Assembly: GCF_001941975.2 (NCBI RefSeq) | Contig: NZ_CP146991.1 | Coordinates: 4,829,501 to 4,893,500 of the forward strand | Length of the DNA stretch: 64,000 nucleotides | DNA from: Sporomusa sphaeroides DSM 2875 | GTDB taxonomy: Bacteria > Bacillota > Negativicutes > Sporomusales > Sporomusaceae | Reading direction: 5' to 3' | Shown: positions 1 to 64,000 of the stretch, piece by piece | How positions within the stretch are numbered: the stretch's first letter is position 1 | How the letters are laid out: the number at the start of each line of letters is the position of its first letter | Program-made: the position numbers and the translations under genes | Notes under the pieces: model-generated | The model's input: the letters and a program-made list of their open reading frames with translations, nothing else | Database searches by the model: none | What the model was told of the DNA's origin: nothing

Positions 1-369
1 CCTATTCCGTTCCGACTTGACCTCTTGCTCGTATGCCTGCAAGGATTCGTTGGCCTTCTGCAATAAGCCCTGCGCTGTCAATAAGTTTTCCTTGGCTACT
101 GTCGATTCGGCTTTCAGCACCAGCAATTGATTCTGCAACGCCGCCAAGTCCGCCTGATATTCTTCCAGCTTCAGCCGCGCTTGCGTCAAGTCCGTTTTCG
201 ATTGCTCCAAGTCGCTCAGCAGCCGCCCGTTGTTCTCGCTGAGCTGCTGAAATATCTGCTCCAACCTGGTCAACTCCTGATCTGTCATGCTGTACTGAGC
301 CGAACAGGTACCAGGCAGCGAGGCCAGCAAGCAGGCAACCAGTACCGATAGCAATAGTCTTTTTATCAC
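1..369 (-). CDS. Overlapping-frame exported coiled-coil protein, candidate outer-membrane spanin (o-spanin), partial
   Basis: This frame is open for 123 codons from a GTG at 369 to the window edge and lies inside the neighbouring membrane-protein gene in a different frame. The GTG has an AAGGAG ten bases upstream. The product starts MIKRLLLSVLVAC, a charged n-region, a hydrophobic core and an LVAC lipobox; a signal peptidase I site (CSA/Q) further on is the alternative. From MTDQELTRLEQIFQQLSENN onward it is a long, regular, Leu/Glu/Lys-rich coiled coil. Known of the family: Rz1-type o-spanins are lipoproteins whose gene starts inside Rz and pairs with it to fuse inner and outer membranes at lysis. 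The position after amidase and holin fits. The role is inferred; the C-terminus lies outside the window. Confidence 0.68.
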   Translation of the reverse strand, partial: MIKRLLLSVLVACLLASLPGTCSAQYSMTDQELTRLEQIFQQLSENNGRLLSDLEQSKTDLTQARLKLEEYQADLAALQNQLLVLKAESTVAKENLLTAQGLLQKANESLQAYEQEVKSERNR

Positions 370-406
370 TGAGAATCATCTCCTTTATCTTGGTTAAACT
401 AAACAT
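2..406 (-). CDS. Small bitopic membrane protein, candidate inner-membrane spanin (Rz-like)
   Basis: A 134-residue protein with an ATG at 406, chosen over an ATG 36 bases upstream because GGGAGAGGAG precedes it. Residues about 17-37 form one transmembrane helix (IAIGTGCLLAGLAAWYLFGS) after a short basic N-terminus, so the Ala/Gly/Ser-rich helical remainder should be outside the cytoplasmic membrane (N-in, C-out). This is the topology of an Rz-type i-spanin, and a candidate o-spanin frame starts inside it and extends past its stop. It follows the amidase by about 45 bases. No sequence family was recognised with certainty, so the call rests on topology, position and gene overlap. Confidence 0.62.
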   Translation of the reverse strand: MFSLTKIKEMILSDKKTIAIGTGCLLAGLAAWYLFGSVQHDRSGVDQVGADISAAQREQRAAAERLGAIENGLDASAAEAGRISGGLGGVAESIAGAESRIDSSQGKLIDSAGLIAEGQRILAGIRARGQVGTE

Positions 407-452
407 GTATCCCACTCCTCTCCCAATAAGCGCCGCCTCCACGGCGCTATTT

Positions 453-1031
453 TTATTGACTAAGATAATCAGTTACGCCACGGGCTATGGCTCTTGCCAT
501 CCTATCCCGCCAGGTCGGATTTGCCAGCAGTGCGGCTTCTTCCGGATTGCTGATAAAAGCCATTTCGACAAGCACTGCCGGCGCATTAGTGTACCTAAGC
601 ACATAAAAATTTTCCTCTTTATCAACGTCACCGTCAGACCAGTCGGCACGAATTGGCAAGTCCGGAAATGTGACTGCCACCTGATTAGTAATGCAAGTTG
701 CAAGCCGATCAGCGCCAGTGTTGCCTTTAGTTGTGTAGATTTCAAAACCTTTGGCCGCCGGATTAGTCGCAGAATTACAATGCAAACTGACAAATAAATC
801 GGCTCCCCAGGCATTTGCAACATCACAGCGGAATTGCAGGCTATCGGTTTCCGGCTGTTCCCTCTCGGTTCTGGTCATTCGGACCAGGCACCCTGCCGCA
901 TCTAAATAGTGCGTTACTAATTTGGATACCGCTAAATTTACATCCGCTTCCTGCAAACCGGTTATGGGGTTGCATGCCCCTGGGTCAGTTCTCCCGCCGG
1001 CGTGGCCGGGGTCAATTACGCTTTTAGCCAT
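453..1031 (-). CDS. Endolysin, N-acetylmuramoyl-L-alanine amidase (Amidase_3)
   Basis: A 192-residue zinc amidase that cleaves the bond between N-acetylmuramic acid and L-alanine in peptidoglycan. The family signatures are all present: DPGHAGG (His10), a Glu in GLQEADVN (Glu28), SLHCNS (His84) and the catalytic Glu156 in VLVEMAFISN. The protein is just the catalytic domain, with no signal peptide and no cell-wall-binding domain, which implies release through a holin. Its start overlaps the holin stop at 1031, so the two are translationally coupled. It lies between holin and spanin candidates in a classical lysis cassette. Confidence 0.93.
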   Translation of the reverse strand: MAKSVIDPGHAGGRTDPGACNPITGLQEADVNLAVSKLVTHYLDAAGCLVRMTRTEREQPETDSLQFRCDVANAWGADLFVSLHCNSATNPAAKGFEIYTTKGNTGADRLATCITNQVAVTFPDLPIRADWSDGDVDKEENFYVLRYTNAPAVLVEMAFISNPEEAALLANPTWRDRMARAIARGVTDYLSQ

Positions 1032-1477
1032 TACAGTTTTACCCCCTTTTCCTCTCTAATCTGGATCAGTTTATTCCGCAAAAAAACGGGTATGTAGTGA
1101 CCATATCCCAGCCGGTCTATGTTTTCCAACAGACTTGTTACCTCAACTATCGCAAAACCGAACAACGCCATGGAGCGCAGTGTATTTGTCCCCATAGCCA
1201 CGTCTGCCCAATATGCTACAGCAACAGCGGCAAACATGGCTATCTTTTTTTGCATACCCTTATAGCCCTTACGCGAGCTAATTTCGTCCCGCCTGCTGGC
1301 CGCCGCCCATCCGGTTATATAGTCGGCTAGGGCAAAACCAAGCAATGCCCATACTTGATTATCAACGCCGCCGATAGCAAAGGAAAAGCAGGCTCCTAAA
1401 ACAGAGCCCGCCGCTAGGATTTTTATCTCGCTGATCGTGTAAAAGGTTTTGAGCCAAATAAATACATCGTTAATCAA
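1031..1477 (-). CDS. Phage holin, Phage_holin_4 (TcdE/BhlA-like) family
   Basis: The holin makes the membrane holes that let the amidase reach the wall. About four hydrophobic segments are visible (IKILAAGSVLGACFSFAIGG, VWALLGFALADYITGWAAA, IAMFAAVAVAYWADVAMG, MALFGFAIVEVTSLL), with the motif ADYITGW and the C-terminal NIDRLGYG/IPVFLRN typical of this family. The frame is open upstream to 1525, but that stretch is part of a terminator hairpin, so I prefer the TTG at 1477 behind a G-rich GGGGGTGGGG; the start is uncertain. The gene is immediately followed by the endolysin gene. Confidence 0.85.
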   Translation of the reverse strand: MINDVFIWLKTFYTISEIKILAAGSVLGACFSFAIGGVDNQVWALLGFALADYITGWAAASRRDEISSRKGYKGMQKKIAMFAAVAVAYWADVAMGTNTLRSMALFGFAIVEVTSLLENIDRLGYGHYIPVFLRNKLIQIREEKGVKL

Positions 1478-1492
1478 ATTCCCCACCCCCAA

Positions 1493-1515
1493 CAAAAATA
1501 GAGCCTTTCGGCTCT
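1493..1515 (-). terminator. Rho-independent terminator between tail and lysis genes
   Basis: On the minus strand AGAGCC-GAAA-GGCTCT is followed by ATTTTTGTT. It begins at the stop codon of the 40-residue protein gene (TAA at 1517-1515) and would reduce or end transcription from the tail operon before the holin. Confidence 0.75.
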
Positions 1516-1637
1516 TACTCTGCAATCAGTCTCTCTGCCACCGCTTCCCTGTACTCTTCCGGCACATCTGTTTCAAGTGCCATTCGTCCAGCCTTGACTA
1601 AATAGGTGTAGGCCGTGATTTTCCAAGAAATCAACAT
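1515..1637 (-). CDS. Small phage protein of the CD1375/XkdX type
   Basis: A 40-residue product beginning MLISWKITAYTYLVKAGRMA and ending VPEEYREAVAERLIAE. This pattern (an aromatic/hydrophobic start, a Lys-Ala-Gly-Arg core, a VPEEYR-type motif and a short C-terminal helix) is that of the tiny proteins found between tail fibre and holin genes in Firmicute contractile-tailed phages. Function is not known. It starts two bases before the stop of the upstream 85-residue protein and ends in the terminator stem. Confidence 0.72.
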   Translation of the reverse strand: MLISWKITAYTYLVKAGRMALETDVPEEYREAVAERLIAE

Positions 1638-1638
1638 A

Positions 1639-1896
1639 TTACTTTCCCTCCAATACTTCAATTTTTGCAGACAATGCAAGGATTGCTTCCCACATGTCTG
1701 CCGTGTCCTGGTCTACAGGCGGAGTTACTGGTGCACCAGCTTCTGCCTGCATCTCTGTCCAAGCCGCTTCTATTTCCGCTAGTGTTGGCAGAGTCTGCTT
1801 TGTATCTTCCCAGGTATTTTTTAAATTCTCGTATGTGTCTGACATGCGCCAAGCAGCACCAGGACGTATTCTATCCAGAACTAATGCAATATCCAT
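1639..1896 (-). CDS. Small tail-fibre-associated protein, XkdW-like
   Basis: An 85-residue acidic protein with the pattern W(E)..K..LPTLAEIEAAW.EM in its middle, which recalls XkdW-like and tail-fibre-assembly proteins of PBSX-type phages. It lies directly downstream of the fibre gene and upstream of the 40-residue protein. A role in fibre assembly or attachment is inferred from position only. The C-terminal third is predicted helical and may be a short coiled coil (EAILALSAKIEVLEG). Confidence 0.6.
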   Translation of the reverse strand: MDIALVLDRIRPGAAWRMSDTYENLKNTWEDTKQTLPTLAEIEAAWTEMQAEAGAPVTPPVDQDTADMWEAILALSAKIEVLEGK

Positions 1897-1908
1897 TTAA
1901 TTCACCCC

Positions 1909-3687
1909 TTACCCTATTTTTAGTAATTCTAGCATAGCGTAGGTTTCAACCTCGCCGCTAGACATTGCGCTGCCAAAACCATACGTGGCGAATGTCGATT
2001 GACTATAATGCTGTAGTTCTAAAACCGTAGTAACAGCTACTGTAAACACGTCGCCCAATATTGAATTAGTCTGAACCCAGTCCCCTGTGTCTGGGGCGGC
2101 TGCTTGTTCCGTACTCCCTACAGATAAAGTCGTCGCCGCTGTAATGTTCCGTAATCGTATTTTATGCCCATCAACATTATTCCCAGGCGCTGAAGCTTTT
2201 ACGGCGTATGTGCCTGCAGGGATAGTTAACTGGTTACCTGACAACGACACCCCGCTTATGTTCCCGTAAGTTTTTAACTGATTCAATTCCCGTGTTCTCC
2301 AGGCTCCAGATGTAAATGTACCGCCGCTTGTCCCACTTGCTTTTTGATCGCAGGCTTTAACATAACCAAGAGTTGTTTGCTTACCCGCTACCTCGTTAGC
2401 AAGCGCTGTTATATCAATTAAACCCTGATTTGTTTCCGCATCAAAGGCTTTAACACAATACAGCATTTTTATGGTTCTCGGTCGAACACTACTGAAATAC
2501 CCAGTAAACGCGCTAGAAGCCTGCGTCGTCGGTACCTGATATTGTGTTAGGGTCTGCGCTATTTTTCCGTCGTTATTAGGTAACTCACCAATTGCGAGCC
2601 GCGTAGGGTTAGAGAGATTTCCTACCCAATCCGGTACTTGTGTAGGTTCTTGCCATGTACCTGCTTCTGCCGCCAAGCCGCCGCGTCCGTAGTCTAGTAA
2701 TCGTGGAAGTCTAAAAGTGGTACTTCCATCCCCGCTACTATACGCGCCTACAGACGACTGCACCGCCGCCTGTGCCTGCCATTCAGCCTCGGTAATTAGC
2801 GGCGCGTTTTCCTGTACCCATGCCCATAATTGCGGGTATGTGGCGCGGCTGATCATTGCGCCGGTGTCCAGGGCAAGCCAGCCTGGTGGCGGAGTGTTGG
2901 ACAGACAGGCTTTGATACTGCCAATGGATTCGCCGCTGCCACTCTTAATGTCCCTTACCCGCCACCTGACTGTGCCGTCTGTTACTTCCTCTCCCACGGC
3001 AGGCCATACAGGCTCTGTCGCTGCTGTTGTACCGTCTTGGATGCACTCTAGGTAGGCGTAACTGGGGAGGGTAGGCGAATATTTTACATCACCGACAACA
3101 TAGCTTGTGCTGTTCTTTCGTAGATGCAATAAGTCGGCGTGTGCTGATGTGCTGGTATTATGCTTGGTAATTGCAGGCTCGTGGGCGTCAGGGTCGTTAT
3201 CGTGGACGTTTACGGCATTCTGCATGACCGCCACCGTTACCAGCCCGTCCATAGCAATGCTAGCTGTTATATTCGCGGTATTCGAAAACGCCAGGTTTAT
3301 TACAAGTTCCTCCGACACCGCCACCGGCCCGCCTTCTGGTGGCAAAAAATCCGGACTGCCATCTGCCGTATAGGCGTACAATATTTCTCCCACATCCGGG
3401 TCCTGTGCAAAAACACCCAACTCCCGAACATAAAACCCATCTTCGATTCCTGCGTTGGTCGCTATCCCATGGATTTTGCAGGTACCATTTGCCAGAGGTG
3501 TCAGTGCCGATATATCAATAATTTTTATCGGATGTACTAAATCGCTGAGCGCTGCAACTGTCTGGCCAGTACCCAATACACCGTCACCAATTTTTAATTT
3601 TGTGATATTCATGACAGTGCCGGCTTCCACCTTGGCCTGTAGCGCCAGGCCTTTGGCTGTCAATACTGTTCCGCTCCAATTAGGCAT
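1909..3687 (-). CDS. Phage tail fibre protein (DUF3751 N-terminus, tail-collar domain)
   Basis: About 592 residues if the ATG at 3687, preceded by AAAGGAG, is used. The N-terminal 150 residues (MPNWSGTVLTAKGLALQAKV, then VRELGVFAQDP and EELVINLAFSNTAN) match the DUF3751/P2 gpH-type baseplate-attachment region. Around residues 260-340 there is a tail-collar-like domain (GSIKACLSNTPPPGWLALDT, FRLPRL). The C-terminal part is probably receptor-binding and is Thr/Ser/Gly rich. It overlaps the end of the upstream tail protein I gene by eight bases. It should determine host range. Confidence 0.88.
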   Translation of the reverse strand: MPNWSGTVLTAKGLALQAKVEAGTVMNITKLKIGDGVLGTGQTVAALSDLVHPIKIIDISALTPLANGTCKIHGIATNAGIEDGFYVRELGVFAQDPDVGEILYAYTADGSPDFLPPEGGPVAVSEELVINLAFSNTANITASIAMDGLVTVAVMQNAVNVHDNDPDAHEPAITKHNTSTSAHADLLHLRKNSTSYVVGDVKYSPTLPSYAYLECIQDGTTAATEPVWPAVGEEVTDGTVRWRVRDIKSGSGESIGSIKACLSNTPPPGWLALDTGAMISRATYPQLWAWVQENAPLITEAEWQAQAAVQSSVGAYSSGDGSTTFRLPRLLDYGRGGLAAEAGTWQEPTQVPDWVGNLSNPTRLAIGELPNNDGKIAQTLTQYQVPTTQASSAFTGYFSSVRPRTIKMLYCVKAFDAETNQGLIDITALANEVAGKQTTLGYVKACDQKASGTSGGTFTSGAWRTRELNQLKTYGNISGVSLSGNQLTIPAGTYAVKASAPGNNVDGHKIRLRNITAATTLSVGSTEQAAAPDTGDWVQTNSILGDVFTVAVTTVLELQHYSQSTFATYGFGSAMSSGEVETYAMLELLKIG

Positions 3688-4327
3688 GCTGTATTTCAAC
3701 TCCTTTGAACTGATATGTTACCCCGCCGGCATACGCCCTGCCAGCGATACTCGCTCCCCGGAACGTAGCTGGCATAATCTCAACCCTGCGGCAGCTGCCA
3801 ACAGCACCACCAGCATAAACCGTGCCCGACGTTTCTCTGTACAGCGCCACGCCTTCAAGCCAGCTCCGCGTATTCTTCACAGTATCAATGGCTTTTTTCA
3901 GCCTGGCATATATGGCAGCATCCGGCATCTGTCCGTCAATTTTTATAACCCTAAAAAAATACGGCTCTCCGCCGTATTCAAACCATTCCTGGACAATGCC
4001 CTCATTCAGGATGGCTTTAACTACTTGCTCTACTGCCCAGGGCGTCCCTTTTCGGCGATGTTGCGCGATCGACGTTTTTACTAACGTCCGTTTCTGCGCT
4101 AAGCTAATTCCTGGTTCGTAAAAATCCACATGCCATTGCCAGGCAAGCAGGTCAATCACGTCCTCGGCCAGTTCGTCAATGCGAGATATTAGCAGCACCG
4201 TTGGAATGGCTGCCGTAACCGCCTGTAATTCACCCTCCAGGGCCGCGGCTGCCGCCTGCACTTCGGGATCATCCTTAATGCTCGGAGGTACCAGGTCAAT
4301 TAACCTAATCGCGGACATATCAACCAT
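3680..4327 (-). CDS. Phage tail protein I (P2 gpI-like baseplate protein)
   Basis: A 215-residue baseplate component. Diagnostic stretches are IDELAEDVIDLLAWQWHVDF and RKGTPWAVEQVVKAILNEG, typical of gpI, followed by EWFEYGGEPYFFRV. GGAGGGC before the ATG at 4327 sets the start; the codon overlaps the end of baseplate gene J. It lies between gpJ and the tail fibre, the order seen in P2 and Mu relatives, and links the fibre to the baseplate wedge. Confidence 0.92.
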   Translation of the reverse strand: MVDMSAIRLIDLVPPSIKDDPEVQAAAAALEGELQAVTAAIPTVLLISRIDELAEDVIDLLAWQWHVDFYEPGISLAQKRTLVKTSIAQHRRKGTPWAVEQVVKAILNEGIVQEWFEYGGEPYFFRVIKIDGQMPDAAIYARLKKAIDTVKNTRSWLEGVALYRETSGTVYAGGAVGSCRRVEIMPATFRGASIAGRAYAGGVTYQFKGVEIQHA

Positions 4328-5435
4328 CGGTAAGCCCTCCATAGGTCACAGTGATATTATCAGCTATGGCGACCTGATATTTTTCCAGAGCCGTAAAAAC
4401 TGGTGATGTTACTTCCACTCGCCCAGCGCCTGCTGCTCTTGCCCGCCAAATCAATTCAGACGGGTTTTCATCCCGGCCCAGCCTGGATTTCTGCCACGCC
4501 ACGTAATCTGCAACAGCCTGATTTACCGTCACTTGGATATCGGTACTGATTGTTGTGTCATCCTTGTTAATATAGTAGACCATGTTAATATCAAACCCCA
4601 CTACTTCTGGAGCCAGCGCTTCCACCTGATCCGTAAGCGGCCGAACTGCCTTATTGGTTACCGCAGAATAAACCAAATCCAATATTTCTGCTCCTGGTAC
4701 TTCTCCACCAGCTAGCAGTGGCCGTAATTCAACTTTTCCTGGTTCTGGACTGCGCACCGACACGTCAACAATGGTTTGCGATGCCGACATAGCCCAGAAA
4801 CGGTATGCTCCATCCGGTCCGGCAGTGCTAAAGGATTCCGGCGCCAGGCGGATCCGTTCGCGGTAGGCGTCGTCAGTTTCTTCATCGGCGCCGCCTTCGC
4901 TCTCCGTGGTATTCGCGATAGACTGCACCCATGGAAGCGGGTCGACCAATTGGTTAACCTGTCCAGGGACATAACCATTGCCGGCGTCTCCCGCAGTCAG
5001 GCAGGCAGCCGCCGTATCGCCATATAAAGCACCGATCGGGATAGTAACCGGACTTGAAACCTGAAATACTATGCCGTTCGCCGTCGTACCTCTGATGCCA
5101 GCCGGGATAGTCACTGCTTGTGGCTGAGCAGCTGACAAATTAAACCGGATAGTTGTTTCCGCCGGCGATGCCGCTAGGCGGGTAACGCCGACCAGGACGC
5201 CGAGATGGTCCAAGTTGTCGCCCACGGCATAGGCCAGTAGATTTTGTTTAGCAGAGTAATCTATTAACACCCGCTGTTGAATTATAATAGCGGCAACAGA
5301 TTGCAAAAATAGCCGGACCGGATCACCCTGGGCGAGTGTCCGGCCGGCTATGGCTTCATACATGGTTATCACTGAAGCTTCTATGTGCGCGGCGTCAGTG
5401 TCAGTAAAACTGATAGATGGTAGATTTGCCAGCAC
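4320..5435 (-). CDS. Baseplate assembly protein J (P2 gpJ/Mu gp47 family)
   Basis: A 371-residue wedge protein of the contractile-tail baseplate. It shows the Baseplate_J pattern: VAAIIIQQRVLIDYSAKQNLL, then YAVGDNLDHLGVLVGVTRL near the N-terminus and ESEGGADEETDDAYRERIRL in the middle. The start follows the stop of the GpU-like gene by two bases and the end overlaps gpI by eight, so it is tightly coupled within the baseplate operon. The length is normal for the family. Confidence 0.94.
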   Translation of the reverse strand: MLANLPSISFTDTDAAHIEASVITMYEAIAGRTLAQGDPVRLFLQSVAAIIIQQRVLIDYSAKQNLLAYAVGDNLDHLGVLVGVTRLAASPAETTIRFNLSAAQPQAVTIPAGIRGTTANGIVFQVSSPVTIPIGALYGDTAAACLTAGDAGNGYVPGQVNQLVDPLPWVQSIANTTESEGGADEETDDAYRERIRLAPESFSTAGPDGAYRFWAMSASQTIVDVSVRSPEPGKVELRPLLAGGEVPGAEILDLVYSAVTNKAVRPLTDQVEALAPEVVGFDINMVYYINKDDTTISTDIQVTVNQAVADYVAWQKSRLGRDENPSELIWRARAAGAGRVEVTSPVFTALEKYQVAIADNITVTYGGLTDG

Positions 5436-5437
5436 TC

Positions 5438-6271
5438 TTATCCCTCCCTTAGCTTCTGCACCACTTGTAGCACTGTACCGGCTGCCTTTGAACCATAGAT
5501 AGATTTCGCCGCAGTCGGTTTGTCAGCCGACGTACTTCCCAACGTATCCAGCACACTAATTGCCGTGCCCATCGGGTCGCTTTTAGCGCTTACAGACAAA
5601 TTAGCCACATCTAACCCCATACGGATATAACTGGCTGTCGCTGCCGCTGAGGCATTGCCGGTCTGCAAATCTGTAGTCGCCGCCAGAATGGATTCCATTC
5701 CGGTAATGGCCAGCGACGGATCACGCACACAACTAACTGCAATGGTTGCCATTTCAGCAATTTGACTAACAGACAGTCCCGTTTTCCTTGCCGGCTCTTG
5801 AACAGCAGCGGCAACCTTTTCGGCTTTCTCCTTCTGCACAGCCGCTGTGTCCGTTGTTTCCTTCACAGCGTTTGGATCTGGTTCGAGATAGTATTCTTTC
5901 AGGTTAACGTCTACAGCAATATATAGAACAAATCCCTGGTTATCGACATATTTCCAGGCTTCGCTAATACTCTCAATAACGAAATTACTCAGCGTTTCAT
6001 TGCCAATAACGAGCGGATGATATTCCCCTTTTTGCACGATTTCTCGCAGTTGCTTAACTTCATTCAACGGATTCAAGCCGTGGAAGGCCGAAAAAATAAC
6101 CTGGAAAGAAATTTCATCCAGGCCGGGAGAGATAAATTCTAATTTTGCTTTTTGCCCAATAATGGCATGTTCCTCAAATTTCGCTGCAGTCTTACGGCTA
6201 AACTCATCAAATGTCCGGGTTTTCTCGACAGACACTTCAAACGTGACCGGCCCAAATGTTCCTATTGCCAA
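5438..6271 (-). CDS. GpU-family phage tail protein with C-terminal extension
   Basis: Residues 1-135 carry the GpU pattern: TFGPVTFEVS, HAIIGQKAKLEFISPGLDEI, HGLNPLNEVKQLREIVQKGE, YHPLVIGNE and FVLYIAVDVNLKEYY. P2 gpU is a ring-forming tail-terminator/completion protein; the remaining 140 residues form an extension rich in Ala, Thr and Ser with helical character that I do not recognise. Unlike P2, where U lies near the tape-measure gene, this gene sits between baseplate genes W and J. Confidence 0.8.
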   Translation of the reverse strand: MAIGTFGPVTFEVSVEKTRTFDEFSRKTAAKFEEHAIIGQKAKLEFISPGLDEISFQVIFSAFHGLNPLNEVKQLREIVQKGEYHPLVIGNETLSNFVIESISEAWKYVDNQGFVLYIAVDVNLKEYYLEPDPNAVKETTDTAAVQKEKAEKVAAAVQEPARKTGLSVSQIAEMATIAVSCVRDPSLAITGMESILAATTDLQTGNASAAATASYIRMGLDVANLSVSAKSDPMGTAISVLDTLGSTSADKPTAAKSIYGSKAAGTVLQVVQKLREG

Positions 6272-6276
6272 TCAGA

Positions 6277-6591
6277 TCACTCCTTTAACCGTAGGCGAAC
6301 CGTCGGCTGTAGCCTGCCGTTGATGGGCTCACCGTTGAAGCTAACCCGTGTAACTTCTACTCGGGGCTCAAACTTCTGAACGGCTTGCACGATCTCCGCC
6401 GCCAGCTTCGCCCGTGATACCGGCATAGGCAAGTCCAGCAGTTTGGCATTGACGCCAAAAGACCGGTCTAATGGAACGGAATACACCGGCGTTGCCAGGA
6501 TGGTCCGGACGTTCTGAAATATTTCTTCGGCAGTAGTTGCCGGCGCAAAGTTAACGGCTATACTGGCAGCCGCCGTAATTTCGATTTCCAT
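6277..6591 (-). CDS. Baseplate wedge protein W (GPW/gp25 family)
   Basis: A 104-residue protein of the GPW/gp25 family. It contains EEIFQNVRTILATPVYSVPL, the conserved 'eirt il.tp.g.rpl' stretch, and ends with RVEVTRVSFNGEP and RLQPTVRLRL. In T4 and P2 this protein is a wedge component and the sheath-proximal platform. The gene sits directly downstream of gpV with a 12-base gap, and its product should pack beside gpJ. Confidence 0.93.
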   Translation of the reverse strand: MEIEITAAASIAVNFAPATTAEEIFQNVRTILATPVYSVPLDRSFGVNAKLLDLPMPVSRAKLAAEIVQAVQKFEPRVEVTRVSFNGEPINGRLQPTVRLRLKE

Positions 6592-6603
6592 CCTTTATCC
6601 TCC

Positions 6604-7083
6604 TTATGCCGGCTGCCCGGTAGTGCCGCCGCCGGGCTCTACACCGCCGTGGACATGCGTTTTTAATGATACGCCATCAGCAATTACGTCTCCGGTCACA
6701 TTCACGTTGCCGGCCGCTACGATGTTAACCGGCCCCTGCGCGCTTATCATGAGCGTGTGAGTTCCAATGTCATATTCCAGGACGGTGCCGTCCTTAAAAC
6801 TGATATGGCGTTTCTCCATATCATCTACCGGCGGCTCATCTACATCCGAATAAAAAGACCCAAGGACAAATCCTTGGGCATTGCCACTCGGTAAAAACAG
6901 ACAGACAACCTGTTCGCCGATATCTGGCATCCACCAGTCTTTATTTTCCTGACTCTGTTGTACAAGTACAGACAGGTCATAGGATACCATGTTCTGTCGA
7001 TCACCAAACACCACTTTGACAGTTGCTTTGCCCCGTGACGATACCCGCCCAACTCGAACCAGATTTTTCAATACAGGATCCAT
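6604..7083 (-). CDS. Baseplate assembly protein V (spike)
   Basis: A 159-residue gpV-type spike protein. It has the OB-like N-terminal part (LVRVGRVSSRGKATVKVVFG, W.PDIGEQVVCLFLPSG, GFVLGSFYSD.D.P), then ISFKDGTVLEYD, and a C-terminal repeating beta region (GPVNIVAAGNVNVTGDV) with a final Gly-rich HVHGGVEPGGG segment that likely forms the trimeric membrane-piercing tip. The ATG at 7083 coincides with the stop of gene D. Confidence 0.93.
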   Translation of the reverse strand: MDPVLKNLVRVGRVSSRGKATVKVVFGDRQNMVSYDLSVLVQQSQENKDWWMPDIGEQVVCLFLPSGNAQGFVLGSFYSDVDEPPVDDMEKRHISFKDGTVLEYDIGTHTLMISAQGPVNIVAAGNVNVTGDVIADGVSLKTHVHGGVEPGGGTTGQPA

Positions 7084-8096
7084 CAGTATCCCTCCAGTAC
7101 CCGGCGCAAGTCAATTTTTACGGTGTAACCGGCGCCGGCGTGGGTTGCTTCTTCAATAAAATATTTGCCATCGAATTTGCCGTAACCTTCAACCATCACT
7201 GTCCGGGCCGCCAACAGCCGAATATCGCCTAGAAGCGAAAACGACATTTTAGTTTCGCCTTTATTTTGCTTACGAAGTTTTTTCCGAGCCAGCTTTTCGG
7301 CCTTGGCAATACTCTTTACTCGTTGGTTTATCACCAGAGTTTTACCGGTAGCTGGCTTATTGGGCGCCCGGTAGGTATGGGATATGCTTTTCTTACCTTT
7401 AGGGTCGTGATATTCTACTCGACAGGCTGAATACACGTCCCGGGTAGTGGTCGAAAAACTATGATCCAGGATATGCGACTGTCCGCGCTTGATGGTCAGT
7501 ACCGGCTCCATGGCTTCATATTTTTCTTCATCAAAAATGACAATCTGCTGGTCAGACACCTTTAAAGACAAACCGGCATCTTCGCAGCGCTGCTGTAAAA
7601 ATGCCAGGTCAGACTGTTCGGTTTGCTCTACTCGATCCTCTTCCGGATCGTCGTCCGTGTCGTAAAACAGGGTTAGTCCAGCTTTGGTGGCAATGTCCCG
7701 AGCAATGGTTGACAGTTTTACCTTTTCCCAGCTCCGCGTTTTTTCCTCACCGCGCAGGCTGGCCGATTCCGGCACGGATAACGCCTTTATGGTCACAGTA
7801 GCGGGTGAGGCTTTGCCGTCAATGGCATCAATTTCAAATACGCCCAGCGGCAATTCTTCCGTTTTCTCCTGCTCTGTCCAGTGCTCGGTAACCACGCTGG
7901 CGGTCAACGTGGCGCCCTTATCCGGCAGCCAGTCACCCATCCAAAGCCCTGCACGGTCCTCCAGGCTTATCTGTAAGTCATCAGCCTTGCCGCTGGCATG
8001 GTCAGTGTAAGACCAACTAAGTAAATAAACAGCCAAGTCTGCCGATATGTCTTTGTTGTTGTAAAGTAGTTTTAGTTTCGCCCTGCGTGCCTGCAT
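7083..8096 (-). CDS. Late control gene D protein (tail hub, P2 gpD-like)
   Basis: A 337-residue hub protein that caps the spike and connects it to the tail tube. The start at 8096 follows GAGGTGAGC; the longer open frame upstream overlaps the X gene and is not used. Typical stretches are DLAVYLLSWSYTDHASGKAD, DLQISLEDRAGLW, the phage-D pattern WTEQEKTEELPLGVFEID and FLQQRCEDAGLSLKVSDQQI. The position after X and before V matches P2. Confidence 0.92.
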   Translation of the reverse strand: MQARRAKLKLLYNNKDISADLAVYLLSWSYTDHASGKADDLQISLEDRAGLWMGDWLPDKGATLTASVVTEHWTEQEKTEELPLGVFEIDAIDGKASPATVTIKALSVPESASLRGEEKTRSWEKVKLSTIARDIATKAGLTLFYDTDDDPEEDRVEQTEQSDLAFLQQRCEDAGLSLKVSDQQIVIFDEEKYEAMEPVLTIKRGQSHILDHSFSTTTRDVYSACRVEYHDPKGKKSISHTYRAPNKPATGKTLVINQRVKSIAKAEKLARKKLRKQNKGETKMSFSLLGDIRLLAARTVMVEGYGKFDGKYFIEEATHAGAGYTVKIDLRRVLEGY

Positions 8097-8100
8097 AAGC

Positions 8101-8301
8101 TCACCTCTTCCATGGCGGCAATACCGTAGATGTGGCAGTAGCAACATCGGGAACTTGCAGGGCCACGTCGGCCGAGAAAAACACCGTCTCTCGGTGCTGC
8201 GGATTAGCTTCAATTAGCACCGACATTTTACGCTCGTCCCCGTACATCTTATAAGCAATAATGTCCCATGTATCGCCCAAAGCGGTTACATATTTACGCA
8301 T
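8101..8301 (-). CDS. Tail protein X (LysM-like, P2 gpX)
   Basis: A 66-residue protein with the tail-X pattern: Y.T..GDTWDIIAYKMYGDE in the N-terminal half and a C-terminal VALQVPDV. This LysM-like fold occurs in contractile-tail and type VI-like systems beside the hub. Its start overlaps the tape-measure stop by eight bases, and the gpD start follows by five bases. Confidence 0.92.
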   Translation of the reverse strand: MRKYVTALGDTWDIIAYKMYGDERKMSVLIEANPQHRETVFFSADVALQVPDVATATSTVLPPWKR

Positions 8302-10585
8302 AGCCTAGTCTCCTTTGTTGTGCCGCCCAGGCATCCATTTTGGTTTTAAAATCCTCAGCTTCATTTCGAATAACTTGGCGCACCTTTGAAGCCACATTAG
8401 GATCGCCGCCATCTACGGTTACATTCGGAGAATAGACGAAGGTCGGACCGGAACCATTACTCGCCGGACTATCAACAAAATCCTGAAACAGTGATCCACC
8501 ACCAAGCCCCATCATCTGTCCTGCTGTCGCCCAGAGGGACAGCGCCCGTGAGCTACCATCAAGCGGAATAACCGCTTCCGGACCTTTCTCTGCAAACAAT
8601 CCAATGTGTGGGCTTGTGGCAATCGTACCATTAGCATAAGCTGGTATTTGCATGGATACATCGGCGGCCGCGACACTGCCACCACCGGTAAACAGGTTTT
8701 TTACCCAGGCTGCTTTTTCTCCGAGCCAGTCAAAGGCCCGGCCAAACCGGTTATAAATCCCGTCGACAAACGCCTGCAGTGCTGCTGCCGGATCATCCCA
8801 GAACCTTGTCCACCATCCTTTTACAGTGTCCCAGTTCTTAATAAGATAATATCCGGCTGCCACTAATCCGCCAATGCCAACGATTAACATACCAATAGGA
8901 TTTGCCGTCATAGCCAAGTTCCATGCCCACTGCGCACCAGTCCATACCCTAGTTACTCCTGCCGCTGAACCCGCAATACTAAGAAAAGTTGCCATGCGCC
9001 CTACATATAGCAAGCCGGCGCCGGCTCCTCTTGCAACATTCCAAGCCCACTGTGCTACTGTCCATGCTTTCTGCGCTGCACCTATTTTGGTCATCCATCC
9101 GTACATGCTTACGAATGGAGAGATTACCGCCCAACCAGCCCAGGTCATGGCGCTCAAAGCGACCGTGCCGCCCAGGACCGCTGCTGTCAGCTTAACTACC
9201 CAACTGCTTAGAGTCGGATATTCTTGGCTCATTTTAACTAGCCATTCCGTTCCATTGCTTACTGCACCAGCTAATTTATTTATTTCTGGCAATAGTACTG
9301 AGCCGAAAGTAATAGCTGTGCGGACAGCTGAAGCTTTAAGACCTCTTAGTTGGCTTTCCGTGTTTTGCAGTTGAATAGCAAATTCTTTGGACATACTGCC
9401 TTTGGCTTCATCGGAATTGCCCATCTTGATAACTCGCAAAAATTCTTCATAGTTACCAGAAATTTTGGAGAGATTATCAACATGCTCAGCTCCAAACAAC
9501 TCAGCCAAAACATTGTTTCGGGTCGCCGCATCAAGACCGCCAATGCGTTCAAACAGATTCATAATAGTGCCTTCGGCGTCTTTGAGTGCGCCAGATTGCA
9601 ATTCCTCTGCTGTCAACCCAACTTCAGCAAGTGCACCCTTGAATTTTTTCGATTGCGTAGGTGCTGCCGCAACTTTTGTAAATAATGCATTAAGCGCAGT
9701 ACCAGCAGTCTCACCTGTTTCACCCATTTGCAGCATAGCAGTAGCCATTCCGGCTAGCGTGGTCCGAGACATTGTAGGTATCAGGGATGTCGCTGTGCCA
9801 GCTGTTCGCTTCAATACCTGTATAATATCGGCACCAGCCGCATTCGACCGGTCATCCAGATAATTGACAGTATCGGCCAATGCTTCCAGCTGGGCAATAC
9901 CTTCTGTAGTTTGCAAGCTAATACCCATGGCGCTGCCTATTTTGGCAAAATCCTCAGTAACCTGTTCCGCTGGTGCCTCAAAAGCCGTCCCCATCATAAT
10001 GCCCATCCGCGCGAACTTATCAATATTTTGCATCCCTTGCACGCCAGACTTAGCAGACATGGCAAACGCCTTAGCCATGTCATCCGGCATAATCATCATG
10101 TCTTTACTGGCCTGCATAACCTGGCTTTGCGCCTGGTAGTAAACATCAGTAAGTTGCCCTGCGTCATCCCGGGCACCGTCAACCTGCTTGGCTACGCCGG
10201 ACATGGCGGATTCGAAATTTATAGCTGAATACACTGGACCGCCAACTGCCACAGCAGTTTCAACAGCCCCAGCCATATTCGCTCGGGCATCACTACGGGA
10301 CTGACTTACTTTGTTCTGCAAAGCAAAAGCCTTGGCATAACTCTTTTGTGCTTGCTCCGCTTTTGCCGTTTGTGCCGTCAGTTTTCTATAGGCGTTACTG
10401 TATTCTCCCGCTGTCAGCACGTTCTTTTTTTGCTGGGCATCAAGCTCTCTCATCTGGCCTTTTAACGATGACACCCGGGTATTAAGCTGTGTCATGCGGT
10501 CAGAGGCAGAAGAAAAGCTGCGGTTGAAGTTAGAGCCCATACGAGCCATAATATTAAATGCAATTTCATGCATGCGACCAGCCAT
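8294..10585 (-). CDS. Tail tape measure protein (TP901 family)
   Basis: A 763-residue tape measure that sets tail length and leaves the tail during DNA ejection. It has an N-terminal helical/coiled-coil region (about 20-110), then the TP901 core (VAKQVDGARDDAGQLTD, AAGADIIQVLKRTAGTATS, TTLAGMATAMLQMGETGETA), hydrophobic helices around 465-590 and a C-terminal peptidase-less tail (GTIATSPHIGLFAEKGPEAV). The ATG at 10585 shares its A with the TAA of the gE' frame, and AGGAGG lies eight bases upstream. Confidence 0.94.
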   Translation of the reverse strand: MAGRMHEIAFNIMARMGSNFNRSFSSASDRMTQLNTRVSSLKGQMRELDAQQKKNVLTAGEYSNAYRKLTAQTAKAEQAQKSYAKAFALQNKVSQSRSDARANMAGAVETAVAVGGPVYSAINFESAMSGVAKQVDGARDDAGQLTDVYYQAQSQVMQASKDMMIMPDDMAKAFAMSAKSGVQGMQNIDKFARMGIMMGTAFEAPAEQVTEDFAKIGSAMGISLQTTEGIAQLEALADTVNYLDDRSNAAGADIIQVLKRTAGTATSLIPTMSRTTLAGMATAMLQMGETGETAGTALNALFTKVAAAPTQSKKFKGALAEVGLTAEELQSGALKDAEGTIMNLFERIGGLDAATRNNVLAELFGAEHVDNLSKISGNYEEFLRVIKMGNSDEAKGSMSKEFAIQLQNTESQLRGLKASAVRTAITFGSVLLPEINKLAGAVSNGTEWLVKMSQEYPTLSSWVVKLTAAVLGGTVALSAMTWAGWAVISPFVSMYGWMTKIGAAQKAWTVAQWAWNVARGAGAGLLYVGRMATFLSIAGSAAGVTRVWTGAQWAWNLAMTANPIGMLIVGIGGLVAAGYYLIKNWDTVKGWWTRFWDDPAAALQAFVDGIYNRFGRAFDWLGEKAAWVKNLFTGGGSVAAADVSMQIPAYANGTIATSPHIGLFAEKGPEAVIPLDGSSRALSLWATAGQMMGLGGGSLFQDFVDSPASNGSGPTFVYSPNVTVDGGDPNVASKVRQVIRNEAEDFKTKMDAWAAQQRRLGYA

Positions 10586-10755
10586 TACTTCTGCCTCCTT
10601 TGCGCATCATTAATGGTTTCAATCCAGGCTTCAAGTTCTGGGAAAGGCATGCTTAGCCAATATGTAACCGAAGTCCGCGCTTCTCTGGACAATCGCAGTG
10701 CCACTGCTCTGATTGTCTTGGCCGGTTTAGCGCCCAATCCTATTCGAGCAAAAAA
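10585..10755 (-). CDS. gE' extension reached by -1 ribosomal frameshift (GpE-type)
   Basis: The heptamer T TTT TTG at 10755-10749 is in the correct register (codons TTT TTG) seven bases before the gE stop. A -1 shift continues as ARIGLGAKPAKTIRAVALRL and ends with MPFPELEAWIETINDAQRRQ, with TAA at 10587-10585 overlapping the tape-measure ATG. The fused product is 161 residues. The MPFPELEAWI motif is the signature of P2 gpE'-type tail assembly chaperones. This matches the known gE/gE+E' arrangement upstream of the tape measure in P2 and gpG/GT in lambda; the shift itself is inferred from sequence. Confidence 0.85.
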   Translation of the reverse strand, partial: FFARIGLGAKPAKTIRAVALRLSREARTSVTYWLSMPFPELEAWIETINDAQRRQK

Positions 10756-11069
10756 CTTTGCACTTCTCCAGTAACACTGCTAAATTCTTTGGCCGGTAGC
10801 GCTTGTATCAAGTCGACTGAAACACCAGCCGCTTTAGCTGCAATGATGGCCTGGTAAGCCTTCGCTGACTCTAGCATTATGGCGCGTACTCCCATAGCCC
10901 GCGCTTCGGCTTCAGCGTCAATTACATCCTTGCCGGTTAATTTGTCCAAATCTAACTTGATTTCGGTATATTTATTGCCTTCAAATACAAACGGCTTTCT
11001 AAACGGAATCGTGATATTTCCCGTGGTAGTGTCTTGGTTTTCACTAGCAGTACCTTCCTGGTTTTTCAT
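10740..11069 (-). CDS. Tail assembly chaperone gE
   Basis: A 109-residue protein of the phage tail assembly chaperone type: ITIPFRKPFVFEGNKYTEIK, L.KLTGKDVIDAEAEARAMG, ALPAKEFSSVTGEVQSFL. Chaperones of this family coat the tape measure during tail assembly. The zero-frame product ends with a TAG at 10742-10740, and a fraction of ribosomes should shift at 10755-10749 into the gE' frame. AAGGAGG lies eight bases before the ATG. It is the first gene after the plus-strand cargo gene. Confidence 0.86.
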   Translation of the reverse strand: MKNQEGTASENQDTTTGNITIPFRKPFVFEGNKYTEIKLDLDKLTGKDVIDAEAEARAMGVRAIMLESAKAYQAIIAAKAAGVSVDLIQALPAKEFSSVTGEVQSFLLE

Positions 11070-11082
11070 TTCATATTCCTCC

Positions 11083-11111
11083 TTGCTATTTACCTGTATT
11101 TCACATATACT
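11083..11111 (+). promoter_or_regulatory. Sigma-A-type promoter of the plus-strand cargo gene
   Basis: TTGCTA (11083-11088), a 17-base spacer, and TATACT (11106-11111), ending 18 bases before the ATG at 11130. It points against the surrounding late genes. The same block also contains one copy of a sequence recurring upstream of two other phage genes. Confidence 0.6.
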
Positions 11112-11129
11112 GGAAGTGAGGTGAAAGAC

Positions 11130-11345
11130 ATGGACATTCTACATATGCTCTTGCGCATAATAGTCTTAGCAATATCCATACCTTTCGGCCTGCTGGCCGC
11201 TTTGATACCTGGCTACGCCGCCGGACAGATCGTAGCGATGATCGGCCTACCGGCTGAAATTGGTTACTATCTGGTGGGCGGACTGGTGCTGGTAGTGTTT
11301 TGTGCCTACTTCCAGGACCGGATCACGCCACCGAAAAACGCATAA
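11130..11345 (+). CDS. Small two-helix membrane protein, plus-strand cargo gene (moron)
   Basis: A 71-residue protein with two strongly hydrophobic segments (MLLRIIVLAISIPFGLLAAL and IGYYLVGGLVLVVFCAYF) joined by PGYAAGQIVAMIGLPAE. The ATG at 11130 has GTGAGGTGA upstream; the longer open frame is not needed. It is the only plus-strand gene among about 40 kb of minus-strand phage genes and has its own promoter and terminator. Such isolated units in late operons are typically expressed in the lysogen. Superinfection exclusion or envelope modification is possible but unproven; I recognise no family. Confidence 0.72.
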   Translation: MDILHMLLRIIVLAISIPFGLLAALIPGYAAGQIVAMIGLPAEIGYYLVGGLVLVVFCAYFQDRITPPKNA

Positions 11346-11358
11346 ACGAAATTATTCA

Positions 11359-11388
11359 GGCCGTACCCGGTTAAGGTACGGCCTTTTA
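11359..11388 (+). terminator. Terminator of the plus-strand cargo gene
   Basis: GGCCGTACC-CGGTTAA-GGTACGGCC followed by TTTTATT, 13 bases after the cargo stop codon. It ends against the stop codon of the tail-tube gene. On the minus strand the hairpin lacks a good T-tract. Confidence 0.85.
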
Positions 11389-11907
11389 TTATCCACCAAG
11401 CGCCAGGCGAACGGCGGCGAGATAATCCACCCCATCAATCTTGCAGATAAAATTCAGCTTGTCGATTTCGATGTATTCTTTGCCGTCATACCAAACCTTA
11501 TAATAGGTTACTTCCAGCGTATTAGAACTGTCTGTTGGGGAACCGACTTCTAGCTTGCCGGGCTCCGTGCTTTTCGGTATGCCGTTGACCGTCACTCGCA
11601 GCGGCACTGCCCGGTAGGTGCCGTTGGCTGCGTCATGCACCTGAATTGCACCCCGCAAATCGAGCTGGTGAACTTTCGGAGCTGCAAGAGAAAGTGATTT
11701 CGGTGTCGGTGTGCGCCATGACAATGAAAGTTCCATGCTGCTATAATGACCGATAACCGGGCTGTCGTATTCGCCAGCAATGCCGGCGCCTTTGACAGTT
11801 TCCGTCATTGCTTCTAATTTCGGCAATTCTGCATCAACGAGGCCGACAAAGTTTGTTCCATTTTCATATGCCCGGAAATTGATTAGTTTTTCAGGGATTC
11901 GATTCAT
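11389..11907 (-). CDS. Major tail tube protein (P2 FII)
   Basis: A 172-residue tube protein of the FII family: the start MNRIPEKLINFRAYENG, VDAELPKLEAMTETVKGAGI, GEYDSPVIGHYSSMELSLSW and LRGAIQVHDAANG are all characteristic. It forms the hexameric rings of the inner tail tube. It directly follows the sheath gene with a 20-base gap, the order conserved in P2-like phages. Confidence 0.94.
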   Translation of the reverse strand: MNRIPEKLINFRAYENGTNFVGLVDAELPKLEAMTETVKGAGIAGEYDSPVIGHYSSMELSLSWRTPTPKSLSLAAPKVHQLDLRGAIQVHDAANGTYRAVPLRVTVNGIPKSTEPGKLEVGSPTDSSNTLEVTYYKVWYDGKEYIEIDKLNFICKIDGVDYLAAVRLALGG

Positions 11908-11927
11908 ACATAAGCCTCCTTTCTTAG

Positions 11928-13388
11928 TTAATCAAACAGTGTGCTGAAATAGGACACATCATATTCGATTACTTCCTCGATATCCTCGGCCGGAGGAGGT
12001 GGTGCAACATAATAGTGCAAGCGAAAAACCCCGTTCAGCAAGTCTGTTACGGGGTTTTCTGATTCTAAAAACTCAACCCGCCCGCCAAGAATTTTCTCCG
12101 TGGCCGCAAGGCCGTTAAACCAGATATTGGCGCTATCCACGAGCGTATCCACCAATCGGCGATTGGTCGGATCATCAACTTTTTGCCAATGGGTCAGTAC
12201 TAAGGTGTTTGCAATCCAGTTAAACATGCGCCGTACCGGAATAAAGGCGTCTTTAATGTCAGTGTTACTCGGGTATGCGCCGGTACGGTTCCCCCAAAGT
12301 TTCCAGCCACCAATAAAGTTTAGTGCGGTAACAATTCCCTGGCCGTTTAGGTAGTTAGCCTGAATCAAGTCAAGATACACTTTTTTACCGTCTGCTGTCA
12401 GCGCCATGTTAGCTTGCAGGGATTTATTAGACGGCGACTTATATGGAATATCGTCATTGGCCGCATCCGTCTGGCAACAAATCCCGGCCAGTTGCGTACT
12501 GAGATGAAACTGTTTGCCGCTTAAAGCAACTTTCGGCCAACAGACTATGAGCTGTGGGTCAATATAATTGTTATTGGTTTTCCAAGCTGGCACCTGAGTA
12601 TATTGCGTAGCCGCATCTTCACCGGTTGTGGGTATATCGGCAATCGCCGTCGCCTGAAATACGCCGTTAATGCTGCCAGACTTGGCATGCAGTACTGCAG
12701 CTACCAGCGGATCCGTAGACCAGCCGGGGGCTAAAACTTGTCCAGGGACAAGTTGAAACATCGGATACACCCGGGCAACCAGTTCTAAACCCTCTGGCTC
12801 ACCAGTGGTGATGTCGATACCGCCAACAATGTCGTCACTATCGACCATATCCGGCTTCAGTTTGGTGTAACTCAAAACTAAAGACGTTTTCTCGGCCGTA
12901 ATTTCGCCACCCTCGACGGGGGTAATAACAACATTGAGCTCGTCATTGTAACCAGCAACATAGTCTGTGCCTTTTACTAACGGTTGTCCGGCTTCGACCA
13001 GTTTAACTACCAGTGTACCCAAAAGGACTGGCTCGCCAGAGATAATGGCCGTACCGTCAGCAATGTTTACGGATTTATTGGTTACAGCTTCTTTATGCAC
13101 CGCCGGGTCAAGTACGTTAATCAATACCACCGGAGCCACATTAAATAGGGAAAAATGACTGTAAATAAACTCGCAGAGAGTGTATTTATCCCAGTCATTT
13201 GAATACCCGAAAGCCTTGACTGCCTCGGCGTAGGAATAACAAAGTACCGGATTATTCGCCCCTGCTGGTTCACTGGCAAGGTGAAGCGGCGCTGTACCGA
13301 ATACAACTGGTAGCCCCGCTGATGTTTTCACCGGTGGAATAATAGATGTTGGTACTTCTGAAGGAAATACGCCATGTTTATACGTCAC
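11928..13388 (-). CDS. Tail sheath protein (P2 FI)
   Basis: A 486-residue contractile sheath protein. It has the sheath pattern VPTSIIPPVKTSAGLPVVFG at the N-terminus, KVALSGKQFHLSTQLAGICC in the middle, and the C-terminal LWGNRTG, FIPVRRMFNWIANTLVLTHW and RLVDTLVDSANIWFNGL elements that interlock subunits. It establishes that the phage is a myovirus-type (contractile) phage. Confidence 0.95.
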   Translation of the reverse strand: MTYKHGVFPSEVPTSIIPPVKTSAGLPVVFGTAPLHLASEPAGANNPVLCYSYAEAVKAFGYSNDWDKYTLCEFIYSHFSLFNVAPVVLINVLDPAVHKEAVTNKSVNIADGTAIISGEPVLLGTLVVKLVEAGQPLVKGTDYVAGYNDELNVVITPVEGGEITAEKTSLVLSYTKLKPDMVDSDDIVGGIDITTGEPEGLELVARVYPMFQLVPGQVLAPGWSTDPLVAAVLHAKSGSINGVFQATAIADIPTTGEDAATQYTQVPAWKTNNNYIDPQLIVCWPKVALSGKQFHLSTQLAGICCQTDAANDDIPYKSPSNKSLQANMALTADGKKVYLDLIQANYLNGQGIVTALNFIGGWKLWGNRTGAYPSNTDIKDAFIPVRRMFNWIANTLVLTHWQKVDDPTNRRLVDTLVDSANIWFNGLAATEKILGGRVEFLESENPVTDLLNGVFRLHYYVAPPPPAEDIEEVIEYDVSYFSTLFD

Positions 13389-13665
13389 GTTTCAAGCCTC
13401 CTTCCTGGATGAATTTCTGGATTTCCTTATACCGCAGGTTTTCCAGTGAACCTGATGATTGAATAGCTGTGGTGACGGCTTGCAGCTTGGCCGGTGGCAC
13501 AAATAGCGATTTTATCCCTGGACACTTTTCAACCACATCTTTCAGATGCTCCGGAATCCCGCCTTTATAGATGGTATGCCGCTGCAGCAGTCCGCCAGGC
13601 AGGCTGGGGCCGCAATAAATAAAGCGCTCCGTTTTCACGGGCGCTTGTTCTTTCTTATTAGCCAT
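13378..13665 (-). CDS. Conserved small protein before the sheath gene
   Basis: A 95-residue protein (MANKKEQAPVKTERFIYCGP...). Features are IYCGPSLPGGLLQRHTIYKG, resembling a glycine-rich beta hairpin, and a C-terminal helical half (LRYKEIQKFIQEG). A protein of this type regularly precedes the sheath gene in P2-like Firmicute prophages, but its job is not established. The ATG at 13665 is preferred because GGAGG lies twelve bases upstream; an ATG at 13674 would be too close. Confidence 0.75.
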   Translation of the reverse strand: MANKKEQAPVKTERFIYCGPSLPGGLLQRHTIYKGGIPEHLKDVVEKCPGIKSLFVPPAKLQAVTTAIQSSGSLENLRYKEIQKFIQEGGLKRDV

Positions 13666-14149
13666 AATATGCATCTTCCTCCATTTCCGTTAGAATCGGC
13701 CGACCGATGGCCCATGTAGTAGTCATCCAGGCAATCCAATACGGCCAAGGCTGTTCGTCCGGTTGCTCCCACTTAATGGGTAATTGCAAATCGAAATGTC
13801 TAGCCAGCGGCCGGCGCGTGATGATAGCCTGCCGGATCCGTTCCAATACATTCAGTGGGTCCCGCCAGCCCTGGCCATGTTTTGAGTAGGTCGTTGCAAT
13901 CAGTCGAACAGTGGCCGTACCGACATCCTGGGTATCTTCTCCTGAGCGGAAGCGGACCAGAACAAATGGTACTGCTCTTGCAAATTCATCGTCCGGCGGT
14001 TTCCCTGGTCGCGGTTCGTCATCATCCAAAAAACCAGCAACTACGGACGGCGGACGCGGCGGTCCAGTTTTGGCCTCCAGGACTAATTCGGCAGTGGCGT
14101 CGGTAATTAACTTACATAATTCGTCGACTAAGATAAGCGGTGTACTCAT
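13658..14149 (-). CDS. Tail terminator/completion-like protein
   Basis: A 163-residue protein with PFVLVRFRSGEDTQDVGTAT, LIATTYSKHGQGWRDPLNVL, ERIRQAIITRRPL and WPYWIAWMTTTWAIGRPI. This arrangement (an alpha/beta core with a 'd..G.....L.erIr..L' helix) recalls tail-completion proteins that cap the tail tube, such as Mu gp37-like and lambda gpU-like proteins. The family is not certain. It overlaps both neighbours by a few bases, consistent with one head-tail joining cluster. Confidence 0.68.
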   Translation of the reverse strand: MSTPLILVDELCKLITDATAELVLEAKTGPPRPPSVVAGFLDDDEPRPGKPPDDEFARAVPFVLVRFRSGEDTQDVGTATVRLIATTYSKHGQGWRDPLNVLERIRQAIITRRPLARHFDLQLPIKWEQPDEQPWPYWIAWMTTTWAIGRPILTEMEEDAYYG

Positions 14150-14709
14150 TTGCCATACCTCGCTAACATACGGTTAATTTCGTGATTTAGTCGGTCGCTT
14201 AGCCGCCGGTTTGCGCCGGCTTCGACATATTGGCTAACTGATTTACTTTCTAGCATCTGGGCAACGGATGGGCCGTGTCGCTGGACAATAGGGAAGCGGC
14301 CAGCGCTAGTACGATTAAATACACCGACATGGCCGCTGGACATTTTTGCCACAAATGATTTTGCAATGGTACCACCGCCTGATCGTTTTACCTGAGCATA
14401 TACACCATCAGCCGGCCGGCGCTTAGTTACTTTGCCCGGGCGAATTTTATAGTACGACAGCGCCCGCGGCCGTCCCCGGGAGGTTACTGCCGCGCTTAGA
14501 TTGGATGTACTAGCCTTGCTAATACTGATAGTTTCGCGCACACGACCGGCAGTGATGGTATAGTCTTCTTTTGCCTTGGTCACCGCATCAGTCCGCGCCC
14601 CTTCGGCTGCCCGGTTTATAGCATTGGCAAGCACTTTCGGTATAGCTCCTGGGATATGCCCCAGCATCAGCTTTGCCATGTTAATCTGCTCAGCCGTAAT
14701 ATCAATCAT
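14146..14709 (-). CDS. Minor tail protein Z-like (gpZ)
   Basis: A 187-residue basic protein matching the prophage minor tail Z family: NAINRAAEGARTDAVTKAKE, DYTITAGRVRETISISKAST, SAAVTSRGRPRALSYYKIRP and the Arg/Lys-rich PGKVTKRRPADGVYAQVKRS. Proteins of this family act at the head-tail interface. It overlaps the preceding and following genes by four bases each. Confidence 0.82.
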   Translation of the reverse strand: MIDITAEQINMAKLMLGHIPGAIPKVLANAINRAAEGARTDAVTKAKEDYTITAGRVRETISISKASTSNLSAAVTSRGRPRALSYYKIRPGKVTKRRPADGVYAQVKRSGGGTIAKSFVAKMSSGHVGVFNRTSAGRFPIVQRHGPSVAQMLESKSVSQYVEAGANRRLSDRLNHEINRMLARYGK

Positions 14710-15029
14710 GAGCGATTCGCCCCCAGATCAATTTCCAGCATCCCCGCACTGGCAGCACAATTAAGCACCTTGTACCATTCCCCGTCTACCGTCATTTTCT
14801 GATCACGTTCCGGTCGGTATCCCAAATCCGACTCACTGACAAACAGGGTTAATTCCCGCTGGTAGATTCCATCATAGCTATCGCTTTGCCGGTTACTGCG
14901 CTGTTTGGAGATATCATCATCCACAACACAGAGGATTTGCTGGCCGTCAATCTCGTGCATCTCGGCGAATTCATCAGGATTAAGAAAAACGGCCACCAAA
15001 TCGGCGGCCATCATATCTTTGAGACTCAT
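14706..15029 (-). CDS. Head-tail joining protein
   Basis: A 107-residue protein with the pattern found in phage head-tail connector proteins: LNPDEFAEMHEIDGQQILCV and SDLGYRPERDQKMTVDGEWY followed by KVLNCAASAGMLEIDLGANR. The mostly-beta layout resembles lambda FII or the stopper family. It lies between the DUF2190 protein and the gpZ-like gene, which supports a role in closing the portal or recruiting the tail. Confidence 0.72.
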   Translation of the reverse strand: MSLKDMMAADLVAVFLNPDEFAEMHEIDGQQILCVVDDDISKQRSNRQSDSYDGIYQRELTLFVSESDLGYRPERDQKMTVDGEWYKVLNCAASAGMLEIDLGANRS

Positions 15030-15030
15030 A

Positions 15031-15375
15031 TTATCCTACCAATTTGACAGTAGCAGTTGTCGCGGCCTGCAGTTTAGCAGACAAACACCAGCCACCTATT
15101 GGTATATTATCAGTGGCAGTTTTAGTCAATTTACTTGCTGTTCCATCCCAATAAAGAACGTCACCTGCACCAAAAGCCACTGTTGTAACAGCCGGTACAT
15201 CTGCAAAGACACCTTTAACTGCTACGCCACCAACACTCCCTGGTGCAATATCGGCCACTGCAAAGCCAATTCTTGTAGTAAGTGACACAACCTGACCGGC
15301 AGTAATGGTTTCCGTTCCGGCATTATAGTAATCAATAATATCACCGTTTTGTTGATATACACCTTGTCTTGCCAT
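15031..15375 (-). CDS. DUF2190 capsid-associated protein
   Basis: A 114-residue protein typical of the DUF2190 family: GDIIDYYNAGTETITAGQVV, GFAVADIAPGSVGGVAVKGV, GAGDVLYWDGTASKLTKTAT, IGGWCLSAKLQAATTATVKL. Members lie next to major capsid genes and are thought to decorate or stabilise the capsid. RBS AGGAATAAG precedes the ATG. It is directly downstream of the capsid gene. Confidence 0.9.
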   Translation of the reverse strand: MARQGVYQQNGDIIDYYNAGTETITAGQVVSLTTRIGFAVADIAPGSVGGVAVKGVFADVPAVTTVAFGAGDVLYWDGTASKLTKTATDNIPIGGWCLSAKLQAATTATVKLVG

Positions 15376-15413
15376 TCTTATTCCTCCATTTTATAATGTT
15401 TTAACTCTAACAT

Positions 15414-17465
15414 TTATTTACCAGGGTTTTTGTATAGACCACGGAAGTCCAACGCTTTTACGCCGAACTCGGAACGAACCTTATAGGTAATTCCGTCTAC
15501 TTCAAAGCCAGGCTGCGTTTCAATGTATGGAGTATCTTCCCCGTTCAAGAATGCAACCTCTATCGTATCAATGAAACCAGGAGCCGTTGCAAAATAATAG
15601 GCGTCCGGATCTACGGCATCCAACTGTGCATCGGCTACTACCTCTAACAGGTTTTGAAATACATTAGTTGCTGCATTGTTAGCCCCTACATCCACGGCAG
15701 ATTTTACAAGCTGCATCGCATCAAACTGTAAGGCTACAGGGCCAATCCAAAACGCCGGCGTAATGTTAAGCGGAACGGCATCCTTCTTCTGCAGCCCTTT
15801 TTGTTTTGCCATGGCTGTGAACCCTGCCTTAAAAGTTTCCTTGCTTGGCGCTGCTTTGACTGTGGCTTCAATATTGGCATGAGGAGTGCTGAATAATGCA
15901 TTGCCGTCTGCCATTTTGGGGTTGCCGGTTAAAATGGAATAAACCGAATAATTGATGGTTAGCCGAGCAGCGGCACCAAACTTAGTCGGGATATCCGTCA
16001 ACGCTTGCAGATCATCGTTAATGATGTCTTCACGGGTTAAGCTGAATAGTTCGCCGTATTTTTCCAACTGGATATACTCGCCGGTATCAGACATAGCCAC
16101 ATATTTATACTCATTTCCTTTGGTGACTTTACGCAGTAACGGTGCCTCGCTCACCTGCACCCTGAGTGCTGGCTTATAATCATTCAGATTCCCTCGCTTG
16201 GTCCAACGTTGGTAAGTTGTTGGTGCAGTTTGATATGCCGTCATAAGAGATTTATTTGCAACGTTGGCCAGGACACTGGGGAAGTCCGATGTGGAAATAA
16301 CGGCTCTGACCAGTTCCCTGCGATCATACCCACGAAATGCTTTGCCATGCGTACGTTGATATATTTCACGCGCCAGGTCAATCATCGTCATTCCCCGCAG
16401 GCTTTCAAACCCGGCCGCCGGTTTCTCAACTTTTAGACCAGCTCTGAAAGACATTGCATCGGAAGCAGCTGCGCGAAATTTATCCACATCCTCCTGGCCG
16501 AATTCAATTGCAGGGGTTTCAATTGGTGTTCGTTGTTTAGCTAATCGCTGGACAATTTCTTTATTAACATCAGCAACGGTAACACCAGAACGTATGAATT
16601 CCGTAGTGTCTAATTCTAATTGGGGAAAATTCCTGCAAAGTTCAGTAATTTCCAGTGCTCTCTGCGTTTCCTGTGCTCTAATTTCTTCAGGGGTTTGATT
16701 AGTTGTTTTACTTTGAGTATTGGTTTCAGGCATAGGTTGTTCACTCCTTTGTTCTTCTTGATTATTTTGAATTTGCGGTTGTGTCAATACTGGTTCAAAC
16801 TTTACCGTTACTGCTTCTGGTTTAAGCAATGACCGAACACTTTCATCGTTCTTTAAAACATCTGCTATAATCCCAGCAATATCTGTTTCCTCTTGTTCCA
16901 ACGACCTGCCAATTCCTACATTGGGATCAGCTGCCGTTGGTTCTAGACTAACTTCAAATGGTTCCCAGTCAATTACAATTTCACAGGGGCCAGCAAAACC
17001 ACGAACTACTTTTCCTGGTTCAACAACTGTATAAGCATTAGTAACATAGCCCATAGAAACCCCACGCAAGGATTCGCTATCGACCTTCCCTTTGATTTCT
17101 TGCGCTTTAGTATCACTATCAAATCGCACTTTGATGCGACATGTTCTTGCCTGTTCATCTTGCCAGGCATCAACAATTGGGCCTAGAGGTACTAATCCGT
17201 GATTTGGATCTCGTCCATGGGCAAATAAAAAAGAGCCAACTGTTTTTAGTCGCTCTAATTTTGGTTCGCCTGGGTCATGACCTAGAATTTCAGTCCCCCA
17301 CCAACGCGGGACTGGAGTTTCACTGGAAAAACTAAATTCATACACACCATCTTCGCCATCAACAGCTCTCATATCAGCGAGCTCTAAATAGCGATATTGT
17401 TTAGTCCCCTGCTCCTGTTGCCGGCGTTTTTTTGTTTCCTCCGCCTTCATCGGCAATATCATCAC
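15414..17465 (-). CDS. Prohead protease-major capsid fusion protein
   Basis: A 683-residue protein joining two usually separate functions. Residues about 20-190 are a HK97/U35-type prohead serine protease: FLFAHGRDPNHGLVPLG (candidate catalytic His83) and SLRGVSMGY (candidate Ser137), then the family-typical IDWEPFEVSLEPTAADPNVG. A Gln/Glu/Thr-rich linker at about 190-330 may be a scaffold/delta domain. From about residue 340 it is a Mu gpT-like major head protein (GMTMIDLAREIYQRTHG, TTYQRWTKRGNLNDYKPALR, ALFSTPHANIEATV). The precursor is presumably self-cleaved. The start is uncertain (GTG/ATG at 17465/17462, or the ATG at 17450). It overlaps the portal end by 65 bases. Confidence 0.9.
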   Translation of the reverse strand: MMILPMKAEETKKRRQQEQGTKQYRYLELADMRAVDGEDGVYEFSFSSETPVPRWWGTEILGHDPGEPKLERLKTVGSFLFAHGRDPNHGLVPLGPIVDAWQDEQARTCRIKVRFDSDTKAQEIKGKVDSESLRGVSMGYVTNAYTVVEPGKVVRGFAGPCEIVIDWEPFEVSLEPTAADPNVGIGRSLEQEETDIAGIIADVLKNDESVRSLLKPEAVTVKFEPVLTQPQIQNNQEEQRSEQPMPETNTQSKTTNQTPEEIRAQETQRALEITELCRNFPQLELDTTEFIRSGVTVADVNKEIVQRLAKQRTPIETPAIEFGQEDVDKFRAAASDAMSFRAGLKVEKPAAGFESLRGMTMIDLAREIYQRTHGKAFRGYDRRELVRAVISTSDFPSVLANVANKSLMTAYQTAPTTYQRWTKRGNLNDYKPALRVQVSEAPLLRKVTKGNEYKYVAMSDTGEYIQLEKYGELFSLTREDIINDDLQALTDIPTKFGAAARLTINYSVYSILTGNPKMADGNALFSTPHANIEATVKAAPSKETFKAGFTAMAKQKGLQKKDAVPLNITPAFWIGPVALQFDAMQLVKSAVDVGANNAATNVFQNLLEVVADAQLDAVDPDAYYFATAPGFIDTIEVAFLNGEDTPYIETQPGFEVDGITYKVRSEFGVKALDFRGLYKNPGK

Positions 17466-18909
17466 TCCCTAATCCTTTATCTTGTATGTACTTTTTCTCC
17501 CTGGCTCTTTGATCAACAACCTCCTTCCAATCCTTGCCCTGTTCAGCGCATTTTTCTTCCAAAGTAGCAAAGTTTGCATCAACCTCCTCGCCGCTGGCCT
17601 TTACATCTTTCAGCGGATCAATCCATGTCCAACCTGGCGGAATCCATACATGCTCCAAATACCGTTCTTTTTCCTGCCAAAAATCCTTAATGTTGACCTC
17701 GCCAGTTAAAACGGCGCTCATAATGAATTCATTGAAAATTTCAATACAGGCATGCTCAATAAGATAATCCTGTATTGGTTCGAATGTTTTTCGATCTTCC
17801 AACAATCCTTGTCGAGCCGAAGAGTAGGTTACCTTAGACACATCCCTACTAACCATTTCATAACTGAGGCCTTGACCAGCACCAACCAAGCGCTGCTGTT
17901 GCTCTACAAAATCCTTTGTGTTTGTTGGGATATTCCCGGGATTAGCAACCTCAATGTCTTCGCCTGGCTGCAAGTATTCAATCATACCTGGTTCAATAGT
18001 ATCTACCCGTTTAGGGCTTTTTTGTCCATCGACCGGCATTTTTTGGATTCTTGCGTATGGGTTCGAATTACCAGGTGCAGCTTTAATAAACATAGAAAAA
18101 CAAGCGGCAATTCTTGCTTTCACTCGCTCAGCTTCGAGGTATTCTCCGGAATCACGAATTGAATCCATGGAACTTGCTAATTCAGAAATACCACGAACCT
18201 GAGTCGGTCTGGTTTTACTAAAGAGATGAATTACTCGGTCAGCAGACACCCGAATTGAATTAACTGCAAAATAGCCGTCTGGCAGGGTTTCATAAAGCCA
18301 ATATGCTACCGGTTTATTCACCTTGTTGACTTCCACACCAGATTTTACAAGATTTCCGTTTTCTCCATACTGGCGAGATGTATCTAGCTGATCCGGCTCT
18401 ATTAACTGAATTTTAAAAGGTATTTTGGCTGTAGCATCAAAGGTCTTAATAATAAAAATTTCACCGTCTACAATACGCCGGCGAATAAGCATTCTCATTA
18501 TTTCGTTGAAGGATGACTGACCGGTAACATCGCAGTTTTCATGACGGCACCACTTTTTCCAGGCTTTTTCAATAGCTTTGTTAATTTTTTCGTCATCTTC
18601 GCCGTTTTTCTTTTTTACCCGCGCCTGGAAATTAAAACCCCGTCCAACGACATTACGTTCAAATGACAAAATAACACTTTTTGCGATGTCATTATTGCGT
18701 TCTAAATCCCTTGCCCGCCGTAGTAAACGCTCACGATATGGCCGATCAATCTGTTCTGCTGTCCCGCCGGCTGCGGCCCATCCTGATCCTAGTCTGTCCA
18801 TACGAGCGGCGTCATAATTTCGAAGTGTTTCACCGGCTTGCCGGTAGGCTTCCCTTTCATAGGCCCAGCGTGGCGAAATCATGGAAATGACTTTATCAAT
18901 GAAATTCAT
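17401..18909 (-). CDS. Portal protein (lambda-type)
   Basis: A 502-residue dodecameric portal. Signatures are KSVILSFERNVVGRGFNFQA, IRMLIRRRIVDGEIFIIK equivalents, IQLIEPDQLDTSRQYGENGN, RPTQVRGISELASSMDSIRD and YSSARQGLLEDRKTFEPIQD, all typical of the lambda portal family. It lies just downstream of the gpW-like joiner and upstream of the capsid gene, as in lambda. Its last 22 codons overlap the capsid-fusion start. Confidence 0.94.
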   Translation of the reverse strand: MNFIDKVISMISPRWAYEREAYRQAGETLRNYDAARMDRLGSGWAAAGGTAEQIDRPYRERLLRRARDLERNNDIAKSVILSFERNVVGRGFNFQARVKKKNGEDDEKINKAIEKAWKKWCRHENCDVTGQSSFNEIMRMLIRRRIVDGEIFIIKTFDATAKIPFKIQLIEPDQLDTSRQYGENGNLVKSGVEVNKVNKPVAYWLYETLPDGYFAVNSIRVSADRVIHLFSKTRPTQVRGISELASSMDSIRDSGEYLEAERVKARIAACFSMFIKAAPGNSNPYARIQKMPVDGQKSPKRVDTIEPGMIEYLQPGEDIEVANPGNIPTNTKDFVEQQQRLVGAGQGLSYEMVSRDVSKVTYSSARQGLLEDRKTFEPIQDYLIEHACIEIFNEFIMSAVLTGEVNIKDFWQEKERYLEHVWIPPGWTWIDPLKDVKASGEEVDANFATLEEKCAEQGKDWKEVVDQRAREKKYIQDKGLGSDDIADEGGGNKKTPATGAGD

Positions 18910-18919
18910 AAACTACCTC

Positions 18920-19126
18920 CTACCGCGTCGGCCATCGAGCGTATGCCCGGGTTGTTCCCAAAGATTCGTAAGAAATTTGCTGTTTTAAAGCTGCTTCGCG
19001 CTCGTATAAGGTTTTTAGATTTGCGTGAACAACATTTTTACTTCCTATTCCATATTCTTGGGCACCGGTTTCAATTGCAGCAATCTTCGCCTGTACCCGG
19101 GCAAGCTGTTCTTGAAGCGTTTCCAT
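18920..19126 (-). CDS. gpW-like head-tail joining protein
   Basis: A 68-residue protein when started at the ATG at 19126, which has GAGGAGG nine bases upstream; this is exactly the length of lambda gpW. It is a helical hairpin with a heptad-like N-terminal half (METLQEQLARVQAKIAAIET) and a C-terminal YEREAALKQQISYESL. It lies between terminase large subunit and portal, the gpW position. gpW plugs the portal after packaging. Two upstream ATGs exist. Confidence 0.75.
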   Translation of the reverse strand: METLQEQLARVQAKIAAIETGAQEYGIGSKNVVHANLKTLYEREAALKQQISYESLGTTRAYARWPTR

Positions 19127-19134
19127 ATTTTTCA

Positions 19135-21003
19135 TCACCTCCTCAGCCAATTGCTCTTCCTTGCTTCCCTCTCAATAGGCGGTACCGGAATCACTATCTC
19201 AGGCTCAACCAAATACCTCACTCCGGCTATTTCAGCTGCCAGAGCACAGTTAACCTCAACGTCCAGCATATGGTTTTGCGCATGACTGCTGATCGGCTGC
19301 CATTCATATGTTACTCGGCCTTTTTTATCTTTTTGCTCAATCTTTTGCTCAGAACAAATCATATCGGCATAGCGCCGGTCACAGCCTTGATATACATTCC
19401 ATGAGCCTGGAGCACCAGCAGGGACAGTTAGTCTGCCAGCTATAAAATCTTTGAATTGATTGGGATCAAAATTATACAGTAATAACCCGAAAAACTTATC
19501 CAGCTTGGTAACAGTATATCGTGCTTTTAGCGGTTTTGATGAGCCTTTAGTGGGCAGGCATATACCCTGGTGCTCCGCGCAGAACTGGTATACTTCATCG
19601 GTATTGTAACCAGAGTCAATGCAAGCTAGGTTAATATAATAGGCCTCACCCAATGTTGTTGGGTAAGGCCTATAGATAATATTTTCAATTTCTGCCCACG
19701 TTTCTACGCGGCCATAATCCACCAGCCACGATGTCAACTTCGGCCCCCACGCTCTAACTCCCCACCAAAAATGATTTAACTGCACATCAACGCCTAAAGT
19801 AAGCAACTGTGCTTTGTCAAAGACACGGCCTTGTTCATAATCCAATTGCTTTTCTAGCACTATATCTGATTTTAACCTGCTTGCTTTGTTTTCCCACGGC
19901 TCTGCTAGCCATGAATTCACAAAATTCATGAGATTGGACGGTGTATCCTTGGACTCTAGAAACTCTCTAGCGATACGGCCAAACGATACAAACGGGCTAT
20001 AAATCGAATTGAGATGATAAGCAACGGTTCGAATTCGCCCAATCGGTTTGTTTTCAGATACCCACTCGCCAAGCCTAAGCATGGTTTGCTTATGGCTATC
20101 GCTAATTTTACCACCACAATGAGCGCATTCATACCAAGCTACATCTTCTACTAACTTAGGATTATCCTTTATTTCCTCCGGCCATTTAACTCCGCCGCGG
20201 TCCCCTTTCTTTGCCGGTCGAAAAACAAACGGCTGCATAGCTTTGCAATGAGGGCAGGGCACATGGTATTTATACCGGACATCAGCCGCCATATAGGCAG
20301 GCCAAATATTTTTATTTTTTGTTACAGGGGTTGATGCATCAACAATTTTTTTATTATGGGGAAAAGCCTTGGTCCGTTCCTCCGTTAGTTTCATAGGACT
20401 TGCTTCATCACCAGACCATTTTTCGTATTTGTCAATTTCATCTCGAAACAAATAGCGAACCGGTCGGGATGCAGTTTGACTTGGAGAATTAGCGCTTAGT
20501 ATAGCTATGAACATGTCGGTAAAGTCCAGTTCAAGCTCTTTACTGCGAACATTAAACTTATCAGCAATAGATATTGTTGATGTAATCATGGGCTGTAAAC
20601 GCCTATTGCTTGAAAACTTGCCGGTACTTTCTTCCGGATATACTAACGCCGTTGGCCCGGGGTCCTGATCGATCAAATAGCCAATCATGTTATTGATGCA
20701 CTCGGTTTTAGCTGATTGCGATCCCCAAACTAAAATAATGCGTTCAATTTCTTTGTCGGTAAAGGCATCCATCGGCCCCCGCGTGTAAGGAGTGAAATCG
20801 GTGCGCCATGGACCAGGCTTGGAGCTGATCAAATCCAGCACACGATTCTTGTCCGCCCACTGCGAAACAGTCATTCGCTCCGGCGGTTTTAATGCTTGCC
20901 TTAATGCTAACGGAAACTCAATTACATTATCTTTTCTTCGTCTTTTTGGCTTTTCGATACTGGCTGGTGCTGGAGAGTTGTTCAAGGAGGTCATGGACGG
21001 CAT
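19135..21003 (-). CDS. Terminase large subunit (lambda gpA family)
   Basis: A 622-residue packaging motor ATPase/nuclease. It carries the GpA signatures: Walker A WGSQSAKT at residues 93-100, PTALVYPEESTGKFSSNRRL, RPVRYLFRDEIDKYEKWSGD (Walker B plus C-motif region), YECAHCGGKISDSHKQTML, and the nuclease-domain stretch LTLGVDVQLNHFWWGVRAWG. The Cys pair in CPHCKAM and YECAHC suggests a zinc knuckle typical of this family. The 5' end overlaps the small subunit gene by 77 bases. Confidence 0.95.
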   Translation of the reverse strand: MPSMTSLNNSPAPASIEKPKRRRKDNVIEFPLALRQALKPPERMTVSQWADKNRVLDLISSKPGPWRTDFTPYTRGPMDAFTDKEIERIILVWGSQSAKTECINNMIGYLIDQDPGPTALVYPEESTGKFSSNRRLQPMITSTISIADKFNVRSKELELDFTDMFIAILSANSPSQTASRPVRYLFRDEIDKYEKWSGDEASPMKLTEERTKAFPHNKKIVDASTPVTKNKNIWPAYMAADVRYKYHVPCPHCKAMQPFVFRPAKKGDRGGVKWPEEIKDNPKLVEDVAWYECAHCGGKISDSHKQTMLRLGEWVSENKPIGRIRTVAYHLNSIYSPFVSFGRIAREFLESKDTPSNLMNFVNSWLAEPWENKASRLKSDIVLEKQLDYEQGRVFDKAQLLTLGVDVQLNHFWWGVRAWGPKLTSWLVDYGRVETWAEIENIIYRPYPTTLGEAYYINLACIDSGYNTDEVYQFCAEHQGICLPTKGSSKPLKARYTVTKLDKFFGLLLYNFDPNQFKDFIAGRLTVPAGAPGSWNVYQGCDRRYADMICSEQKIEQKDKKGRVTYEWQPISSHAQNHMLDVEVNCALAAEIAGVRYLVEPEIVIPVPPIEREARKSNWLRR

Positions 21004-21460
21004 CAGTCATCACTTTCTCTACAGAGCGCATATCCAAGTGTGCAAGTTCTGGGGCAATTGTCCTTGACCATAAAAGCAAGTTTGTTTTTAATTGATTTCC
21101 AATAACCATCCATTGCCTGTCCACCTCCTCTTTAGGGATATATTCGCCCTTCAGTACTCCAAGCTGTAGTTTTTCTTTTTCAGCTTTCATTTCGCGATAA
21201 TCGGCATCAGATTTAAGCTTGCGAGCTTCATTGCTCAAAGGCGCATTACTGCCAGCACCAAGGCCACCTAGCCATTCATTCAGCTTTTGAATATTCCACC
21301 AGCCACGGGCCTCATTGGGAGCTCCACGCTTTTTCCAATCAATCAAGGTCCGTGGTGTAACGTTAAAAAACTTGGCTGTCATTTCCGAATTTAGGTAAAA
21401 AAAATCACCTTCAAATTTTATCCATGAAGGCACAGTAATACTAGATTTTATAGTTGCCAT
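20927..21460 (-). CDS. Terminase small subunit (Nu1-like)
   Basis: A 177-residue DNA-recognition subunit. The N-terminal third is a winged helix-turn-helix of the Nu1 type (EMTAKFFNVTPRTLIDWKKR, then WWNIQKLNEWLGGL), which binds cos-type sites. The rest is helical (LKSDADYREMKAEKEKLQLG; GEYIPKEEVDRQWMVIGNQL) and should contact the large subunit. With a GpA-type large subunit this suggests cos packaging. The gene overlaps the large subunit gene. Confidence 0.9.
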   Translation of the reverse strand: MATIKSSITVPSWIKFEGDFFYLNSEMTAKFFNVTPRTLIDWKKRGAPNEARGWWNIQKLNEWLGGLGAGSNAPLSNEARKLKSDADYREMKAEKEKLQLGVLKGEYIPKEEVDRQWMVIGNQLKTNLLLWSRTIAPELAHLDMRSVEKVMTDAVHDLLEQLSSTSQYRKAKKTKKR

Positions 21461-21557
21461 AATATTTTCGATTACCTCACTTAATTCGGAAAATCGGAAG
21501 TGGATTTTTCAGTTTTCACAGAGACAAAAGTCGGGGCTCGCAAGACCCTCAAGCCGT

Positions 21558-21743
21558 CTACCCCTCCGGAAGGACCCATTTATCATCAGCCGTTCTCGAA
21601 TGGCCGGGGCCATCCAGACCACTCTCCCATAGCCGTTGCAGTCTGTCTGATGCTAATGATGGAGGAGTTACACAAATAAACCTTGTCACTTGTTCTGACT
21701 TGCCAACGTTTCGAGTTTTATTTAACACAATATAGTCAGTCAC
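21558..21743 (-). CDS. Hypothetical small protein before terS
   Basis: A 61-residue protein from a GTG at 21743 with AGAGAGGC upstream inside the end of the previous gene. It has no recognised family; VGKSEQVTRFICVTPPSLAS is basic and the C-terminus acidic. Its position just before the terminase small subunit, in the same orientation and with good ribosome-binding spacing, is the main reason to accept it. Confidence 0.45.
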   Translation of the reverse strand: MTDYIVLNKTRNVGKSEQVTRFICVTPPSLASDRLQRLWESGLDGPGHSRTADDKWVLPEG

Positions 21744-21747
21744 GTTA

Positions 21748-21963
21748 TCAGCCTCTCTTTCGTTTCATCCTGCCTTTATCACGCTGACATATCCCCGCAT
21801 TCGTTCGCATCAACTCACGATAGTTATCACCACGCGGCCGCTTACGATAGGTGACACACTGCCGGTCAACGTTATACACTCGGTTAACTGTACAAAGCTG
21901 CTCTGGATTATCGTTGTGCTGGCAGATTGAGTTGCAATAAAGTTTTTCCGGCAAGTGGGTCAC
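21748..21963 (-). CDS. Hypothetical small Cys-containing protein
   Basis: A 71-residue basic protein with five Cys residues (LYCNSICQHNDNPEQLCTVN, RQCVTYRKRPRGDNYRELMR, AGICQRDKGRMKRKR). The spacing C-x3-C ... C could bind zinc. No family recognised. It follows a terminator by a few bases and precedes the 61-residue protein by four bases, so these two look like the start of the packaging operon. Confidence 0.5.
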   Translation of the reverse strand: MTHLPEKLYCNSICQHNDNPEQLCTVNRVYNVDRQCVTYRKRPRGDNYRELMRTNAGICQRDKGRMKRKRG

Positions 21964-21975
21964 CTCCGTTATGGG

Positions 21976-22001
21976 TAAAAAAAGAGCCCCGGTTAGGGCT
22001 C
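21976..22001 (-). terminator. Terminator after the membrane-coiled-coil cargo gene
   Basis: On the minus strand GAGCCC-TAACCG-GGGCTC followed by TTTTTTT. It overlaps the stop codon of the upstream gene and separates it from the packaging genes. Confidence 0.85.
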
Positions 22002-22677
22002 ATATTGTTGGATATTGTTGAGCAATAATTTTTAACTGTTTTAATCCATTCTCGGTTAACAATCCTTCTTTATTTACAATACCCATCTCAATTAACTTTG
22101 TACGCAAAGAAGGACTTGTAAGCATTTTAGACAATTGTTCTTCAATCTTTTTACAGTTTCTAGCTGAATTAATCGATAAATTCAAGTTTTCTCTACCAAA
22201 GCTTCTAACTAGCATCTTAAATATATTAAGATGTTGATTCGACATTACAGACAATTGTTGGTGTAAAACTGCTGTCTCTAATTGATTTTGCAACTCAGAA
22301 TATTTTACTTTTAGATTAGTTAATTCCTTATTTGCAGTTGATAAAGCTATTCGATATTTTTCAGCATCTTGCTCGTTTAATTTAGACTTTGTGATTAATT
22401 CCTGTATTAGTTTATCAACTTCGGCTTGCTTAGAATCTGCCTTTTCTTCGGTTTTAGCAACTTCCTCAATAATGTCAGGTGTTGTATCTTTAAATCTAAA
22501 GCTTAAGCCAAGCCCATTTCCTTCGAGTAATCGATCAAGTAAATCCTTTATAGCGTCCTTATGATTTCTCATAAATATAATAGCTATAACAGATATAGCT
22601 ATTGGCCATGATGCTATCACTTGAAATAATCGTATAACTATATCAGCCCATTTAAGGTAGAGTTCAGACCACTCCAT
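22000..22677 (-). CDS. Membrane-anchored coiled-coil protein of unknown function, terminator-flanked cargo gene
   Basis: A 225-residue protein with the ATG at 22677 (AAAGGATG upstream). Residues about 10-35 hold one transmembrane helix (LFQVIASWPIAISVIAIIFM), followed by a polar region (DAIKDLLDRLLEGNGLGLSF), a heptad-rich coiled coil at about 65-145, and a small C-terminal helical domain (LTSPSLRTKLIEMGIVNKEG). Codon use is visibly more AT-rich than in the flanking packaging genes. It has a terminator on each side, so it is probably transcribed on its own. A lysogenic-conversion role such as exclusion of other phages is inferred; no family recognised. Confidence 0.7.
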   Translation of the reverse strand: MEWSELYLKWADIVIRLFQVIASWPIAISVIAIIFMRNHKDAIKDLLDRLLEGNGLGLSFRFKDTTPDIIEEVAKTEEKADSKQAEVDKLIQELITKSKLNEQDAEKYRIALSTANKELTNLKVKYSELQNQLETAVLHQQLSVMSNQHLNIFKMLVRSFGRENLNLSINSARNCKKIEEQLSKMLTSPSLRTKLIEMGIVNKEGLLTENGLKQLKIIAQQYPTI

Positions 22678-22738
22678 AAACACACATCCTTTCACCAACT
22701 TACACCATTCGACAAAAGGCAATAAATTCCTGCTAACA

Positions 22739-22764
22739 GAAAAGCCGCCCAAATGGACGGCTTG
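22739..22764 (-). terminator. Terminator upstream of the cargo gene
   Basis: Minus-strand AAGCCGTCC-ATTT-GGGCGGCTT followed by TTC, with one G-U pair. It ends transcription coming from the late regulator gene and, with the terminator at 21976-22001, insulates the cargo gene. Confidence 0.72.
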
Positions 22765-22829
22765 CAATTTAAATATAATACTTTCAATTTATATTTTACT
22801 TTATTTATACTGCCATTTCAATGACATCT

Positions 22830-23552
22830 TTATGCCTTCTGTGATAGCCCGTCAATGCCGAATATTAAAGCACTTAGCCTGTTATAGTTGGCTTCCATGT
22901 CACGAAAAAAAGTTCTTTCTTCAATATCTTCCTGCTTGCAGATAGCTTCTCGGCTAGGCTTGGCGTTATCATCTTGAGGGAAATAAACCGCTTTAAGAAT
23001 CCGGTATCGTCGCATATCCTCAGGCTTCCCGGTGCGCTCGCAATAAATGCCGTAATGCATAACCATCTGGTCAATGTGTGCCAGGATCAGTTTGGTACGA
23101 GCAACCGACTGCTTGATAGAATGAATATAAGTTGTTGCGTCAGTATCGTCTAATGAATCCAGTATGTCAATGACATATCCATATTCGTTTTCAACTCGTT
23201 GCTCCTTTTCGTAGATAGCATTTTCGCAATGGTCTTTTAGTAACTCATATTTTTTTAGCAGCAGCTTTGTATTCCGGAGCCGTTTATCATGACGTGATTT
23301 AAACTGCCGGCGCTTCTGCTGTTCAGAGTGATTTAATGCAGCCTTAGCAGCAGTTTCGGATATAATCTCGACAATCATTTTTTCGGTTTCTGAATGGCTG
23401 TCAGACAGTCGCTTGAGCAATTTTGCTTTAGCGGCTGTTCTTATTGTTTCCTGCGCCCGTTCATGAATTTCGCGGCATTCCTTGCAAACATCAACACCGT
23501 AGAATTGTTTACAGTCCGGTTTTTCAGTGATGCATAAACTGCATGTAGTCAA
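22830..23552 (-). CDS. ArpU/RinA-like late transcription regulator with N-terminal zinc motif
   Basis: A 240-residue protein started at the TTG at 23552, which follows GGTGGTG; the open frame upstream overlaps another small gene. The N-terminus has CSLC...CKEC (four Cys, likely zinc), followed by long helices rich in Lys/Arg/Glu. The C-terminus, RYRILKAVYFPQDDN and DIEERTFFRDMEANYNRLSA, resembles the sigma-70 region-4-like helix-turn-helix of ArpU/RinA/DUF722-type regulators. These activate late genes and commonly lie just upstream of terS, as here. The family call is from pattern, not from a search. Confidence 0.65.
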   Translation of the reverse strand: MTTCSLCITEKPDCKQFYGVDVCKECREIHERAQETIRTAAKAKLLKRLSDSHSETEKMIVEIISETAAKAALNHSEQQKRRQFKSRHDKRLRNTKLLLKKYELLKDHCENAIYEKEQRVENEYGYVIDILDSLDDTDATTYIHSIKQSVARTKLILAHIDQMVMHYGIYCERTGKPEDMRRYRILKAVYFPQDDNAKPSREAICKQEDIEERTFFRDMEANYNRLSALIFGIDGLSQKA

Positions 23553-23556
23553 AATA

Positions 23557-23721
23557 TCACCACCCGTTTTTCTTGGAGTAAAAATTCTTGCTGGATTTAG
23601 GATACAACCCGCGACACTCGGCGCAGGGTTTATTGTGCGGATCCGCTTCGAAATGCTGGCAGCCATGGCAGAGCGGTGTTGGCATGGAGTTGGCTTCTGT
23701 GGTGTGGGGATATTTAATCAT
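23557..23721 (-). CDS. Small zinc-finger protein (CxxC...CxxC)
   Basis: A 54-residue protein, MIKYPHTTEANSMPTPLCHG.., with CHGCQHFEADPHNKPCAEC (two Cys pairs 11 residues apart) and a basic, aromatic C-terminus. ATGA overlap with the stop of the upstream gene and a stop just before the late regulator TTG show translational coupling at both ends. This is a common type of phage zinc ribbon; the function is unknown. Confidence 0.7.
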   Translation of the reverse strand: MIKYPHTTEANSMPTPLCHGCQHFEADPHNKPCAECRGLYPKSSKNFYSKKNGW

Positions 23722-24026
23722 TCAGGCACCTCCATAAACCGGACCGGGATATTATTTTCCCGGGCAAATTGTATTTCCATCTGGCATCCTTCGGACTGTC
23801 GCCAGTCGCCATAAACGTGGAGCTCATCTGAGCGGGCGAGTAACACCAGACAGTATTTGAGTACCAGTTCCTGCGGGCCGCGCGGGTCTACAAAATCGAA
23901 TGCATGTAATGGTGACAACGGGACGATTTCGCCAGCAGCAAGGAGTTGCTGGCATATTTTATTGACACGGGTTAAATTATTATCGATATCGCCCCTTAGC
24001 GGATGGGCTATGTATACGGTTTTCAA
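23718..24026 (-). CDS. DUF4406/nucleoside 2-deoxyribosyltransferase-like protein
   Basis: A 102-residue single-domain protein. It begins KTVYIAHPLRGDIDNNLTRV and ends DWRQSEGCQMEIQFARENNI, the pattern of DUF4406-type proteins (IAhP..gd...N......, then g...GC..E...A...) related to nucleoside 2-deoxyribosyltransferases. The catalytic Glu-type position (SEGCQMEIQFA) is present. It could modify or salvage nucleotides, or be a nucleotide-signal enzyme, but no activity can be assigned from sequence alone. Confidence 0.75.
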   Translation of the reverse strand: MKTVYIAHPLRGDIDNNLTRVNKICQQLLAAGEIVPLSPLHAFDFVDPRGPQELVLKYCLVLLARSDELHVYGDWRQSEGCQMEIQFARENNIPVRFMEVPE

Positions 24027-24074
24027 ATTTTCTCACTCCCAATTTTGAGTTGATTTTAATGGCAGGTTAGTTAA

Positions 24075-24233
24075 TTACCTCGGGAATTCCCTCAACTCTC
24101 GCATAACCGCCCGCCTTAGCGACTCCTTACCATGGTCTATATGCGCCTTACCGGACTGCCTATCCCACCGGCGCATCCTCTGTAACTCCCGCTTGTCCGG
24201 TATGCACGTTGCTGTGTAGCCTTTGCGGGTCAT
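24075..24233 (-). CDS. Hypothetical basic microprotein
   Basis: A 52-residue, very Arg/Lys-rich protein (MTRKGYTATCIPDKRELQRM...RELREFPR). Its ATG overlaps the TGA of the upstream gene (ATGA), which supports translation. A single Cys and many basic residues suggest nucleic-acid binding, which is inference. No family recognised. Confidence 0.5.
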   Translation of the reverse strand: MTRKGYTATCIPDKRELQRMRRWDRQSGKAHIDHGKESLRRAVMRELREFPR

Positions 24234-24502
24234 GGTTTGGCCTCCCCATCCCCGGCATTGATCGCCCGCCTACTCGCATTATTAAAAACTTCAATTGCTC
24301 CAGTTGCTTTTCTAGCCAGCAGGACAATTCTCAGCAAATCCGGCCTGTGCACCTTGTCATATTTACTATCTACAGGCGTTTCAGCAATCTGGTTGGCCTG
24401 CTCGGCTCTGGTGGTCAGTTCGGCGACCTGATTAATTAAATTTTCATTTTCGATTAATAAACTTGCATAACGAGAATGAATTGATTCACTCACCGTCCGC
24501 AC
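24230..24502 (-). CDS. Hypothetical helical protein
   Basis: A 90-residue protein with an N-terminal heptad region (SLLIENENLINQVAELTTRA) and a C-terminal basic-helical part (DLLRIVLLARKATGAIEVFN). It overlaps the upstream 205-residue protein gene by 17 bases and is coupled to the 52-residue gene downstream. No known family; likely an oligomeric accessory protein of the small-gene cluster. Confidence 0.55.
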   Translation of the reverse strand: MRTVSESIHSRYASLLIENENLINQVAELTTRAEQANQIAETPVDSKYDKVHRPDLLRIVLLARKATGAIEVFNNASRRAINAGDGEAKP

Positions 24503-25103
24503 CTCCCCGGTACTTGGCTAACGCCTCCGCTAAACATCTGCCGTGTCCCGTGTCTCCTAGTTTGTTTTGCTTTAACCATGCAAGGGTATCAGTGGCGACA
24601 GTAACCAGATACTGTACCCGCTCCCCGGCCTGCTCTGGGGTGGTGGAGAGGGCTTGGTCAACCTTGCTATATTTCGCTAAACACCTTTCTGTATGTGGCT
24701 CATAATCACAAGACGGCTCGTATTTGCATACGTGACATTTTATATAAGAGCAATCTTTCAGCGCTTTTCGAGCTATTTTGTTCTCCCATTCATGCGTTGT
24801 TAGTCCAGCTATACAATCCAGCGCCCCCCGCACCACCTCATAAGCGGCCTGGAGGTTGTTAATTTTGTGTTGCTGGTTATCAAATATTGCGCTCATGTCA
24901 AGCATTTTTAAGCAACAAGCTTTGTATGCATCGGCAATCTTTTGGTCAGTTTCAGCTATTTCTTTTTCAGCCGCCTCCAACCGGGCGCGGAGGTCGGCGT
25001 TTTCTTGCAATAATCCGTCGATAACAGCACTACCAAAAAACGTTTTTCCTTCCGCTCTTGCCTTTTCAACATAAGCAGAGTCATATTTTATACACTCACT
25101 CAC
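24486..25103 (-). CDS. Hypothetical coiled-coil protein with Cys motif
   Basis: A 205-residue protein. Residues 25-65 form a coiled coil (ENADLRARLEAAEKEIAETD), a Cys cluster (CSYIKCHVCKYEPSCDYE) lies around 120-137, and the C-terminal half contains a TTPEQAGERV and GDTGHGRCLAEALAKYRGG segment of the kind seen in many phage small-gene clusters. Function not known. The start overlaps the Lar-like gene by four bases. Confidence 0.62.
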   Translation of the reverse strand: MSECIKYDSAYVEKARAEGKTFFGSAVIDGLLQENADLRARLEAAEKEIAETDQKIADAYKACCLKMLDMSAIFDNQQHKINNLQAAYEVVRGALDCIAGLTTHEWENKIARKALKDCSYIKCHVCKYEPSCDYEPHTERCLAKYSKVDQALSTTPEQAGERVQYLVTVATDTLAWLKQNKLGDTGHGRCLAEALAKYRGGADGE

Positions 25104-25321
25104 CCGCGCTCACTCCTTTTATTCCAAGCCGCAACAGCCTGTTCTTTGGTGTCAAAATATCCGCTTGAAGCTCCGCACCCACCTTTGCTAAAATTACAAA
25201 CCACCAAAACATATTCTTCATTGTCGCAACACTCAAATTCCTTACAGTCTTCCAATCTCTTGCAGTCGCTAAAATCAATTTCACTTCCTCCGCAAAACGG
25301 ACAAGGTTTTAACTCACTCAC
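25100..25321 (-). CDS. Lar-type restriction alleviation protein
   Basis: A 73-residue protein when started at the GTG at 25321, which has GGAGG nine bases upstream. It has the Lar signature: LKPCPFCGG at the start, a Cys-rich middle (CKEFECCDNEEYVLVVCNF), and a GYFDTKEQAVAAWNKR end. Known of the family: Rac prophage Lar relieves host type I restriction by modulating the methylase; many phage members are only assigned by the zinc ribbon. Anti-restriction here is inference by homology. Confidence 0.8.
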   Translation of the reverse strand: MSELKPCPFCGGSEIDFSDCKRLEDCKEFECCDNEEYVLVVCNFSKGGCGASSGYFDTKEQAVAAWNKRSERG

Positions 25322-25505
25322 CAGCGCCAGCCTCCTTCTCCAATTTAGCCCCGCAGTACGGGCAGTATATAACTTCATTCAGTACCGTATAAAAACGCAA
25401 ATACCACTTTGCTGGTTTGTTTCCTGGCATTTGTACTTTCTCGACTCCAATAGTATCAATTTTATCTAAGACTCTACACCTATGCTCATCGACTGTTAAC
25501 GCCAT
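25314..25505 (-). CDS. Small zinc-ribbon-containing phage protein
   Basis: A 63-residue protein from the ATG at 25505 (GGGTGAGC upstream): RCRVLDKIDTIGVEKVQMPG, KWYLRFYTVLNEVIYCPYCG, AKLEKEAGAG. The single CPYCG pair near the C-terminus and an earlier RCRV Cys could form a partial zinc site. It overlaps the Lar-like start by eight bases. Homologues of this type are common in Firmicute prophage early regions; function unknown. Confidence 0.58.
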   Translation of the reverse strand: MALTVDEHRCRVLDKIDTIGVEKVQMPGNKPAKWYLRFYTVLNEVIYCPYCGAKLEKEAGAGE

Positions 25506-25512
25506 GCTCACC

Positions 25513-25779
25513 CTACTCCGCTCCCTTTCGCTGTAGTCGGTCATGTTCATTCAACACCCGGCAAAACTCTTTGCAGTCGCACCCTGCGCACAAAACCTTA
25601 TCCTGCTTGGCTTTTACCGCCGCCCTCCCAAGCTCTGCCTCCGGGGCCAGCGCTTTGATTAATTCAATAGTGTGCTGCAAATTCATAATGTCTCTGGCGG
25701 TACAATCTGCATGTACCAAAATAGCAATTGCATATTCTATAACATCTATCGCCTGCTCCGGCGTAATCTTAGCGTCCAT
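25513..25779 (-). CDS. Hypothetical small Cys-containing protein
   Basis: An 88-residue protein: helical N-terminal part (EQAIDVIEYAIAILVHADCT, RDIMNLQHTIELIKALAP) followed by a C-terminal CAGCDCKEFCRVLNEHDRLQ with four Cys that could bind a metal. It overlaps the MmcB-like gene end by eleven bases. No family recognised. Confidence 0.58.
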   Translation of the reverse strand: MDAKITPEQAIDVIEYAIAILVHADCTARDIMNLQHTIELIKALAPEAELGRAAVKAKQDKVLCAGCDCKEFCRVLNEHDRLQRKGAE

Positions 25780-26335
25780 TGGTGGCCTCCTTCACCTTAC
25801 GTTTTATCTCCCAAAGTTCGTTTTCCACTTCATTGCATCTACGCTGTGTATTTCTCAATCTCCGTTCAAGATCATTAGCCCGATTCTGCGCAAAATGCAT
25901 ATGGGATACAGCGCTTTTAACTTTCATCCGTTCAGACAGACCGCGACTTAAGACAATATACTGCAAGACTTCAAATACAGCATCTTTATCAAATTCATTC
26001 CGCTTGGCCTTTTTAACACAGACTAAGCGATTATCAACCACATGGTATAAACCGATTCCGGCTGGCAAATCGTCCTTTCGAATTACTTCCGGCGGACTGA
26101 CAAAGTAAAATGTGTTACAAACCGGCAAATAGTTTTGCCATTTCTTATCTTGCAGGAAGTCGTTCCGGCTGACTTTTACTTCATAGCCGATTGTCCGCAT
26201 GTTTCGGTATGCCTGAGACATTGCAAAGCCATCAAGGATATAACCTTTTGTGCCTCGGTATACATGAGCGAAGAATTTTAGCTTTTGCTCGGTGCAGTGG
26301 CGGTGCAGAATTCGAATTACATCACTCTCAGTCAC
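25769..26335 (-). CDS. MmcB-like PD-(D/E)XK-type nuclease
   Basis: A 188-residue protein with the MmcB/restriction-endonuclease-like pattern: YRGTKGYILDGFAMSQAYRN, GYEVKVSRNDFLQDKKWQNY (E-x-K catalytic pair with the preceding Asp), and LPVCNTFYFVSPPEVIRKDD. The C-terminal 60 residues form a basic coiled coil (AQNRANDLERRLRNTQRRCN). MmcB proteins take part in DNA repair, while in phages this fold may act as a nuclease in recombination. Exact role uncertain. Confidence 0.68.
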   Translation of the reverse strand: MTESDVIRILHRHCTEQKLKFFAHVYRGTKGYILDGFAMSQAYRNMRTIGYEVKVSRNDFLQDKKWQNYLPVCNTFYFVSPPEVIRKDDLPAGIGLYHVVDNRLVCVKKAKRNEFDKDAVFEVLQYIVLSRGLSERMKVKSAVSHMHFAQNRANDLERRLRNTQRRCNEVENELWEIKRKVKEATNGR

Positions 26336-26528
26336 TTGTCCCCTCCGTCCCCGGCAGCGGCGGTATAATCATCCAGTGAGTTTTATCGTGTAATGTCATA
26401 TCCTTCCGATATGTACCAACACCAAAACCAAGCTTCACATCATTAACGATTATACGCTGTCCATTTCCCGGCATAGTCTCCGGCGACACCGGCACCCACT
26501 GCTGGGCCGCCTCTAACTGCTCTTTCAT
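26328..26528 (-). CDS. DUF551-like small protein
   Basis: A 66-residue protein beginning with a helix (KEQLEAAQQ) and then the DUF551 pattern WVPVSPETMPGNGQRIIV ... HWMIIPPLPG. DUF551 proteins are very common, unassigned small phage/prophage proteins. The start is uncertain because the upstream ribosome-binding site is weak; it overlaps the MmcB-like start by eight bases. Confidence 0.62.
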   Translation of the reverse strand: MKEQLEAAQQWVPVSPETMPGNGQRIIVNDVKLGFGVGTYRKDMTLHDKTHWMIIPPLPGTEGTSD

Positions 26529-26631
26529 GCCCTAAAGTCACATAGTTACCCCGGCCAGGCGATTTATACCAACACTCTATATAATCAATCACGCTCATTC
26601 TCTCCACTCCTTATTGTTTGGTTAGGCGGGG

Positions 26632-27003
26632 TTAGCCTTTAGCCAGTAACTTCAGCAAATGAATCAGATTCCCCCTGTATTGCATCAACGGCCGTCGCTC
26701 CCGCTCATATTCCTCTCGGTCTTTAAACCCAAATTCGCCGATTACCGGCTGTATCACATACCCATATTTCTGGTCCGGTTTTAATACGGCCCCAATATTC
26801 CGAATATATGCTAACATCGAAACCAATTCGCGCCCTGAATTAAACTCGGCCATTTCAAATAACCGCATCCATAACTCATGATCGCCTGGCGAGTGCTCCG
26901 AATATTTATCCTCCCATTGATAGGCAGTCATTTCTTTTAATAAATCAGTCGGTTCCGGTATGACCTGTTCAGGCGCATCGAAAAATTTGTCAAAAACGCC
27001 CAT
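26632..27003 (-). CDS. Hypothetical acidic phage protein next to the iteron region
   Basis: A 123-residue protein starting MGVFDKFFDAPEQVIPEPTD with no recognised domain; the C-terminal part (KDREEYERERRPLMQYRGNL) is basic-helical. It is the first gene downstream of the iteron-like array and reads away from it. Its position suggests a role linked to replication or its regulation, but nothing in the sequence proves this. Confidence 0.65.
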   Translation of the reverse strand: MGVFDKFFDAPEQVIPEPTDLLKEMTAYQWEDKYSEHSPGDHELWMRLFEMAEFNSGRELVSMLAYIRNIGAVLKPDQKYGYVIQPVIGEFGFKDREEYERERRPLMQYRGNLIHLLKLLAKG

Positions 27004-27024
27004 TTTATACGCACCACCTCAAAA

Positions 27025-27321
27025 TATCCTACTGTATCCTACTCGGTATCCTACTAAAAAAACCTTGAAACCCGCGCCATTGCTGGATGTATCCTACAAA
27101 TCCTACTATCCTACTCGAAAAACATACCTATAAGAGATATAAAAAAAATATTTTTTATAGGCAGGGTAAATTGTGTAACAATATTTTTTTTGCTCGCGCG
27201 TGTAGCGTGTTTTTGTAGTAGGATAGTAGGATAGTAGGATATTTATATATAAGAATATAGATAATATAAGGGTTTATAGGTGTTTTTTTGTATCCTACTC
27301 GTATCCTACTCGTATCCTACT
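27025..27321. repeat. Iteron-like array of TATCCTACT, candidate phage replication origin
   Basis: Nine-base TATCCTACT occurs at 27025, 27035, 27047, 27107, 27291, 27302 and 27313, with one-base variants at 27090 (TATCCTACA) and 27099 (AATCCTACT). Three overlapping inverted copies (AGTAGGATA) run at 27217-27241. Between the arrays lies a very AT-rich stretch with an inverted repeat (CCTATAA at 27127-27133, TTATAGG at 27155-27161). The 343-base gap holds no gene and lies between the primase-helicase stop and the next gene. Clustered direct and inverted repeats around an AT-rich core are the layout of iteron origins; a regulator-binding region is the alternative. Confidence 0.6.
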
Positions 27322-27346
27322 CTTTAAAATTATTGTTAACTAGACA

Positions 27347-30223
27347 CTATTTTTCGAGTTCTGAAAGCTTAATACATATCATTCTGACCTGTGTTCGTGT
27401 TTCACCGGGTTTAGTTCGTTTGATTTTAAAAACTCTTTTACCAGATTCAATTGTCGTAACTATTTTCTCGTCATTTGCCAATTCGCGAAGAACTTTTTGA
27501 GGAGAAAATCCACGTTCCCTAAGCACGTCATTAAATACAGTTGGGTTTATACATAAATACAATTCATCTTTAAAACCGTAAGACATCGGCATATTTACCC
27601 GAAATTTACCTTCGTTTGCCTGGGCCCAATCCACAATATAGTCCCAGGCTTTAGTTACGTCACTGGCCTCCGTTTTTGTGACCATGCCAGCAATGATATG
27701 CTTCGCAAGTTCTGCGGCCTCGCCCGCCGCCCCGGCCTCATCGGCGCCAAAAATCCACTGGCTAACCAGGAAATCGGCGAGAGCCACCACAGAGACTGAG
27801 TCGATATGAGAGTCAAGTTTTTCCGGGAATTGCTTCCGTATTCCGGCACGCATATCGTTGAACGTTTGTTTTAATGTATTGCGGTCGTATTTTATTAATC
27901 GCCGGATAAACTCTGTCCCGGCATGTCCGTGGTGATCGGCTGTCAGGCGATACAGATCCGACGCGAAGGGTTTGTTGTCGGCAAACGGTCCGCCGTAAAT
28001 TTCAAGCGTTCGGGTAACGGCTCCGGCCGTGGACGAATCCCCTGACAGCATCCCCTCGCCGGTGGATAATACGATTGTCCGCCATGTCGCCGTTTGTTGC
28101 ATACCACCGGACTTATTGCCGCGGTTGCGACCTTTTCCTTCAGCAATTTCGTAAATTTTATTTGTTGCCTCGGTTTTGTCTCGCATGGTTTCGCGTTCAT
28201 TGAGGCCCATTGGCAAGTCATTACACAGGGAAAGTTTCTTCTCAATACCGGTTTTCGTGGAATCAAAACTAGTGCGCAATTCGTCCGGATCACCCCAGGC
28301 CGACAGCGCCACATAAAGTGCGGCCGTTTTGCCGTCCTGAGAATTCCCCCAGTTATGTATGAAAAATATTCGCTGTGACAATATCCGTAAAAGCGGCGCT
28401 GCAAACGATGCAGATAATATAAATCGAGCTACCGGCCGCTGCCTGACTTCGGCGGCGAATTGCTTCCATTCATCAAAACTGCCAGATATTCGGTATCCAC
28501 ACACCGCAGAGTTTGCGGCCGTGTCGTCAAGGTCTAGCCGGTAACCTCCTTCGGCGCCCGGGATAAATATCTCATCGCCGCGCCAGCCCATGCGGGATAC
28601 GGCTTTACCTTCAGGTATACTGTTTAAGTTCGCGCCCTCAAGTTCATCAAACCATTTCACCAGCCACCTGGCTGATTCACTGGATACGGTAAGGCCTTTG
28701 TCAGCCAGTTTAATAACTTTTTTGGCATCAAACACTTCTGAACGGGCTAATAAAACCGACTCCCATTTACGGCCACGAAGAAACGTCACTTCGATTTTTT
28801 CAATATCGCTGTCGATATTTCTAAGCCGGCTTGTGAGTAATACTGGCACATGTGACGCCCGGTAAGTTTTGACGTTATCCCGGGACCAATCCTGATATAA
28901 AATTCCGTTTCGTGTGCATATCCAGTCCGCCGGAATCATCATGTCAACTGGTGAGTCAGGGATAATTGTTTTTACGCCCTGTGCTGGCGCTCGGCTGGCA
29001 AGCTTTAGTTTTGCGGTGTGTTTTTTAAGCGCGGCCTTTAATGTATTGACGCTGATTTTACCTTTCGCCCGGGTTTTGAATATCTCAAACTCGGCCGGAT
29101 CCTGCTCTTGCAACAGTGCCAATGCGCCGATAATTTCGTCGTTAAAAACTGTTTGAGTTTCGACCGGTACCGTTCGGGCTATGGCGCGAGCGCGGGGAAT
29201 TTTTTTGAGTGCCCACCCGCAAGGAGCCTTAATATCCTGGCAGCCGCCAGGTGGACAACCGGTGAAACCTAATGTACCGGTTATATACTCGCAACTGTGG
29301 GGATGATTATCTTCCAGCGAATGCCGAATTTTTTCTTCCGTTTTCTTTGGATCATATTTGACTCCCAGCACTGGCCGGATTAATTCATGGATTAGCTCTG
29401 GACCACCTTTACAGCGGGACAGATTCGCACAGGCAGCAAACCATTCAGGTTCAGGTATTTTCCCAATGCTGGACCGGAAACGCGCCAAAAATGCACATTG
29501 AGAGATTGCCAGTTCCGCCGATCCGTCACCGTCTCGGCGTTCGAATTTTGTTTTCCTGGTTCTGTCGCCGGTGGCCTGTTGGGGCTCGGCTGTGTATGGT
29601 TCCAAATCAGATGGGTTGTAACGTTCGGATGATTCATGAATGATTTTTACTTCGACCGGATCCGATTTATAGTTTTTAGTACCAGGTACCCTTAGGACGC
29701 GAGACAGGTCATGCGTTGAATCAAATTTATAACCTAAGGTTGCGGCATGCTGCCTTAATGCAGTTTGAAATCCGTGCAGTAATTCAGATGCTTGTTTCCA
29801 CTCTTCTGGCGTATCAAGTGTCCAAATTTCGCGAAATAGCCAATAAGCATGAAGGCCATGCCCTGAATATATGATTACGCTCGGCTCTAACGGTATCGCA
29901 TTGATAACTTGCATGGCTGCACCGATATCAGATGGCAGTTTCGTTTCGGCGTGTGCATCACCGCTAGCAATATCCATATCGAACCATAGGCCCGGAATAG
30001 CGGTTATTTCTTCGGCGGTTATGCGTTCGTAGTCGCCTTTAGGTTTATCTGTGATGCCGACGCCAAAGTATACGTTTTTCTGTGCATTAGAGAGCCGCAA
30101 AGCCGTTTTTATGGCATTGTCGGTATTATCTATAGGGAACCAATATGTCCGTTTGTCTGGGAGCGTCCAGATCGATAGATATCCGGACTCAGCATTGCCG
30201 TATAGTTCTTCAAAAAAATTCAC
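27347..30223 (-). CDS. PrimPol-DUF927 replicative primase-helicase
   Basis: A 958-residue protein from the GTG at 30223, which overlaps the stop of the 44-residue gene (GTGA) and has AGGGAG eight bases upstream. The N-terminal RepB-type primase-polymerase shows a DxD pair in WFDMD (81-84), SGHGLHAYW (120-128) and HDLSRVLRVPGTKN (171-184). A Cys-rich part (C311, C323, C328, C335) may bind zinc. From about 430 to the end it is a DUF927 helicase with Walker A WGNSQDGKT (625-633). It should synthesise primers and unwind DNA at the phage origin. The iteron array lies just after its stop. Confidence 0.9.
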   Translation of the reverse strand: MNFFEELYGNAESGYLSIWTLPDKRTYWFPIDNTDNAIKTALRLSNAQKNVYFGVGITDKPKGDYERITAEEITAIPGLWFDMDIASGDAHAETKLPSDIGAAMQVINAIPLEPSVIIYSGHGLHAYWLFREIWTLDTPEEWKQASELLHGFQTALRQHAATLGYKFDSTHDLSRVLRVPGTKNYKSDPVEVKIIHESSERYNPSDLEPYTAEPQQATGDRTRKTKFERRDGDGSAELAISQCAFLARFRSSIGKIPEPEWFAACANLSRCKGGPELIHELIRPVLGVKYDPKKTEEKIRHSLEDNHPHSCEYITGTLGFTGCPPGGCQDIKAPCGWALKKIPRARAIARTVPVETQTVFNDEIIGALALLQEQDPAEFEIFKTRAKGKISVNTLKAALKKHTAKLKLASRAPAQGVKTIIPDSPVDMMIPADWICTRNGILYQDWSRDNVKTYRASHVPVLLTSRLRNIDSDIEKIEVTFLRGRKWESVLLARSEVFDAKKVIKLADKGLTVSSESARWLVKWFDELEGANLNSIPEGKAVSRMGWRGDEIFIPGAEGGYRLDLDDTAANSAVCGYRISGSFDEWKQFAAEVRQRPVARFILSASFAAPLLRILSQRIFFIHNWGNSQDGKTAALYVALSAWGDPDELRTSFDSTKTGIEKKLSLCNDLPMGLNERETMRDKTEATNKIYEIAEGKGRNRGNKSGGMQQTATWRTIVLSTGEGMLSGDSSTAGAVTRTLEIYGGPFADNKPFASDLYRLTADHHGHAGTEFIRRLIKYDRNTLKQTFNDMRAGIRKQFPEKLDSHIDSVSVVALADFLVSQWIFGADEAGAAGEAAELAKHIIAGMVTKTEASDVTKAWDYIVDWAQANEGKFRVNMPMSYGFKDELYLCINPTVFNDVLRERGFSPQKVLRELANDEKIVTTIESGKRVFKIKRTKPGETRTQVRMICIKLSELEK

Positions 30224-30354
30224 CCGTAACACTCCCTAATCATTGCCAATAAAAACACGGCCCAGGCAATTAATGCCGCGTTTACAATAAAAATACCAAT
30301 CTTAAAACATGCGTCGGAGATTGCTTCCCTCCTTCGCGCGGTGAGTTTTAGCAT
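30220..30354 (-). CDS. Single-helix membrane microprotein
   Basis: A 44-residue protein (MLKLTARRREAISDACFKIG..) with a basic N-terminus and one hydrophobic helix (IFIVNAALIAWAVFLLAM), N-in by the positive-inside rule. AGGAGG lies upstream of the ATG, and the stop overlaps the primase start. The function is unknown; similar small proteins are often missed in annotation. Confidence 0.6.
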   Translation of the reverse strand: MLKLTARRREAISDACFKIGIFIVNAALIAWAVFLLAMIRECYG

Positions 30355-30369
30355 TTATGGAATACCTCC

Positions 30370-32136
30370 TTAAAGGTGAGAGTATTGCCTGTATGGTTGC
30401 TGCACAGCGTCACATAGCTCCGGCAAATTTGCACTTACCAATGCTTCTGCAAATTGTGGCGGCACCGCATTTCCGCATCTTGCCACCTGTTTAGCCTTTG
30501 AATACCGCTTACCATTACAATCCTGATCAATAATGTAATCGGCTGGGAAACCCTGAGCAGCGAACAATTCATGTGGCTCTAGCATCCGCATGCCGATATC
30601 TACTATTTGATAATCCTGACCGTGAATAGTGACTAATCCAAGCCGGTCCTTAGTTGTGATAGTGTGTACCGGTTCCTCTATACTCTGACCAATGGCTGTC
30701 CCATAGTATTTCAGTAGAAAGGCCCTTACTTCGCCAAAGTGCAAACCGCCGGCAGTAATTGTTTGTATCGGTTCAGCCACTTCCTGCCCTATGTTAGTGC
30801 CTTTCATTTTAACCAAATGACTGGTAACTAAGGCGTTGTGATCAACCGTGGTTACTGTCGGCACTGGTTCATCCATTCCGGCGCCAGGACCATTATAATT
30901 ACCGCCGTAATGCTTAGCGAGGAAAGCAGCTACCAATTGGGACTTACCACCACCGCCGGCCGTCACTGTTCCTAGAGGTTCATCCATGATATGGCCTACC
31001 GAATTACCAAACTGGCGAGAAATGAAGGCGGTAGCAATGGCGAATTTATTACCTCCGGCGGTTATAGTCCCTAATGGCTTATGTATATTGAGAACACGGG
31101 GTTCCTGCCCCTCCCGTTCTCCATATCCCATTTGGATCAGCGTTGGTGCAATAAGCAGATGTTCTGCCTTGCTGACAATAGTAGTTAGCGGATCATTAAT
31201 CGGGTACTGCTTCCGGTCACCGCTAAATCCTGTATGTCCGATCTGAGCTACAAAGGGAGTAACTATACCCCAGCCATTCTTTGCCGTGATAGTCTGCAAT
31301 GGTTCGTCAATCTCCTGGCCGCGAAAGTCAACGCCGTGATGATTAACCTTGATGACAAAGGGTTTAGGGTTATTTATAACAAACTTCTGAATCCCCCGGG
31401 CTATACGGCGCATTGTGTTTTCGGCCAGTGGTTTCTTACGTTCAAAGATACTCTGACACGGTAGTGACCAATCAATTATTTCGGCTGCCGTTCGCCATGG
31501 TTTGAGCTTCCCTTTCTTTACTTCCGGGCTGTCAGGATGACCGTGAGTAGGTTTCGGCCAAACAATCTTCCGCCCGTCACACCTGGCTATGAGGAATAAG
31601 CGTTTCCGTATAGTCGGAGCCCCATAGTCACAGGCCCGGAGCTCACGCCATTCAACTTTATAACCATGTCTTTTCAATGCGTTCACGAAAGCCTTGAATG
31701 TAATCCCTTTTTTCTTAGGGTCTGGCTTACCGTCTTTAAGCAGCGGCCCCCAGGTCTGAAACTCCTCTACATTCTCCAACATGATAACCCTTGGCTGTAC
31801 AGTTGCGCCCCATCGTAACGTTACCCATGCAAGGCCGCGAATTTTCTTTTCAACAGGCTTACCACCTTTGGCTTTTGAAAAATGCTTACAATCCGGGCTA
31901 AACCAACACAATGCTACAGGCCTGCCTTTGGTTGCTTCCCTAGGGTCAACATTCCAAACTGATTCGCAGTAATGCTCTGTATCGGGATGGTTAACTGTAT
32001 GCATTGCGATTGCATCAGGGTCATGATTAATTGCTATATCTACGCTACGGCCTATTGCTAAAGCAATTCCGGTGCTGGCCCCGCCCCCACCGGCGAAGTT
32101 ATCGACTATGATTTCTTGAAATAACTGTTGTTGCAG
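30370..32136 (-). CDS. C5 cytosine DNA methyltransferase with repeated recognition domain
   Basis: A 588-residue enzyme if started at the CTG at 32136, preceded by GGGAGGAG with eight-base spacing; the frame has a stop just upstream and no ATG/GTG/TTG before motif I. Motif I is VDNFAGGGGASTG (about residues 11-23), the catalytic Cys83 lies in SPDCKHFSKAKGG, LENVEEF is motif VI, and TIRKRLFLIAR is motif VIII. The region from about 250 to 500 carries seven copies of an EPL.TITA-like repeat (DEPLQTITA, DEPLGTVTA, AEPIQTITA and others), an unusual target-recognition region. It should methylate phage DNA, perhaps against host restriction. An ATG at 32004 would lose motif I. Confidence 0.9.
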   Translation of the reverse strand: MQQQLFQEIIVDNFAGGGGASTGIALAIGRSVDIAINHDPDAIAMHTVNHPDTEHYCESVWNVDPREATKGRPVALCWFSPDCKHFSKAKGGKPVEKKIRGLAWVTLRWGATVQPRVIMLENVEEFQTWGPLLKDGKPDPKKKGITFKAFVNALKRHGYKVEWRELRACDYGAPTIRKRLFLIARCDGRKIVWPKPTHGHPDSPEVKKGKLKPWRTAAEIIDWSLPCQSIFERKKPLAENTMRRIARGIQKFVINNPKPFVIKVNHHGVDFRGQEIDEPLQTITAKNGWGIVTPFVAQIGHTGFSGDRKQYPINDPLTTIVSKAEHLLIAPTLIQMGYGEREGQEPRVLNIHKPLGTITAGGNKFAIATAFISRQFGNSVGHIMDEPLGTVTAGGGGKSQLVAAFLAKHYGGNYNGPGAGMDEPVPTVTTVDHNALVTSHLVKMKGTNIGQEVAEPIQTITAGGLHFGEVRAFLLKYYGTAIGQSIEEPVHTITTKDRLGLVTIHGQDYQIVDIGMRMLEPHELFAAQGFPADYIIDQDCNGKRYSKAKQVARCGNAVPPQFAEALVSANLPELCDAVQQPYRQYSHL

Positions 32137-32190
32137 GGCTCTCTCCTCCCTTTATAGAAATGGGGCGACCATCGCCGCCCCATAATTTAA

Positions 32191-32766
32191 TTAAAATACT
32201 GTATCCGATTCCTCCGCCGGTGCGGCGCCGTCCTGAGATGCTGGCTGTTCGTCGGCCGGGGCCGTGTCAGTCGTATTTTCGGCCTCCTGCTCCTTGTTAA
32301 ACTCCAGTTCCGTCTGCTTCAAAGCCTGATCTAACCGCTTCAAATCGTCCGTTACCAGGCCATGTCGCTTAATCAAACTGGCGAATTCCTTGATCTGGTA
32401 ATCTCTGAGCGACCAGCGCACATCCCCGGCCGCTGTAGAGTTTTTCTCGCATCGGCTGAGTTGCTTGTCCAGAATATACATACGGGTTTTTTCATCGACC
32501 TTTTCCCAAACCTTGGCGTTTATAATCACTCGGAACACGGTTTCGTCCATCATAAACCGATTTGCACCCGATATTACCTGCACATCGGCATCGACTGGAC
32601 TGCCTTTCTTCTGCCATGAGCCGGTACGCATCAGATATGCAATTTTTGCTTCCGCCAGGTGTCCGTGATGGTCATCAATCAGGCGGGCTGCCATAACCGT
32701 TATTGCTTCCGGCGCATATTCGTAGCCGGTCTTTTCCTTAGGTGGTTTAAAACTTTTTCTTGCCAT
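32191..32766 (-). CDS. Putative phage metallopeptidase-family protein lacking the HExxH
   Basis: A 191-residue protein with the pattern of the putative phage metallopeptidase family: AEAKIAYLMRTGSWQKKGSP, VQVISGANRFMMDETVFRVI, AKVWEKVDEKTRMYILDKQL then SRCEKN. In functional members the last helix reads HELxH; here it reads KQLSRCE, so metal-dependent catalysis is unlikely. The C-terminal 50 residues are acidic and low-complexity. The protein may be a structural or DNA-associated paralogue. Confidence 0.68.
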   Translation of the reverse strand: MARKSFKPPKEKTGYEYAPEAITVMAARLIDDHHGHLAEAKIAYLMRTGSWQKKGSPVDADVQVISGANRFMMDETVFRVIINAKVWEKVDEKTRMYILDKQLSRCEKNSTAAGDVRWSLRDYQIKEFASLIKRHGLVTDDLKRLDQALKQTELEFNKEQEAENTTDTAPADEQPASQDGAAPAEESDTVF

Positions 32767-33170
32767 TAAATATCACCTCTCTGTTGTTTTTGGCCGGTAA
32801 CAATGGCCACGGCGTCTTCGACACTCCGGGCGATACCGGCACGGGCACCGCGAGCTTTCATGATACCGATAAAATTTTCTTGTTCGGGCCGGATTCGTCC
32901 GGCTGGGGTTTTGACCTCGATGGCGGCGAACAAGCCGATTTTTTTATTTATCATGTCGTGGGTTATCGTGATTGGGATTATTCCGAATAAATCACTGAAG
33001 CCTGGCGGTAGGCCGGTGTTAAAAGGTCGGGCGTTTTTTAAAATTATGTTGCCGCCTTCCAGCCGGATAACATCGTCTCCGGTCCAGGTTTGGCCAACAT
33101 TGGCACGGAAGAAGGTGCCATGTTTTGATAATTCCAATCGAATTAAATTCTGAATGTCTGTTTCGCGCAA
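32766..33170 (-). CDS. VRR-NUC domain nuclease
   Basis: A 134-residue Holliday-junction-resolvase-like nuclease of the VRR-NUC family. Features are the conserved start SKHGTFFRANVG, PPGFSDLFGI (PD of PD-(D/E)XK), LFAAIEVKTPAGRIRPEQEN (E-x-K), and the C-terminal AGIARSVEDAVAIV. Stand-alone VRR-NUC proteins occur in phage replication modules and are thought to process branched DNA. The ATG at 33170 lies four bases after the helicase stop. Confidence 0.9.
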   Translation of the reverse strand: MRETDIQNLIRLELSKHGTFFRANVGQTWTGDDVIRLEGGNIILKNARPFNTGLPPGFSDLFGIIPITITHDMINKKIGLFAAIEVKTPAGRIRPEQENFIGIMKARGARAGIARSVEDAVAIVTGQKQQRGDI

Positions 33171-33174
33171 TAAA

Positions 33175-34545
33175 TCACCGCCTAATATTTTTTAATTTTG
33201 CCTGAATAAACACCCACGACGGCTCATAATTCCTTTCCTTTGCAATCCGCTTTAATTCATCAATCGTCCGCGCCCGTCCAACCTCCTGGCGTAACTGCTT
33301 TTTCTCCCTGGCGATAAACTCTTCAAGTTCTCCCGCCTCTTCGGCCAGCTGCCGTTCAGAGATTTGGTATTGATATCCGCATTCAGGACATACAGGTGCT
33401 GGCTTATGTGCATAGTAGCAGCAGGGACACTGCCTTATAAATACCTTTGCGGCCTCACCTTTACGCCGGGATTTAACCTCTGATTCTAACGTCCAAACCC
33501 TATCAGCGTCAGGCAAATCATGGTGAAATACGTTGCCGCAGTGATCGAGAATTGTTGCTATCTTAAATGGATTATCTGGGTCAGGCCTTAACGCCCGGCC
33601 GACCATTTGTATGTATAAGCTCAGTGATTGAGTCGGCCGGAGCATTATAACACCTTCACAATTTGGAATGTCGGCCCCTTCGGTATAAAGCTCCACATTC
33701 ACAAGTACAAGCGTTTCTCCGCGTCTAAACCGTTCCATAGCCGCTTCGCGTTCTTCATCTGGGGTGTTGCCATCTACGGCCTCGGCTGGTACACCAGCAT
33801 CGCAAAACTGCTTGGCAACCTGTTTAGTGTGTTCAACGGATACACAGAAAGCAATGGCCCGCTTGCCTGGAAGAAACCTTTCGTAGTGCTGGATTGCATC
33901 ACCGGTAATATGGCTTTTAGCGACAGCCTGGAATAGTTCTCCCTTGGCATAATCACCAGCAAGTGTAGGTACACTGTCCAGATTCATTACTTGAGGCGGG
34001 GCCAGGTATTTGTATCTGCATAAGAATCCCCATTCCATCAATTGCCGGATAGACGGTCCCTGTACCATTACGTCATAACAATCTGACATGGGCTCGCCGG
34101 AAAGTCTTTTCGGGGTAGCGCTAAGGCCGATTATAATGGAGTCATTTTCATAATAATAATCAGCAATTTCACTCCATGTGCGGCTTTTTTGGTGCTGAGC
34201 TTCGTCGACTATCAATATTTTAGGAATTGGAATTTTGGCTAGTCGCCGTCTCAGGGTTCCCACACTGGCTACTTGCATTAGCAGTGATGTGTCTTGCGCT
34301 ATCCCTGCTTTTATAATGCCGTGCGGGACAGATATCCGGTCCAGTGTATTACTTGCTTGTTTTACTAATTCCGTCCGGTGGGCCATCATACAGGCTCTGT
34401 AACCGTTGCTTATAGTGCCTTTAAGGATAAAAGATGCAATTGCTGTTTTGCCGCCCCCACAGGCAAGTTGTATTAATATACGGCGCTGGCCATCTTTGAT
34501 TTGTTCGCGGACTTTATTGATTATTTGTTGCTGGTAATCTCGCAA
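33175..34545 (-). CDS. DEAD/DEAH-box SF2 helicase with C-terminal zinc ribbon
   Basis: A 456-residue helicase: RRILIQLACGGGKTAIASF contains Walker A at about 28-34, motif II is VDEAQHQ, motif III SATPKR, and motif VI MVGRALRPD. The C-terminal zinc ribbon (CPCCYYAHKPAPVCPECGYQ) and the basic tail distinguish it from cellular RecG/Rad3-type enzymes. Helicases of this type lie in the early modules of many Firmicute phages and may help load the replisome or remodel recombination intermediates. Confidence 0.9.
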   Translation of the reverse strand: MRDYQQQIINKVREQIKDGQRRILIQLACGGGKTAIASFILKGTISNGYRACMMAHRTELVKQASNTLDRISVPHGIIKAGIAQDTSLLMQVASVGTLRRRLAKIPIPKILIVDEAQHQKSRTWSEIADYYYENDSIIIGLSATPKRLSGEPMSDCYDVMVQGPSIRQLMEWGFLCRYKYLAPPQVMNLDSVPTLAGDYAKGELFQAVAKSHITGDAIQHYERFLPGKRAIAFCVSVEHTKQVAKQFCDAGVPAEAVDGNTPDEEREAAMERFRRGETLVLVNVELYTEGADIPNCEGVIMLRPTQSLSLYIQMVGRALRPDPDNPFKIATILDHCGNVFHHDLPDADRVWTLESEVKSRRKGEAAKVFIRQCPCCYYAHKPAPVCPECGYQYQISERQLAEEAGELEEFIAREKKQLRQEVGRARTIDELKRIAKERNYEPSWVFIQAKLKNIRR

Positions 34546-34624
34546 TTTAAATGCCGTTATTTATACCTCCCTTACGGGAGAGCGCGGATACCCCGCGCTC
34601 CTGGTAGTCTCTTAGCTGCATAGG

Positions 34625-35254
34625 CTAAAACGGCATCTCTTCCTCGGGGAATTTGTCGTTGCCGAACGCAGATTGATTAGTTGCGGCCTGTGTCTGGGCT
34701 ACCGGCTTTTCAACAATCCGTCTCAGGTTTTTAAATTGGCCGTTATTGCCTGACTTTAATTCGATCTCAACGGTTTGACCAACAAGCCCTTTCATAATGT
34801 TTTCAAGATTGGCGGATGTCGGAGTAAAGCCTAAGTATTTGAAGTCATCAGTAGCTCGACGCACAGCTTTTTTATTGTCCTCGCTGTTGTCGTTTTTATA
34901 AAACGCTCGGTCAATCCAGATATGACTTCCTTTTTGTTCACCATCAATAACCTTAAGTTCCCAATGAACCTTGTCTTTCGTTTGGTCTTTGGTTTTACCA
35001 AACTCGCACTTTATTACTTCAGCCTGATATTTACCATCCGGTAAATCATCGGCAAATTGCTTTACCTCTTGTCCTGCTGCTTCATCCCAAATATCTTTAA
35101 AACTCATGTTTGTACCTTCTTTCTTCGGCTCTTGGCCGATAAATATTCCGTTTGGGCAGGGTTCTCCTGGCCCTAAATCATCGGGACATTCTCCCCCATA
35201 GTTCAGTAATCCTGGGCAGTTTGTTGGACATACCCATCTTTCATCGCTGATCAT
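34625..35254 (-). CDS. DUF669 ssDNA-binding protein, with Cys-rich N-terminal segment
   Basis: The open frame is 209 residues. The DUF669 domain itself begins at MSFKDIWDEAAGQEV (ATG at 35107, behind a GAAGG) and includes LPDGKYQAEVIKCEFGKTKD, DKVHWELKVIDGEQKGSHIW and the acidic SSB-type tail FPEEEMPF. The extra 49 residues are Cys/Pro-rich (VCPTNCPGLLNYGGECPDDL, PGEPCPNG) and start at an ATG overlapping the upstream stop by four bases, so both starts may be used. Phage SSB-like proteins of this family protect ssDNA for the recombinase. Confidence 0.85.
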   Translation of the reverse strand: MISDERWVCPTNCPGLLNYGGECPDDLGPGEPCPNGIFIGQEPKKEGTNMSFKDIWDEAAGQEVKQFADDLPDGKYQAEVIKCEFGKTKDQTKDKVHWELKVIDGEQKGSHIWIDRAFYKNDNSEDNKKAVRRATDDFKYLGFTPTSANLENIMKGLVGQTVEIELKSGNNGQFKNLRRIVEKPVAQTQAATNQSAFGNDKFPEEEMPF

Positions 35255-36060
35255 GCAGGCATTAACTCAGTATAATGAATAATTTTATCGACTTTCTTAG
35301 TTGCCCGGCAGTACTCGCACCGCTCGCACCTGACAGGCGGTTCCTTGCCTGCCTTTACCGCAATAATCCGCGGCATGTTTTCCCGGATTTTATTTAACTC
35401 CTCCTGCACTCGGTCATGATCCGTCAGGTCGATGATTGCATGGTCAGGAACCTTTTCCTTTGACACGGCGATGCAGTAAAAGTCTCGCCAATTGTCCCGG
35501 CCTCGGGCAATTCTCTCAACTTCGGAGTAAACAGCAACCTGAATCATATACTGCCATTCCTCAATAAAAGATACATATTTTCTGATCTCATCGGACCAGA
35601 CATGCTCGGTGATTGACTTAGTTGTTTTTAGGTCCAGCAGGTAATTTAATCCTGGATTATCAACGTCAATTTTTACTTTCCATGGGATGCCGAACATTTC
35701 GGCGGTTAAGATAATTTCTTTGCGCCCCTGCAGGTAAAACATAACTTTGGGATCATTAGCCAGGCAGGCAATCATTTCATCAGCATGCCGGTACTCGGAC
35801 TTTAATTCTCCCTTGGTAGGGCCCTTTGACGAAATAATCTCCGGATGGTCACAGATGAATTTTTCTAATGCATCCGGACCCTCTGCCCAGCAGTGCACAT
35901 ATTGGCCTACAAGCAGGGCTGTTTTATCTTCGGGCTCATATTCGCCTTTCAGATTCGCTAGCGTGGCGGCTTCGCAGGAGATCCAATTTTTATATTGGCT
36001 GACAGACATATAATGCAAGTTCGCGGCTTGGCTATGGTAATTTCCAGCGGTTAACTGCAT
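35251..36060 (-). CDS. RecE-like PD-(D/E)XK nuclease (DUF3799)
   Basis: A 269-residue exonuclease of the DUF3799/RecE type: SVSQYKNWISCEAATLANLK, GQYVHCWAEGPDALEKF, the catalytic IDVDNPGLNYLLDLKTTKS (D-x-D... LDLKT), EWQYMIQVAVYSEV and the C-terminal Cys cluster CERCEYCRATKK. It should resect dsDNA to 3' overhangs. With RecT-like and DUF669 proteins in the same cluster it forms a typical phage recombination set. The end overlaps the DUF669 start. Confidence 0.88.
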   Translation of the reverse strand: MQLTAGNYHSQAANLHYMSVSQYKNWISCEAATLANLKGEYEPEDKTALLVGQYVHCWAEGPDALEKFICDHPEIISSKGPTKGELKSEYRHADEMIACLANDPKVMFYLQGRKEIILTAEMFGIPWKVKIDVDNPGLNYLLDLKTTKSITEHVWSDEIRKYVSFIEEWQYMIQVAVYSEVERIARGRDNWRDFYCIAVSKEKVPDHAIIDLTDHDRVQEELNKIRENMPRIIAVKAGKEPPVRCERCEYCRATKKVDKIIHYTELMPA

Positions 36061-36218
36061 ATTCGCATTTCCTTCAGCAATTTGCAGAAATACTCGGCAG
36101 CTGCAGGACCATATTCTGCTGGCTCGCCATACTCGGCAGCAAAAGACTCCGGATTTTCTTCATATCGCCTCATCCATTCAGTGAAAACTGCCGCCATTTG
36201 CTCTTTAGTTAAGTTCAT
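36051..36218 (-). CDS. Acidic microprotein
   Basis: A 55-residue acidic protein (MNLTKEQMAAVFTEWMRRYE...) predicted mostly helical, with repeated AEYGEPAEYGP in the middle. GAGGTG precedes the ATG and the coding region overlaps the start of the RecE-like gene by ten bases. No family recognised; it may be an accessory protein of the recombination proteins. Confidence 0.58.
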   Translation of the reverse strand: MNLTKEQMAAVFTEWMRRYEENPESFAAEYGEPAEYGPAAAEYFCKLLKEMRICS

Positions 36219-36227
36219 AAATACACC

Positions 36228-36797
36228 TCATTTCTTATCGAAGTAACATGCCGCCAAATCTGCCAGGTGCAGAGCCACCGCCAACGGATGTCCATTAAAA
36301 GCCTTACTCATTACCTGCCTGGTCGCATAATCCGTATCAGATAAGCCCATATGCCAGCGAATCGCCATGACCTCTTCCAAAGTGAGGCGAATCATCTGCT
36401 GGAGTATAATCACGGACTTTTCGCCGTGCCCTAATGGAATCTGGTCATCAATGGCATAAAACGGAAGTGAGTGCCAGCCGGTAAGCTGTTTGCCGTCCAC
36501 GATAGGGTCTTTTTTGTTTCGCATTTCGACCTTATAGAAATTGGCTTTACAAAGATCATGCAGTAAAGCTGTGATTGCAATAGAGTCCTGTTTGTCCGCT
36601 AGATATAACGGTGCAAGCTTTGTCAGGTTGTCAAACACAGCAAGAGAATGTTCCAGTAATCCGCCTTCCTTCGCGCCGTGGTATTGAGTGCTGGCCGGTG
36701 CCGTAAAGAAGTCCGTTTTCTCTGACAGGTAAGTAATAACGTTCTCAATCCCTGGCCGCTGTGTTTCGCGGAGTAAATTTACAAATCTGTCCTTCAA
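36228..36797 (-). CDS. HD-domain phosphohydrolase
   Basis: A 189-residue HD-superfamily protein. The metal-binding motif order is present: GLLEHS near the N-terminus (His), LLHDLCK (HD pair), then GHGEKS and WHMG. The position between the recombination genes suggests a nucleotide-related role (dNTP/cyclic nucleotide/nucleoside monophosphate hydrolysis), but the substrate cannot be read from sequence. It overlaps the RecT-like gene by four bases. Confidence 0.83.
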   Translation of the reverse strand: MKDRFVNLLRETQRPGIENVITYLSEKTDFFTAPASTQYHGAKEGGLLEHSLAVFDNLTKLAPLYLADKQDSIAITALLHDLCKANFYKVEMRNKKDPIVDGKQLTGWHSLPFYAIDDQIPLGHGEKSVIILQQMIRLTLEEVMAIRWHMGLSDTDYATRQVMSKAFNGHPLAVALHLADLAACYFDKK

Positions 36798-37468
36798 TCC
36801 ATTACCTCCACTTCTTTAACTTGAGACTCCCGCCATGCCCGCTCGGCAGCCGATTCGGCGCGGTCAGGCGTGACATTAATCATGTCTTCGCGCTCATCCC
36901 GCGAATACAAACCCATTGTGAGTTCCGGTGCATGTGTCCGGATCAGGAATGCCGCTGCTCGGTACTGAAGCATAACCTCGGGCATGGTTTTCCACTTACT
37001 GCCGTTTTTGCCATGCCAGCCTTCACCCTTGGCCATTTCAATGGTGACCCTGGGGCCGACCAGTTTTTCACCAGTGGATAATTCGGTCATATGCGCCCGG
37101 CAGCCCCAATCGTCCTGGCCTTCGGTACCAACCCACTCATAACGGATTTTTGAATACCGGCCGCACTCGTTAGCAATGGCAATCAGGAACTTACTGGACC
37201 AGTTTGGCTTGCCTTGAATAACATCCAGGTTCTGCATAACCATCATGGCGTTTATCCCAAAGCGCTGGGCATATTCAAGGGCTATAAAGCAGTTTTCCGG
37301 TTTGTTTTGGTAAACTGCTGGAATAATAGTAGATTTGGACATTAACTCAGCTACTTGTTTTAATTGTCCGTAATTGCCGCCGGTTAAGGCGATAGATGAC
37401 GATGCTTCAGGTATTTCTGCCGGCAGCGATTGTTCGGATTCTGACTCGGTGTCAAATATATCACTCAT
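36794..37468 (-). CDS. RecT-like single-strand annealing recombinase
   Basis: A 224-residue protein with the characteristic stretch IPAVYQNKPENCFIALEYAQ, INAMMVMQNLDVIQGKPNW and SSKFLIAIANECGRYSKIRY, then MPEVMLQYRAAAFLIRTHAP. This layout belongs to RecT/recombinase annealing proteins of phages, though no search was run. The N-terminus is acidic. The RecE-like nuclease, the DUF669 SSB and this annealase form a complete phage recombination system; all are co-oriented within about 3 kb. Confidence 0.7.
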   Translation of the reverse strand: MSDIFDTESESEQSLPAEIPEASSSIALTGGNYGQLKQVAELMSKSTIIPAVYQNKPENCFIALEYAQRFGINAMMVMQNLDVIQGKPNWSSKFLIAIANECGRYSKIRYEWVGTEGQDDWGCRAHMTELSTGEKLVGPRVTIEMAKGEGWHGKNGSKWKTMPEVMLQYRAAAFLIRTHAPELTMGLYSRDEREDMINVTPDRAESAAERAWRESQVKEVEVMD

Positions 37469-37589
37469 CGTTTTCCTCCTTTTCTATGGGCTCCGGCTCA
37501 TCCGGTGCAAAATACTCATCCTGGCAGTCACGGCAGCAGAACTCCTGGTAATATTGCACCGGCCGGCCGCAGTTTTTACAACGTGCCAT
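37461..37589 (-). CDS. Zinc-ribbon microprotein
   Basis: A 42-residue protein from the ATG at 37589 (AAAGGG upstream). It consists of one zinc ribbon (CKNCGRPVQYYQEFCCRDCQ) and an acidic tail (EPEPIEKEENDE). The longer reading frame upstream overlaps another gene and is a shadow. Its stop region overlaps the RecT-like start. The function is unknown. Confidence 0.62.
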   Translation of the reverse strand: MARCKNCGRPVQYYQEFCCRDCQDEYFAPDEPEPIEKEENDE

Positions 37590-37839
37590 TACGGGCCCTT
37601 TCCCACATCTGATTTGTGGGGTTCTTTTCCTCAACCCAGCCTTGGCCTTCGCGGTAATCAAGATTGCCAGCATATATTTCCTCGCTTTTCTTGCCTGACC
37701 ATTCGCCGGGGCAATCTGTAGTTAAACTGCCTTCCATTAGACCGCAAACCTTGCAAATTGATAAGCCGCCATCGCATACCATGCATCCTGGCTCGCCATT
37801 ACAATTACAGTCCTTTGGTTCTCTATATTGATGGTCCAT
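37576..37839 (-). CDS. Cys-rich small phage protein
   Basis: An 87-residue protein with clustered Cys residues: CNCNGEPGCMVCDGGLSICK and VCGLMEGSLTTDCPGEW. The second motif (C..CG..EGSLTTDCPG) is common in small early proteins of Firmicute prophages. It probably binds zinc; its function is not known. The ATG coincides with the stop of the ATPase gene. Confidence 0.7.
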   Translation of the reverse strand: MDHQYREPKDCNCNGEPGCMVCDGGLSICKVCGLMEGSLTTDCPGEWSGKKSEEIYAGNLDYREGQGWVEEKNPTNQMWERARNGTL

Positions 37840-39179
37840 TATCCAGCAGCCTCCGACGCCTTAATCTCGCCATCCTCAATGTAAATGCCGACCGTAGAAT
37901 CAGTACTGACGCTTGTTGTCCAAACCTGGAAGTCATTCACCGTTGCCATTTCTTCCACAATCTTTCTTTGGTCTGGATCCAGTGATTCGTAACCATCAAT
38001 CATAACCACTCTGAGCTCTGGATTCGCTGCCATGCCTACGCCCATGCCGACACGAATTTTCTGGGCGCTGCTGGCCTGGCTGAATGGCTTGCCTTCGAAG
38101 GTTACGCCGCCGCCCGCGAAGTCCAGGCCCGGCACTGGGAATTTGGTGTTCTTGATAATCTCGGCTTTATAGTCAACAATTTTCTTGAGTTTCGCAGACA
38201 GATCGTCCGACTCGGTTTGGTGCTTGGCGACTTCGGCCGCTTTAGCCTGGCGGTCCTTGTACTGCTGGGCTTGTTTATTGGTTTCGTCGGCCTTGGCAAT
38301 CCGCTCATTAATATCAGTCAAGTCCTCGTCTTGCTTGGAATCAATAACAGCCTTTGCCACCTTCAATGCTTGCTCCTGAGCAGATATTTGATTTTCTTGC
38401 TCTACCAGGCTTTTCTTGGCGGCTATTAGTCTGCTTTCAAGATCGCTGATGATTTCCGATGTTGCTGTTTTGTTGGACCGCAATGCAGCTAAATGTCTTT
38501 CTTGGTCTTGATACTCAGCTAAACGATTCGCATTATCCCTGTTAACTTTTTCTAGCTTCTCCTTCTCCGCCACCAATTCTGTCAGTAAAACCGGCTCAAC
38601 CTCGGCAACCTCCGGGATACTCTCCAGCGCTTTTTTGGCCTTGTCCAAGTCTCGGTTAACTGCCGTCCGGCTCTCATAAACCGACTTATAAGCCGCATTC
38701 AGCATGTCCAGCGGATTCGGGCTTTCCTCAATGACTACACCGGATATGTCCGTTAGTTTCGCCGCGTCAACCTTCAATTCAACAACCTTCAGCAACATGT
38801 CAACCTGTTTTTTGGGATCCTTCTCTTTAGAAAACTCCATCGGATTAAATGCGATCTTGCCGACCAGTTTATCCAGCAGTGTCTGGGGCGAAGGGTATTT
38901 CGCACCGTCCCGGGTTTCGACCTTTAGAGTGCCGCCAGCTTTAGTTATTGTTCGGGTGACGATGATATCACCAAGATCGACAACTATTTTCCCTTTGTCG
39001 GCGCCTTCTCGGAGAGCTTCGTCCCATTTTGTGCCACACAACGCCGTACCGATAGCGTCCAGTACTGTGGTTTTACCTTGTTCGCATTTGCCGGTAATTT
39101 CGATCATGTTACCCTGTGGAATAATCTCAATGGCCTTTAACTTCTTAAAGTTTTCGGCTACTAACTTAACAATTTTCAT
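37839..39179 (-). CDS. RecN/SbcC-like AAA ATPase
   Basis: A 446-residue protein from the ATG at 39179 (GGAGG seven bases upstream). Walker A ITGKCEQGKTT lies at residues 28-38, followed by LDAIGTALCG. A long helical/coiled-coil middle (about 150-330) and the C-terminal signature AQKIRVGMGVGMAANPELRV-VMIDGYESLD (signature and Walker B) give an SMC-like head-coil-head plan. It could act in replication-linked DNA processing with the recombination genes. A recurring upstream element (minus strand about 39185-39236) precedes it. Confidence 0.85.
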   Translation of the reverse strand: MKIVKLVAENFKKLKAIEIIPQGNMIEITGKCEQGKTTVLDAIGTALCGTKWDEALREGADKGKIVVDLGDIIVTRTITKAGGTLKVETRDGAKYPSPQTLLDKLVGKIAFNPMEFSKEKDPKKQVDMLLKVVELKVDAAKLTDISGVVIEESPNPLDMLNAAYKSVYESRTAVNRDLDKAKKALESIPEVAEVEPVLLTELVAEKEKLEKVNRDNANRLAEYQDQERHLAALRSNKTATSEIISDLESRLIAAKKSLVEQENQISAQEQALKVAKAVIDSKQDEDLTDINERIAKADETNKQAQQYKDRQAKAAEVAKHQTESDDLSAKLKKIVDYKAEIIKNTKFPVPGLDFAGGGVTFEGKPFSQASSAQKIRVGMGVGMAANPELRVVMIDGYESLDPDQRKIVEEMATVNDFQVWTTSVSTDSTVGIYIEDGEIKASEAAG

Positions 39180-39256
39180 TTGTACCTCCACGCATAATTT
39201 ACCAGGAATATACATATACTAAACTGGGGAAGTCCGGCCCATTGGCGAAGCCAAAA

Positions 39257-39490
39257 TTATTTGTTCTGGTCGATATACTTAACGATATCGCCAATAGGCT
39301 TGCCAATCAGGTCCAGCGCCTCGTTATCCGGAATTTCAATGCTATACTCTTCTTCAATCTCCATAACCAATTCAACTAAATCCAACGAATCTGCGCCAAG
39401 GTCGTCCAATTTAGCTTTTTTGGTTACTTCCGCAGGGTCGCAGCCTAACTGCCCAACAATTAACTCTTTAACTTTTTCGAATGTGGTCAT
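39257..39490 (-). CDS. Acyl carrier protein (phage-borne)
   Basis: A 77-residue, acidic, helical protein with every feature of a type II acyl carrier protein: the [19 protein letters not shown] stretch with the phosphopantetheine-attachment Ser35 (DSL), and the C-terminal [18 protein letters not shown]. It is normal length. Its ATG overlaps the end of a phage helix-turn-helix gene by 23 bases, so it is a phage gene in an early operon and not host DNA. Host ACPs carry acyl groups for fatty acid and lipid synthesis; what the phage copy is for is not evident. Confidence 0.93.
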
Positions 39491-39761
39491 ATGATCGTCT
39501 CTCCTTATACTTTTTTACTCTCCGATGTACTGCTGATTGGTCCATACCATATATCTCACCAATTTCGCTGTAAGGGATTTTCTGTTTACGCAGTTTAATC
39601 ATGTCCTCAGTGTCGGAATCTGTTAAATCACATCGGTTATTATGCTGTGTCGTCACCCCGCACACATAATCCAGTGCCCGTTCAACGGTGTACTTCGGTG
39701 ATATTAACGCAAGCGCAAATGCACACCAATTCACGTCATTTAATACCGCGGCCGCTCTCAT
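39468..39761 (-). CDS. Small helix-turn-helix protein
   Basis: A 97-residue protein whose C-terminal half has a clear helix-turn-helix: [40 protein letters not shown]. The N-terminal part ([20 protein letters not shown]) is more hydrophobic. The pattern resembles a Trp-repressor/sigma-like DNA-binding element. It overlaps the zinc-ribbon gene upstream by four bases and the ACP gene downstream. Likely a transcription regulator of the early operon. Confidence 0.62.
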
Positions 39762-39961
39762 GTGATATCCACCAATTCGGCGTATCTGACCGGCACCTCG
39801 CCGGTAAACACATCAGTTGATACATATACCTTAGGCGGCTCCTGGCATCTTAAAATAGGCGGCTTGCAATTCTGGCAAACAAATTTACTGTCTCCTTGCG
39901 GGTAAAATTTCAGGCCTGATGTTAAACTAACTCCACAACAACGGCAACGAATATGTTTCAT
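39758..39961 (-). CDS. Zinc-ribbon protein
   Basis: A 67-residue protein from the ATG at 39961: KHIRCRCCGVSLTSGLKFYP ... KFVCQNCKPPILRC, with C-x-C-C and C-x2-C pairs, and a short C-terminal strand ([20 protein letters not shown]). One zinc site is likely. The open frame continues upstream into the neighbouring gene; the ATG chosen begins just after that gene's stop. Confidence 0.58.
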   Translation of the reverse strand: MKHIRCRCCGVSLTSGLKFYPQGDSKFVCQNCKPPILRCQEPPKVYVSTDVFTGEVPVRYAELVDIT

Positions 39962-39965
39962 GGCA

Positions 39966-40355
39966 CTACTTCGCACCTCCAAACAGATCATGTAACACCC
40001 TGGGGTTATAATGCCGCTCACTTTCCACATAGTTAGACCGCTTTTTCATCTCACCGCGAACTCGGTCTAATTCATTGAAGAACGGATTGTTTTTTGCCAC
40101 CAATTCAGACAGTGGTTTTATAATCCGAATCGCATCATCCGCGTTTCTCCGGCGTCGTGACCATTCTCTTAGTAGCCTTATTAGTTTCCTGTCTTCAGTG
40201 CGGGTGGTTTTGTTAAATTCCGCATAATGCCGGATATCGCAAATTGCTTTATCGCTTAGGCTGTATTCTTCTTCAAGACTTTTTAATGCAGCCGGCAGTG
40301 TCCGGACAACAGAGGCAAAATCATCAGTTAGTTTTCGAATCTCTGATGGGGTCAT
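39966..40355 (-). CDS. Hypothetical basic helical protein
   Basis: A 129-residue protein from the ATG at 40355, which overlaps the AbrB-type gene stop (ATGA). It is strongly helical and basic (SEIRKLTDDFASVVRTLPAA, LIRLLREWSRRRRNADDAIR, DRVRGEMKKRSNYVESERHY). No family is recognised. Charge and location suggest nucleic-acid binding; this is inference only. Confidence 0.58.
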   Translation of the reverse strand: MTPSEIRKLTDDFASVVRTLPAALKSLEEEYSLSDKAICDIRHYAEFNKTTRTEDRKLIRLLREWSRRRRNADDAIRIIKPLSELVAKNNPFFNELDRVRGEMKKRSNYVESERHYNPRVLHDLFGGAK

Positions 40356-40606
40356 TGAAGGCCGACCTTGTGCGCCGCTTTCTTTACGCAATCCGGGCAG
40401 AGTCTTACAGCATCCAGACTAACCAAGCCATCAGCGCTCCCGCACACGACGCAGCCAGGGTTATATTTTCTGAGAATGATTCGGTCACCATCGACGAAGA
40501 TTTCGAGCGGGTCCTTTTCTTCTATATCCAGTGTCCGGCGCAACTCGCGGGGAATAACTACGCGGCCGAGTTCGTCCACTTTACGGGTAATGCCAGTAGA
40601 CTTCAT
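40352..40606 (-). CDS. AbrB/SpoVT-type regulator with C-terminal zinc ribbon
   Basis: An 84-residue protein from the ATG at 40606 (GGGAGG upstream). The N-terminal 50 residues are an AbrB swapped-hairpin DNA-binding domain: TGITRKVDELGRVVIPRELR, RTLDIEEKDPLEIFVDGDRI. The C-terminus adds CVVCGSADGLVSL ... LCPDCVKK, a zinc ribbon instead of the usual AbrB multimerisation domain. In Firmicutes AbrB proteins repress transition-state and sporulation genes; phage copies may regulate early phage genes or tune host development. Confidence 0.82.
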   Translation of the reverse strand: MKSTGITRKVDELGRVVIPRELRRTLDIEEKDPLEIFVDGDRIILRKYNPGCVVCGSADGLVSLDAVRLCPDCVKKAAHKVGLQ

Positions 40607-40694
40607 ACGTAAACCTCCCATTGTTATTTGATTTTCAATGTGCTAAAATATCCGTAAGTATTTTTTGTTAGGCGCTTCTAAAGAGCGTCTTTTT

Positions 40695-40898
40695 TTATTT
40701 GCATTTTTCGTTATACGCCGCAACGATGTTCGCCAGCAGGATTTCATCTGCATTATCCAGCGGCTGGCCGTTACGCTCCCGGACAAACCAAAACGCTGGC
40801 CCGCCCTTGAACCCGATACCGAATTTCTTTTTGTCGTAACGGGCCATGGCTAACTTCTGAGAAAACGGCGTAAAGGGGCTTGGCATATTTTCTGGCAT
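40695..40898 (-). CDS. Hypothetical small protein
   Basis: A 67-residue protein (MPENMPSPFTPFSQKLAMAR...AYNEKCK) with a basic centre (RYDKKKFGIGFKGGPAFWFV) and a C-terminal helix. It is a single-domain-sized product with no recognised motif. The second ATG at residue 5 may be the true start. It lies between the LysM lipoprotein and AbrB genes in the same direction. Confidence 0.48.
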   Translation of the reverse strand: MPENMPSPFTPFSQKLAMARYDKKKFGIGFKGGPAFWFVRERNGQPLDNADEILLANIVAAYNEKCK

Positions 40899-40902
40899 AT
40901 TT

Positions 40903-41187
40903 TCACTCCTTCCAGTAATTTATGGTTAACCGGTCCCCCGGATGAATCAGCCCATACGGCTGCCTGTCCTTAAACACGGCGTCCCAGTTCTCCTGGATGA
41001 TTCCCTCACGGAACTCACGAACGTCGCGCCTGACGGCTGATTTGGCCATATAACGCAAGGATATTGCGTCCAGAGTGTCACCGGATTTTACCGTATAGGT
41101 TTCTGTCACCAGGTGGCCCTTCGGCCCTGCATTACCGCAACTGGCCACAGCTAGGGCGATTAGGCCAGCAATTACAATCCGTTTCAC
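40903..41187 (-). CDS. LysM-domain lipoprotein
   Basis: A 94-residue protein with a GTG start whose coding region overlaps the upstream stop. It starts with a lipoprotein signal (MKRIVIAGLIALAVASC, lipobox VASC with Cys17), then one LysM peptidoglycan-binding motif (TYTVKSGDTLDAISLRYM) and a C-terminal HPGDRLTI. It is exported, lipid-anchored and should contact the cell wall. In a phage early region this is unusual; exclusion of superinfecting phage, as with Ltp or Llp-type lipoproteins, is a reasonable but untested idea. Confidence 0.8.
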   Translation of the reverse strand: MKRIVIAGLIALAVASCGNAGPKGHLVTETYTVKSGDTLDAISLRYMAKSAVRRDVREFREGIIQENWDAVFKDRQPYGLIHPGDRLTINYWKE

Positions 41188-41363
41188 TTACTACCAACCC
41201 TCCCGCATGGTTTTAACTCAAATAGCACACGCGCCTGACAATCATACTCAGGCTGGCAATCCGGCCGGCAGTCACCGTCGCATTTTTGGCGGTTACAGTG
41301 ATTGACACATTCTGTGCACTGACAGTCAGTCGGCCAGTTATCCGGTACGTACTGAGTTTTCAC
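41184..41363 (-). CDS. Cys-rich microprotein
   Basis: A 59-residue protein from a GTG at 41363 with GGGAGG twelve bases upstream. It contains ten Cys, with CQCTECVNHCNRQKCDGDC and CRPDCQPEYDC spacings that suggest metal binding or disulfides. Its start and stop overlap the neighbouring coding regions by a few bases (GTGA type), implying coupled translation. No family recognised. Confidence 0.58.
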   Translation of the reverse strand: MKTQYVPDNWPTDCQCTECVNHCNRQKCDGDCRPDCQPEYDCQARVLFELKPCGRVGSK

Positions 41364-41503
41364 TGCTTGTCCCTCCCTTGTATAGAGTCATAAACCTGAT
41401 TCCAATCTGCTTCACATTTCTTGCTGTATCGTCGCCAGCCGATCGCGTGTCCGAGTATTCCAGCAACCAGCACTGCAGGGATTAACCACCACCACTCAAT
41501 CAC
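41360..41503 (-). CDS. Single-helix membrane microprotein
   Basis: A 47-residue protein from a GTG at 41503 with GAGAGGAG upstream. An N-terminal hydrophobic segment (IEWWWLIPAVLVAGILGHAI) forms one membrane helix; the C-terminus is charged. Coupled by GTGA to the Cys-rich gene downstream. The lysogenic or early role is unknown. Confidence 0.57.
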   Translation of the reverse strand: MIEWWWLIPAVLVAGILGHAIGWRRYSKKCEADWNQVYDSIQGRDKQ

Positions 41504-41697
41504 TACCCAACTCCTCTCGCCACGTACCGCGTGGCATTTTTATATACCGTTGGCATATGCTTGCTTTTTAAATTAACTACCAGCCGAGGGTAACAGGTAA
41601 ACTGGTCGCTGCAAACGGGCTTGTCCTGGATACATTCATTTGTTAGTTGCTGGCAGCAATCCTCGCGCAGCTCACGGCCGCAGTTTATGCATTGCAT
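41503..41697 (-). CDS. Small Cys-containing protein
   Basis: A 64-residue protein with an N-terminal Cys cluster (CINCGRELREDCCQQLTNEC) and a more basic C-terminal part (YKNATRYVARGVG). Probably zinc-binding. It overlaps the 47-residue gene and follows a 50-residue zinc gene in the same operon. Function unknown. Confidence 0.55.
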   Translation of the reverse strand: MQCINCGRELREDCCQQLTNECIQDKPVCSDQFTCYPRLVVNLKSKHMPTVYKNATRYVARGVG

Positions 41698-41711
41698 TTT
41701 CTCACCTCCCG

Positions 41712-41864
41712 CTACGCCAATTCGGTATCAACTTCGCAGTAATCGTCGCATCCGGAGCAGTAATCAACAGTAACCAAAATATCTACTCCCGAACCATCAT
41801 TCAAAGGGATATTAACGACTTTCTGGCCTGTTGAAACTTTAGTTCCACAACCTGGACAATTCAT
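41712..41864 (-). CDS. Small zinc-ribbon protein
   Basis: A 50-residue protein from the ATG at 41864 (GGGAGGTG upstream) with two Cys groups: CPGCGTKVSTGQ at the start and YCSGCDDYCEVD near the end. One zinc ribbon is likely. A recurring upstream element (about 41875-41937) precedes this gene. Function unknown. Confidence 0.62.
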   Translation of the reverse strand: MNCPGCGTKVSTGQKVVNIPLNDGSGVDILVTVDYCSGCDDYCEVDTELA

Positions 41865-41950
41865 GAATTTTTTCACCTCCCTTGCATAATTCTGACCGGT
41901 ATTGGAAATACATATACTGGGGGAGTCTGGGGTTTTATGTGGGCGAAAAA

Positions 41951-42346
41951 CTATTCTTTGTTAACAGCAGTACTTTCAAACTGCAAAGCTATTTGCCCGG
42001 CTAACTCAGCTTGTCGCAGCTGGATTTTTTTACTAGCTTTTATTAAACCATCACGTTTTACATCAATTTGTAGATTGATTTCGCGTAACGCAATCCGGTC
42101 TTTCGTGGTTGGTACATTATGATATGTACCATGCTCATCGCTAAATGCATCACGAATACCAGCCGAGTCTCGCTTCTTTCTCATTACCCGTCGAAATTTG
42201 TCTGCCCAATACTTTCTTTCAAGTTCCACTGGATCAGGCTTTGGCTCATACTTCATTAAAATTGGTATTCCCTGCTCAATCGTTACCGCGCCATGATCCT
42301 GTAAAATTTCATAAATCATAAGCGTGGACAATTTCTTAGATCGCAA
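41951..42346 (-). CDS. Hypothetical phage protein
   Basis: A 131-residue, strongly basic-helical protein (KYWADKFRRVMRKKRDSAGI; REINLQIDVKRDGLIKASKK). The N-terminus SKKLSTLMIYEILQDHGAVT may be a winged-helix start. It overlaps the ParB-like gene at the boundary. It could be a regulator, but I do not recognise the family. Confidence 0.58.
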   Translation of the reverse strand: MRSKKLSTLMIYEILQDHGAVTIEQGIPILMKYEPKPDPVELERKYWADKFRRVMRKKRDSAGIRDAFSDEHGTYHNVPTTKDRIALREINLQIDVKRDGLIKASKKIQLRQAELAGQIALQFESTAVNKE

Positions 42347-43333
42347 TCACTTCACCACCTTTAAGCGTTTCGTTTTGGACAGGGCTGCTTTGATTGTTTG
42401 TAAGCGCTCAATACATTCCCCTAATTCGCTGACGGTAAAGTCAATTTCGGATGGACCATTTTCATGGTTAACAAAATACCGTGCAGCTTCTTCAACATCT
42501 TCTGATCGTAATTTAAGAACTGCGGTAATCATTTTGGGAATCATAGTCGATAGGGCATACTCTCTGTCGATTTTTTTGTCGCTTTCTGAAATACGGGATT
42601 CCATTTCTTTACGTTGCTGAGGTGTCATACTACAATACTCTTCAAGCTTTTGCTGATTATATCCATCCATGAGATACTCGGCTTGTCCGTTTTCTAAGCG
42701 GCTGACAGCTTCGGCCTGCTGTTTAGGGGTGGCACTGCATGCTACAGCAAAACCCTGCATCAGCGGGACCTTTCCTGCTGCTACTGCGTCGATTAATTCT
42801 GGTGCAGCTTTTTGCACCAATTCTTTGGCACATTCAATTTTAGAGTCTGTTGGTTCGAAGATAGTGATAGGTTTTTGAACGGCTTGGCGGGGATATGTTT
42901 TTCCGTCTGCGCCGGTTGAGGTGTTGCATTGCAACAACTGTCCTTGATCTTCCATTCGTTGTCGTGTTCGACTGACGGTCGAATTATCGACACCCAAACT
43001 TACTGCAATCTGCCTGTCGCTCTTTTCCGGCGTCTCCAGCAACTGCTGGCGAATCAACTCTTGCCGCTGCTCCCTAGTCAGATGCCTTCGGGCCATATTA
43101 AGTTTGCGGGCATGTTCGCGTTTTTGTTCTTCCGTCATACCTACTCGCACAACTCGCGGCCAATCTTTTAAGCCGAGTTCAGTGCAAATTTTTATGCGAT
43201 GATGTCCATCAAGAATATTGCCATCTTCGTCATACTCAACCGGCACCATCATGCCACGCTTTTGAATGTCTACTTTAAGTTCAGTGTAGTCATCGGGTGA
43301 TAAATCCGGCATAACCTGGTATGTATTGCTCAA
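42347..43333 (-). CDS. ParB-like DNA-binding protein
   Basis: A 328-residue protein with an N-terminal ParB/sulfiredoxin-like domain (DYTELKVDIQKRGMMVPVEY, LDGHHRIKIC at 41-50) and a helix-turn-helix (SDRQIAVSLGVDNSTVSRTR) near residue 110. The C-terminal 200 residues are helical. In phages, ParB-like proteins act as regulators or as replication/segregation factors; without a ParA gene nearby a partition role is not supported. Its start lies just after the excisionase-like gene. Confidence 0.78.
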   Translation of the reverse strand: MSNTYQVMPDLSPDDYTELKVDIQKRGMMVPVEYDEDGNILDGHHRIKICTELGLKDWPRVVRVGMTEEQKREHARKLNMARRHLTREQRQELIRQQLLETPEKSDRQIAVSLGVDNSTVSRTRQRMEDQGQLLQCNTSTGADGKTYPRQAVQKPITIFEPTDSKIECAKELVQKAAPELIDAVAAGKVPLMQGFAVACSATPKQQAEAVSRLENGQAEYLMDGYNQQKLEEYCSMTPQQRKEMESRISESDKKIDREYALSTMIPKMITAVLKLRSEDVEEAARYFVNHENGPSEIDFTVSELGECIERLQTIKAALSKTKRLKVVK

Positions 43334-43354
43334 ATGCTTGCCCTCCTTTTATGA

Positions 43355-43657
43355 TTACCGTGCTGCCTTCCGAACCTTATCTGGCGGCCTCCCTTTGTAT
43401 TTACGCTCATTGCTTGCAGTCTTTATGAAGCGGTTTGCTCTAATTGGCACAGGCATTGTAGCCGCGATTTCTGCTGCGCTATGTATTGCGATTTGCCTTA
43501 ATACTTCCAAAGCAGCGTCAACATGAATTCTTACATGGCAGTTACCTGCCGTTTTTAAGTGCGGTAATTGTCCTTGCTTAACCATTGCACGAATAACTTT
43601 TTCTGGCAGATTTGTACGTTTTGCAAAATCCGAGATCGTTTCCGTGATTGGAGTCAT
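43355..43657 (-). CDS. Excisionase-like helix-turn-helix protein
   Basis: A 100-residue protein with a MerR/Xis-type N-terminal DNA-binding element: DFAKRTNLPEKVIRAMVKQG, QLPHLKTAGNCHVRIHVDAA. The remaining residues are basic and Pro/Arg-rich. As the second early gene and a partner of the tyrosine integrase it could direct excision, as Xis does. The specific role is inferred. Confidence 0.62.
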   Translation of the reverse strand: MTPITETISDFAKRTNLPEKVIRAMVKQGQLPHLKTAGNCHVRIHVDAALEVLRQIAIHSAAEIAATMPVPIRANRFIKTASNERKYKGRPPDKVRKAAR

Positions 43658-43672
43658 TTAGATTCACCTACT

Positions 43673-43879
43673 TTATGCCGATTTACCAATAAACTGGATT
43701 TTAATTTCTAAAATCTCACAAGCTCTTTGAATAGAGTCCTCGTTCCAACGCTTATCCCCTTTGCGGTTAATTAGGTTATATGTATATTGAAGCGAAAAGC
43801 CCATTTTATCTGCAAACGTTGAAACATTCATGCCTTGTGACTTAAGCTCGTTTTTTACTACTTCACAAAAATCATTCAT
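43673..43879 (-). CDS. Cro-like helix-turn-helix protein
   Basis: A 68-residue protein: VKNELKSQGMNVSTFADKMG, FSLQYTYNLINRKGDKRWNE form a lambda-Cro/XRE-type helix-turn-helix. It is the first leftward gene after the operator region, the Cro position, divergent from the repressor gene. It should repress the repressor promoter during lytic growth. AGGGAGGTG precedes the ATG. Confidence 0.72.
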   Translation of the reverse strand: MNDFCEVVKNELKSQGMNVSTFADKMGFSLQYTYNLINRKGDKRWNEDSIQRACEILEIKIQFIGKSA

Positions 43880-43896
43880 AAATTCACCTCCCTGTT

Positions 43897-43927
43897 GCTA
43901 ATACTAACTTATATGATTAGTATTAGC
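43897..43927. promoter_or_regulatory. Operator inverted repeat
   Basis: GCTAATACTAA and TTAGTATTAGC form a perfect 11-base inverted repeat separated by nine bases, 18 bases upstream of the Cro-like ATG. Further half-site copies lie at 43951-43959 (TTAGTATTA) and 44044-44056 (TTAGTTATACTAA). They are probable repressor/Cro binding sites. Confidence 0.75.
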
Positions 43928-44025
43928 AATCGCGATATTAAGCGCAAAGATTAGTATTATGTACCTAATCCTCTTAAATTCTCCAATTTGCTTAGTTTTT
44001 CTCCATTTATTAACTTTTGGGATTA

Positions 44026-44054
44026 TTGCATTATCCTATTAGATTAGTTATACT
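44026..44054 (+). promoter_or_regulatory. Repressor promoter overlapping an operator
   Basis: TTGCAT (44026-44031), a 17-base spacer, and TATACT (44049-44054), 32 bases before the repressor ATG. The palindromic TTAGTTATACTAA operator covers the -10 element, allowing autoregulation. Confidence 0.55.
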
Positions 44055-44086
44055 AAATACATAGATTAGATTTGGAGTGAGTAAAT

Positions 44087-44452
44087 ATGAAATATCCCAA
44101 TAACTTAAGGGAAATTCGTAAAGACAAAACCGTAAAAGCTACTGACCTTGCTGATTTACTTGAAGTAACATTTCAGCATTATTACGCCCTTGAGCGTGGC
44201 GATCGACAATTATCATCTCAGCAACTTGTTAAGCTTGCAAAATTTCTCCAAATAACAACCGATGAAATTGTAAATTATGAACCTGAAGAAAACAGTGAAA
44301 CAAACGAAAAGCTCCAGAGACAAAAATCTCTAGAGCAAGATAATAGTGATCCTTATTTTCGTATTACACAAGACGCAAAGAAAAATGGCATACCTCCTGA
44401 AGACTTTGCTATGGCACTTGACTTTGTAAAAAGATTTAAGAACAAAGGATAA
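44087..44452 (+). CDS. XRE-family repressor
   Basis: A 121-residue repressor with an N-terminal helix-turn-helix (LREIRKDKTVKATDLADLLE, VTFQHYYALERGDRQLSSQQ) and an acidic linker followed by a C-terminal oligomerisation part. There is no RecA-type S24 protease domain. TTGGAGTGAG precedes the ATG. It is followed by an ImmA/IrrE-type protease gene seven bases on, the ICEBs1-type arrangement in which the protease cuts the repressor after damage. Confidence 0.85.
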   Translation: MKYPNNLREIRKDKTVKATDLADLLEVTFQHYYALERGDRQLSSQQLVKLAKFLQITTDEIVNYEPEENSETNEKLQRQKSLEQDNSDPYFRITQDAKKNGIPPEDFAMALDFVKRFKNKG

Positions 44453-44458
44453 TAACCT

Positions 44459-45532
44459 ATGGATAACCGGTATGTAACCAAATCTGATTTATATCATTCA
44501 GTTGACCATATTATTGATTTGATGAATATCACAATAAATGATACCTCTTATCCGTTAGACTCAATTAATTTGGCCCATACTTTTTGCAATAATTTGGAAC
44601 TAGTAACCCTTCCTTTTCCTTCCACTGCAATATGTGGAGTCTTATGCAAAGACGAGTCACGTACTGCCATTGCTCTTAATAAAAACCGGGAAGACGCTAT
44701 GCGAAATTTTGATTGTATGCATGAGTTGGTTCATTATTTTTTACACGATGATACAGAATTTAGATGTATATGCCCTGATAAATCACAGGTAAAACAGAAT
44801 AACTTTATTGAATGGCAAGCAAATGAAGGCGCTGCACAGGCATTAGTTCCATATCAAATTTTCATTCCTGAATTTGTTAAGCTTTCTAGAAATTATGCAC
44901 GTTCTGCTTGGGACATGGCCGGCATTACTATCGAATTAGCTCACAATTTTTATGTTTCGCCTCAAGTTATTCGTAATCGTATTAATAATCTCGAATACGA
45001 AATTAAACAATACCTTGATGGAATACCAATTGAGAAAATTACACTACTTTCTAAAAACCAAATTACCAAACGAGGTTTACACAAAAAAAGCACCGCTATA
45101 TTTAGTTATTGCACAAAATGTCTTTCTGTTGTCTCAGATATCAATAATTATTGCTCTATTTGCGGTACTAACTTAAAAGAACCGATTAATAATTTCTATG
45201 ATTTTAGAGTGTGGAAAGGAGTAGGCTATATGAAATATGACGGTATTCAAATCGATCAAAAATATAAGGCGATCATCTGCCCCAGGTGCAATAATGAAGA
45301 AATTGAACCTGAGGGAAACTATTGCAAGATATGTGGGATTGACCTTGTTAACAAGTGTGCTGGTTACTTAGTAGGAGATGGTTACCACGAGGAATGGATA
45401 TCTGGATGTAGTGCCATTCTAGACGGTAAATCACGTAATTGTCCCTTTTGCGGTAAACCCTCATCTTTTTACAACTTAAAACTGTTACGGGATTGGAATT
45501 ATCGAGAAGATGACGATTATATCCCTTTTTAA
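44459..45532 (+). CDS. ImmA/IrrE-family metalloprotease with C-terminal zinc ribbons
   Basis: A 357-residue protein. Residues about 30-150 have the ImmA/IrrE fold with the zinc-protease motif HELVH (88-92) and the third ligand Glu likely in EWQANEGAAQ (near 118-125). The rest adds at least two, probably three, zinc ribbons: CTKCLSVVSDINNYCSICG, CPRCNNEEIEPEGNYCKICG, and a final CSAI...NCPFCG. Known of the family: ImmA cleaves the ImmR repressor upon damage signals. The added zinc ribbons are unusual and may sense the inducing signal or bind DNA. Codon use is AT-rich, like the neighbouring repressor. Confidence 0.88.
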   Translation: MDNRYVTKSDLYHSVDHIIDLMNITINDTSYPLDSINLAHTFCNNLELVTLPFPSTAICGVLCKDESRTAIALNKNREDAMRNFDCMHELVHYFLHDDTEFRCICPDKSQVKQNNFIEWQANEGAAQALVPYQIFIPEFVKLSRNYARSAWDMAGITIELAHNFYVSPQVIRNRINNLEYEIKQYLDGIPIEKITLLSKNQITKRGLHKKSTAIFSYCTKCLSVVSDINNYCSICGTNLKEPINNFYDFRVWKGVGYMKYDGIQIDQKYKAIICPRCNNEEIEPEGNYCKICGIDLVNKCAGYLVGDGYHEEWISGCSAILDGKSRNCPFCGKPSSFYNLKLLRDWNYREDDDYIPF

Positions 45533-45557
45533 TTAAACCTTTGCGGAGGATATTTTG

Positions 45558-46877
45558 ATGGCAACTAAACGCCCGTATGGCGAAGGAACGTTTTATTTTG
45601 ATGAAGCAAAACAGTTGTATCGTGCAATGCTTGTTTCTCCGTCTGGTAAACGTTTAACTAAGGCATCTAAAAACGAAGAAATCGTGAAAGACTGGCTCAA
45701 TGAGCAGCGATTATTAGTTGGCCGAAATCAACATGTTGATCCTATTGGTATAACCCTTTTGGAATGGGCAACATCCTGGGTAGACACATATTCGCGTCCC
45801 AATGTAAGGCAACGCACACATGAACGCAATTTGTCATTACTAAACCACTTGGAGCCCATTGCCGGAACAACTTTGCAAAAATTAACACCAACACAGATTC
45901 AAAGCTTGTATAATGATATGGCAGATGAAGGTTATGCTAGCGGGACTATAAAACATGTCCATAAGCTACTGAATGGTATATTAAAACAAGCCGTAGCCAA
46001 TCGATATATAATGATTAACCCTCTCCAGCAAGGGGTTAAACCACCTCGCATAGTGCGTGATGAAATCGAAATATTTACAGTTGCAGAAATTGAATTACTT
46101 TTGCAATTAGCACAGCAAAATAATCCCCGCCTTTATCCGGCTTTACTTCTAGCAGTTACGACCGGTATGCGGCTGGGTGAGGTTCTTGGTATCAGATGGC
46201 AAGATATCGATCTAACCAATAGTACATTGCAGGTACGCCAAAGTTTACAAATGACTGGTATTGGGATCATCTTTGAACCTCCTAAAACAGAAAAAGGCAA
46301 ACGGAAAATCCCGCTACCGCAACAAATGGTATTAGCGCTTAAAGAATATCGCAAATTATGGTCTGAAAGTAAAATTAAGCACGCGCATAATACCTGCAGT
46401 AAATGCAATACGACTGGTAAGCTCGTAGACGATGGCAACAAAAATATAATTTCTTATGAGTGTCCAAGTTGCGACCACGCATGGTTATATGCAAATGATT
46501 TGGTATTTGTATCAAATACCCATACCCCTCTTCACCCGAAAAACTTCACCGTTCGCTTTTGGCATAAACTCCAAACTGATGCTGAATTTCATATGAATGA
46601 ATTTAAGCCTGAGCCATTACGAACTAAAGAAAAATATAAAGTAACATTAGAAAATTGCCGCATGCAAGCAGATTGGCAACAATTTAATCTAAGAAATTTC
46701 CATGCTTTGCGGCACACCTACGCCACCACCCTGCTGACCTCCGGCGTTCCAATTGTCGATGTATCCCGTGTTTTGGGACATGCCAAGGTATCTACTACCC
46801 TGGATATATACGGCCATGCTATACCGGAAAACTCAAAAGTAATTGCTGATAAAATTGCAAATGCGTTTCTAAAATAA
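45558..46877 (+). CDS. Tyrosine integrase with inserted zinc ribbon
   Basis: A 439-residue integrase from the ATG at 45558 (GGAGGATATTTTG upstream). The catalytic residues are Arg204 (TGMRLGEVLGIRW), His382-x-x-Arg385 (HALRHTYATTLL), His408 (LGHAKVSTTLDIY) and Tyr418. The N-terminal arm-binding (AP2-like) and core-binding domains precede it. Between the two halves of the catalytic domain lies a zinc ribbon (C280, C283, C302, C305). It lies beside its tRNA target, reading towards it, and has a strong terminator directly after the stop. Confidence 0.92.
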   Translation: MATKRPYGEGTFYFDEAKQLYRAMLVSPSGKRLTKASKNEEIVKDWLNEQRLLVGRNQHVDPIGITLLEWATSWVDTYSRPNVRQRTHERNLSLLNHLEPIAGTTLQKLTPTQIQSLYNDMADEGYASGTIKHVHKLLNGILKQAVANRYIMINPLQQGVKPPRIVRDEIEIFTVAEIELLLQLAQQNNPRLYPALLLAVTTGMRLGEVLGIRWQDIDLTNSTLQVRQSLQMTGIGIIFEPPKTEKGKRKIPLPQQMVLALKEYRKLWSESKIKHAHNTCSKCNTTGKLVDDGNKNIISYECPSCDHAWLYANDLVFVSNTHTPLHPKNFTVRFWHKLQTDAEFHMNEFKPEPLRTKEKYKVTLENCRMQADWQQFNLRNFHALRHTYATTLLTSGVPIVDVSRVLGHAKVSTTLDIYGHAIPENSKVIADKIANAFLK

Positions 46878-46880
46878 AGA

Positions 46881-46913
46881 AAGACAGCCCCCGTAAAAGG
46901 GGCTGTCTTTTCG
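46881..46913 (+). terminator. Integrase terminator
   Basis: AAGACAGCCCC-CGTAAAA-GGGGCTGTCTT followed by TTCGTC: an 11-base perfect stem with a short T-tract four bases after the stop codon. Confidence 0.88.
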
Positions 46914-46919
46914 TCTATT

Positions 46920-46958
46920 TGCACACCATTTATTAAATCTGCACACCGATTGCACACC
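46920..46958 (+). repeat. Three TGCACACC direct repeats, probable integrase arm sites
   Basis: TGCACACC at 46920-46927, 46940-46947 and 46951-46958, between the integrase terminator and tRNA-Gly. Tandem short repeats beside the core are typical arm-type sites of tyrosine integrases; binding is inferred. Confidence 0.6.
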
Positions 46959-46959
46959 T

Positions 46960-46997
46960 AAATATAAAACGGGCTTCCGGAATCACCCGAGAACCCG
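46960..46997 (-). terminator. Possible tRNA-Gly terminator
   Basis: On the minus strand CGGGTTC ... GAAGCCCG (one G-U pair and one mismatch) is followed by TTTTATATT. It ends the transcript of the tRNA-Gly gene and lies on the phage side of the presumed core, so it may have come with the phage. Confidence 0.45.
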
Positions 46998-47006
46998 CGA
47001 TTTTAC

Positions 47007-47081
47007 TGGAGCGGGCAACGAGATTCGAACTCGCGACCCACGGCTTGGGAAGCCGGTACTCTACCACTGAGCTACGCCCGC
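47007..47081 (-). tRNA. tRNA-Gly(CCC), probable prophage attachment site
   Basis: A standard 75-base cloverleaf including an encoded CCA. Acceptor GCGGGCG pairs with TGCCCGC, the anticodon loop TTCCCAA gives CCC (Gly), and the T loop is TTCGAAT. A mismatch at the base of the anticodon stem is the only defect. The integrase lies 130 bases away and reads towards the 3' end. The 3' half is the expected attachment core; the other copy would lie at the far prophage end, outside the window. Confidence 0.93.
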
Positions 47082-47401
47082 ACATGTAATACATAGAAAA
47101 TATAAGGTTATGAGCATTTTATTCCTTTAGGTCGTAAACAGTTACGGTTCAGGAAGCCGATGCTCTCGTTCTCATGAAGAATTATAGCATACATAAAGTC
47201 TTGACGCAAGGCAAACCATGTCGGTATGTGTTTAGCTCGTGATAATGTTACCTCGCGGATTATCGCGATAAATATCACTATGAAAGAGCGTCGACAACAT
47301 TGAAGGCTGGTTATAGATAGGTTTTGAAAATGAGGTAACATTTTTGTCTTAGGTGCAATGAAGCTCTGATACACATGTCGTAAAGGAAGCCTCGTTTGCC
47401 T
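47082..47401. other. Intergenic region, no supported gene
   Basis: A 320-base stretch between tRNA-Gly and the CBO0543-type gene. The 88-residue open frame at 47108-47374 (minus) has no plausible ribosome-binding site, no domain and irregular composition, so I do not count it. The tRNA promoter should lie at its left end, but I see no strong consensus. Confidence 0.5.
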
Positions 47402-48028
47402 CTATTCCTTATTGTTGTCTGGCTTCATAGCAGGTTTAGCAATAAATGAAGTCTGTTCTGAAGCTTGTTTTACCTTTGCTTTGGCTTTATCTTCGACATT
47501 CTCAATTAGTACCATAATTGCCCTCATTACTCCTGCAGCAATAAATATGACTAAGAAGCTACTAGTAAGCGTCCAACCCGGAAAGCCTTTAAATATGCCG
47601 AGATATTCAAATAGCGGTAATATGCCATAAAAAATTAAACTCGAACCAATTAAATTAGCGACCCAAAACTGTTTCCAACTATTCGAGTATTGGTAAACCA
47701 TCATAAAGGTAAGAGGGGTGACAGTCAAGTCATGAACAAATATGTCAGGTGCTATTGGAAATAAGCTAACGGCATAAACCCAACGCCCTAAATTGATAGC
47801 CATAACTACGTCCAGAATTACTCTTGAGACGGCTACCAGCGAACCATATAACAATAAAGTCTTAAGTCTTGCCTTATCAACCAATATCCACCAAAGAGTA
47901 TACATGGTGATTACCAAGCCAACAAGCAACCACCAACGAGTCGTAAACACATTTTCTAACCAAGCCGCATAAACGATACTGTATTGTTCTAATCGTAAGT
48001 TATGAATTACATTTGTGTAGTCGGCCAC
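47402..48028 (-). CDS. CBO0543-family membrane protein
   Basis: A 208-residue integral membrane protein with five to six hydrophobic helices: WWLLVGLVITMYTLWWILVD, LLLYGSLVAVSRVILDVVM, FVHDLTVTPLTFMMVYQYS, FWVANLIGSSLIFYGILPL, FLVIFIAAGVMRAIMVLIE, and the charged C-terminus. The conserved PDIFVHDLTVTP and GW.LTSS stretches are typical of CBO0543-type proteins, found mainly in spore formers. The function is unknown. It reads alone and marks the start of ordinary host sequence. Confidence 0.8.
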   Translation of the reverse strand: MADYTNVIHNLRLEQYSIVYAAWLENVFTTRWWLLVGLVITMYTLWWILVDKARLKTLLLYGSLVAVSRVILDVVMAINLGRWVYAVSLFPIAPDIFVHDLTVTPLTFMMVYQYSNSWKQFWVANLIGSSLIFYGILPLFEYLGIFKGFPGWTLTSSFLVIFIAAGVMRAIMVLIENVEDKAKAKVKQASEQTSFIAKPAMKPDNNKE

Positions 48029-48275
48029 TTTAACCCCTCGCTTTTATTCAGCATCCAAAATTCACTATTTTATGAACTTCACAAAAACGCCATATAGCAT
48101 ATGTCCTACACCTGAACCCGCTCGATACACTTCTTCATGCCCTCATTGTACATAAACAATATTTAGTATCTAAATACTAGGACTGAACTATTCATATAAA
48201 TAAGTTTTAATTCTACCATTTTGGCTATTTGGGACATAGGATTTACATTTGTATTGCAATATCGCTTTTAACAGG
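48029..48275. other. Intergenic region without gene
   Basis: Together with the hairpin at 48276-48331 this is a 353-base gap between the CBO0543-type and phosphoribosyltransferase genes. No open frame has a convincing start or domain. A partial copy of the hairpin motif (TTTGGGACATAGG) lies near 48228-48241. Confidence 0.45.
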
Positions 48276-48331
48276 AAATGTCCCCAATTTGTTGGACAGT
48301 ATGATATACGGTCTACAAATTGGGGACATTT
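48276..48331. repeat. Long perfect inverted repeat (17-base arms), REP-like hairpin
   Basis: AAATGTCCCCAATTTGT (48276-48292) and ACAAATTGGGGACATTT (48315-48331) are perfectly complementary with a 22-base spacer. TGTCCCC/GGGGACA hairpins of this kind are common REP-type elements mobilised by IS200/RAYT transposases; a terminator role is possible but the loop is long. Confidence 0.65.
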
Positions 48332-48381
48332 TAAATCAAAAGGTTTTTTATCTACACTCTCTATTGCTTACCCATTCTCAT

Positions 48382-49032
48382 TTAAACCCGGACAATACTA
48401 CCGGGGGCAAGACGATGATATTCCAGCGCTTCCCGGTCTGTCATGTCTTTGAAGTCTTTATAATAGCTGCCTACTGCGGCATATACATCCCGCTTGCCAA
48501 TACACACAACCTCAACGTGTTCCTTTAGCAGCCCATTGATAGTATCAGTGGGAGCCACCGGTACAGCCACCGTTATGCTGGTGGGGTTCCACTTTTTAAG
48601 CCATTTGACGGAAGCCAGCATAGTATAGCCGGTAGCAATGCCATCATCAACAAGGACAATATCGCGATCCTTTACCTCATGATTTTTTATAAGCATAGCT
48701 TCGTAATTTTTACTCCGTTCTTCAAACACCTTGCGGGCTTCGGCAACGAGTTGGTCAAAATTCTCCTGCTTAACACCAATGCCGGTAACATATTGATTGT
48801 CATGAATCAAGCTGCCATCAGGCATAATGGCACCGATGGCTATTTTGGGGTTAAGCGGATGCCCAATCTTTTTAGCAACAAGAATACCCATTTTAGCTTG
48901 TAATTTTGCCGCAATGGGTGATGCCACCGCTATCCCACCACGGGGAACTGCCACTATATATGGTTTCTTCAAACTATGTGCGGCTAATTGTTCTGCCAGC
49001 ATTTTCCCGGCATGAATACGGTCATCAAACAT
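48382..49032 (-). CDS. Phosphoribosyltransferase-domain protein
   Basis: A 216-residue protein of the type I PRTase fold. The PRPP-binding loop is DIVLVDDGIATGYTMLA, and the family pattern VAVPRGGIAVASPIAAKL and LVAKKIGHPLNPKIAIGAIM is that of stand-alone PRTases often annotated as erythromycin-esterase-like/PRTase proteins or ComF-like. The reaction is unassigned (no nucleobase-specific features). It is monocistronic, next to tRNA genes, and well conserved in length. Confidence 0.86.
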   Translation of the reverse strand: MFDDRIHAGKMLAEQLAAHSLKKPYIVAVPRGGIAVASPIAAKLQAKMGILVAKKIGHPLNPKIAIGAIMPDGSLIHDNQYVTGIGVKQENFDQLVAEARKVFEERSKNYEAMLIKNHEVKDRDIVLVDDGIATGYTMLASVKWLKKWNPTSITVAVPVAPTDTINGLLKEHVEVVCIGKRDVYAAVGSYYKDFKDMTDREALEYHRLAPGSIVRV

Positions 49033-49174
49033 AGCTTCCCCTCCTTCTTATTCGTAATTATAGGATTTGTGGCTGCCGTAATTTTAATACAAAAAAAGCA
49101 TCTGACTAAAATGTTTTTTTAGTCAAAATGCCTGTAAACAACTTTCGCATAGTGAAAAACGTCAAAATATATTA

Positions 49175-49204
49175 AAAGAGACCTTGCAATCGCAAGGTCT
49201 CTTT
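49175..49204 (-). terminator. Terminator of the tRNA-Asp/Phe operon
   Basis: Minus strand AAAGAGACCTTGC-GATT-GCAAGGTCTCTTT followed by TAATAT; it begins directly after tRNA-Phe. Confidence 0.85.
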
Positions 49205-49205
49205 G

Positions 49206-49281
<76 letters not shown>

Positions 49282-49292
49282 ATTTAAACAAG

Positions 49293-49368
49293 TGGCGACC
49301 CGGAAGGGACTTGAACCCTCGATCTCCGCCGTGACAGGGCGGCATGTTAACCACTACACCACCGGGCC
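49293..49368 (-). tRNA. tRNA-Asp(GTC)
   Basis: A 76-base cloverleaf with CCA. Acceptor GGCCCGG pairs with CCGGGTC, the anticodon loop CTGTCAC gives GTC, and the T loop is TTCAAGT. It is the first tRNA after a strong promoter. Confidence 0.97.
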
Positions 49369-49384
49369 TTGATTGACAGATATC

Positions 49385-49413
49385 ATTATATCTTATGGGC
49401 TATTATTAGTCAA
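49385..49413 (-). promoter_or_regulatory. Sigma-A promoter of the tRNA-Asp/Phe operon
   Basis: TTGACT (49413-49408), a 17-base spacer, and TATAAT (49390-49385), ending 17 bases before tRNA-Asp. A near-perfect consensus that fits a stable-RNA gene. Confidence 0.88.
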
Positions 49414-49553
49414 GCTTCTGTATACCCTCTTTTGGCTACCGGTTTCCCTTCTATTTTTAAAACATTTGCTCTTGATGTAAAATTCTAACAAGCAGATAAA
49501 GGGAAAAAGTTTATGATGACGAATATCTTTGATAGAATGCCACGGAGGCTAAT

Positions 49554-51281
49554 ATGGACGTTTTAACGCTATTAGAAATAGTAAGCGCTTTATCCTTTAT
49601 CGCTATGACAGCCTATCTTACCGGTCGTAGCCGCTTTATTATGCGTTGCACCCATTATCCCTACCACCCGGCCAGTCAATTCTCCTTGATTGTGCTATTT
49701 TCCTTTCTGTCGATTATAGGCAATTACAGCACCCTGCCCTGGGGCGATCCGGTAGTCACGACACGCATGATCGGTATATTATTGGCCGGTCTGGCCGGTG
49801 GTCCGATTGCGGGAGTTTGTGTCGGTCTCATTAGCACCACATATCTGATTCTGGTAGAAAACGCAGCTTTAATTCCCGCCCTTTATATGATATTTGCCGG
49901 GACATTATCCGGATTGCTGCGGTTTCGCTTTAGCTTTCACCAGATTAAGCCCCTGACCGGAGCCGGAATTGCGCTATTTGTTGAATTACTTCAACTTATA
50001 TTTAATACAATGCTTACCAATACCACAGCCGCGATGCTGTTATTTAATGTTAAGGCCGCCGTGTTTACTATGCTTGTCAGTATTCTTGGCGTATGGCTGT
50101 TTCTGTTCATTATCAATTGGATTGCAGCAGAACAGGATATTTACGGAGCACGGGCAGCGCAATTATCATTAGAAATTGCCAGTCGCACGCTCCCCTATCT
50201 TAGACTGGGTTTCAATACCCACTCAGCCACCGTAACGGCGCAAATCATCTACGAACTGACCGAGGCAGATGCAGTATCCGTTACCGGCAGGTATAAGCGG
50301 TTAGCCTTTGTCGGACAAGGAGCGGAACACCATAGGCCGGGTGAACCCATTCTCTCTACCGCAGTAAAGGATGCCATTGCCGATAAAACAATAAAAATTA
50401 TTAATACACCGGCAGACCGGGGATGTCCTTATCCTGCTTGCCCGTTAAAAGCCGGGGTTGTGGTGCCGTTGTTTACCGGAAATAACATAGTTGGAACCAT
50501 CGAGCTGGCTCGGACTAGTGGTGAATCGGTGTCAGAACTAGATATCCACATTGCGGATGGTCTTGCTAAATTGCTGTCCGTACAAATTCAACTGGCGGAA
50601 ATTGATGAGCAGCGGAAAATGAGGGAAAAGGCCGAACTCAAAGCACTTAGGGCACAAATTAACCCTCACTTTCTCTTTAATACGATTAATATTATTATGT
50701 CCTTTTGCCGCACCGACCCGGATAAGGCCCGTAATCTGCTGGGGAGTTTGGCCACACTGATGCTGCGGGGCTATTCCAACCAGGACGAGCTGATAACACT
50801 GGAAGATGAGCTTGCGTCCATTACGGCTTATCTCGAAATTGCCAGATCCCGTTTCGGCGACAGGCTCGATATTGCCGTAAATATTGATGACACCGCTGCA
50901 CTAGCCTTGATACCGGCCTTATCACTGCAACCGTTAGTAGAAAACGCTTTAAACCACGGACTCTTTCCCAAACTAGGCCATTGCCTGCTGGCAATGGAAG
51001 CCTATATTGAAGAAGATACGCTAATTGTTTCTGTTACAGATAATGGCATTGGTATTCCAGCACAAAAGTTAGAGCAAATCCAGGACGGTCATTCTGAAGG
51101 CGTCGGTATAAACAATGTCAATAAACGTTTAACCAGTCTCTACGGGTCAAAATATGGCCTGACAATAACTTCCCAGCCGCCGTTTGGTACCGAAGCCAGA
51201 CTGTGTATTCCTTTCGTGCCTCAAATATCAACCGTTCAGGAGAAAGGAGTGTATCATGAAAACAAAAGCTGTGATTGTTGA
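49554..51281 (+). CDS. LytS-type sensor histidine kinase (5TM, GAF, HisKA_LytS)
   Basis: A 575-residue LytS/YehU-type kinase. Residues about 1-190 are a 5TM_5TMR_LYT membrane domain (GDPVVTTRMIGILLAGLAGG, GPIAGVCVGL), about 205-350 a GAF-like domain (ADAVSVTGRYKR; CPYPACPLKAGVVVPLF), then His372 in AQINPHFLFNTIN, an N-box LVENALNHGL and G-boxes DNGIGI and EGVGINNVNKRL. It should autophosphorylate His372. The response-regulator gene overlaps its end, and the start was taken at the ATG with GGAGGC upstream. Confidence 0.95.
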   Translation: MDVLTLLEIVSALSFIAMTAYLTGRSRFIMRCTHYPYHPASQFSLIVLFSFLSIIGNYSTLPWGDPVVTTRMIGILLAGLAGGPIAGVCVGLISTTYLILVENAALIPALYMIFAGTLSGLLRFRFSFHQIKPLTGAGIALFVELLQLIFNTMLTNTTAAMLLFNVKAAVFTMLVSILGVWLFLFIINWIAAEQDIYGARAAQLSLEIASRTLPYLRLGFNTHSATVTAQIIYELTEADAVSVTGRYKRLAFVGQGAEHHRPGEPILSTAVKDAIADKTIKIINTPADRGCPYPACPLKAGVVVPLFTGNNIVGTIELARTSGESVSELDIHIADGLAKLLSVQIQLAEIDEQRKMREKAELKALRAQINPHFLFNTINIIMSFCRTDPDKARNLLGSLATLMLRGYSNQDELITLEDELASITAYLEIARSRFGDRLDIAVNIDDTAALALIPALSLQPLVENALNHGLFPKLGHCLLAMEAYIEEDTLIVSVTDNGIGIPAQKLEQIQDGHSEGVGINNVNKRLTSLYGSKYGLTITSQPPFGTEARLCIPFVPQISTVQEKGVYHENKSCDC

Positions 51282-51984
51282 TGATGAACTGCCTATTTGC
51301 GATGAAATTGAATTTCTGCTAAGCCAGCAGAATGATGTTGAAGTATGTAAAAAGTTTACCAGTTGCATAGATGCGCTTGTTTATATTTTGGACAGAAAGC
51401 CCCAATTGGTGTTTTTGGATATCAATATGCCCGGTATGTCTGGTATGGAAATGGCGCAAAAGCTAAGCATCCTCCAGAATCCCCCCTATATAGTCTTCAT
51501 TACCGCCTATCCTGAACATGCTGTCGAAGCCTTTAATACCCCGGCTGTCGCCTATATTACCAAACCTGTTACACAAGAAAAACTTGCCAAGGCATTAGCC
51601 AAAATCCGCAATCTGTCTGCAAAAGCTCCTCCGGAAAAAGGGACACTGACAGCAAAAGTCTGTGTCGTATCTGGTGATAAAATTGTGCCGCTAAATAAAA
51701 AGGATATTGTTTTTATTTATGTCAAAGACAAAAACGTTTACGTACGCACCCATACTAACGAGTTCTCAACAATGTTAACATTACAGGAATTTGATAACCT
51801 CTTGACTGAAACTAACTTTTTCCGCATCCACCGTCAATATGTAATTAACTTAGATGAAATACTGGAAATTACCCCTTGGTTTCACGGTTCCTATCTATTA
51901 CGTATGAATGATTTCTCTAAACAGGAAGTGCCTGTCAGCCGCAACCGGGTAAAAGCCTTTAGGACAGCGCTTGGGCTTAAATAG
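51256..51984 (+). CDS. LytTR response regulator
   Basis: A 242-residue regulator from the ATG at 51256 (GAAAGGAG upstream; the longer frame overlaps the kinase end). The receiver domain has VIVDDE and Asp55 in LVFLDINMPGMSG, followed by the Lys in YITKPVT. A LytTR domain covers about residues 140-240 (VCVVSGDKIVPLNKKDIVFI; TNFFRIHRQYVINLDEILEI; VPVSRNRVKAF). It binds direct repeats upstream of target genes; in related bacteria such systems control cell-wall turnover or pyruvate/organic acid uptake. Confidence 0.95.
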   Translation: MKTKAVIVDDELPICDEIEFLLSQQNDVEVCKKFTSCIDALVYILDRKPQLVFLDINMPGMSGMEMAQKLSILQNPPYIVFITAYPEHAVEAFNTPAVAYITKPVTQEKLAKALAKIRNLSAKAPPEKGTLTAKVCVVSGDKIVPLNKKDIVFIYVKDKNVYVRTHTNEFSTMLTLQEFDNLLTETNFFRIHRQYVINLDEILEITPWFHGSYLLRMNDFSKQEVPVSRNRVKAFRTALGLK

Positions 51985-52006
51985 ATAGTGGCAAGGAGGT
52001 TTAGCC

Positions 52007-52699
52007 GTGGGATTAGGTCTGAAAGCTAAACTTACAGTGTTTGCTGTAGGAATAGCTTTATTGGTCTGTTTAGTGGCAAGCATTCTCATTATCAGGGATA
52101 TGCAAATTCAGATTGAAACAGCGATGGCCGAAAAATCCAAATCAGATCTTGCCACCGCACTGGAAATTACCGATTATATGCTTCCCGGCTCCTGGCAGGT
52201 GAAAAATGGCGAATTATACAAAGGGCAGTATCGCATTAATGACAATACCGAGCTGGTAGACAAGATTGCCCGCTTAACAGATGATACGGTTACGATATTT
52301 TTAAATAATACCCGTGTGGCTACCAATATCATGCGGGACGGCACCAGAGCAACCGGTACAGTTGCTGCCGACTATGTTACCGAGACAGTGCTTACCAATG
52401 GCAATCTCTATATTGGAGAAGCGGAAGTTGTCGGCGAAAACTACCAGACTTGCTACGCCCCGCTTAAAGATGATTCCGGCAACATTATTGGCATGTTCTA
52501 CATCGGCGTCTCGAAAAAATTGGCAGACCAGCTTAGACACAGCTTTACATCGATTGCAGTATTATCTGCTCGAATTGCCTTGCTGTTCGCATTGGCTGGC
52601 ACCTGCTTTATCCCGTTGGATACCTGGTCAATCGGCTTTGACAATCGTCCTGTGCTCTGTTGGAAGAAAAACTCTACACATGGAAAAACGCCACGCTGA
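52007..52699 (+). pseudogene. Truncated Cache-domain (methyl-accepting-type) sensor
   Basis: A 230-residue product from a GTG at 52007 with AAGGAGG upstream. It has an N-terminal membrane helix (LTVFAVGIALLVCLVASILI), then a Cache domain (TDYMLPGSWQVKNGELYKGQ; DTVTIFLNNTRVATNIMRDG; YIGEAEVVGENYQTCYAPLK; IIGMFYIGVSKKLADQL) and a second helix. Here HAMP and signalling domains should follow, but the frame ends after about 35 unrelated residues at a terminator. It is either a decayed receptor fragment or a deliberately output-less sensor added to the two-component system. No HAMP sequence was seen in any frame. Confidence 0.75.
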
Positions 52700-52715
52700 T
52701 TGCGTGGCGTTTTTT
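52684..52715. terminator. Bidirectional terminator
   Basis: AAAAACGCCACGC-TGATT-GCGTGGCGTTTTTT, between the truncated sensor (+) and the transporter gene (-); T-runs on both sides suit both directions. Confidence 0.88.
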
Positions 52716-52734
52716 AATCTTATAATCCTATATC

Positions 52735-54072
52735 TTACTTCACTGTTATTTCTTCTGTAGCTGCAATTTTGGCAGCTCCGCTTGATTCAAACTTTTTATT
52801 GCTAAGAGCCAAGGTAATGAGCAAGCCAAGGAACAAGAGTACCGCTGCCGCCACGAAGGTATACTGGGCAGCCTGATTAGCAAAATTATCTTTCAGAAAA
52901 GCTACGATTTGCGGACCAACGATACCGCCACAGCCCCATGCGGTAAGAATGGTGCCATAAACAATCGGCATCAGCTTCTGACCGAATACATCAAGGACAA
53001 AGGAAGGCATAGAACCAAATCCGCCGCCATAGCAGAGCAGGACATAGCAGACAAGTACACCAAAGACAATAGGATTGCTAACAAACAGCAAAGCAATAAA
53101 TACCAGCAGTTGTGTACCGAGAATGAGACGGAATGTCTGAACCCGGCCGATTTTATCGGATAAACCGCCCCAGAAGAAACGGCCTACACCGTTAAAGATG
53201 GAACTAACGGCAATTAAGGTAGCACCGGCAGCGGCCAACCCGGCAATCACCTGCGGGTCTGACAGGGTGGCTGGATCCATAGTCTTTTTCAAAAGATCCT
53301 GTAATAAAGGAGATTGGAAACTGATAAACATAATACCTGCAATAATATTAAAGAAGAAAACAGTCCACATCATCAGAAATTTACCGGACATAATACATTC
53401 TCTCGCTGTAATTGCATCCTGCGAAGCTTGCGCTGACGCTGAAGTGGCCGGAGGGGTATAGCCTGGCGGCACGAAACCAGCAGGCGGATTAATCATGTAG
53501 TAACCTGCCGGTAAGGTAATGAAGAACATGACCGTACCTACATAAGAAAATACCAGAACAAGATTGCCACCTGTCATGCTCATAAAGATGGGAGCCAGAA
53601 TTTTTGCCATAATGAGGGCGCCAAAACCAAAGCCCATAACTACCATACCGGTAATAAATCCCTTTTTGTCAGGAAACCACTTGGCAGCAGTTGCTACCGG
53701 AGTTACATAACCAAGACCCAAACCAATCCCACCAATAACACCATACCCGACATAGAGGAGTCCTAGGCTTTTGATGGAAAGCGCATAGGCAGCAATCAGA
53801 TAGCCGAGACTGAATAAGAAACCGCCTGTCATGGCAAGCTTGCGCGGTCCGAATTTAGGAAGATTAATGCCGCCCCAGGCTGCAGCCAGCCCGAGAGAGA
53901 AAATGGCCAGGCTAAATGCCCAAGCTGCTTCGGAGTTAGTCCAATTGTTGGCATCCATAACTGGCTTTTGGAAAAAGCTCCAGGCATACACAGTTCCCAG
54001 GGCAACCTGCAGCAAGGTACCCATGATGGCTATCACCCATCGGTTTGGAATATTTTGTTTTTCTGTTCCCAT
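52735..54072 (-). CDS. OFA-family MFS transporter
   Basis: A 445-residue major-facilitator protein from the ATG at 54072 (AAGGAGAG upstream; the longer open frame runs into the intergenic region). It shows the oxalate/formate antiporter-type pattern: LLQVALGTVYAWSFFQKPV, WAFSLAIFSLGLAAAWGG, GVIGGIGLGLGYVTPVATAAKW, a large central loop (VPPGYTPPATSASAQASQDA) and VFFWGGLSDKIGR-like motif. It probably exchanges small organic anions. The gene has a terminator behind it. Confidence 0.9.
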   Translation of the reverse strand: MGTEKQNIPNRWVIAIMGTLLQVALGTVYAWSFFQKPVMDANNWTNSEAAWAFSLAIFSLGLAAAWGGINLPKFGPRKLAMTGGFLFSLGYLIAAYALSIKSLGLLYVGYGVIGGIGLGLGYVTPVATAAKWFPDKKGFITGMVVMGFGFGALIMAKILAPIFMSMTGGNLVLVFSYVGTVMFFITLPAGYYMINPPAGFVPPGYTPPATSASAQASQDAITARECIMSGKFLMMWTVFFFNIIAGIMFISFQSPLLQDLLKKTMDPATLSDPQVIAGLAAAGATLIAVSSIFNGVGRFFWGGLSDKIGRVQTFRLILGTQLLVFIALLFVSNPIVFGVLVCYVLLCYGGGFGSMPSFVLDVFGQKLMPIVYGTILTAWGCGGIVGPQIVAFLKDNFANQAAQYTFVAAAVLLFLGLLITLALSNKKFESSGAAKIAATEEITVK

Positions 54073-54396
54073 AGTTCTTCTCTCCTTTACATAGTTCCAT
54101 TGGTAATAGTAACTTTTGTTGTCAGCTGACATCGGAGCAAAGACGGTATTACAATAAAATGGTTTTGTGGCAATTGAGTATATACGAAATATTCGCATTA
54201 CTTAAGCGACATGCTTCCGGCGCCGTGAAAGCTGCCACCCTATCAAATGAGACCTCTTTTACATTACTATTATAGCCACCATCAAAACAATCCCGCCACA
54301 CTATCCTGCTGAACGGTATAAACTTCGCGCCGAAATGACCCATTTACCAACCGATGTGTCATTGTTTCTCAGCCTCGAATATTTTACCAAACAAAA

Positions 54397-54428
54397 AAAT
54401 AAGCTTCGAGACTACTCAAAGCTTATTT
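54397..54428 (-). terminator. Terminator after tRNA-Val
   Basis: Minus strand AAATAAGCTT-loop-AAGCTTATTT followed by TTTTG, three bases after the encoded CCA end of tRNA-Val. Confidence 0.75.
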
Positions 54429-54430
54429 TG

Positions 54431-54506
<76 letters not shown>

Positions 54507-54612
54507 ATAATTTGCAAAAGGAGGTTCTTCGCTTTCGCTCAGAACTAAGCGATTCGCACAGGTTCTGGTATCGCTTTCGCTCTCCAAAACCTGGCTCTCT
54601 GCTTATCACTCA

Positions 54613-54668
54613 GGTTCTCATTTCGCCTATCGGCTCGTGAGAACCTGGTTCGCTGCTTATGGTGACCC
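54613..54668. repeat. Spacer repeat, copy 1
   Basis: A 56-base segment that recurs at 54797-54852 with one difference. It holds a hairpin (GGTTCTCA ... TGAGAACC) and reaches into the 3' end of the downstream tRNA. See copy 2. Confidence 0.9.
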
Positions 54669-54734
54669 GTAAGGGAATCGAACCCTTGATACCGCCGTGA
54701 AAGGGCGGTGTCTTAACCGCTTGACCAACGGGCC
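54660..54734 (-). tRNA. tRNA-Glu(TTC)
   Basis: A 75-base cloverleaf with CCA. GGCCCGT pairs with ACGGGTC (one G-U pair), the anticodon loop CTTTCAC gives TTC, and the T loop is TTCGATT. Second gene of the tRNA operon. Confidence 0.97.
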
Positions 54735-54796
54735 ATGAACAATTCTAACAAGGAATACTCTTCTTCACTACCGCTCAGAAGTAAGCGACTCACTCG

Positions 54797-54852
54797 GGTT
54801 CTCATTTCGCCTATCGGCTCGTGAGAACCCGGTTCGCTGCTTATGGTGACCC
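54797..54852. repeat. Spacer repeat, copy 2
   Basis: Second copy of the 54613-54668 segment (identical but for one base), in front of the tRNA-Lys 3' end. Duplicated spacers suggest that the tRNA operon grew by local duplication. Confidence 0.9.
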
Positions 54853-54919
54853 ACGATGGACTCGAACCATCGACACCCTGATTAAAAGTCAGGTGCTCTA
54901 CCGACTGAGCTAGTGGGTC
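54844..54919 (-). tRNA. tRNA-Lys(TTT)
   Basis: A 76-base cloverleaf with CCA. GACCCAC pairs with GTGGGTC, the anticodon loop CTTTTAA gives TTT, and the T loop is TTCGAGT. First gene of the transcript, 17 bases after the promoter's -10 element. Confidence 0.97.
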
Positions 54920-54935
54920 GTCTTCACAAGATAGA

Positions 54936-54964
54936 ATTATACAAGATACATATAGGCTTGTCAA
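54936..54964 (-). promoter_or_regulatory. Perfect consensus sigma-A promoter of the tRNA operon
   Basis: TTGACA (54964-54959), exactly 17 bases, and TATAAT (54941-54936) on the minus strand. Its strength fits the tRNA-Lys-Glu-Val operon. Confidence 0.95.
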
Positions 54965-54992
54965 TAATATTTTCCGGAAAAATCGCAAAGTC

Positions 54993-55030
54993 AAAAAGAG
55001 ATAACCCGCCAATGCAGGTTATCTCTTTTT
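54993..55030 (-). terminator. purA terminator
   Basis: Minus strand AAAAAGAGATAACC-TGCATTGGCG-GGTTATCTCTTTTT, ten bases after the purA stop codon. Confidence 0.9.
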
Positions 55031-55039
55031 GTTAATAGT

Positions 55040-56323
55040 TTAAAACATATCGGCAAGGATAATTGTCTGTTCGCGGCCAGGGCCAACAGAAACGATCCCG
55101 ATTTTAATATCGGCAACCTCGCTCAGGCGTTCAATATAACGGCGGGCATTAAGCGGCAGCTCATCATAGCTTCGTACATGGCTTGTCGGCTCCTCCCAGC
55201 CTGGCAGTTCCTCATAGATCGGCTCAACCTGGGCAAGCACTTTAAGGCTGGCAGGGAATTCATTCAGGAGTTCGCCTTTATATTTGTAACCGGTGCAAAT
55301 CTTGAGCGTCTTTAACCCATCAAGAATATCCAGACGGGTAATTGCCATATAGTCGATTCCGCTCACATAACCGGCATAACGCACTACGCAGGCATCCATC
55401 CAGCCGCAGCGGCGCGGACGTCCGGTAGTGGTGCCATATTCATGCCCCCGTTCCCGGATAGTGTCACCAACCTCATCAGTAAGCTCGGTCGGGAAGGGAC
55501 CTTCACCAACACGGGTGGTATATGCTTTTACTACGCCAATAACCTTATGAATTTGGGTTGGCCCTACTCCGGCACCGATGCAGGCACCGCCGGCAATCGG
55601 GTGTGAAGAGGTTACATAGGGGTAAGTTCCATGGTCTAAATCCAGAAGGGTGGCCTGCGCGCCTTCAAACAGCACTTTTTTATCGTTTTTGATAGCCTGA
55701 TGCAGCACAGCAGCAGTGTCTGTCACATAGGGTTTAAGCTGACGGGCATATTCCAGATACTCTGCTTTTACTTCTTCATAATCAAAGCCTTCTACCCCAT
55801 AAACCGCTTTCAGCAGATGGTTTTTGGCTTCCAGGTTATATTCTAACTTAGAGCAGAATTCTTCCTCATCCATCAAATCAACCATGCGGATGCCGGAACG
55901 GGAATTCTTATCCATATAGCAAGGGCCGATTCCCCGCTTAGTGGTGCCGATTTTGCGGTCGCCGCGGGACTCTTCCTCCACTTCGTCAAGCAGACGGTGA
56001 TAGGGCATGATTACATGGGCGCGGTTGGACACTTTAAGGGCCGAAGTATCGATGCCTTTATCCTGCATCCCTTTCAGTTCTTTAAGCATAACCGCCGGGT
56101 CAACCACCACGCCGTTGCCCACTACGCAGGTTTTACCTGAATATAATATGCCTGACGGCAATAAATGCAGCTTAAACTCATTGCCATTAACAACAACGGT
56201 ATGACCGGCATTGTTACCTCCCTGGTAACGAACAACCACATCGGCCTTTTCGGCCAGGAAATCAACAATTTTACCTTTACCTTCGTCGCCCCATTGGGTG
56301 CCGATAACCACTACAGAAGACAT
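55040..56323 (-). CDS. purA: Adenylosuccinate synthetase
   Basis: A 427-residue enzyme that makes adenylosuccinate from IMP, aspartate and GTP, the first committed AMP step. Signatures: the P-loop [16 protein letters not shown] at residues 7-22, [12 protein letters not shown] with a substrate-binding His, [17 protein letters not shown], and [14 protein letters not shown]-type [17 protein letters not shown]. Length is normal. GAAAGGATTG precedes the ATG. It lies 61 bases after purB and is likely co-transcribed with it. Confidence 0.98.
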
Positions 56324-56383
56324 AGGATCAATCCTTTCTCTTTCTTGTTAAAATATAAGGTAAACTAAAATTACCGGTTTGCT

Positions 56384-57676
56384 TTATAAGCCAAACCGGG
56401 CCATGATGGTATCTACATGTCTGAGATAATGAGAATATTCGAAGCACTCTTCAATCTCTGCCGGGGATAAATATTGTTTAATATCCGGGTCGGCAATTAC
56501 ATTGCTTTTAAAGTCGGCGCCTTCCAGCCATCTGGCCATAGCATTCCGCTGCACCCAGCGATAGGCCTCTTCCCTGACGGCACCTTTGTCAACAAGCTTT
56601 AAAAGCACCCGTTGACTGAAAATCAAACCGCCGGTTTTTTCAATATTGGCTTGCATGGCATCAGGATACACCAGCAGACGGTCTACAACATCGGTAAGAA
56701 TTCTCAGCATGTAATCCACTAAAATAGTGCTGTCAGGCAAAATGACGCGCTCCACCGAAGAATGGGAAATATCCCGTTCATGCCATAACGGCATATCTTC
56801 CAGGGCAGCCAGCGCATTGCCGCGTACCACCCGTGCCAGGCCACTGACACGTTCACAGGTAATTGGATTGCGTTTATGCGGCATGGCTGAGGAGCCTTTT
56901 TGGCCGGGATGGAAATATTCTTCCGCTTCCCGGATATCAGTCCGCTGCAGATTTCTAATTTCAGTGGCAAATTTATCAAGTGAACCGGCCACAATAGCCA
57001 GAGTGGTCAAAAACTCTGCATGGCGGTCACGCTGAATAACCTGAGTGGCTAATTTAGCCGCTTTAATGCCCATTTGCTGGCATACATGGGTTTCGATATA
57101 TGGATCAATATTGGCATAGGTACCGACAGCACCTGACAGCTTGCCAATAGCCACTGTCTCTTTGGCCCGTTTGACGCGCTCAATATTGCGTTCTGTTTCA
57201 TCAAACCATAAAGCAAATTTTAAACCCAAAGTAAGGGGTTCGGCATGAATCCCGTGAGTACGGCCAATCATGACCGTATATTTATGTTCAGCCGCGCGGC
57301 GTTTTAAGACATCGCGAAGTTTAACAAGGTCGTCAATAATAATATCTGCCGCTTGTTTCATCATGACACCTAAAGCAGTGTCTTTAACATCACTTGAGGT
57401 TAAGCCCATATGAATGTACTTGGCAGGATCGCCCACATTCTCGGCAACCGCCTGCAAAAATGCCAAAATATCATGACGGGTTTCCTTTTCGATTTCGCGG
57501 ATACGTTCAACCGAAAACTTAGCCTTTTCCTTAATAACAGGTACAGCCTCTGCGGGTATTTGCCCCAGCTTAGCCATAGCTTCGCAAGCAGCAATCTCAA
57601 TCTCCAGCATCGTCTGAAACTCATTTTGGTCGGTCCAGATATGTCCCATTTCAGGATAAGTATAGCGTTCAATCAT
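56384..57676 (-). CDS. purB: Adenylosuccinate lyase
   Basis: A 430-residue enzyme acting twice in purine synthesis (SAICAR and adenylosuccinate cleavage). Signatures: the catalytic loop GSSAMPHKRNPITCERVSGL, HMGLTSSDVKDTALG, IGRTHGIHAEP and TRHDILAFLQAVAENVG. Its neighbour purA makes its substrate, so the pair forms an AMP-branch unit. A strong promoter lies 120 bases upstream. Confidence 0.98.
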   Translation of the reverse strand: MIERYTYPEMGHIWTDQNEFQTMLEIEIAACEAMAKLGQIPAEAVPVIKEKAKFSVERIREIEKETRHDILAFLQAVAENVGDPAKYIHMGLTSSDVKDTALGVMMKQAADIIIDDLVKLRDVLKRRAAEHKYTVMIGRTHGIHAEPLTLGLKFALWFDETERNIERVKRAKETVAIGKLSGAVGTYANIDPYIETHVCQQMGIKAAKLATQVIQRDRHAEFLTTLAIVAGSLDKFATEIRNLQRTDIREAEEYFHPGQKGSSAMPHKRNPITCERVSGLARVVRGNALAALEDMPLWHERDISHSSVERVILPDSTILVDYMLRILTDVVDRLLVYPDAMQANIEKTGGLIFSQRVLLKLVDKGAVREEAYRWVQRNAMARWLEGADFKSNVIADPDIKQYLSPAEIEECFEYSHYLRHVDTIMARFGL

Positions 57677-57795
57677 GATAACACTTCGCTTTCCGAACTG
57701 TTCTCCCGTTTTAGCAGCCAGTCCAATTTATTTTAAATCATTAAGACCATACGCAAAAACAACTCAGCCTAGTTTTTCCCTTTTTTCCCTTGTTT

Positions 57796-57825
57796 ATCAT
57801 AGCATTTGCCGCCAATCACTGTCAA
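57796..57825 (-). promoter_or_regulatory. Sigma-A promoter of purB-purA
   Basis: TTGACA (57825-57820), 18 bases, and TATGAT (57801-57796) on the minus strand. The leader to purB is about 115 bases. Confidence 0.83.
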
Positions 57826-57868
57826 TAAAATTCGAATGATTATATTAATAATATAAATATCGTTCGGA

Positions 57869-57907
57869 AACTAAGACAGCCTGCATAGCTGCAGGCTGTC
57901 TTAGTTT
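57869..57907 (-). terminator. Hairpin after the EI gene
   Basis: A nearly perfect 17-base stem (AACTAAGACAGCCTGCA with its complement) around a four-base loop, three bases after the ptsI-type stop. The T-tract is short (AGTTTCC), so termination may be partial. Confidence 0.65.
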
Positions 57908-57909
57908 GT

Positions 57910-59628
57910 TTAAGAGTTAGCAGTAATAAAACGCTCCATCAGAGCACGGATATCACCGGCATTTTGGAGACTAAGGGCTTTAGGCAGCAGTTCCTCGATT
58001 TCCCGGTCATGGAGTTTACGGATTACTGCCTTTACTCTGGGTATGGCGGGAGCACTCATACTAAGTTCATCCAGCCCCATGGCCGCTAAGAGCGGCGCCG
58101 CCAGTGGGTCTCCGGCCATTTCGCCGCACATGCCGACCCAGATGCCCCGCTCGTGCCCGGCTTTGACAATCCCGTCAATCAGCCTGAGGACAGCCGGATG
58201 AAAATGACTGTAAAGCGGGCTGACCGCCGGATTACCGCGGTCCACCGCCAACGTATACTGCACTAGGTCATTGGTCCCAATACTAAAAAAGTCACACTCT
58301 GCGGCAAGTTCCCTGGCAGTAACAGCAGCCGCCGGGGTTTCGATCATGATACCCAGCGGTACCTTGGCAGCAAAGGGTTTTCCTTCATCTATCAGCTGGG
58401 CAGCCGCCTGCTCAAGGCATGCCTTGGCTGCGGTAATTTCGGCGACGCTGATAATCATTGGCAGCATGATGGCCACATTACCAAAAACACCTGCCCGCAG
58501 AATGGCTTTGAGCTGAGTAATGAACAAGTCCGGCTGTTCCAGACTGATACGAATGGCCCGCCAGCCTAAAAATGGATTTTCTTCTTTAGCTATATGCAAA
58601 TACTGCAGCGGCTTATCACCACCGGCATCCATGGTCCGAACAATGCACAAATGCTTGCCACACTGGGCTGCCACCGCTTTGTAGGCAGCAAATTGTTCTT
58701 CTTCACCAGGCGGGTTATCCCGCCCCAAAAACAAAAACTCACTTCTAAATAAGCCAACCCCTTCGGCTCCCTGCATAAGCGCAGCCGCCATATCGGTCGG
58801 AGAGCCAATGTTGGCTGCCAGCTGCAGCTTTCTGCCGCCAAGGGTAACCGCAGCTAAAGCAGCCATTTCTCCATCCTGACGCTTCCTGGCCGCCTCAGTT
58901 TCAACTTGACTTCGATACTCCGCCAACCGCGCTGCCGCCGGCTGGAGAATGACCTGACCGGTGCTGCCGTCAACAATAACCATAGTACCAGGCAGCAGAC
59001 GGTCTATTGCTCCTCCCAGGCCGGTGACAGCCGGTATCCCCCGTGCCTTGGCAATAATTACAGCATGCGAGGTAGTGCTGCCCTGCCCCAGTACAATGCC
59101 GCATACCTTCTCAGACATACCGGCAGCGGCAGAAGGCGCAAGCTCCTGGGCGCATATGACCACCGGTTCAGGATCTTCATCTTCTATCTGGGCGCCCCCT
59201 GCCAGCAGCCGGGCCAGCCTCCGGCCTATGTCCCGCACGTCGGCGGCCCGTTCCCGCAAATAGGCGTCAGGCATTGTGTCAAACAAAGCGGCAAACTCTT
59301 CGGTTGCCGCCAGCGCCGCCTTTGGTGCCGCTATGCCCTGTCCGGCCTTGTCATGCATGTTAGCAGCCAGTCCCGGATCATTCACCATGGCATGATGCGC
59401 TTCTATAATAGCTGCCTGACTTGTCCGTCCGCTTGCTTTCGCCGCCGCAATTAACTGCGCCAGTTCGGTGCTGGCGGCTTTAATGGCCGCAGCAATTTTG
59501 CCAGACTCTGCCTCAGGTGTGCCGGCACTATAGGCGGCCAAACGGGGCGCCAAATCTTCTGACAGCACCTTGACGCGGCCAATAGCAATGCCTGGAACTA
59601 CCCCGGTGCCACGTAATATTTCTTCCAT
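57910..59628 (-). CDS. ptsI: PTS enzyme I of the dha operon
   Basis: A 572-residue enzyme I that moves phosphate from phosphoenolpyruvate to HPr. The phosphohistidine is His188 in GQGSTTSHAVIIAKARGIPA, with GVGLFRSEFLFLGRDNPPGE, FVRTMDAGGDKPL-like and FFSIGTNDLVQYTLAVDRGN in the PEP-binding domain. Being fifth in the dha operon it should feed DhaM through the adjacent HPr. The gene symbol is given by homology; it may be a dha-dedicated paralogue beside a general PTS copy elsewhere. Confidence 0.93.
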   Translation of the reverse strand: MEEILRGTGVVPGIAIGRVKVLSEDLAPRLAAYSAGTPEAESGKIAAAIKAASTELAQLIAAAKASGRTSQAAIIEAHHAMVNDPGLAANMHDKAGQGIAAPKAALAATEEFAALFDTMPDAYLRERAADVRDIGRRLARLLAGGAQIEDEDPEPVVICAQELAPSAAAGMSEKVCGIVLGQGSTTSHAVIIAKARGIPAVTGLGGAIDRLLPGTMVIVDGSTGQVILQPAAARLAEYRSQVETEAARKRQDGEMAALAAVTLGGRKLQLAANIGSPTDMAAALMQGAEGVGLFRSEFLFLGRDNPPGEEEQFAAYKAVAAQCGKHLCIVRTMDAGGDKPLQYLHIAKEENPFLGWRAIRISLEQPDLFITQLKAILRAGVFGNVAIMLPMIISVAEITAAKACLEQAAAQLIDEGKPFAAKVPLGIMIETPAAAVTARELAAECDFFSIGTNDLVQYTLAVDRGNPAVSPLYSHFHPAVLRLIDGIVKAGHERGIWVGMCGEMAGDPLAAPLLAAMGLDELSMSAPAIPRVKAVIRKLHDREIEELLPKALSLQNAGDIRALMERFITANS

Positions 59629-59631
59629 TGT

Positions 59632-59898
59632 TTAGCCCTCACCAAAATTGTTCTCAACCAGTGCCTGCAAAGCGGTCACACACGCCACCTCGTCCGGACC
59701 ATCGGCCAGCAGCGTAAACTTTGCCCCCTGCCGCAGCCCCAAACCCATCACAGCCAGGATGCTTTTAGCATCTGCCGCTCTTTCCCCTGCCTGGATGGTT
59801 ACTGTGCTCGCAAAACCTGAGGCCTTCTGGATAAATTGCGCAGCCGGCCTGGCATGTAGCCCGGCTGAATTGTTTAGCACCAACTCAATTTTGGTCAT
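59632..59898 (-). CDS. ptsH: HPr of the dha operon
   Basis: An 88-residue HPr. It carries the active His15 in SAGLHARPAAQFIQKAS and the regulatory Ser46 in DAKSILAVMGLGLRQG, so it could be a target of HPr kinase. The stop lies three bases before the EI start. It should pass phosphate from EI to DhaM. Its GLRQG variant of the second region is slightly divergent from general HPr, in line with a dedicated role. Confidence 0.93.
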   Translation of the reverse strand: MTKIELVLNNSAGLHARPAAQFIQKASGFASTVTIQAGERAADAKSILAVMGLGLRQGAKFTLLADGPDEVACVTALQALVENNFGEG

Positions 59899-59960
59899 AT
59901 GTTTCCTCCAATTAAGTCAAGGTATATTTCTACTTTGCCAAATCTGTCCGGCAAAAACTG

Positions 59961-60353
59961 TTAGAGCTTTTGCAGGTTTCTGGCAGCTTCGGCTGTAACC
60001 AGCACACCGGCCAGTGACTGGCCAATAGAAGCATCTACGGCAGCAGCAATCGTTCCTTCCAGAATGGGTGCATCGGCAATAGCTACCCGGGCTTTGTCTG
60101 TCGCGCCCAGCATATCTATGGCCAGTTCGGCACTGATAACAGCACTGCCCAAATCAACCATGACCAGCACTCCGTCACCGGTATCGGCGGCTTCAATAGC
60201 TGCCCGAATTCTGACGGCATCTGTGCCGATACTGCCGTCCGCCATGCCGCCGGCAGCAATCAGCCTCTGTCCGGCAGCCGCCATTTGACCGGCCAGCTCG
60301 CAGATGCCTTCCGCAATCTTGGCGCTGTGCGAAACTACAACAATTCCGACCAT
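59961..60353 (-). CDS. dhaM: PTS-dependent dihydroxyacetone kinase phosphoryl donor subunit DhaM
   Basis: A 130-residue EIIA-type protein from the ATG at 60353 (GGGGGT upstream). It has GIVVVSHSAKIAEGICELAG with His9 as phosphate acceptor, DGSIGTDAVRIRAAIEAADT and VLVMVDLGSAVISAELAIDM. In E. coli DhaM is fused to HPr- and EI-like domains, but here only the EIIA domain is present and HPr and EI follow as separate genes. It phosphorylates the ADP bound to DhaL. Confidence 0.95.
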   Translation of the reverse strand: MVGIVVVSHSAKIAEGICELAGQMAAAGQRLIAAGGMADGSIGTDAVRIRAAIEAADTGDGVLVMVDLGSAVISAELAIDMLGATDKARVAIADAPILEGTIAAAVDASIGQSLAGVLVTAEAARNLQKL

Positions 60354-60357
60354 CTGC

Positions 60358-60993
60358 TTATACCCCCGGACTATGCTGCCTGGCAAAACCCGTAAGTGCC
60401 TTCAGCATGAGATAGGACGAAGTGGCACCGGCATCCTGATGGCCGAGGCTGCGTTCCCCCAGATAACTGGCCCGCCCTTTGGTTGCAATAATTGTTTTGG
60501 TATATTCCACACCGTTGGCGGCGGCTTCTGTGGCCAGTTCCAGACACTGCAGCAAGGTCTCGCCTTCGTTCATAGCCTGCGTAAATGCCTCATATGCCGG
60601 CTCAAGGGCATCCAGCATGGTTTTTTCACCGCGAACCGCCTTCCCGCGTTCCTTAATCCCGCCAATCGCAGCCTTCAGCATGGCTGCCGCGGTGTCAGTA
60701 TCCAGTTCCGCCTGTCCCTGCAAAACAGCACCGGCTCTCAGGAAGGCAGTACCATATAGCGGCCCGGCGGCACCGCCTACTGTCGATATGAGCGTCATGC
60801 CGGTCAGCTTAAGAACACTGGCGGCATCTTCTGCCTGAGCACCTGCCAGCTTACCGCGTACAGCTTCAAACCCCCGCGCCATGTTAAGTCCATGGTCGGC
60901 ATCACCAATGGCAGCGTCCAGCTCGGTTAATTTCTCCTTATTGGCAATTATGATCTCAGCCAGTGCTGCGATTGCCGCAATTGCAGTTGCCAT
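60358..60993 (-). CDS. dhaL: Dihydroxyacetone kinase ADP-binding subunit DhaL
   Basis: A 211-residue helical-barrel subunit with the metal-binding motif DAAIGDADHGLNMARGFEAV and the later GGAAGPLYGTAFLRAG and TKGRASYLGERSLGHQDAGA. It carries a tightly bound ADP that is phosphorylated by DhaM and then transfers phosphate to dihydroxyacetone on DhaK. The gene starts 20 bases after dhaK. Confidence 0.97.
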   Translation of the reverse strand: MATAIAAIAALAEIIIANKEKLTELDAAIGDADHGLNMARGFEAVRGKLAGAQAEDAASVLKLTGMTLISTVGGAAGPLYGTAFLRAGAVLQGQAELDTDTAAAMLKAAIGGIKERGKAVRGEKTMLDALEPAYEAFTQAMNEGETLLQCLELATEAAANGVEYTKTIIATKGRASYLGERSLGHQDAGATSSYLMLKALTGFARQHSPGV

Positions 60994-61013
60994 AATAAAC
61001 TCCTTCTCTCCCT

Positions 61014-62012
61014 TTAGAATTGAACCAGAGCCGGTGTATCTGCCGGCGCCAGCAGCAGTTCTTTGAGCTCGCCGTCCAGCTTTAATACCGTAACCGAAAA
61101 ACCGGCCATTTCCAGAGAGGTCATGTAGTTGCCGATATAGGTCTTGGCAATGTTGATATTTTTCCCGGCAAGCAGGGCTGCTACCTTGCGGTTAACTACA
61201 TACAGCTCCATCAGCGGCGTTCCGCCCAGCCCGTTGATCATTACCGCCACTTCCTCACCGGCATTCACCAAAAGATCGTCCAGAATCTTGCCAACAAGGT
61301 GCTCTGCGGTTGCATCAGCCGTGCGGAGACTCTCGCGATGGGTTCCCGGTTCTCCATGAATGCCCATACCGATTTCCACTTCGTTATCAGCCAGGGTGAA
61401 GCTGGGCTTACCGGCTGCGGGAACAATACAAGGCGACAGCGCCATACCCATGGAACGGACATTGGCAATTACCTTTTCGGCAACCCTTTGGACTTCCGCC
61501 AGGTCAGCGCCGGTTTCGGCCTTAGCCCCTGCAATCTTATGGACAAACACGGTACCGGCAATGCCGCGCCGGCCTGTGGTCCAGGTACTGTTTTCCACCG
61601 CTACGTCATCATTGACAACCACTTTGGCTACAGCAACCCCATCAGCCTCAGCCATCTCTGCCGCCATTTCAAAATTCATAATGTCGCCGGTATAATTTTT
61701 GATGATCAGCAGCACTCCTTTACCGCCATCAACAACCTTAACAGCTTCATATACCTGATCAGGTGTGGGTGAAGTAAACACCGCGCCGGCAACGGCCCCG
61801 TCAAGCATACCGCGTCCGACATAGCCGGCATGAGACGGTTCATGACCGCTGCCGCCCCCCGATACCAGTGCAACCTTTCCCTGCACCGGCGAGTTGGCCC
61901 GTACCAATACATTAAAGCCTTCTACCCGCTTAACATACTGGGGATGTGCCAATACGGCCCCCTGCAGCATTTCCTCAACAACCTGCTCGGCATCATTAAT
62001 TATCTTTTTCAT
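61014..62012 (-). CDS. dhaK: Dihydroxyacetone kinase subunit DhaK
   Basis: A 332-residue substrate-binding subunit. It shows GGGSGHEPSHAGYVGRGMLD, the loop around the dihydroxyacetone-binding His (VEIGMGIHGEPGTHRE), and NYTGDIMNFEMAAEMA. Dihydroxyacetone is held covalently as a hemiaminal to that His and phosphorylated with DhaL. First gene of the operon, with GAGGAGG before its ATG and a sigma-54 promoter upstream. Confidence 0.97.
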   Translation of the reverse strand: MKKIINDAEQVVEEMLQGAVLAHPQYVKRVEGFNVLVRANSPVQGKVALVSGGGSGHEPSHAGYVGRGMLDGAVAGAVFTSPTPDQVYEAVKVVDGGKGVLLIIKNYTGDIMNFEMAAEMAEADGVAVAKVVVNDDVAVENSTWTTGRRGIAGTVFVHKIAGAKAETGADLAEVQRVAEKVIANVRSMGMALSPCIVPAAGKPSFTLADNEVEIGMGIHGEPGTHRESLRTADATAEHLVGKILDDLLVNAGEEVAVMINGLGGTPLMELYVVNRKVAALLAGKNINIAKTYIGNYMTSLEMAGFSVTVLKLDGELKELLLAPADTPALVQF

Positions 62013-62071
62013 TACTTACCCCTCCTCACAAATTACTGATTGTATATATGTCAGTAGCTGCTCATAGTCAG

Positions 62072-62087
62072 AGCAAGAACTATGCCA
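62072..62087 (-). promoter_or_regulatory. Sigma-54 (RpoN) promoter of the dha operon
   Basis: Minus strand TGGCATAGTTCTTGCT: TGGCA, N6, TTGCT with GG and GC ten bases apart, about 60 bases before the dhaK ATG. The adjacent regulator has the sigma-54 contact motif GAFTGA, so it is the likely activator. Confidence 0.85.
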
Positions 62088-62152
62088 GGCAAAGCCGCCT
62101 GCCATCTTGCCGGCATATCACCAGGATTAGCGAGAATCGCAGACCTGCACGC

Positions 62153-62186
62153 CAAAAAGAGCACCCATTTTTTTGCTGGCGCTCTT
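62153..62186 (-). terminator. Terminator of the DhaR-like regulator gene
   Basis: Minus strand AAGAGCGCC ... GGTGCTCTT followed by TTTTT, 12 bases after the regulator stop. It separates the regulator transcript from the dha operon. Confidence 0.83.
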
Positions 62187-62197
62187 GTACAAAAATA

Positions 62198-64000
62198 TCA
62201 GCTTTCTATATTTTTCTTGATACTTTTTACCATACTGCTACAATTTTCCCAGGATACCGTTTTGGCAATTCCGTACTTTTGCGCTTTGGCTGCCACGGTT
62301 TTGTGGGTTAACCCCAGCGCCTTGCCTGCGGCGTTAAAGCTGCCATATACAGCCAAAGCTCTGCTGATAATTTCTTTCTCATACTCCGCCCAGGGCAAAA
62401 CGGCCTCCTGTCCCAGGGAAGCAGGCAGAGTGATATTGCTGCCGGAAAATAAGCCGGAAGGTTGGTTCTCGCTTTCCCGGAGATATAACGGTAAGTCCGC
62501 GGCAGTCAATACTTTGCTGTCAGCAAGTGTGACCATCCGTTCAATGACATTCTCCAGCTCCCGCACATTGCCCGGCCAGCGGTAAGCCATCAAGCCGGTA
62601 AGCGCTTCCCCGGTTATTCCGGAAATAATTTTACCTTGTTCGGTAATAATTTTATGTAAAAAATAATCAACCAGCAGCGGTATATCCTCCACCCGTTCCC
62701 GCAGCGGCGGCAAGAGAATGGGAATGACGTTGAGCCGGTAATACAGATCTTCCCGGAACTCGCCGTCTTCCACCATCTGCACCAGGTTGCGATTGGTAGC
62801 GGCGATAATCCGGACATCCACCCTGATAACAGCTTCACCGCCTACCCGGGTAAATTCTTTTTGCTGCAGCACTCTCAACAGTTTTGCCTGCATACTTTTA
62901 CTAAGTTCACCAATCTCATCAAGGAAAATCGTTCCCTTATCTGCCAGACTGAATTTACCCGGCTTCTGGCGAACGGCGCCGGTAAACGCGCCTTTTTCAT
63001 GGCCGAACAGCTCGCTTTCCAACAAGCTGTCAGGAATAGCGGCACAGTTGACTTTGATGAGCGGACCGGCATTACGGCTGCTGGCATAATGGATGCCTTC
63101 GGCTACCAATTCCTTGCCGGTACCGCTTTCACCGGAGATCAAAACAGTTGTCCTGCTGGCAGCCGCCTTGGCGGCAACAGCTAAAGCCTCCCGTAGTTTG
63201 CCACTGTGTCCAATAAACTTTTCAAAGGACGGTCCGGGTTTTCGGGTTCGCCGCAGTTCCTGTTCCAGATATTCGGCTTTGGCAGAAACATGATTGAGTT
63301 TATCTACTAATTTATGTACCTCATTGACACTTTTAACAACAGACACCGCTCCGGTGAGCTCCCCATCCACCAGGATCGGGCTGACATTCGCCACCAGCGT
63401 CACGCCATCAGGCTTTACCACAATATTGCCAATAGCCGGCCGGCCTGTGGTCAGGACCCGGCTGCGTATGCCGTCGGGCGACAGGTTGCGGACATTTTGC
63501 CCAATCAGGCTCTGGCGCGATTGTTGTACCAGTTCAACATAGGCCGGATTAACGTAAGTTATATACCCCTCCCGGTCGACTACACAGATTCCGTCTTGCA
63601 CTGAGGCCAATACCAATTGCAAGCGTTCTTTGAGTTCTTTTACTGCCTTCAGTTCACCGGTCACCGCTTCCAGCACCGATATGTCCTCAAAAATAGCCAT
63701 CGCCCCACGCACTTGCCCATCGGCAATAATAGGCGTCCGGTTAGTCAGGATGGTCCGCAAACCAATGGACTGGCGGCAGCCTATTTCGGCTGCTTTTGTC
63801 TCAACAATGCTGTGCAGCCGTGACCCGGGAATAACGCATTGCGCTTTATTGCCTATGGCCTGGCAGACCGGGATACCCAAGATACGCTCTGCCGCCGGAT
63901 TAAAGATGGTAATCACATCATTTTCATCAGTAACCAGCAAACCATTAGCCATGCTGGCAAATATCTGCCCGGCAGTTAACGCATTATCCTGCAGCACATT
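62198..64000 (-). CDS. dhaR: DhaR-like sigma-54-dependent activator, partial (5' end outside window)
   Basis: At least 600 residues, running off the right edge. It has two PAS-like regions ([20 protein letters not shown] and [20 protein letters not shown]), then an AAA+ domain with Walker [10 protein letters not shown], the sigma-54 contact loop [11 protein letters not shown] and Walker B LDEIGELS, and a C-terminal Fis-type helix-turn-helix ([20 protein letters not shown]). It should activate the divergently independent but co-oriented dha operon promoter. The real start lies beyond 64000. The gene symbol is given by function and position. Confidence 0.9.

Follow-up and report, generated by a model that had tools for sequence, protein, structure and literature searches.

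Overlapping genes at the end of a Negativicute prophage lysis cassette encode a candidate spanin-like pair without a lipoprotein

Two long genes, here termed A and B, are encoded in different frames of the same DNA at the end of a prophage lysis cassette, and the pair they form is probably the third, outer-membrane-disrupting stage of lysis in Negativicute prophages, similar to a two-component spanin but free of a lipoprotein. On sequence grounds the pair is likely to work as a spanin does. Because the lipoprotein feature was looked for and found to be absent, A/B nevertheless lies outside the spanin class as that class is defined. As far as the literature searched shows, no study has addressed the means by which phages get through the outer membrane when the host has no outer-membrane lipoproteins, and searches for spanins in Negativicutes, Veillonella, Selenomonas or diderm Firmicutes returned nothing relevant. 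Negativicutes reportedly have no Lol system, and described spanins need a lipid anchor; A/B is a concrete candidate answer. If this reading is true, the membrane-fusion work of spanins would be separable from the lipid anchor, lysis genes would have converged on an overlapping arrangement, and the rupture of the outer membrane in diderm Firmicutes, some of which are human commensals, would become accessible to study.

Two genes in one stretch of DNA

The window, which is the whole stretch of 64,000 nucleotides that was analysed (G000:C1:4829501-4893500, from a genome of 5.0 Mb), carries gene A at positions 406-2 of the minus strand, with an ATG start, a product of 134 aa, and a stop codon at 4-2. 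Gene B is on the same strand, and the first 123 of its 142 codons occupy positions 1..369, beginning with a GTG at 369. Neighbouring DNA was fetched to follow B beyond the window edge, where the gene continues for 57 bases (L008:7369-6941, minus strand, 142 aa in full) in the +1 register of A, giving an overlap of 365 nt. The original prediction had B running past the end of A, and in the extended sequence its stop codon is indeed 20 codons past that of A, with the DNA beyond the edge encoding a hydrophobic C-terminal tail that is conserved. The proposed GTG start has its Shine-Dalgarno sequence AAGGAG (380..385, minus strand) within gene A, at a spacing of 10 nt. The starts of A and B are 37 nt apart in the window copy, each with its own ribosome-binding site; in about 10 of 28 homologues only 4 nt separate them (ATGaATG or similar), several of these pairs lying behind a single Shine-Dalgarno sequence, and two of the 28 (L015 and L019) lack a standard start for A at the conserved position. 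Some homologues offer only ATT or ATA for A. Because the genes are superimposed, with GTG or TTG starts, the pair is easily missed by gene callers.

Separate searches with A and B across 150 related genomes recovered largely the same loci. Both frames are kept at approximately 50 homologous loci from prophages of Negativicutes and from viral contigs, with proteins down to ~28% identity; this total comprises 28 loci studied in detail, further members of the class, extra intragenomic copies, nine more IMG/VR contigs and one gut phage contig. In all 28 detailed loci neither frame is interrupted anywhere in the overlap and the register is the same, and among the ~50 there was no intact locus with one frame broken and the other kept, the event that would have counted against the prediction of a conserved pair in other Negativicute prophages. 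Two loci are fragments in which both frames are cut (L024 and L106), and in L035 the tail of B is out of frame. Apparent stops within A of some homologues were found, in the cases checked, to be upstream of A's start.

Since the locus set includes close relatives, the tests of selection are not fully independent and their figures serve as guides: shuffling the synonymous codons of B while keeping the B protein would leave A open in 1.5 of the 28 loci, and shuffling those of A would leave B open in 3.5, as compared with 28 of 28 observed in each case; the third positions of B differ in 79 of 359 codons in the overlap but in 38 of 67 in the non-overlapping tail (three separate pairs; Fisher p 3e-8); and third-position differences in A amount to 0.09-0.16, as compared with 0.27-0.30 in endolysins, within a close group that has a comparable endolysin. 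In shuffles of the window copy by itself, A remained open in 12.5% and B in 0.75%. The overlap is therefore not a product of chance, and the comparisons clearly indicate purifying selection on both frames. Codon bias can produce overlapping open frames, but the notion that a single frame is genuine, with the second as its by-product, is almost certainly wrong, contradicted as it is by the two-way shuffles, by the codon-position rates, and by distinct conserved features in both proteins. A/B is also a strong natural example of selection maintaining two long genes within one DNA stretch.

Decayed copies were also seen. At L009:2078-3036 and L010:1811-1944, in the same genome, the opening ~68 bases of the A region survive and the rest of A/B is lost, with the L009 copy lying behind an amidase gene that is 85% identical at the DNA level. 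In G091, G101, G565, G659 and L106, short ORFs (55-63 aa) resemble B over its final ~50 residues alone, and are perhaps remnants or a separate short tail protein.

Lysis cassette, prophage and hosts

On the minus strand, the tail and baseplate genes are followed by a holin gene (1031..1525; Pfam Phage_holin_4_1, E 1.5e-25; PHROG 199), by an endolysin gene for an N-acetylmuramoyl-L-alanine amidase directly upstream of the pair (453..1031; Pfam Amidase_3, E 7.7e-46), by A/B, and by a terminator-like hairpin with seven T just 3' of B. A holin-endolysin cassette of this kind is common in Firmicute phages. From its terminase, portal, sheath, tape measure and baseplate genes, the element is a contractile-tailed prophage. 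The original prediction of a prophage lysis context in a diderm Firmicute thus held, with the pair in the last position of the cassette, after holin and endolysin, where spanin genes are expected. Most homologues examined have an endolysin-type gene upstream of the pair, which may encode an Amidase_3, GH25, Amidase_2 or VgrG3-like C-terminal domain; as these families are unrelated, the pair is linked to lysis generally rather than to one enzyme.

The surroundings of the pair vary. A small membrane-protein gene sometimes stands between the endolysin gene and the pair. Extra ORFs of 63-72 codons separate the endolysin from A/B in L014, L016, L017 and L018, and those of L014 and L016 have a hydrophobic segment at the C-terminal end. 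Just past the terminator-like hairpin of the lysis operon, outside the window and to the left of the prophage end (L008:5417-6626), a subtilase-like gene of 347 aa overlaps an ORF of 69 aa that ends in YQPTASCV. In a second prophage (L009:693-1262, minus strand), one ORF encodes an N-anchored protein of 76 aa that contains a PPP stretch; beyond its stop codon the same frame encodes a protein of 105 aa, whose hydrophobic C-terminal tail resembles the ending of B, and the two ORFs are possibly one interrupted gene. No canonical lipoprotein spanin was found elsewhere in the prophage among the lipobox ORFs in ~82 kb scanned. That scan gave only a predicted lipoprotein of 94 aa with a LysM-like motif (TYTVKSGDTLDAISLRY), at 40906-41187 of the window (minus strand) and far from the lysis cassette.

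Matches to B at E <= 1e-8 occur in 90 of 300 sampled Negativicutes (~30%), and named relatives include Propionispora and Sporomusaceae. The matches inspected among 384 sampled genomes from the rest of the phylum were coiled-coil noise, being long coiled-coil frames without an intact A-type partner frame. Annotated phage records gave one weak match, an unannotated human-gut phage contig with both frames. The restriction to Negativicutes could reflect phage lineage and not envelope type.

With regard to lipoprotein sorting, a search for LolA gave no match in the host genome and 40 relatives (41 genomes), under conditions in which the E. coli positive control was matched. Lol components have been reported missing in Negativicutes, and Veillonella has been reported to have no proven outer-membrane lipoproteins (PMC5007114, PMC5491611, PMC10665443). 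Mass spectrometry of Veillonella found no lipidated outer-membrane proteins, a result that its authors call inconclusive (PMC5491611).

The two proteins and what they may do

Protein A was originally described as a bitopic membrane protein, and this description agrees with an N-in signal anchor (residues ~17-36), a linker (37-43) and a coiled coil (44-131). The AlphaFold model consists of a helix over residues 3-36, the linker, and a second helix over 44-131, with an anchor of ~19 residues; the hydrophobic segment is present in 28 of 28 homologues, and the N-terminus is neutral or positive in 26. A profile search against the PDB matched coiled coils, such as those of chemoreceptors, tropomyosin and syntaxin, which are taken as a sign of structure type only. 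A therefore has the N-terminal transmembrane domain and the coiled-coil domain by which i-spanins are recognized, and is a predicted inner-membrane protein whose coiled coil is presumably periplasmic.

Protein B has a signal peptide with an SPase I-type site, a continuous proline-free helix, and a hydrophobic C-terminal tail of ~13 residues followed by RK. The structure model is helical over residues 30-141 (~112 residues, mean pLDDT 91), the mature protein is proline-free in nearly all members, and a conserved motif, YxITExELTRLE, is found near the N-terminus. All 28 homologues have the tail, whose length of 13-16 residues makes it shorter than the anchor of A, with K or R at or near its end, and in 27 of 28 it is preceded by net positive charge.

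The LVAC lipobox from which B had been predicted to be a lipoprotein was not borne out, as its cysteine, Cys13, lies too near the N-terminus, does not satisfy the PROSITE lipoprotein rule, and is not kept in homologues. Across the family, the strict o-spanin pattern [LVI][ASTVI][GAS]C occurs in 2 of 28 members and is not conserved in place, and the PROSITE rule is satisfied by 0 of 28. What stands of the predicted spanin pair is hence the overlap, the lysis context and an i-spanin-like A; what does not is B as an Rz1-type lipoprotein, given a family without a lipobox, a hydrophobic tail, and a host class with no known Lol system.

A later cysteine in the signal peptide (Cys22 of the window copy, in the context GTC) is present in most members. 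Part of its conservation follows from bases that are common with the WYLFG motif of A. The Leu codon of A that overlaps the cysteine ends in G in 14 of 14 cases, as compared with 44 of 236 elsewhere. This bias suggests that the cysteine is itself under selection, for which an ordinary SPase I site does not account. It is conceivable that Cys22 is lipidated and that B is the outer-membrane half of a true two-component spanin, with an unusual lipobox and a novel route to its destination, a reading to which the selection suggested by A's codon choice and the serine that precedes the cysteine in two distant members (AGSC) would both lend themselves. We consider it unlikely, since the residue before the cysteine is mostly T, I, L or M, approximately 10 lineages lack the cysteine and have AxA-type SPase I sites in the same column, and the C-terminal hydrophobic tail of B is absent from o-spanins; the missing lipobox, the LolA search and the Veillonella mass spectrometry, with its authors' reservation (PMC5491611), weigh in the same direction.

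It is harder still to accept that B forms a unimolecular, u-spanin-like bridge by itself, A being its partner or regulator, for although an export signal at the N-terminus and a hydrophobic segment at the C-terminus reproduce the layout of T1 gp11 (PMC6139136), the tail found in all 28 homologues is not accompanied by the lipobox of unimolecular spanins, and A is always present and also under selection. Finally, both proteins can be drawn as inner-membrane proteins, and their place in the cassette is also compatible with lysis-timing regulators (antiholins or holin partners) or with another late inner-membrane function that involves no outer-membrane disruption. That reading is quite improbable, because exported long coiled coils in the last cassette position fit spanins better, the cassette already encodes a holin, and no genuine match was seen in the 384 genomes sampled from the rest of the phylum, presumably monoderm for the most part. 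Neither A nor B matches any known holin family, the Phage_holin_4_1 gene being separate.

Under the preferred reading of a spanin-like disruptor, a third lysis step is needed because the phage must leave a two-membrane cell. The helices of A and B would both be periplasmic and would pair with each other, held apart by peptidoglycan until holin and endolysin act; once freed, they would zip or collapse and push the inner membrane against the outer membrane, leading to fusion or tearing. With less assurance, the short tail of B may serve as an anchor or fusion segment on the outer-membrane side, and may substitute for a lipid that could not be delivered in hosts without a Lol system. It is possible, but doubtful, that A/B represents a distinct class of disruptor for hosts without lipoprotein sorting, in which the anchors are protein only, the N-terminus of A sitting in the inner membrane and the short C-terminal helix of B in the outer membrane, and the two membranes are fused or torn. 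Alternatively, the tail of B may be anchored in the inner membrane, and the conserved motif near its N-terminus would then reach outwards.

Relation to known lysis systems

Searches of Pfam and NCBIfam assigned A and B to no family, with only coiled-coil matches below cut-off, and no PHROG matched the window copies at E 1e-3. Each of the Rz-like spanin PHROGs concerned was matched by one or two homologues (E 3e-6 to 9e-4) amid coiled-coil noise; these scattered matches are of coiled-coil type and give no convincing homology to known spanins. Fold searches of a viral library with both models returned no match, as expected for models that are single helices.

The known outer-membrane steps of phage lysis include two-component spanins and u-spanins, both of which are lipid-anchored (PMC6139136), and disruptins of the phiKT type are a further route (PMC12819732). 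A/B is like lambda Rz/Rz1 in that two lysis genes, the last of a holin-endolysin cassette, overlap in the +1 register in the 'overlapped' layout, with B ending after A, and in that A is an N-in bitopic coiled-coil protein and B is exported. Unlike Rz1, which is short, proline-rich and lipidated, B is without a lipobox and consists of a proline-free helix of ~112 residues with a hydrophobic C-terminal tail; and unlike Rz/Rz1, the overlap of A/B takes in almost the entire length of the two genes, whose starts in homologues can lie just 4 nt apart. Embedded o-spanins mostly begin near 0.4-0.5 of the i-spanin (PMC6139136). B and the u-spanin gp11 of T1 both combine an export signal at the N-terminus with a hydrophobic segment at the C-terminus, but gp11 has a lipobox (LSGC) and acts alone, whereas B has none and its overlapping partner is always present. 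With disruptins, A/B would have in common a lipoprotein-independent route to the outer membrane, and the tail of B is cationic and then hydrophobic; in contrast to those short amphipathic antimicrobial peptides, B is an exported coiled-coil protein of 142 aa that is paired with A.

Follow-up and report, generated by a model that had tools for sequence, protein, structure and literature searches.

The 343-bp non-coding gap that follows the primase-helicase gene of the prophage in the window (the whole 64-kb stretch of DNA that was analysed) is, with high probability, the replication origin of this phage, with the adjoining PrimPol-DUF927-HTH_56 protein as its initiator, in a proposed scheme of wing-directed docking on iterons, formation of two rings, melting of the core and priming. 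The repeat array in the gap is, on its sequence, very probably an iteron origin, and the wing of the C-terminal domain is most likely the part of the initiator helicase by which the repeats are read. An iteron-type origin at this place had been put forward in a preliminary description of the DNA and is supported here, related arrays adjoining the same gene in relatives. The features concerned are the following.

27004..27346, non-coding gap with the candidate origin, 343 bp, 33% GC
27291..27321, group A of the iterons, the closest to the stop codon of the initiator, 3 copies with an 11-bp period, minus-strand reading AGTAGGATAC
27217..27241, group B of the iterons, 3 copies with an 8-bp period, orientation opposite to A and C
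27116..27216, AT-rich core, probable melting site, 101 bp, 30% GC
27090..27115, group C of the iterons, 3 copies with an 8-9-bp period, 2 of them with one mismatch
27025..27055, group D of the iterons, 3 copies with a 10-12-bp period
27347..30232, minus strand, initiator of 961 aa: PrimPol (about 1-215), DUF927 AAA+ helicase (441-714) and HTH_56 winged helix (860-957)
27434..27460, minus strand, initiator residues about 925-933, predicted wing start and proposed iteron-specificity segment (coordinates = 30232 - 3 x residue number)
26632..27003, minus strand, 123-aa protein adjoining the origin, from a conserved but unnamed family that occurs next to origins of the PrimPol type

Organization of the repeat array

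Twelve copies of the 9-bp word TATCCTACT, arranged in four groups of three, lie between 27025 and 27321. Seven are exact and on the plus strand (27025, 27035, 27047, 27107, 27291, 27302 and 27313), two on the same strand carry one mismatch (27090 and 27099), and three are exact but inverted (27217, 27225 and 27233); all counts and coordinates of the earlier description of the repeats hold, as do its four groups, its AT-rich core with an inverted repeat and the non-coding nature of the region. Read in the sense of the initiator gene, the order is A, B, core, C, D, with 25 nt between the stop codon and the first iteron and six iterons on either side of the core. The GC content of the core (30%) compares with 48% in the initiator gene; an inverted repeat (27127-27140 / 27148-27161) is found inside it, and groups B and C together form a 25-nt inverted repeat across it (92%). 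All iterons are in the non-coding gap and none is inside the initiator gene.

Matches to TATCCTACT with at most one mismatch number 26 in the window, against 9.7 +/- 3.1 in shuffles, and the commonest 8-mer within 450 nt of the initiator stop codon occurs in 11 copies, where 100 dinucleotide shuffles give a maximum of 3. This is the only strong short-word array within the window, and no second tandem array of TATCCTACT was found elsewhere in the 5.0-Mb host genome. An Rfam search gave no match at the gathering threshold; a weak miRNA-like match over the array (E 0.028) was set aside as a reflection of its inverted repeats, and a CRISPR reading was dropped because the repeat is 9 bp long with a period of 8-12 bp.

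The initiator protein

The protein encoded immediately beside the array matches DUF927 (2.7e-50) and, at its C-terminal end, HTH_56, the "Cch helix turn helix domain" (6.6e-14), in Pfam; neither of the two proteins flanking the array has a Pfam match to a Rep_3 or RepA-type initiator. In phmmer searches against solved structures the counterparts were 8tch, the SaPIbov1 Rep (1e-25), and 5dgk, the Cch protein (3e-13), and it is the helicase and C-terminal part that matches the SaPIbov1 initiator and SCCmec Cch. A predicted model (AF2, mean pLDDT 80.9) aligned with 8tch, titled SaPIbov1 replication initiator, over 457 residues (Z 32.8) and with SCCmec Cch at Z 28.0, while its N-terminus aligned with the PrimPol domain of cyanophage S-2L (Z 18.1). 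Since the Pfam matches, the sequence matches to structures and the fold alignments agree, the 961-aa protein is, by sequence and predicted fold, a primase fused to an initiator helicase of the SaPI type. The preliminary description had seen no initiator of a known family here; the adjoining protein is in fact a DUF927 and HTH_56 initiator helicase of the SaPIbov1 Rep and Cch kind.

The surrounding prophage

The element around the origin is a complete tailed prophage with terminase, portal, capsid, tail, baseplate J and integrase genes, which sets it apart from the PICIs, satellites without a full virion gene set. The 123-aa protein next to the array belongs to a family whose members come directly behind the origin at 20 or more PrimPol-type loci; it had no match in Pfam, PHROG or PDB sequences and no convincing fold match, and a role as a replication accessory factor is possible. 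At 30370-32004 on the minus strand, a 544-aa C-5 cytosine methylase-like protein is encoded, whose residues about 200-470 appear repetitive by eye (QTITA / GTVTAGG motifs). The same genome contains, 57 kb away, a second prophage region with a homologous initiator of 37% identity (G000:C1:4799826-4802627; L010, L142), whose origin has the layout described here and a different iteron word, TTATTACA. The two prophages are apparently orthogonal co-resident replicons.

Arrays in related phages and prophages

Relatives were gathered from genomes and viral contigs with an alignment query, which was needed as single-sequence queries gave the same genome only or nothing. Nonredundant loci with a match reaching at least residue 900 were retained and, with the named phages, made a set of 144; an array was called when the 450 nt 3' of the stop codon contained four or more identical 8-mers, a number above that in 20 shuffles. 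By this definition an array lies directly 3' of the initiator gene at 113 of the 144 nonredundant loci, and none was called in the 5' flank (0 of 137 loci) or in the tested stretch of the gene (0 of 144). The preliminary description had held that absence of the repeats from close relatives with the same primase would speak against an origin; arrays are present at the same place in most relatives, which clearly removes this objection. The remaining 31 relatives fall below the threshold, and degenerate arrays are visible in L016, L025 and L058 among them. The truncated relative L022, which is without HTH_56, has no array. At one further locus of the 31, L020/L141 in a Selenomonadaceae contig (L141 5187-8147 and 12439-12955), the full-length initiator seemed array-less, but 11 copies of TTGGAACA occupy another intergenic gap 4.3 kb downstream of its gene.

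The iteron words vary by locus (AGTAGGAT, AGTTAGAC, AGTGGGTA, TTATTACA, GTTGCGTC, AGGTGTAAC and others) and their number, mostly 9-12, varies too. The layout is constant across 75 loci, with a median core of 96 bp at 29% GC, where the gene has 51%, tandem inner groups, mostly of 1-3 copies, that are opposite in orientation at 70 of the 75, and outer groups about 40 bp beyond the inner ones. Group D is direct in this phage, yet inverted in many relatives; the SaPI-like PT1028 has the four-group layout seen here. The AT-rich cores of L008, L011, L014, L015 and L018 have inverted words in common, such as TATACCACC ... GGTGGTATA, irrespective of the iteron, and ACCACC/GGTGGT and TATACC/GGTATA are enriched over shuffles in relatives' cores; in this window the TATACC/GGTGGT core words are faint. 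These words are possibly a second protein site or a melting element.

The distribution of the arrays bears on whether the repeats could instead be operator sites through which a regulator controls the downstream genes, by promoter control or autoregulation, which we consider improbable. The array is indeed placed about 21 bp ahead of the next same-strand gene, and iteron binding can also control transcription. However, promoter-like matches in the region are at chance level (2, with 3.1 expected), the L141 array lies in a different gap, 4.3 kb away from the initiator gene as well as from the partner that usually follows this gene, and the array accompanies the initiator gene across different primase fusions and in a SaPI.

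The part of the initiator that follows the iterons

A set of 514 close pairs, whose helicase cores are more than 55% identical, was used to compare iteron similarity with divergence along the protein; these pairs are not independent. With core identity removed, iteron similarity showed a partial correlation of 0.446 with identity in residues 901-960 (permutation p 0.0005; the largest value among 1,999 permutations was 0.21), while 60-residue blocks between 421 and 900 reached at most 0.18 in a scan of nine blocks from 421 on. The sharpest evidence comes from near-identical initiators whose iterons differ, since their differences fall mainly in the predicted wing (925-933). L110/L134 and L056/L135, two pairs with almost identical cores, each independently show the iteron change AGGTGAAAC to AGGTGTAAC, and both differ at residues 927, 928 and 930. 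The enrichment of differences in residues 925-933 gave hypergeometric p values of 3e-4 and 1.5e-6, which are indicative, the segment having been picked post hoc. L111/L114 also differ at 925, 927, 930 and 933, and in the pairs L109/L111 and L013/L027, which have the same iterons, residues 925-933 are identical.

The pattern is not the same in every comparison. Per-column association over all close pairs places K938, E929 and I928 in the top 20 along with helicase-core columns, and the argument for specificity therefore rests on the near-identical pairs and the block scan. The HTH peak of covariation is clear for the close pairs and for DnaG-type loci; in an all-pairs scan of PrimPol-type loci alone the peak falls at residues 631-750 and not in the HTH, and the all-pairs rank correlation is weak and confounded by two clades. 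The sequence covariation in favour of C-terminal reading of the iterons is thus strong but not uniform.

The same comparison was applied to the 123-aa neighbour, which the preliminary description had named as a possible binder of the repeats and which does adjoin the origin in the PrimPol-type loci counted above. Its divergence is not tied to the iterons once the C-terminus of the initiator is accounted for (partial -0.05; in the reverse test 0.40), and the DnaG-type phages and PT1028 had no match to its family in the neighbour search yet carry the same arrays, so that we regard it as very unlikely to be the iteron-binding protein. Least likely of all is that the array serves the ParB-like protein of the phage as a partition (centromere-like) site, since, although a protein with ParB-like PHROG matches is encoded at 42347-43333, the array goes with the DUF927 gene from phage to phage and covaries with the C-terminal end of the DUF927 protein, and inverted tandem repeats around an AT-rich core are the layout of a melting site.

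For the initiator as reader of the iterons, the predicted model places the recognition helix at residues 911-920 and the wing at 927-940, and its C-terminal domain (856-961) aligns with TcpK bound to oriT DNA (5vfx) at Z 12.4, with an rmsd of 1.8 A over 91 residues. TcpK binds a 9-nt tandem-repeat sequence with its beta-wing in the major groove, and its canonical helix contacts the backbone just once (PMC6137059). Because covariation and the wing mode of TcpK point to the same element, we propose that DUF927 initiators read their iterons by the wing.

Proposed mechanism of initiation

The origins of PICIs have been located right behind the 3' end of rep and have two sets of iterons around an AT-rich region, and clones of rep with ori replicate (PMC6092414). 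The C-terminal domain of SaPI Rep acts on iterons directly 3' of its own gene, and that of Cch2 binds direct repeats 3' of its own gene (PMC7581432). From the layout of the array and this SaPI/PICI and Cch2 work (PMC7581432, PMC6092414) we infer that HTH_56 winged helices would dock on the 8-9-bp iterons, six per side of the core, with specificity residing largely in the wing (residues about 925-938). Two helicase rings may then assemble on tandem repeats B and C, which face outward, groups A and D being putative outer anchors; the rings would melt the AT-rich core and travel apart, and the fused PrimPol would lay down primers.

Comparison with known replicons

The closest parallel is the rep-ori module of SaPIs and PICIs (8tch; PMC6092414), which shares the DUF927 initiator helicase, the origin directly 3' and the two iteron sets around an AT-rich core. 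It differs in that here PrimPol is fused to the helicase in a 961-aa protein, the iteron word is another one, and the host element is a complete phage and not a satellite. As judged from sequence, then, the origin has the structural features of the SaPI/PICI module in an element that is not a satellite. The "new origin type" of the preliminary description can therefore not be upheld, the plan having been published for SaPIs and PICIs, with the origin directly 3' of rep and iteron sets around an AT-rich region. A literature search that covered few subscription papers found no description of this origin type in autonomous phages.

Other systems share single parts of this arrangement. SCCmec Cch (5dgk) contains a DUF927 helicase as well as the HTH domain after which PF18662 is named, but is without the fused primase, and SCC replication in vivo is unproven; Cch2 has a helicase of a different family and only three 5-nt iterons. 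TcpK, of the pCW3 relaxosome (5vfx), has the winged-helix fold of the C-terminal domain described here, and it reads a tandem 9-nt repeat through its beta-wing, the mode proposed here for the initiator; unlike the initiator, it is not a helicase but a free-standing dimer that works at oriT during conjugation, and the two are about 14% identical. The common fold of HTH_56 and TcpK, as modelled, suggests one repeat-reading domain used at both ori and oriT. In Thermoanaerobacterium phage THSA-485A and Faecalibacterium phage Epona, a DUF927 primase-helicase gene is likewise directly followed by an array of the same layout, whereas the primase part is of the DnaG/CHC2 type and not PrimPol, and the iteron words are others; no origin is annotated in the stretches of their records that were inspected. 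In contrast, in lambda-type origins the iterons lie inside the initiator (O) gene and not in a non-coding gap.

Significance

To our knowledge, most temperate phages of anaerobic Firmicutes have unmapped origins. A DUF927 gene followed, usually within tens of nucleotides, by an array in the order A-B-core-C-D pinpoints a candidate origin by inspection in more than 100 phages and prophages, and the SaPI/PICI replicon is thereby extended to autonomous phages with PrimPol or DnaG-type primase fusions. The origin itself belongs to a known kind, in an autonomous temperate phage of a Sporomusa host, and the reading of the wing as a code is the more novel part; the pairs of near-identical initiators whose iterons differ suggest a few wing residues as this specificity code, which could account for the replication of several related prophages side by side in a cell without cross-talk. 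We see an even chance that the DUF927 initiators of phages and islands make up one large re-codable origin-recognition system, in which the palindromic iteron scaffold is fixed, the word changes freely, and reading is by the wing in the TcpK mode rather than by the recognition helix. If this is true, a few wing residues would be enough to make origins orthogonal, as in the two prophages that lie 57 kb apart in this genome.
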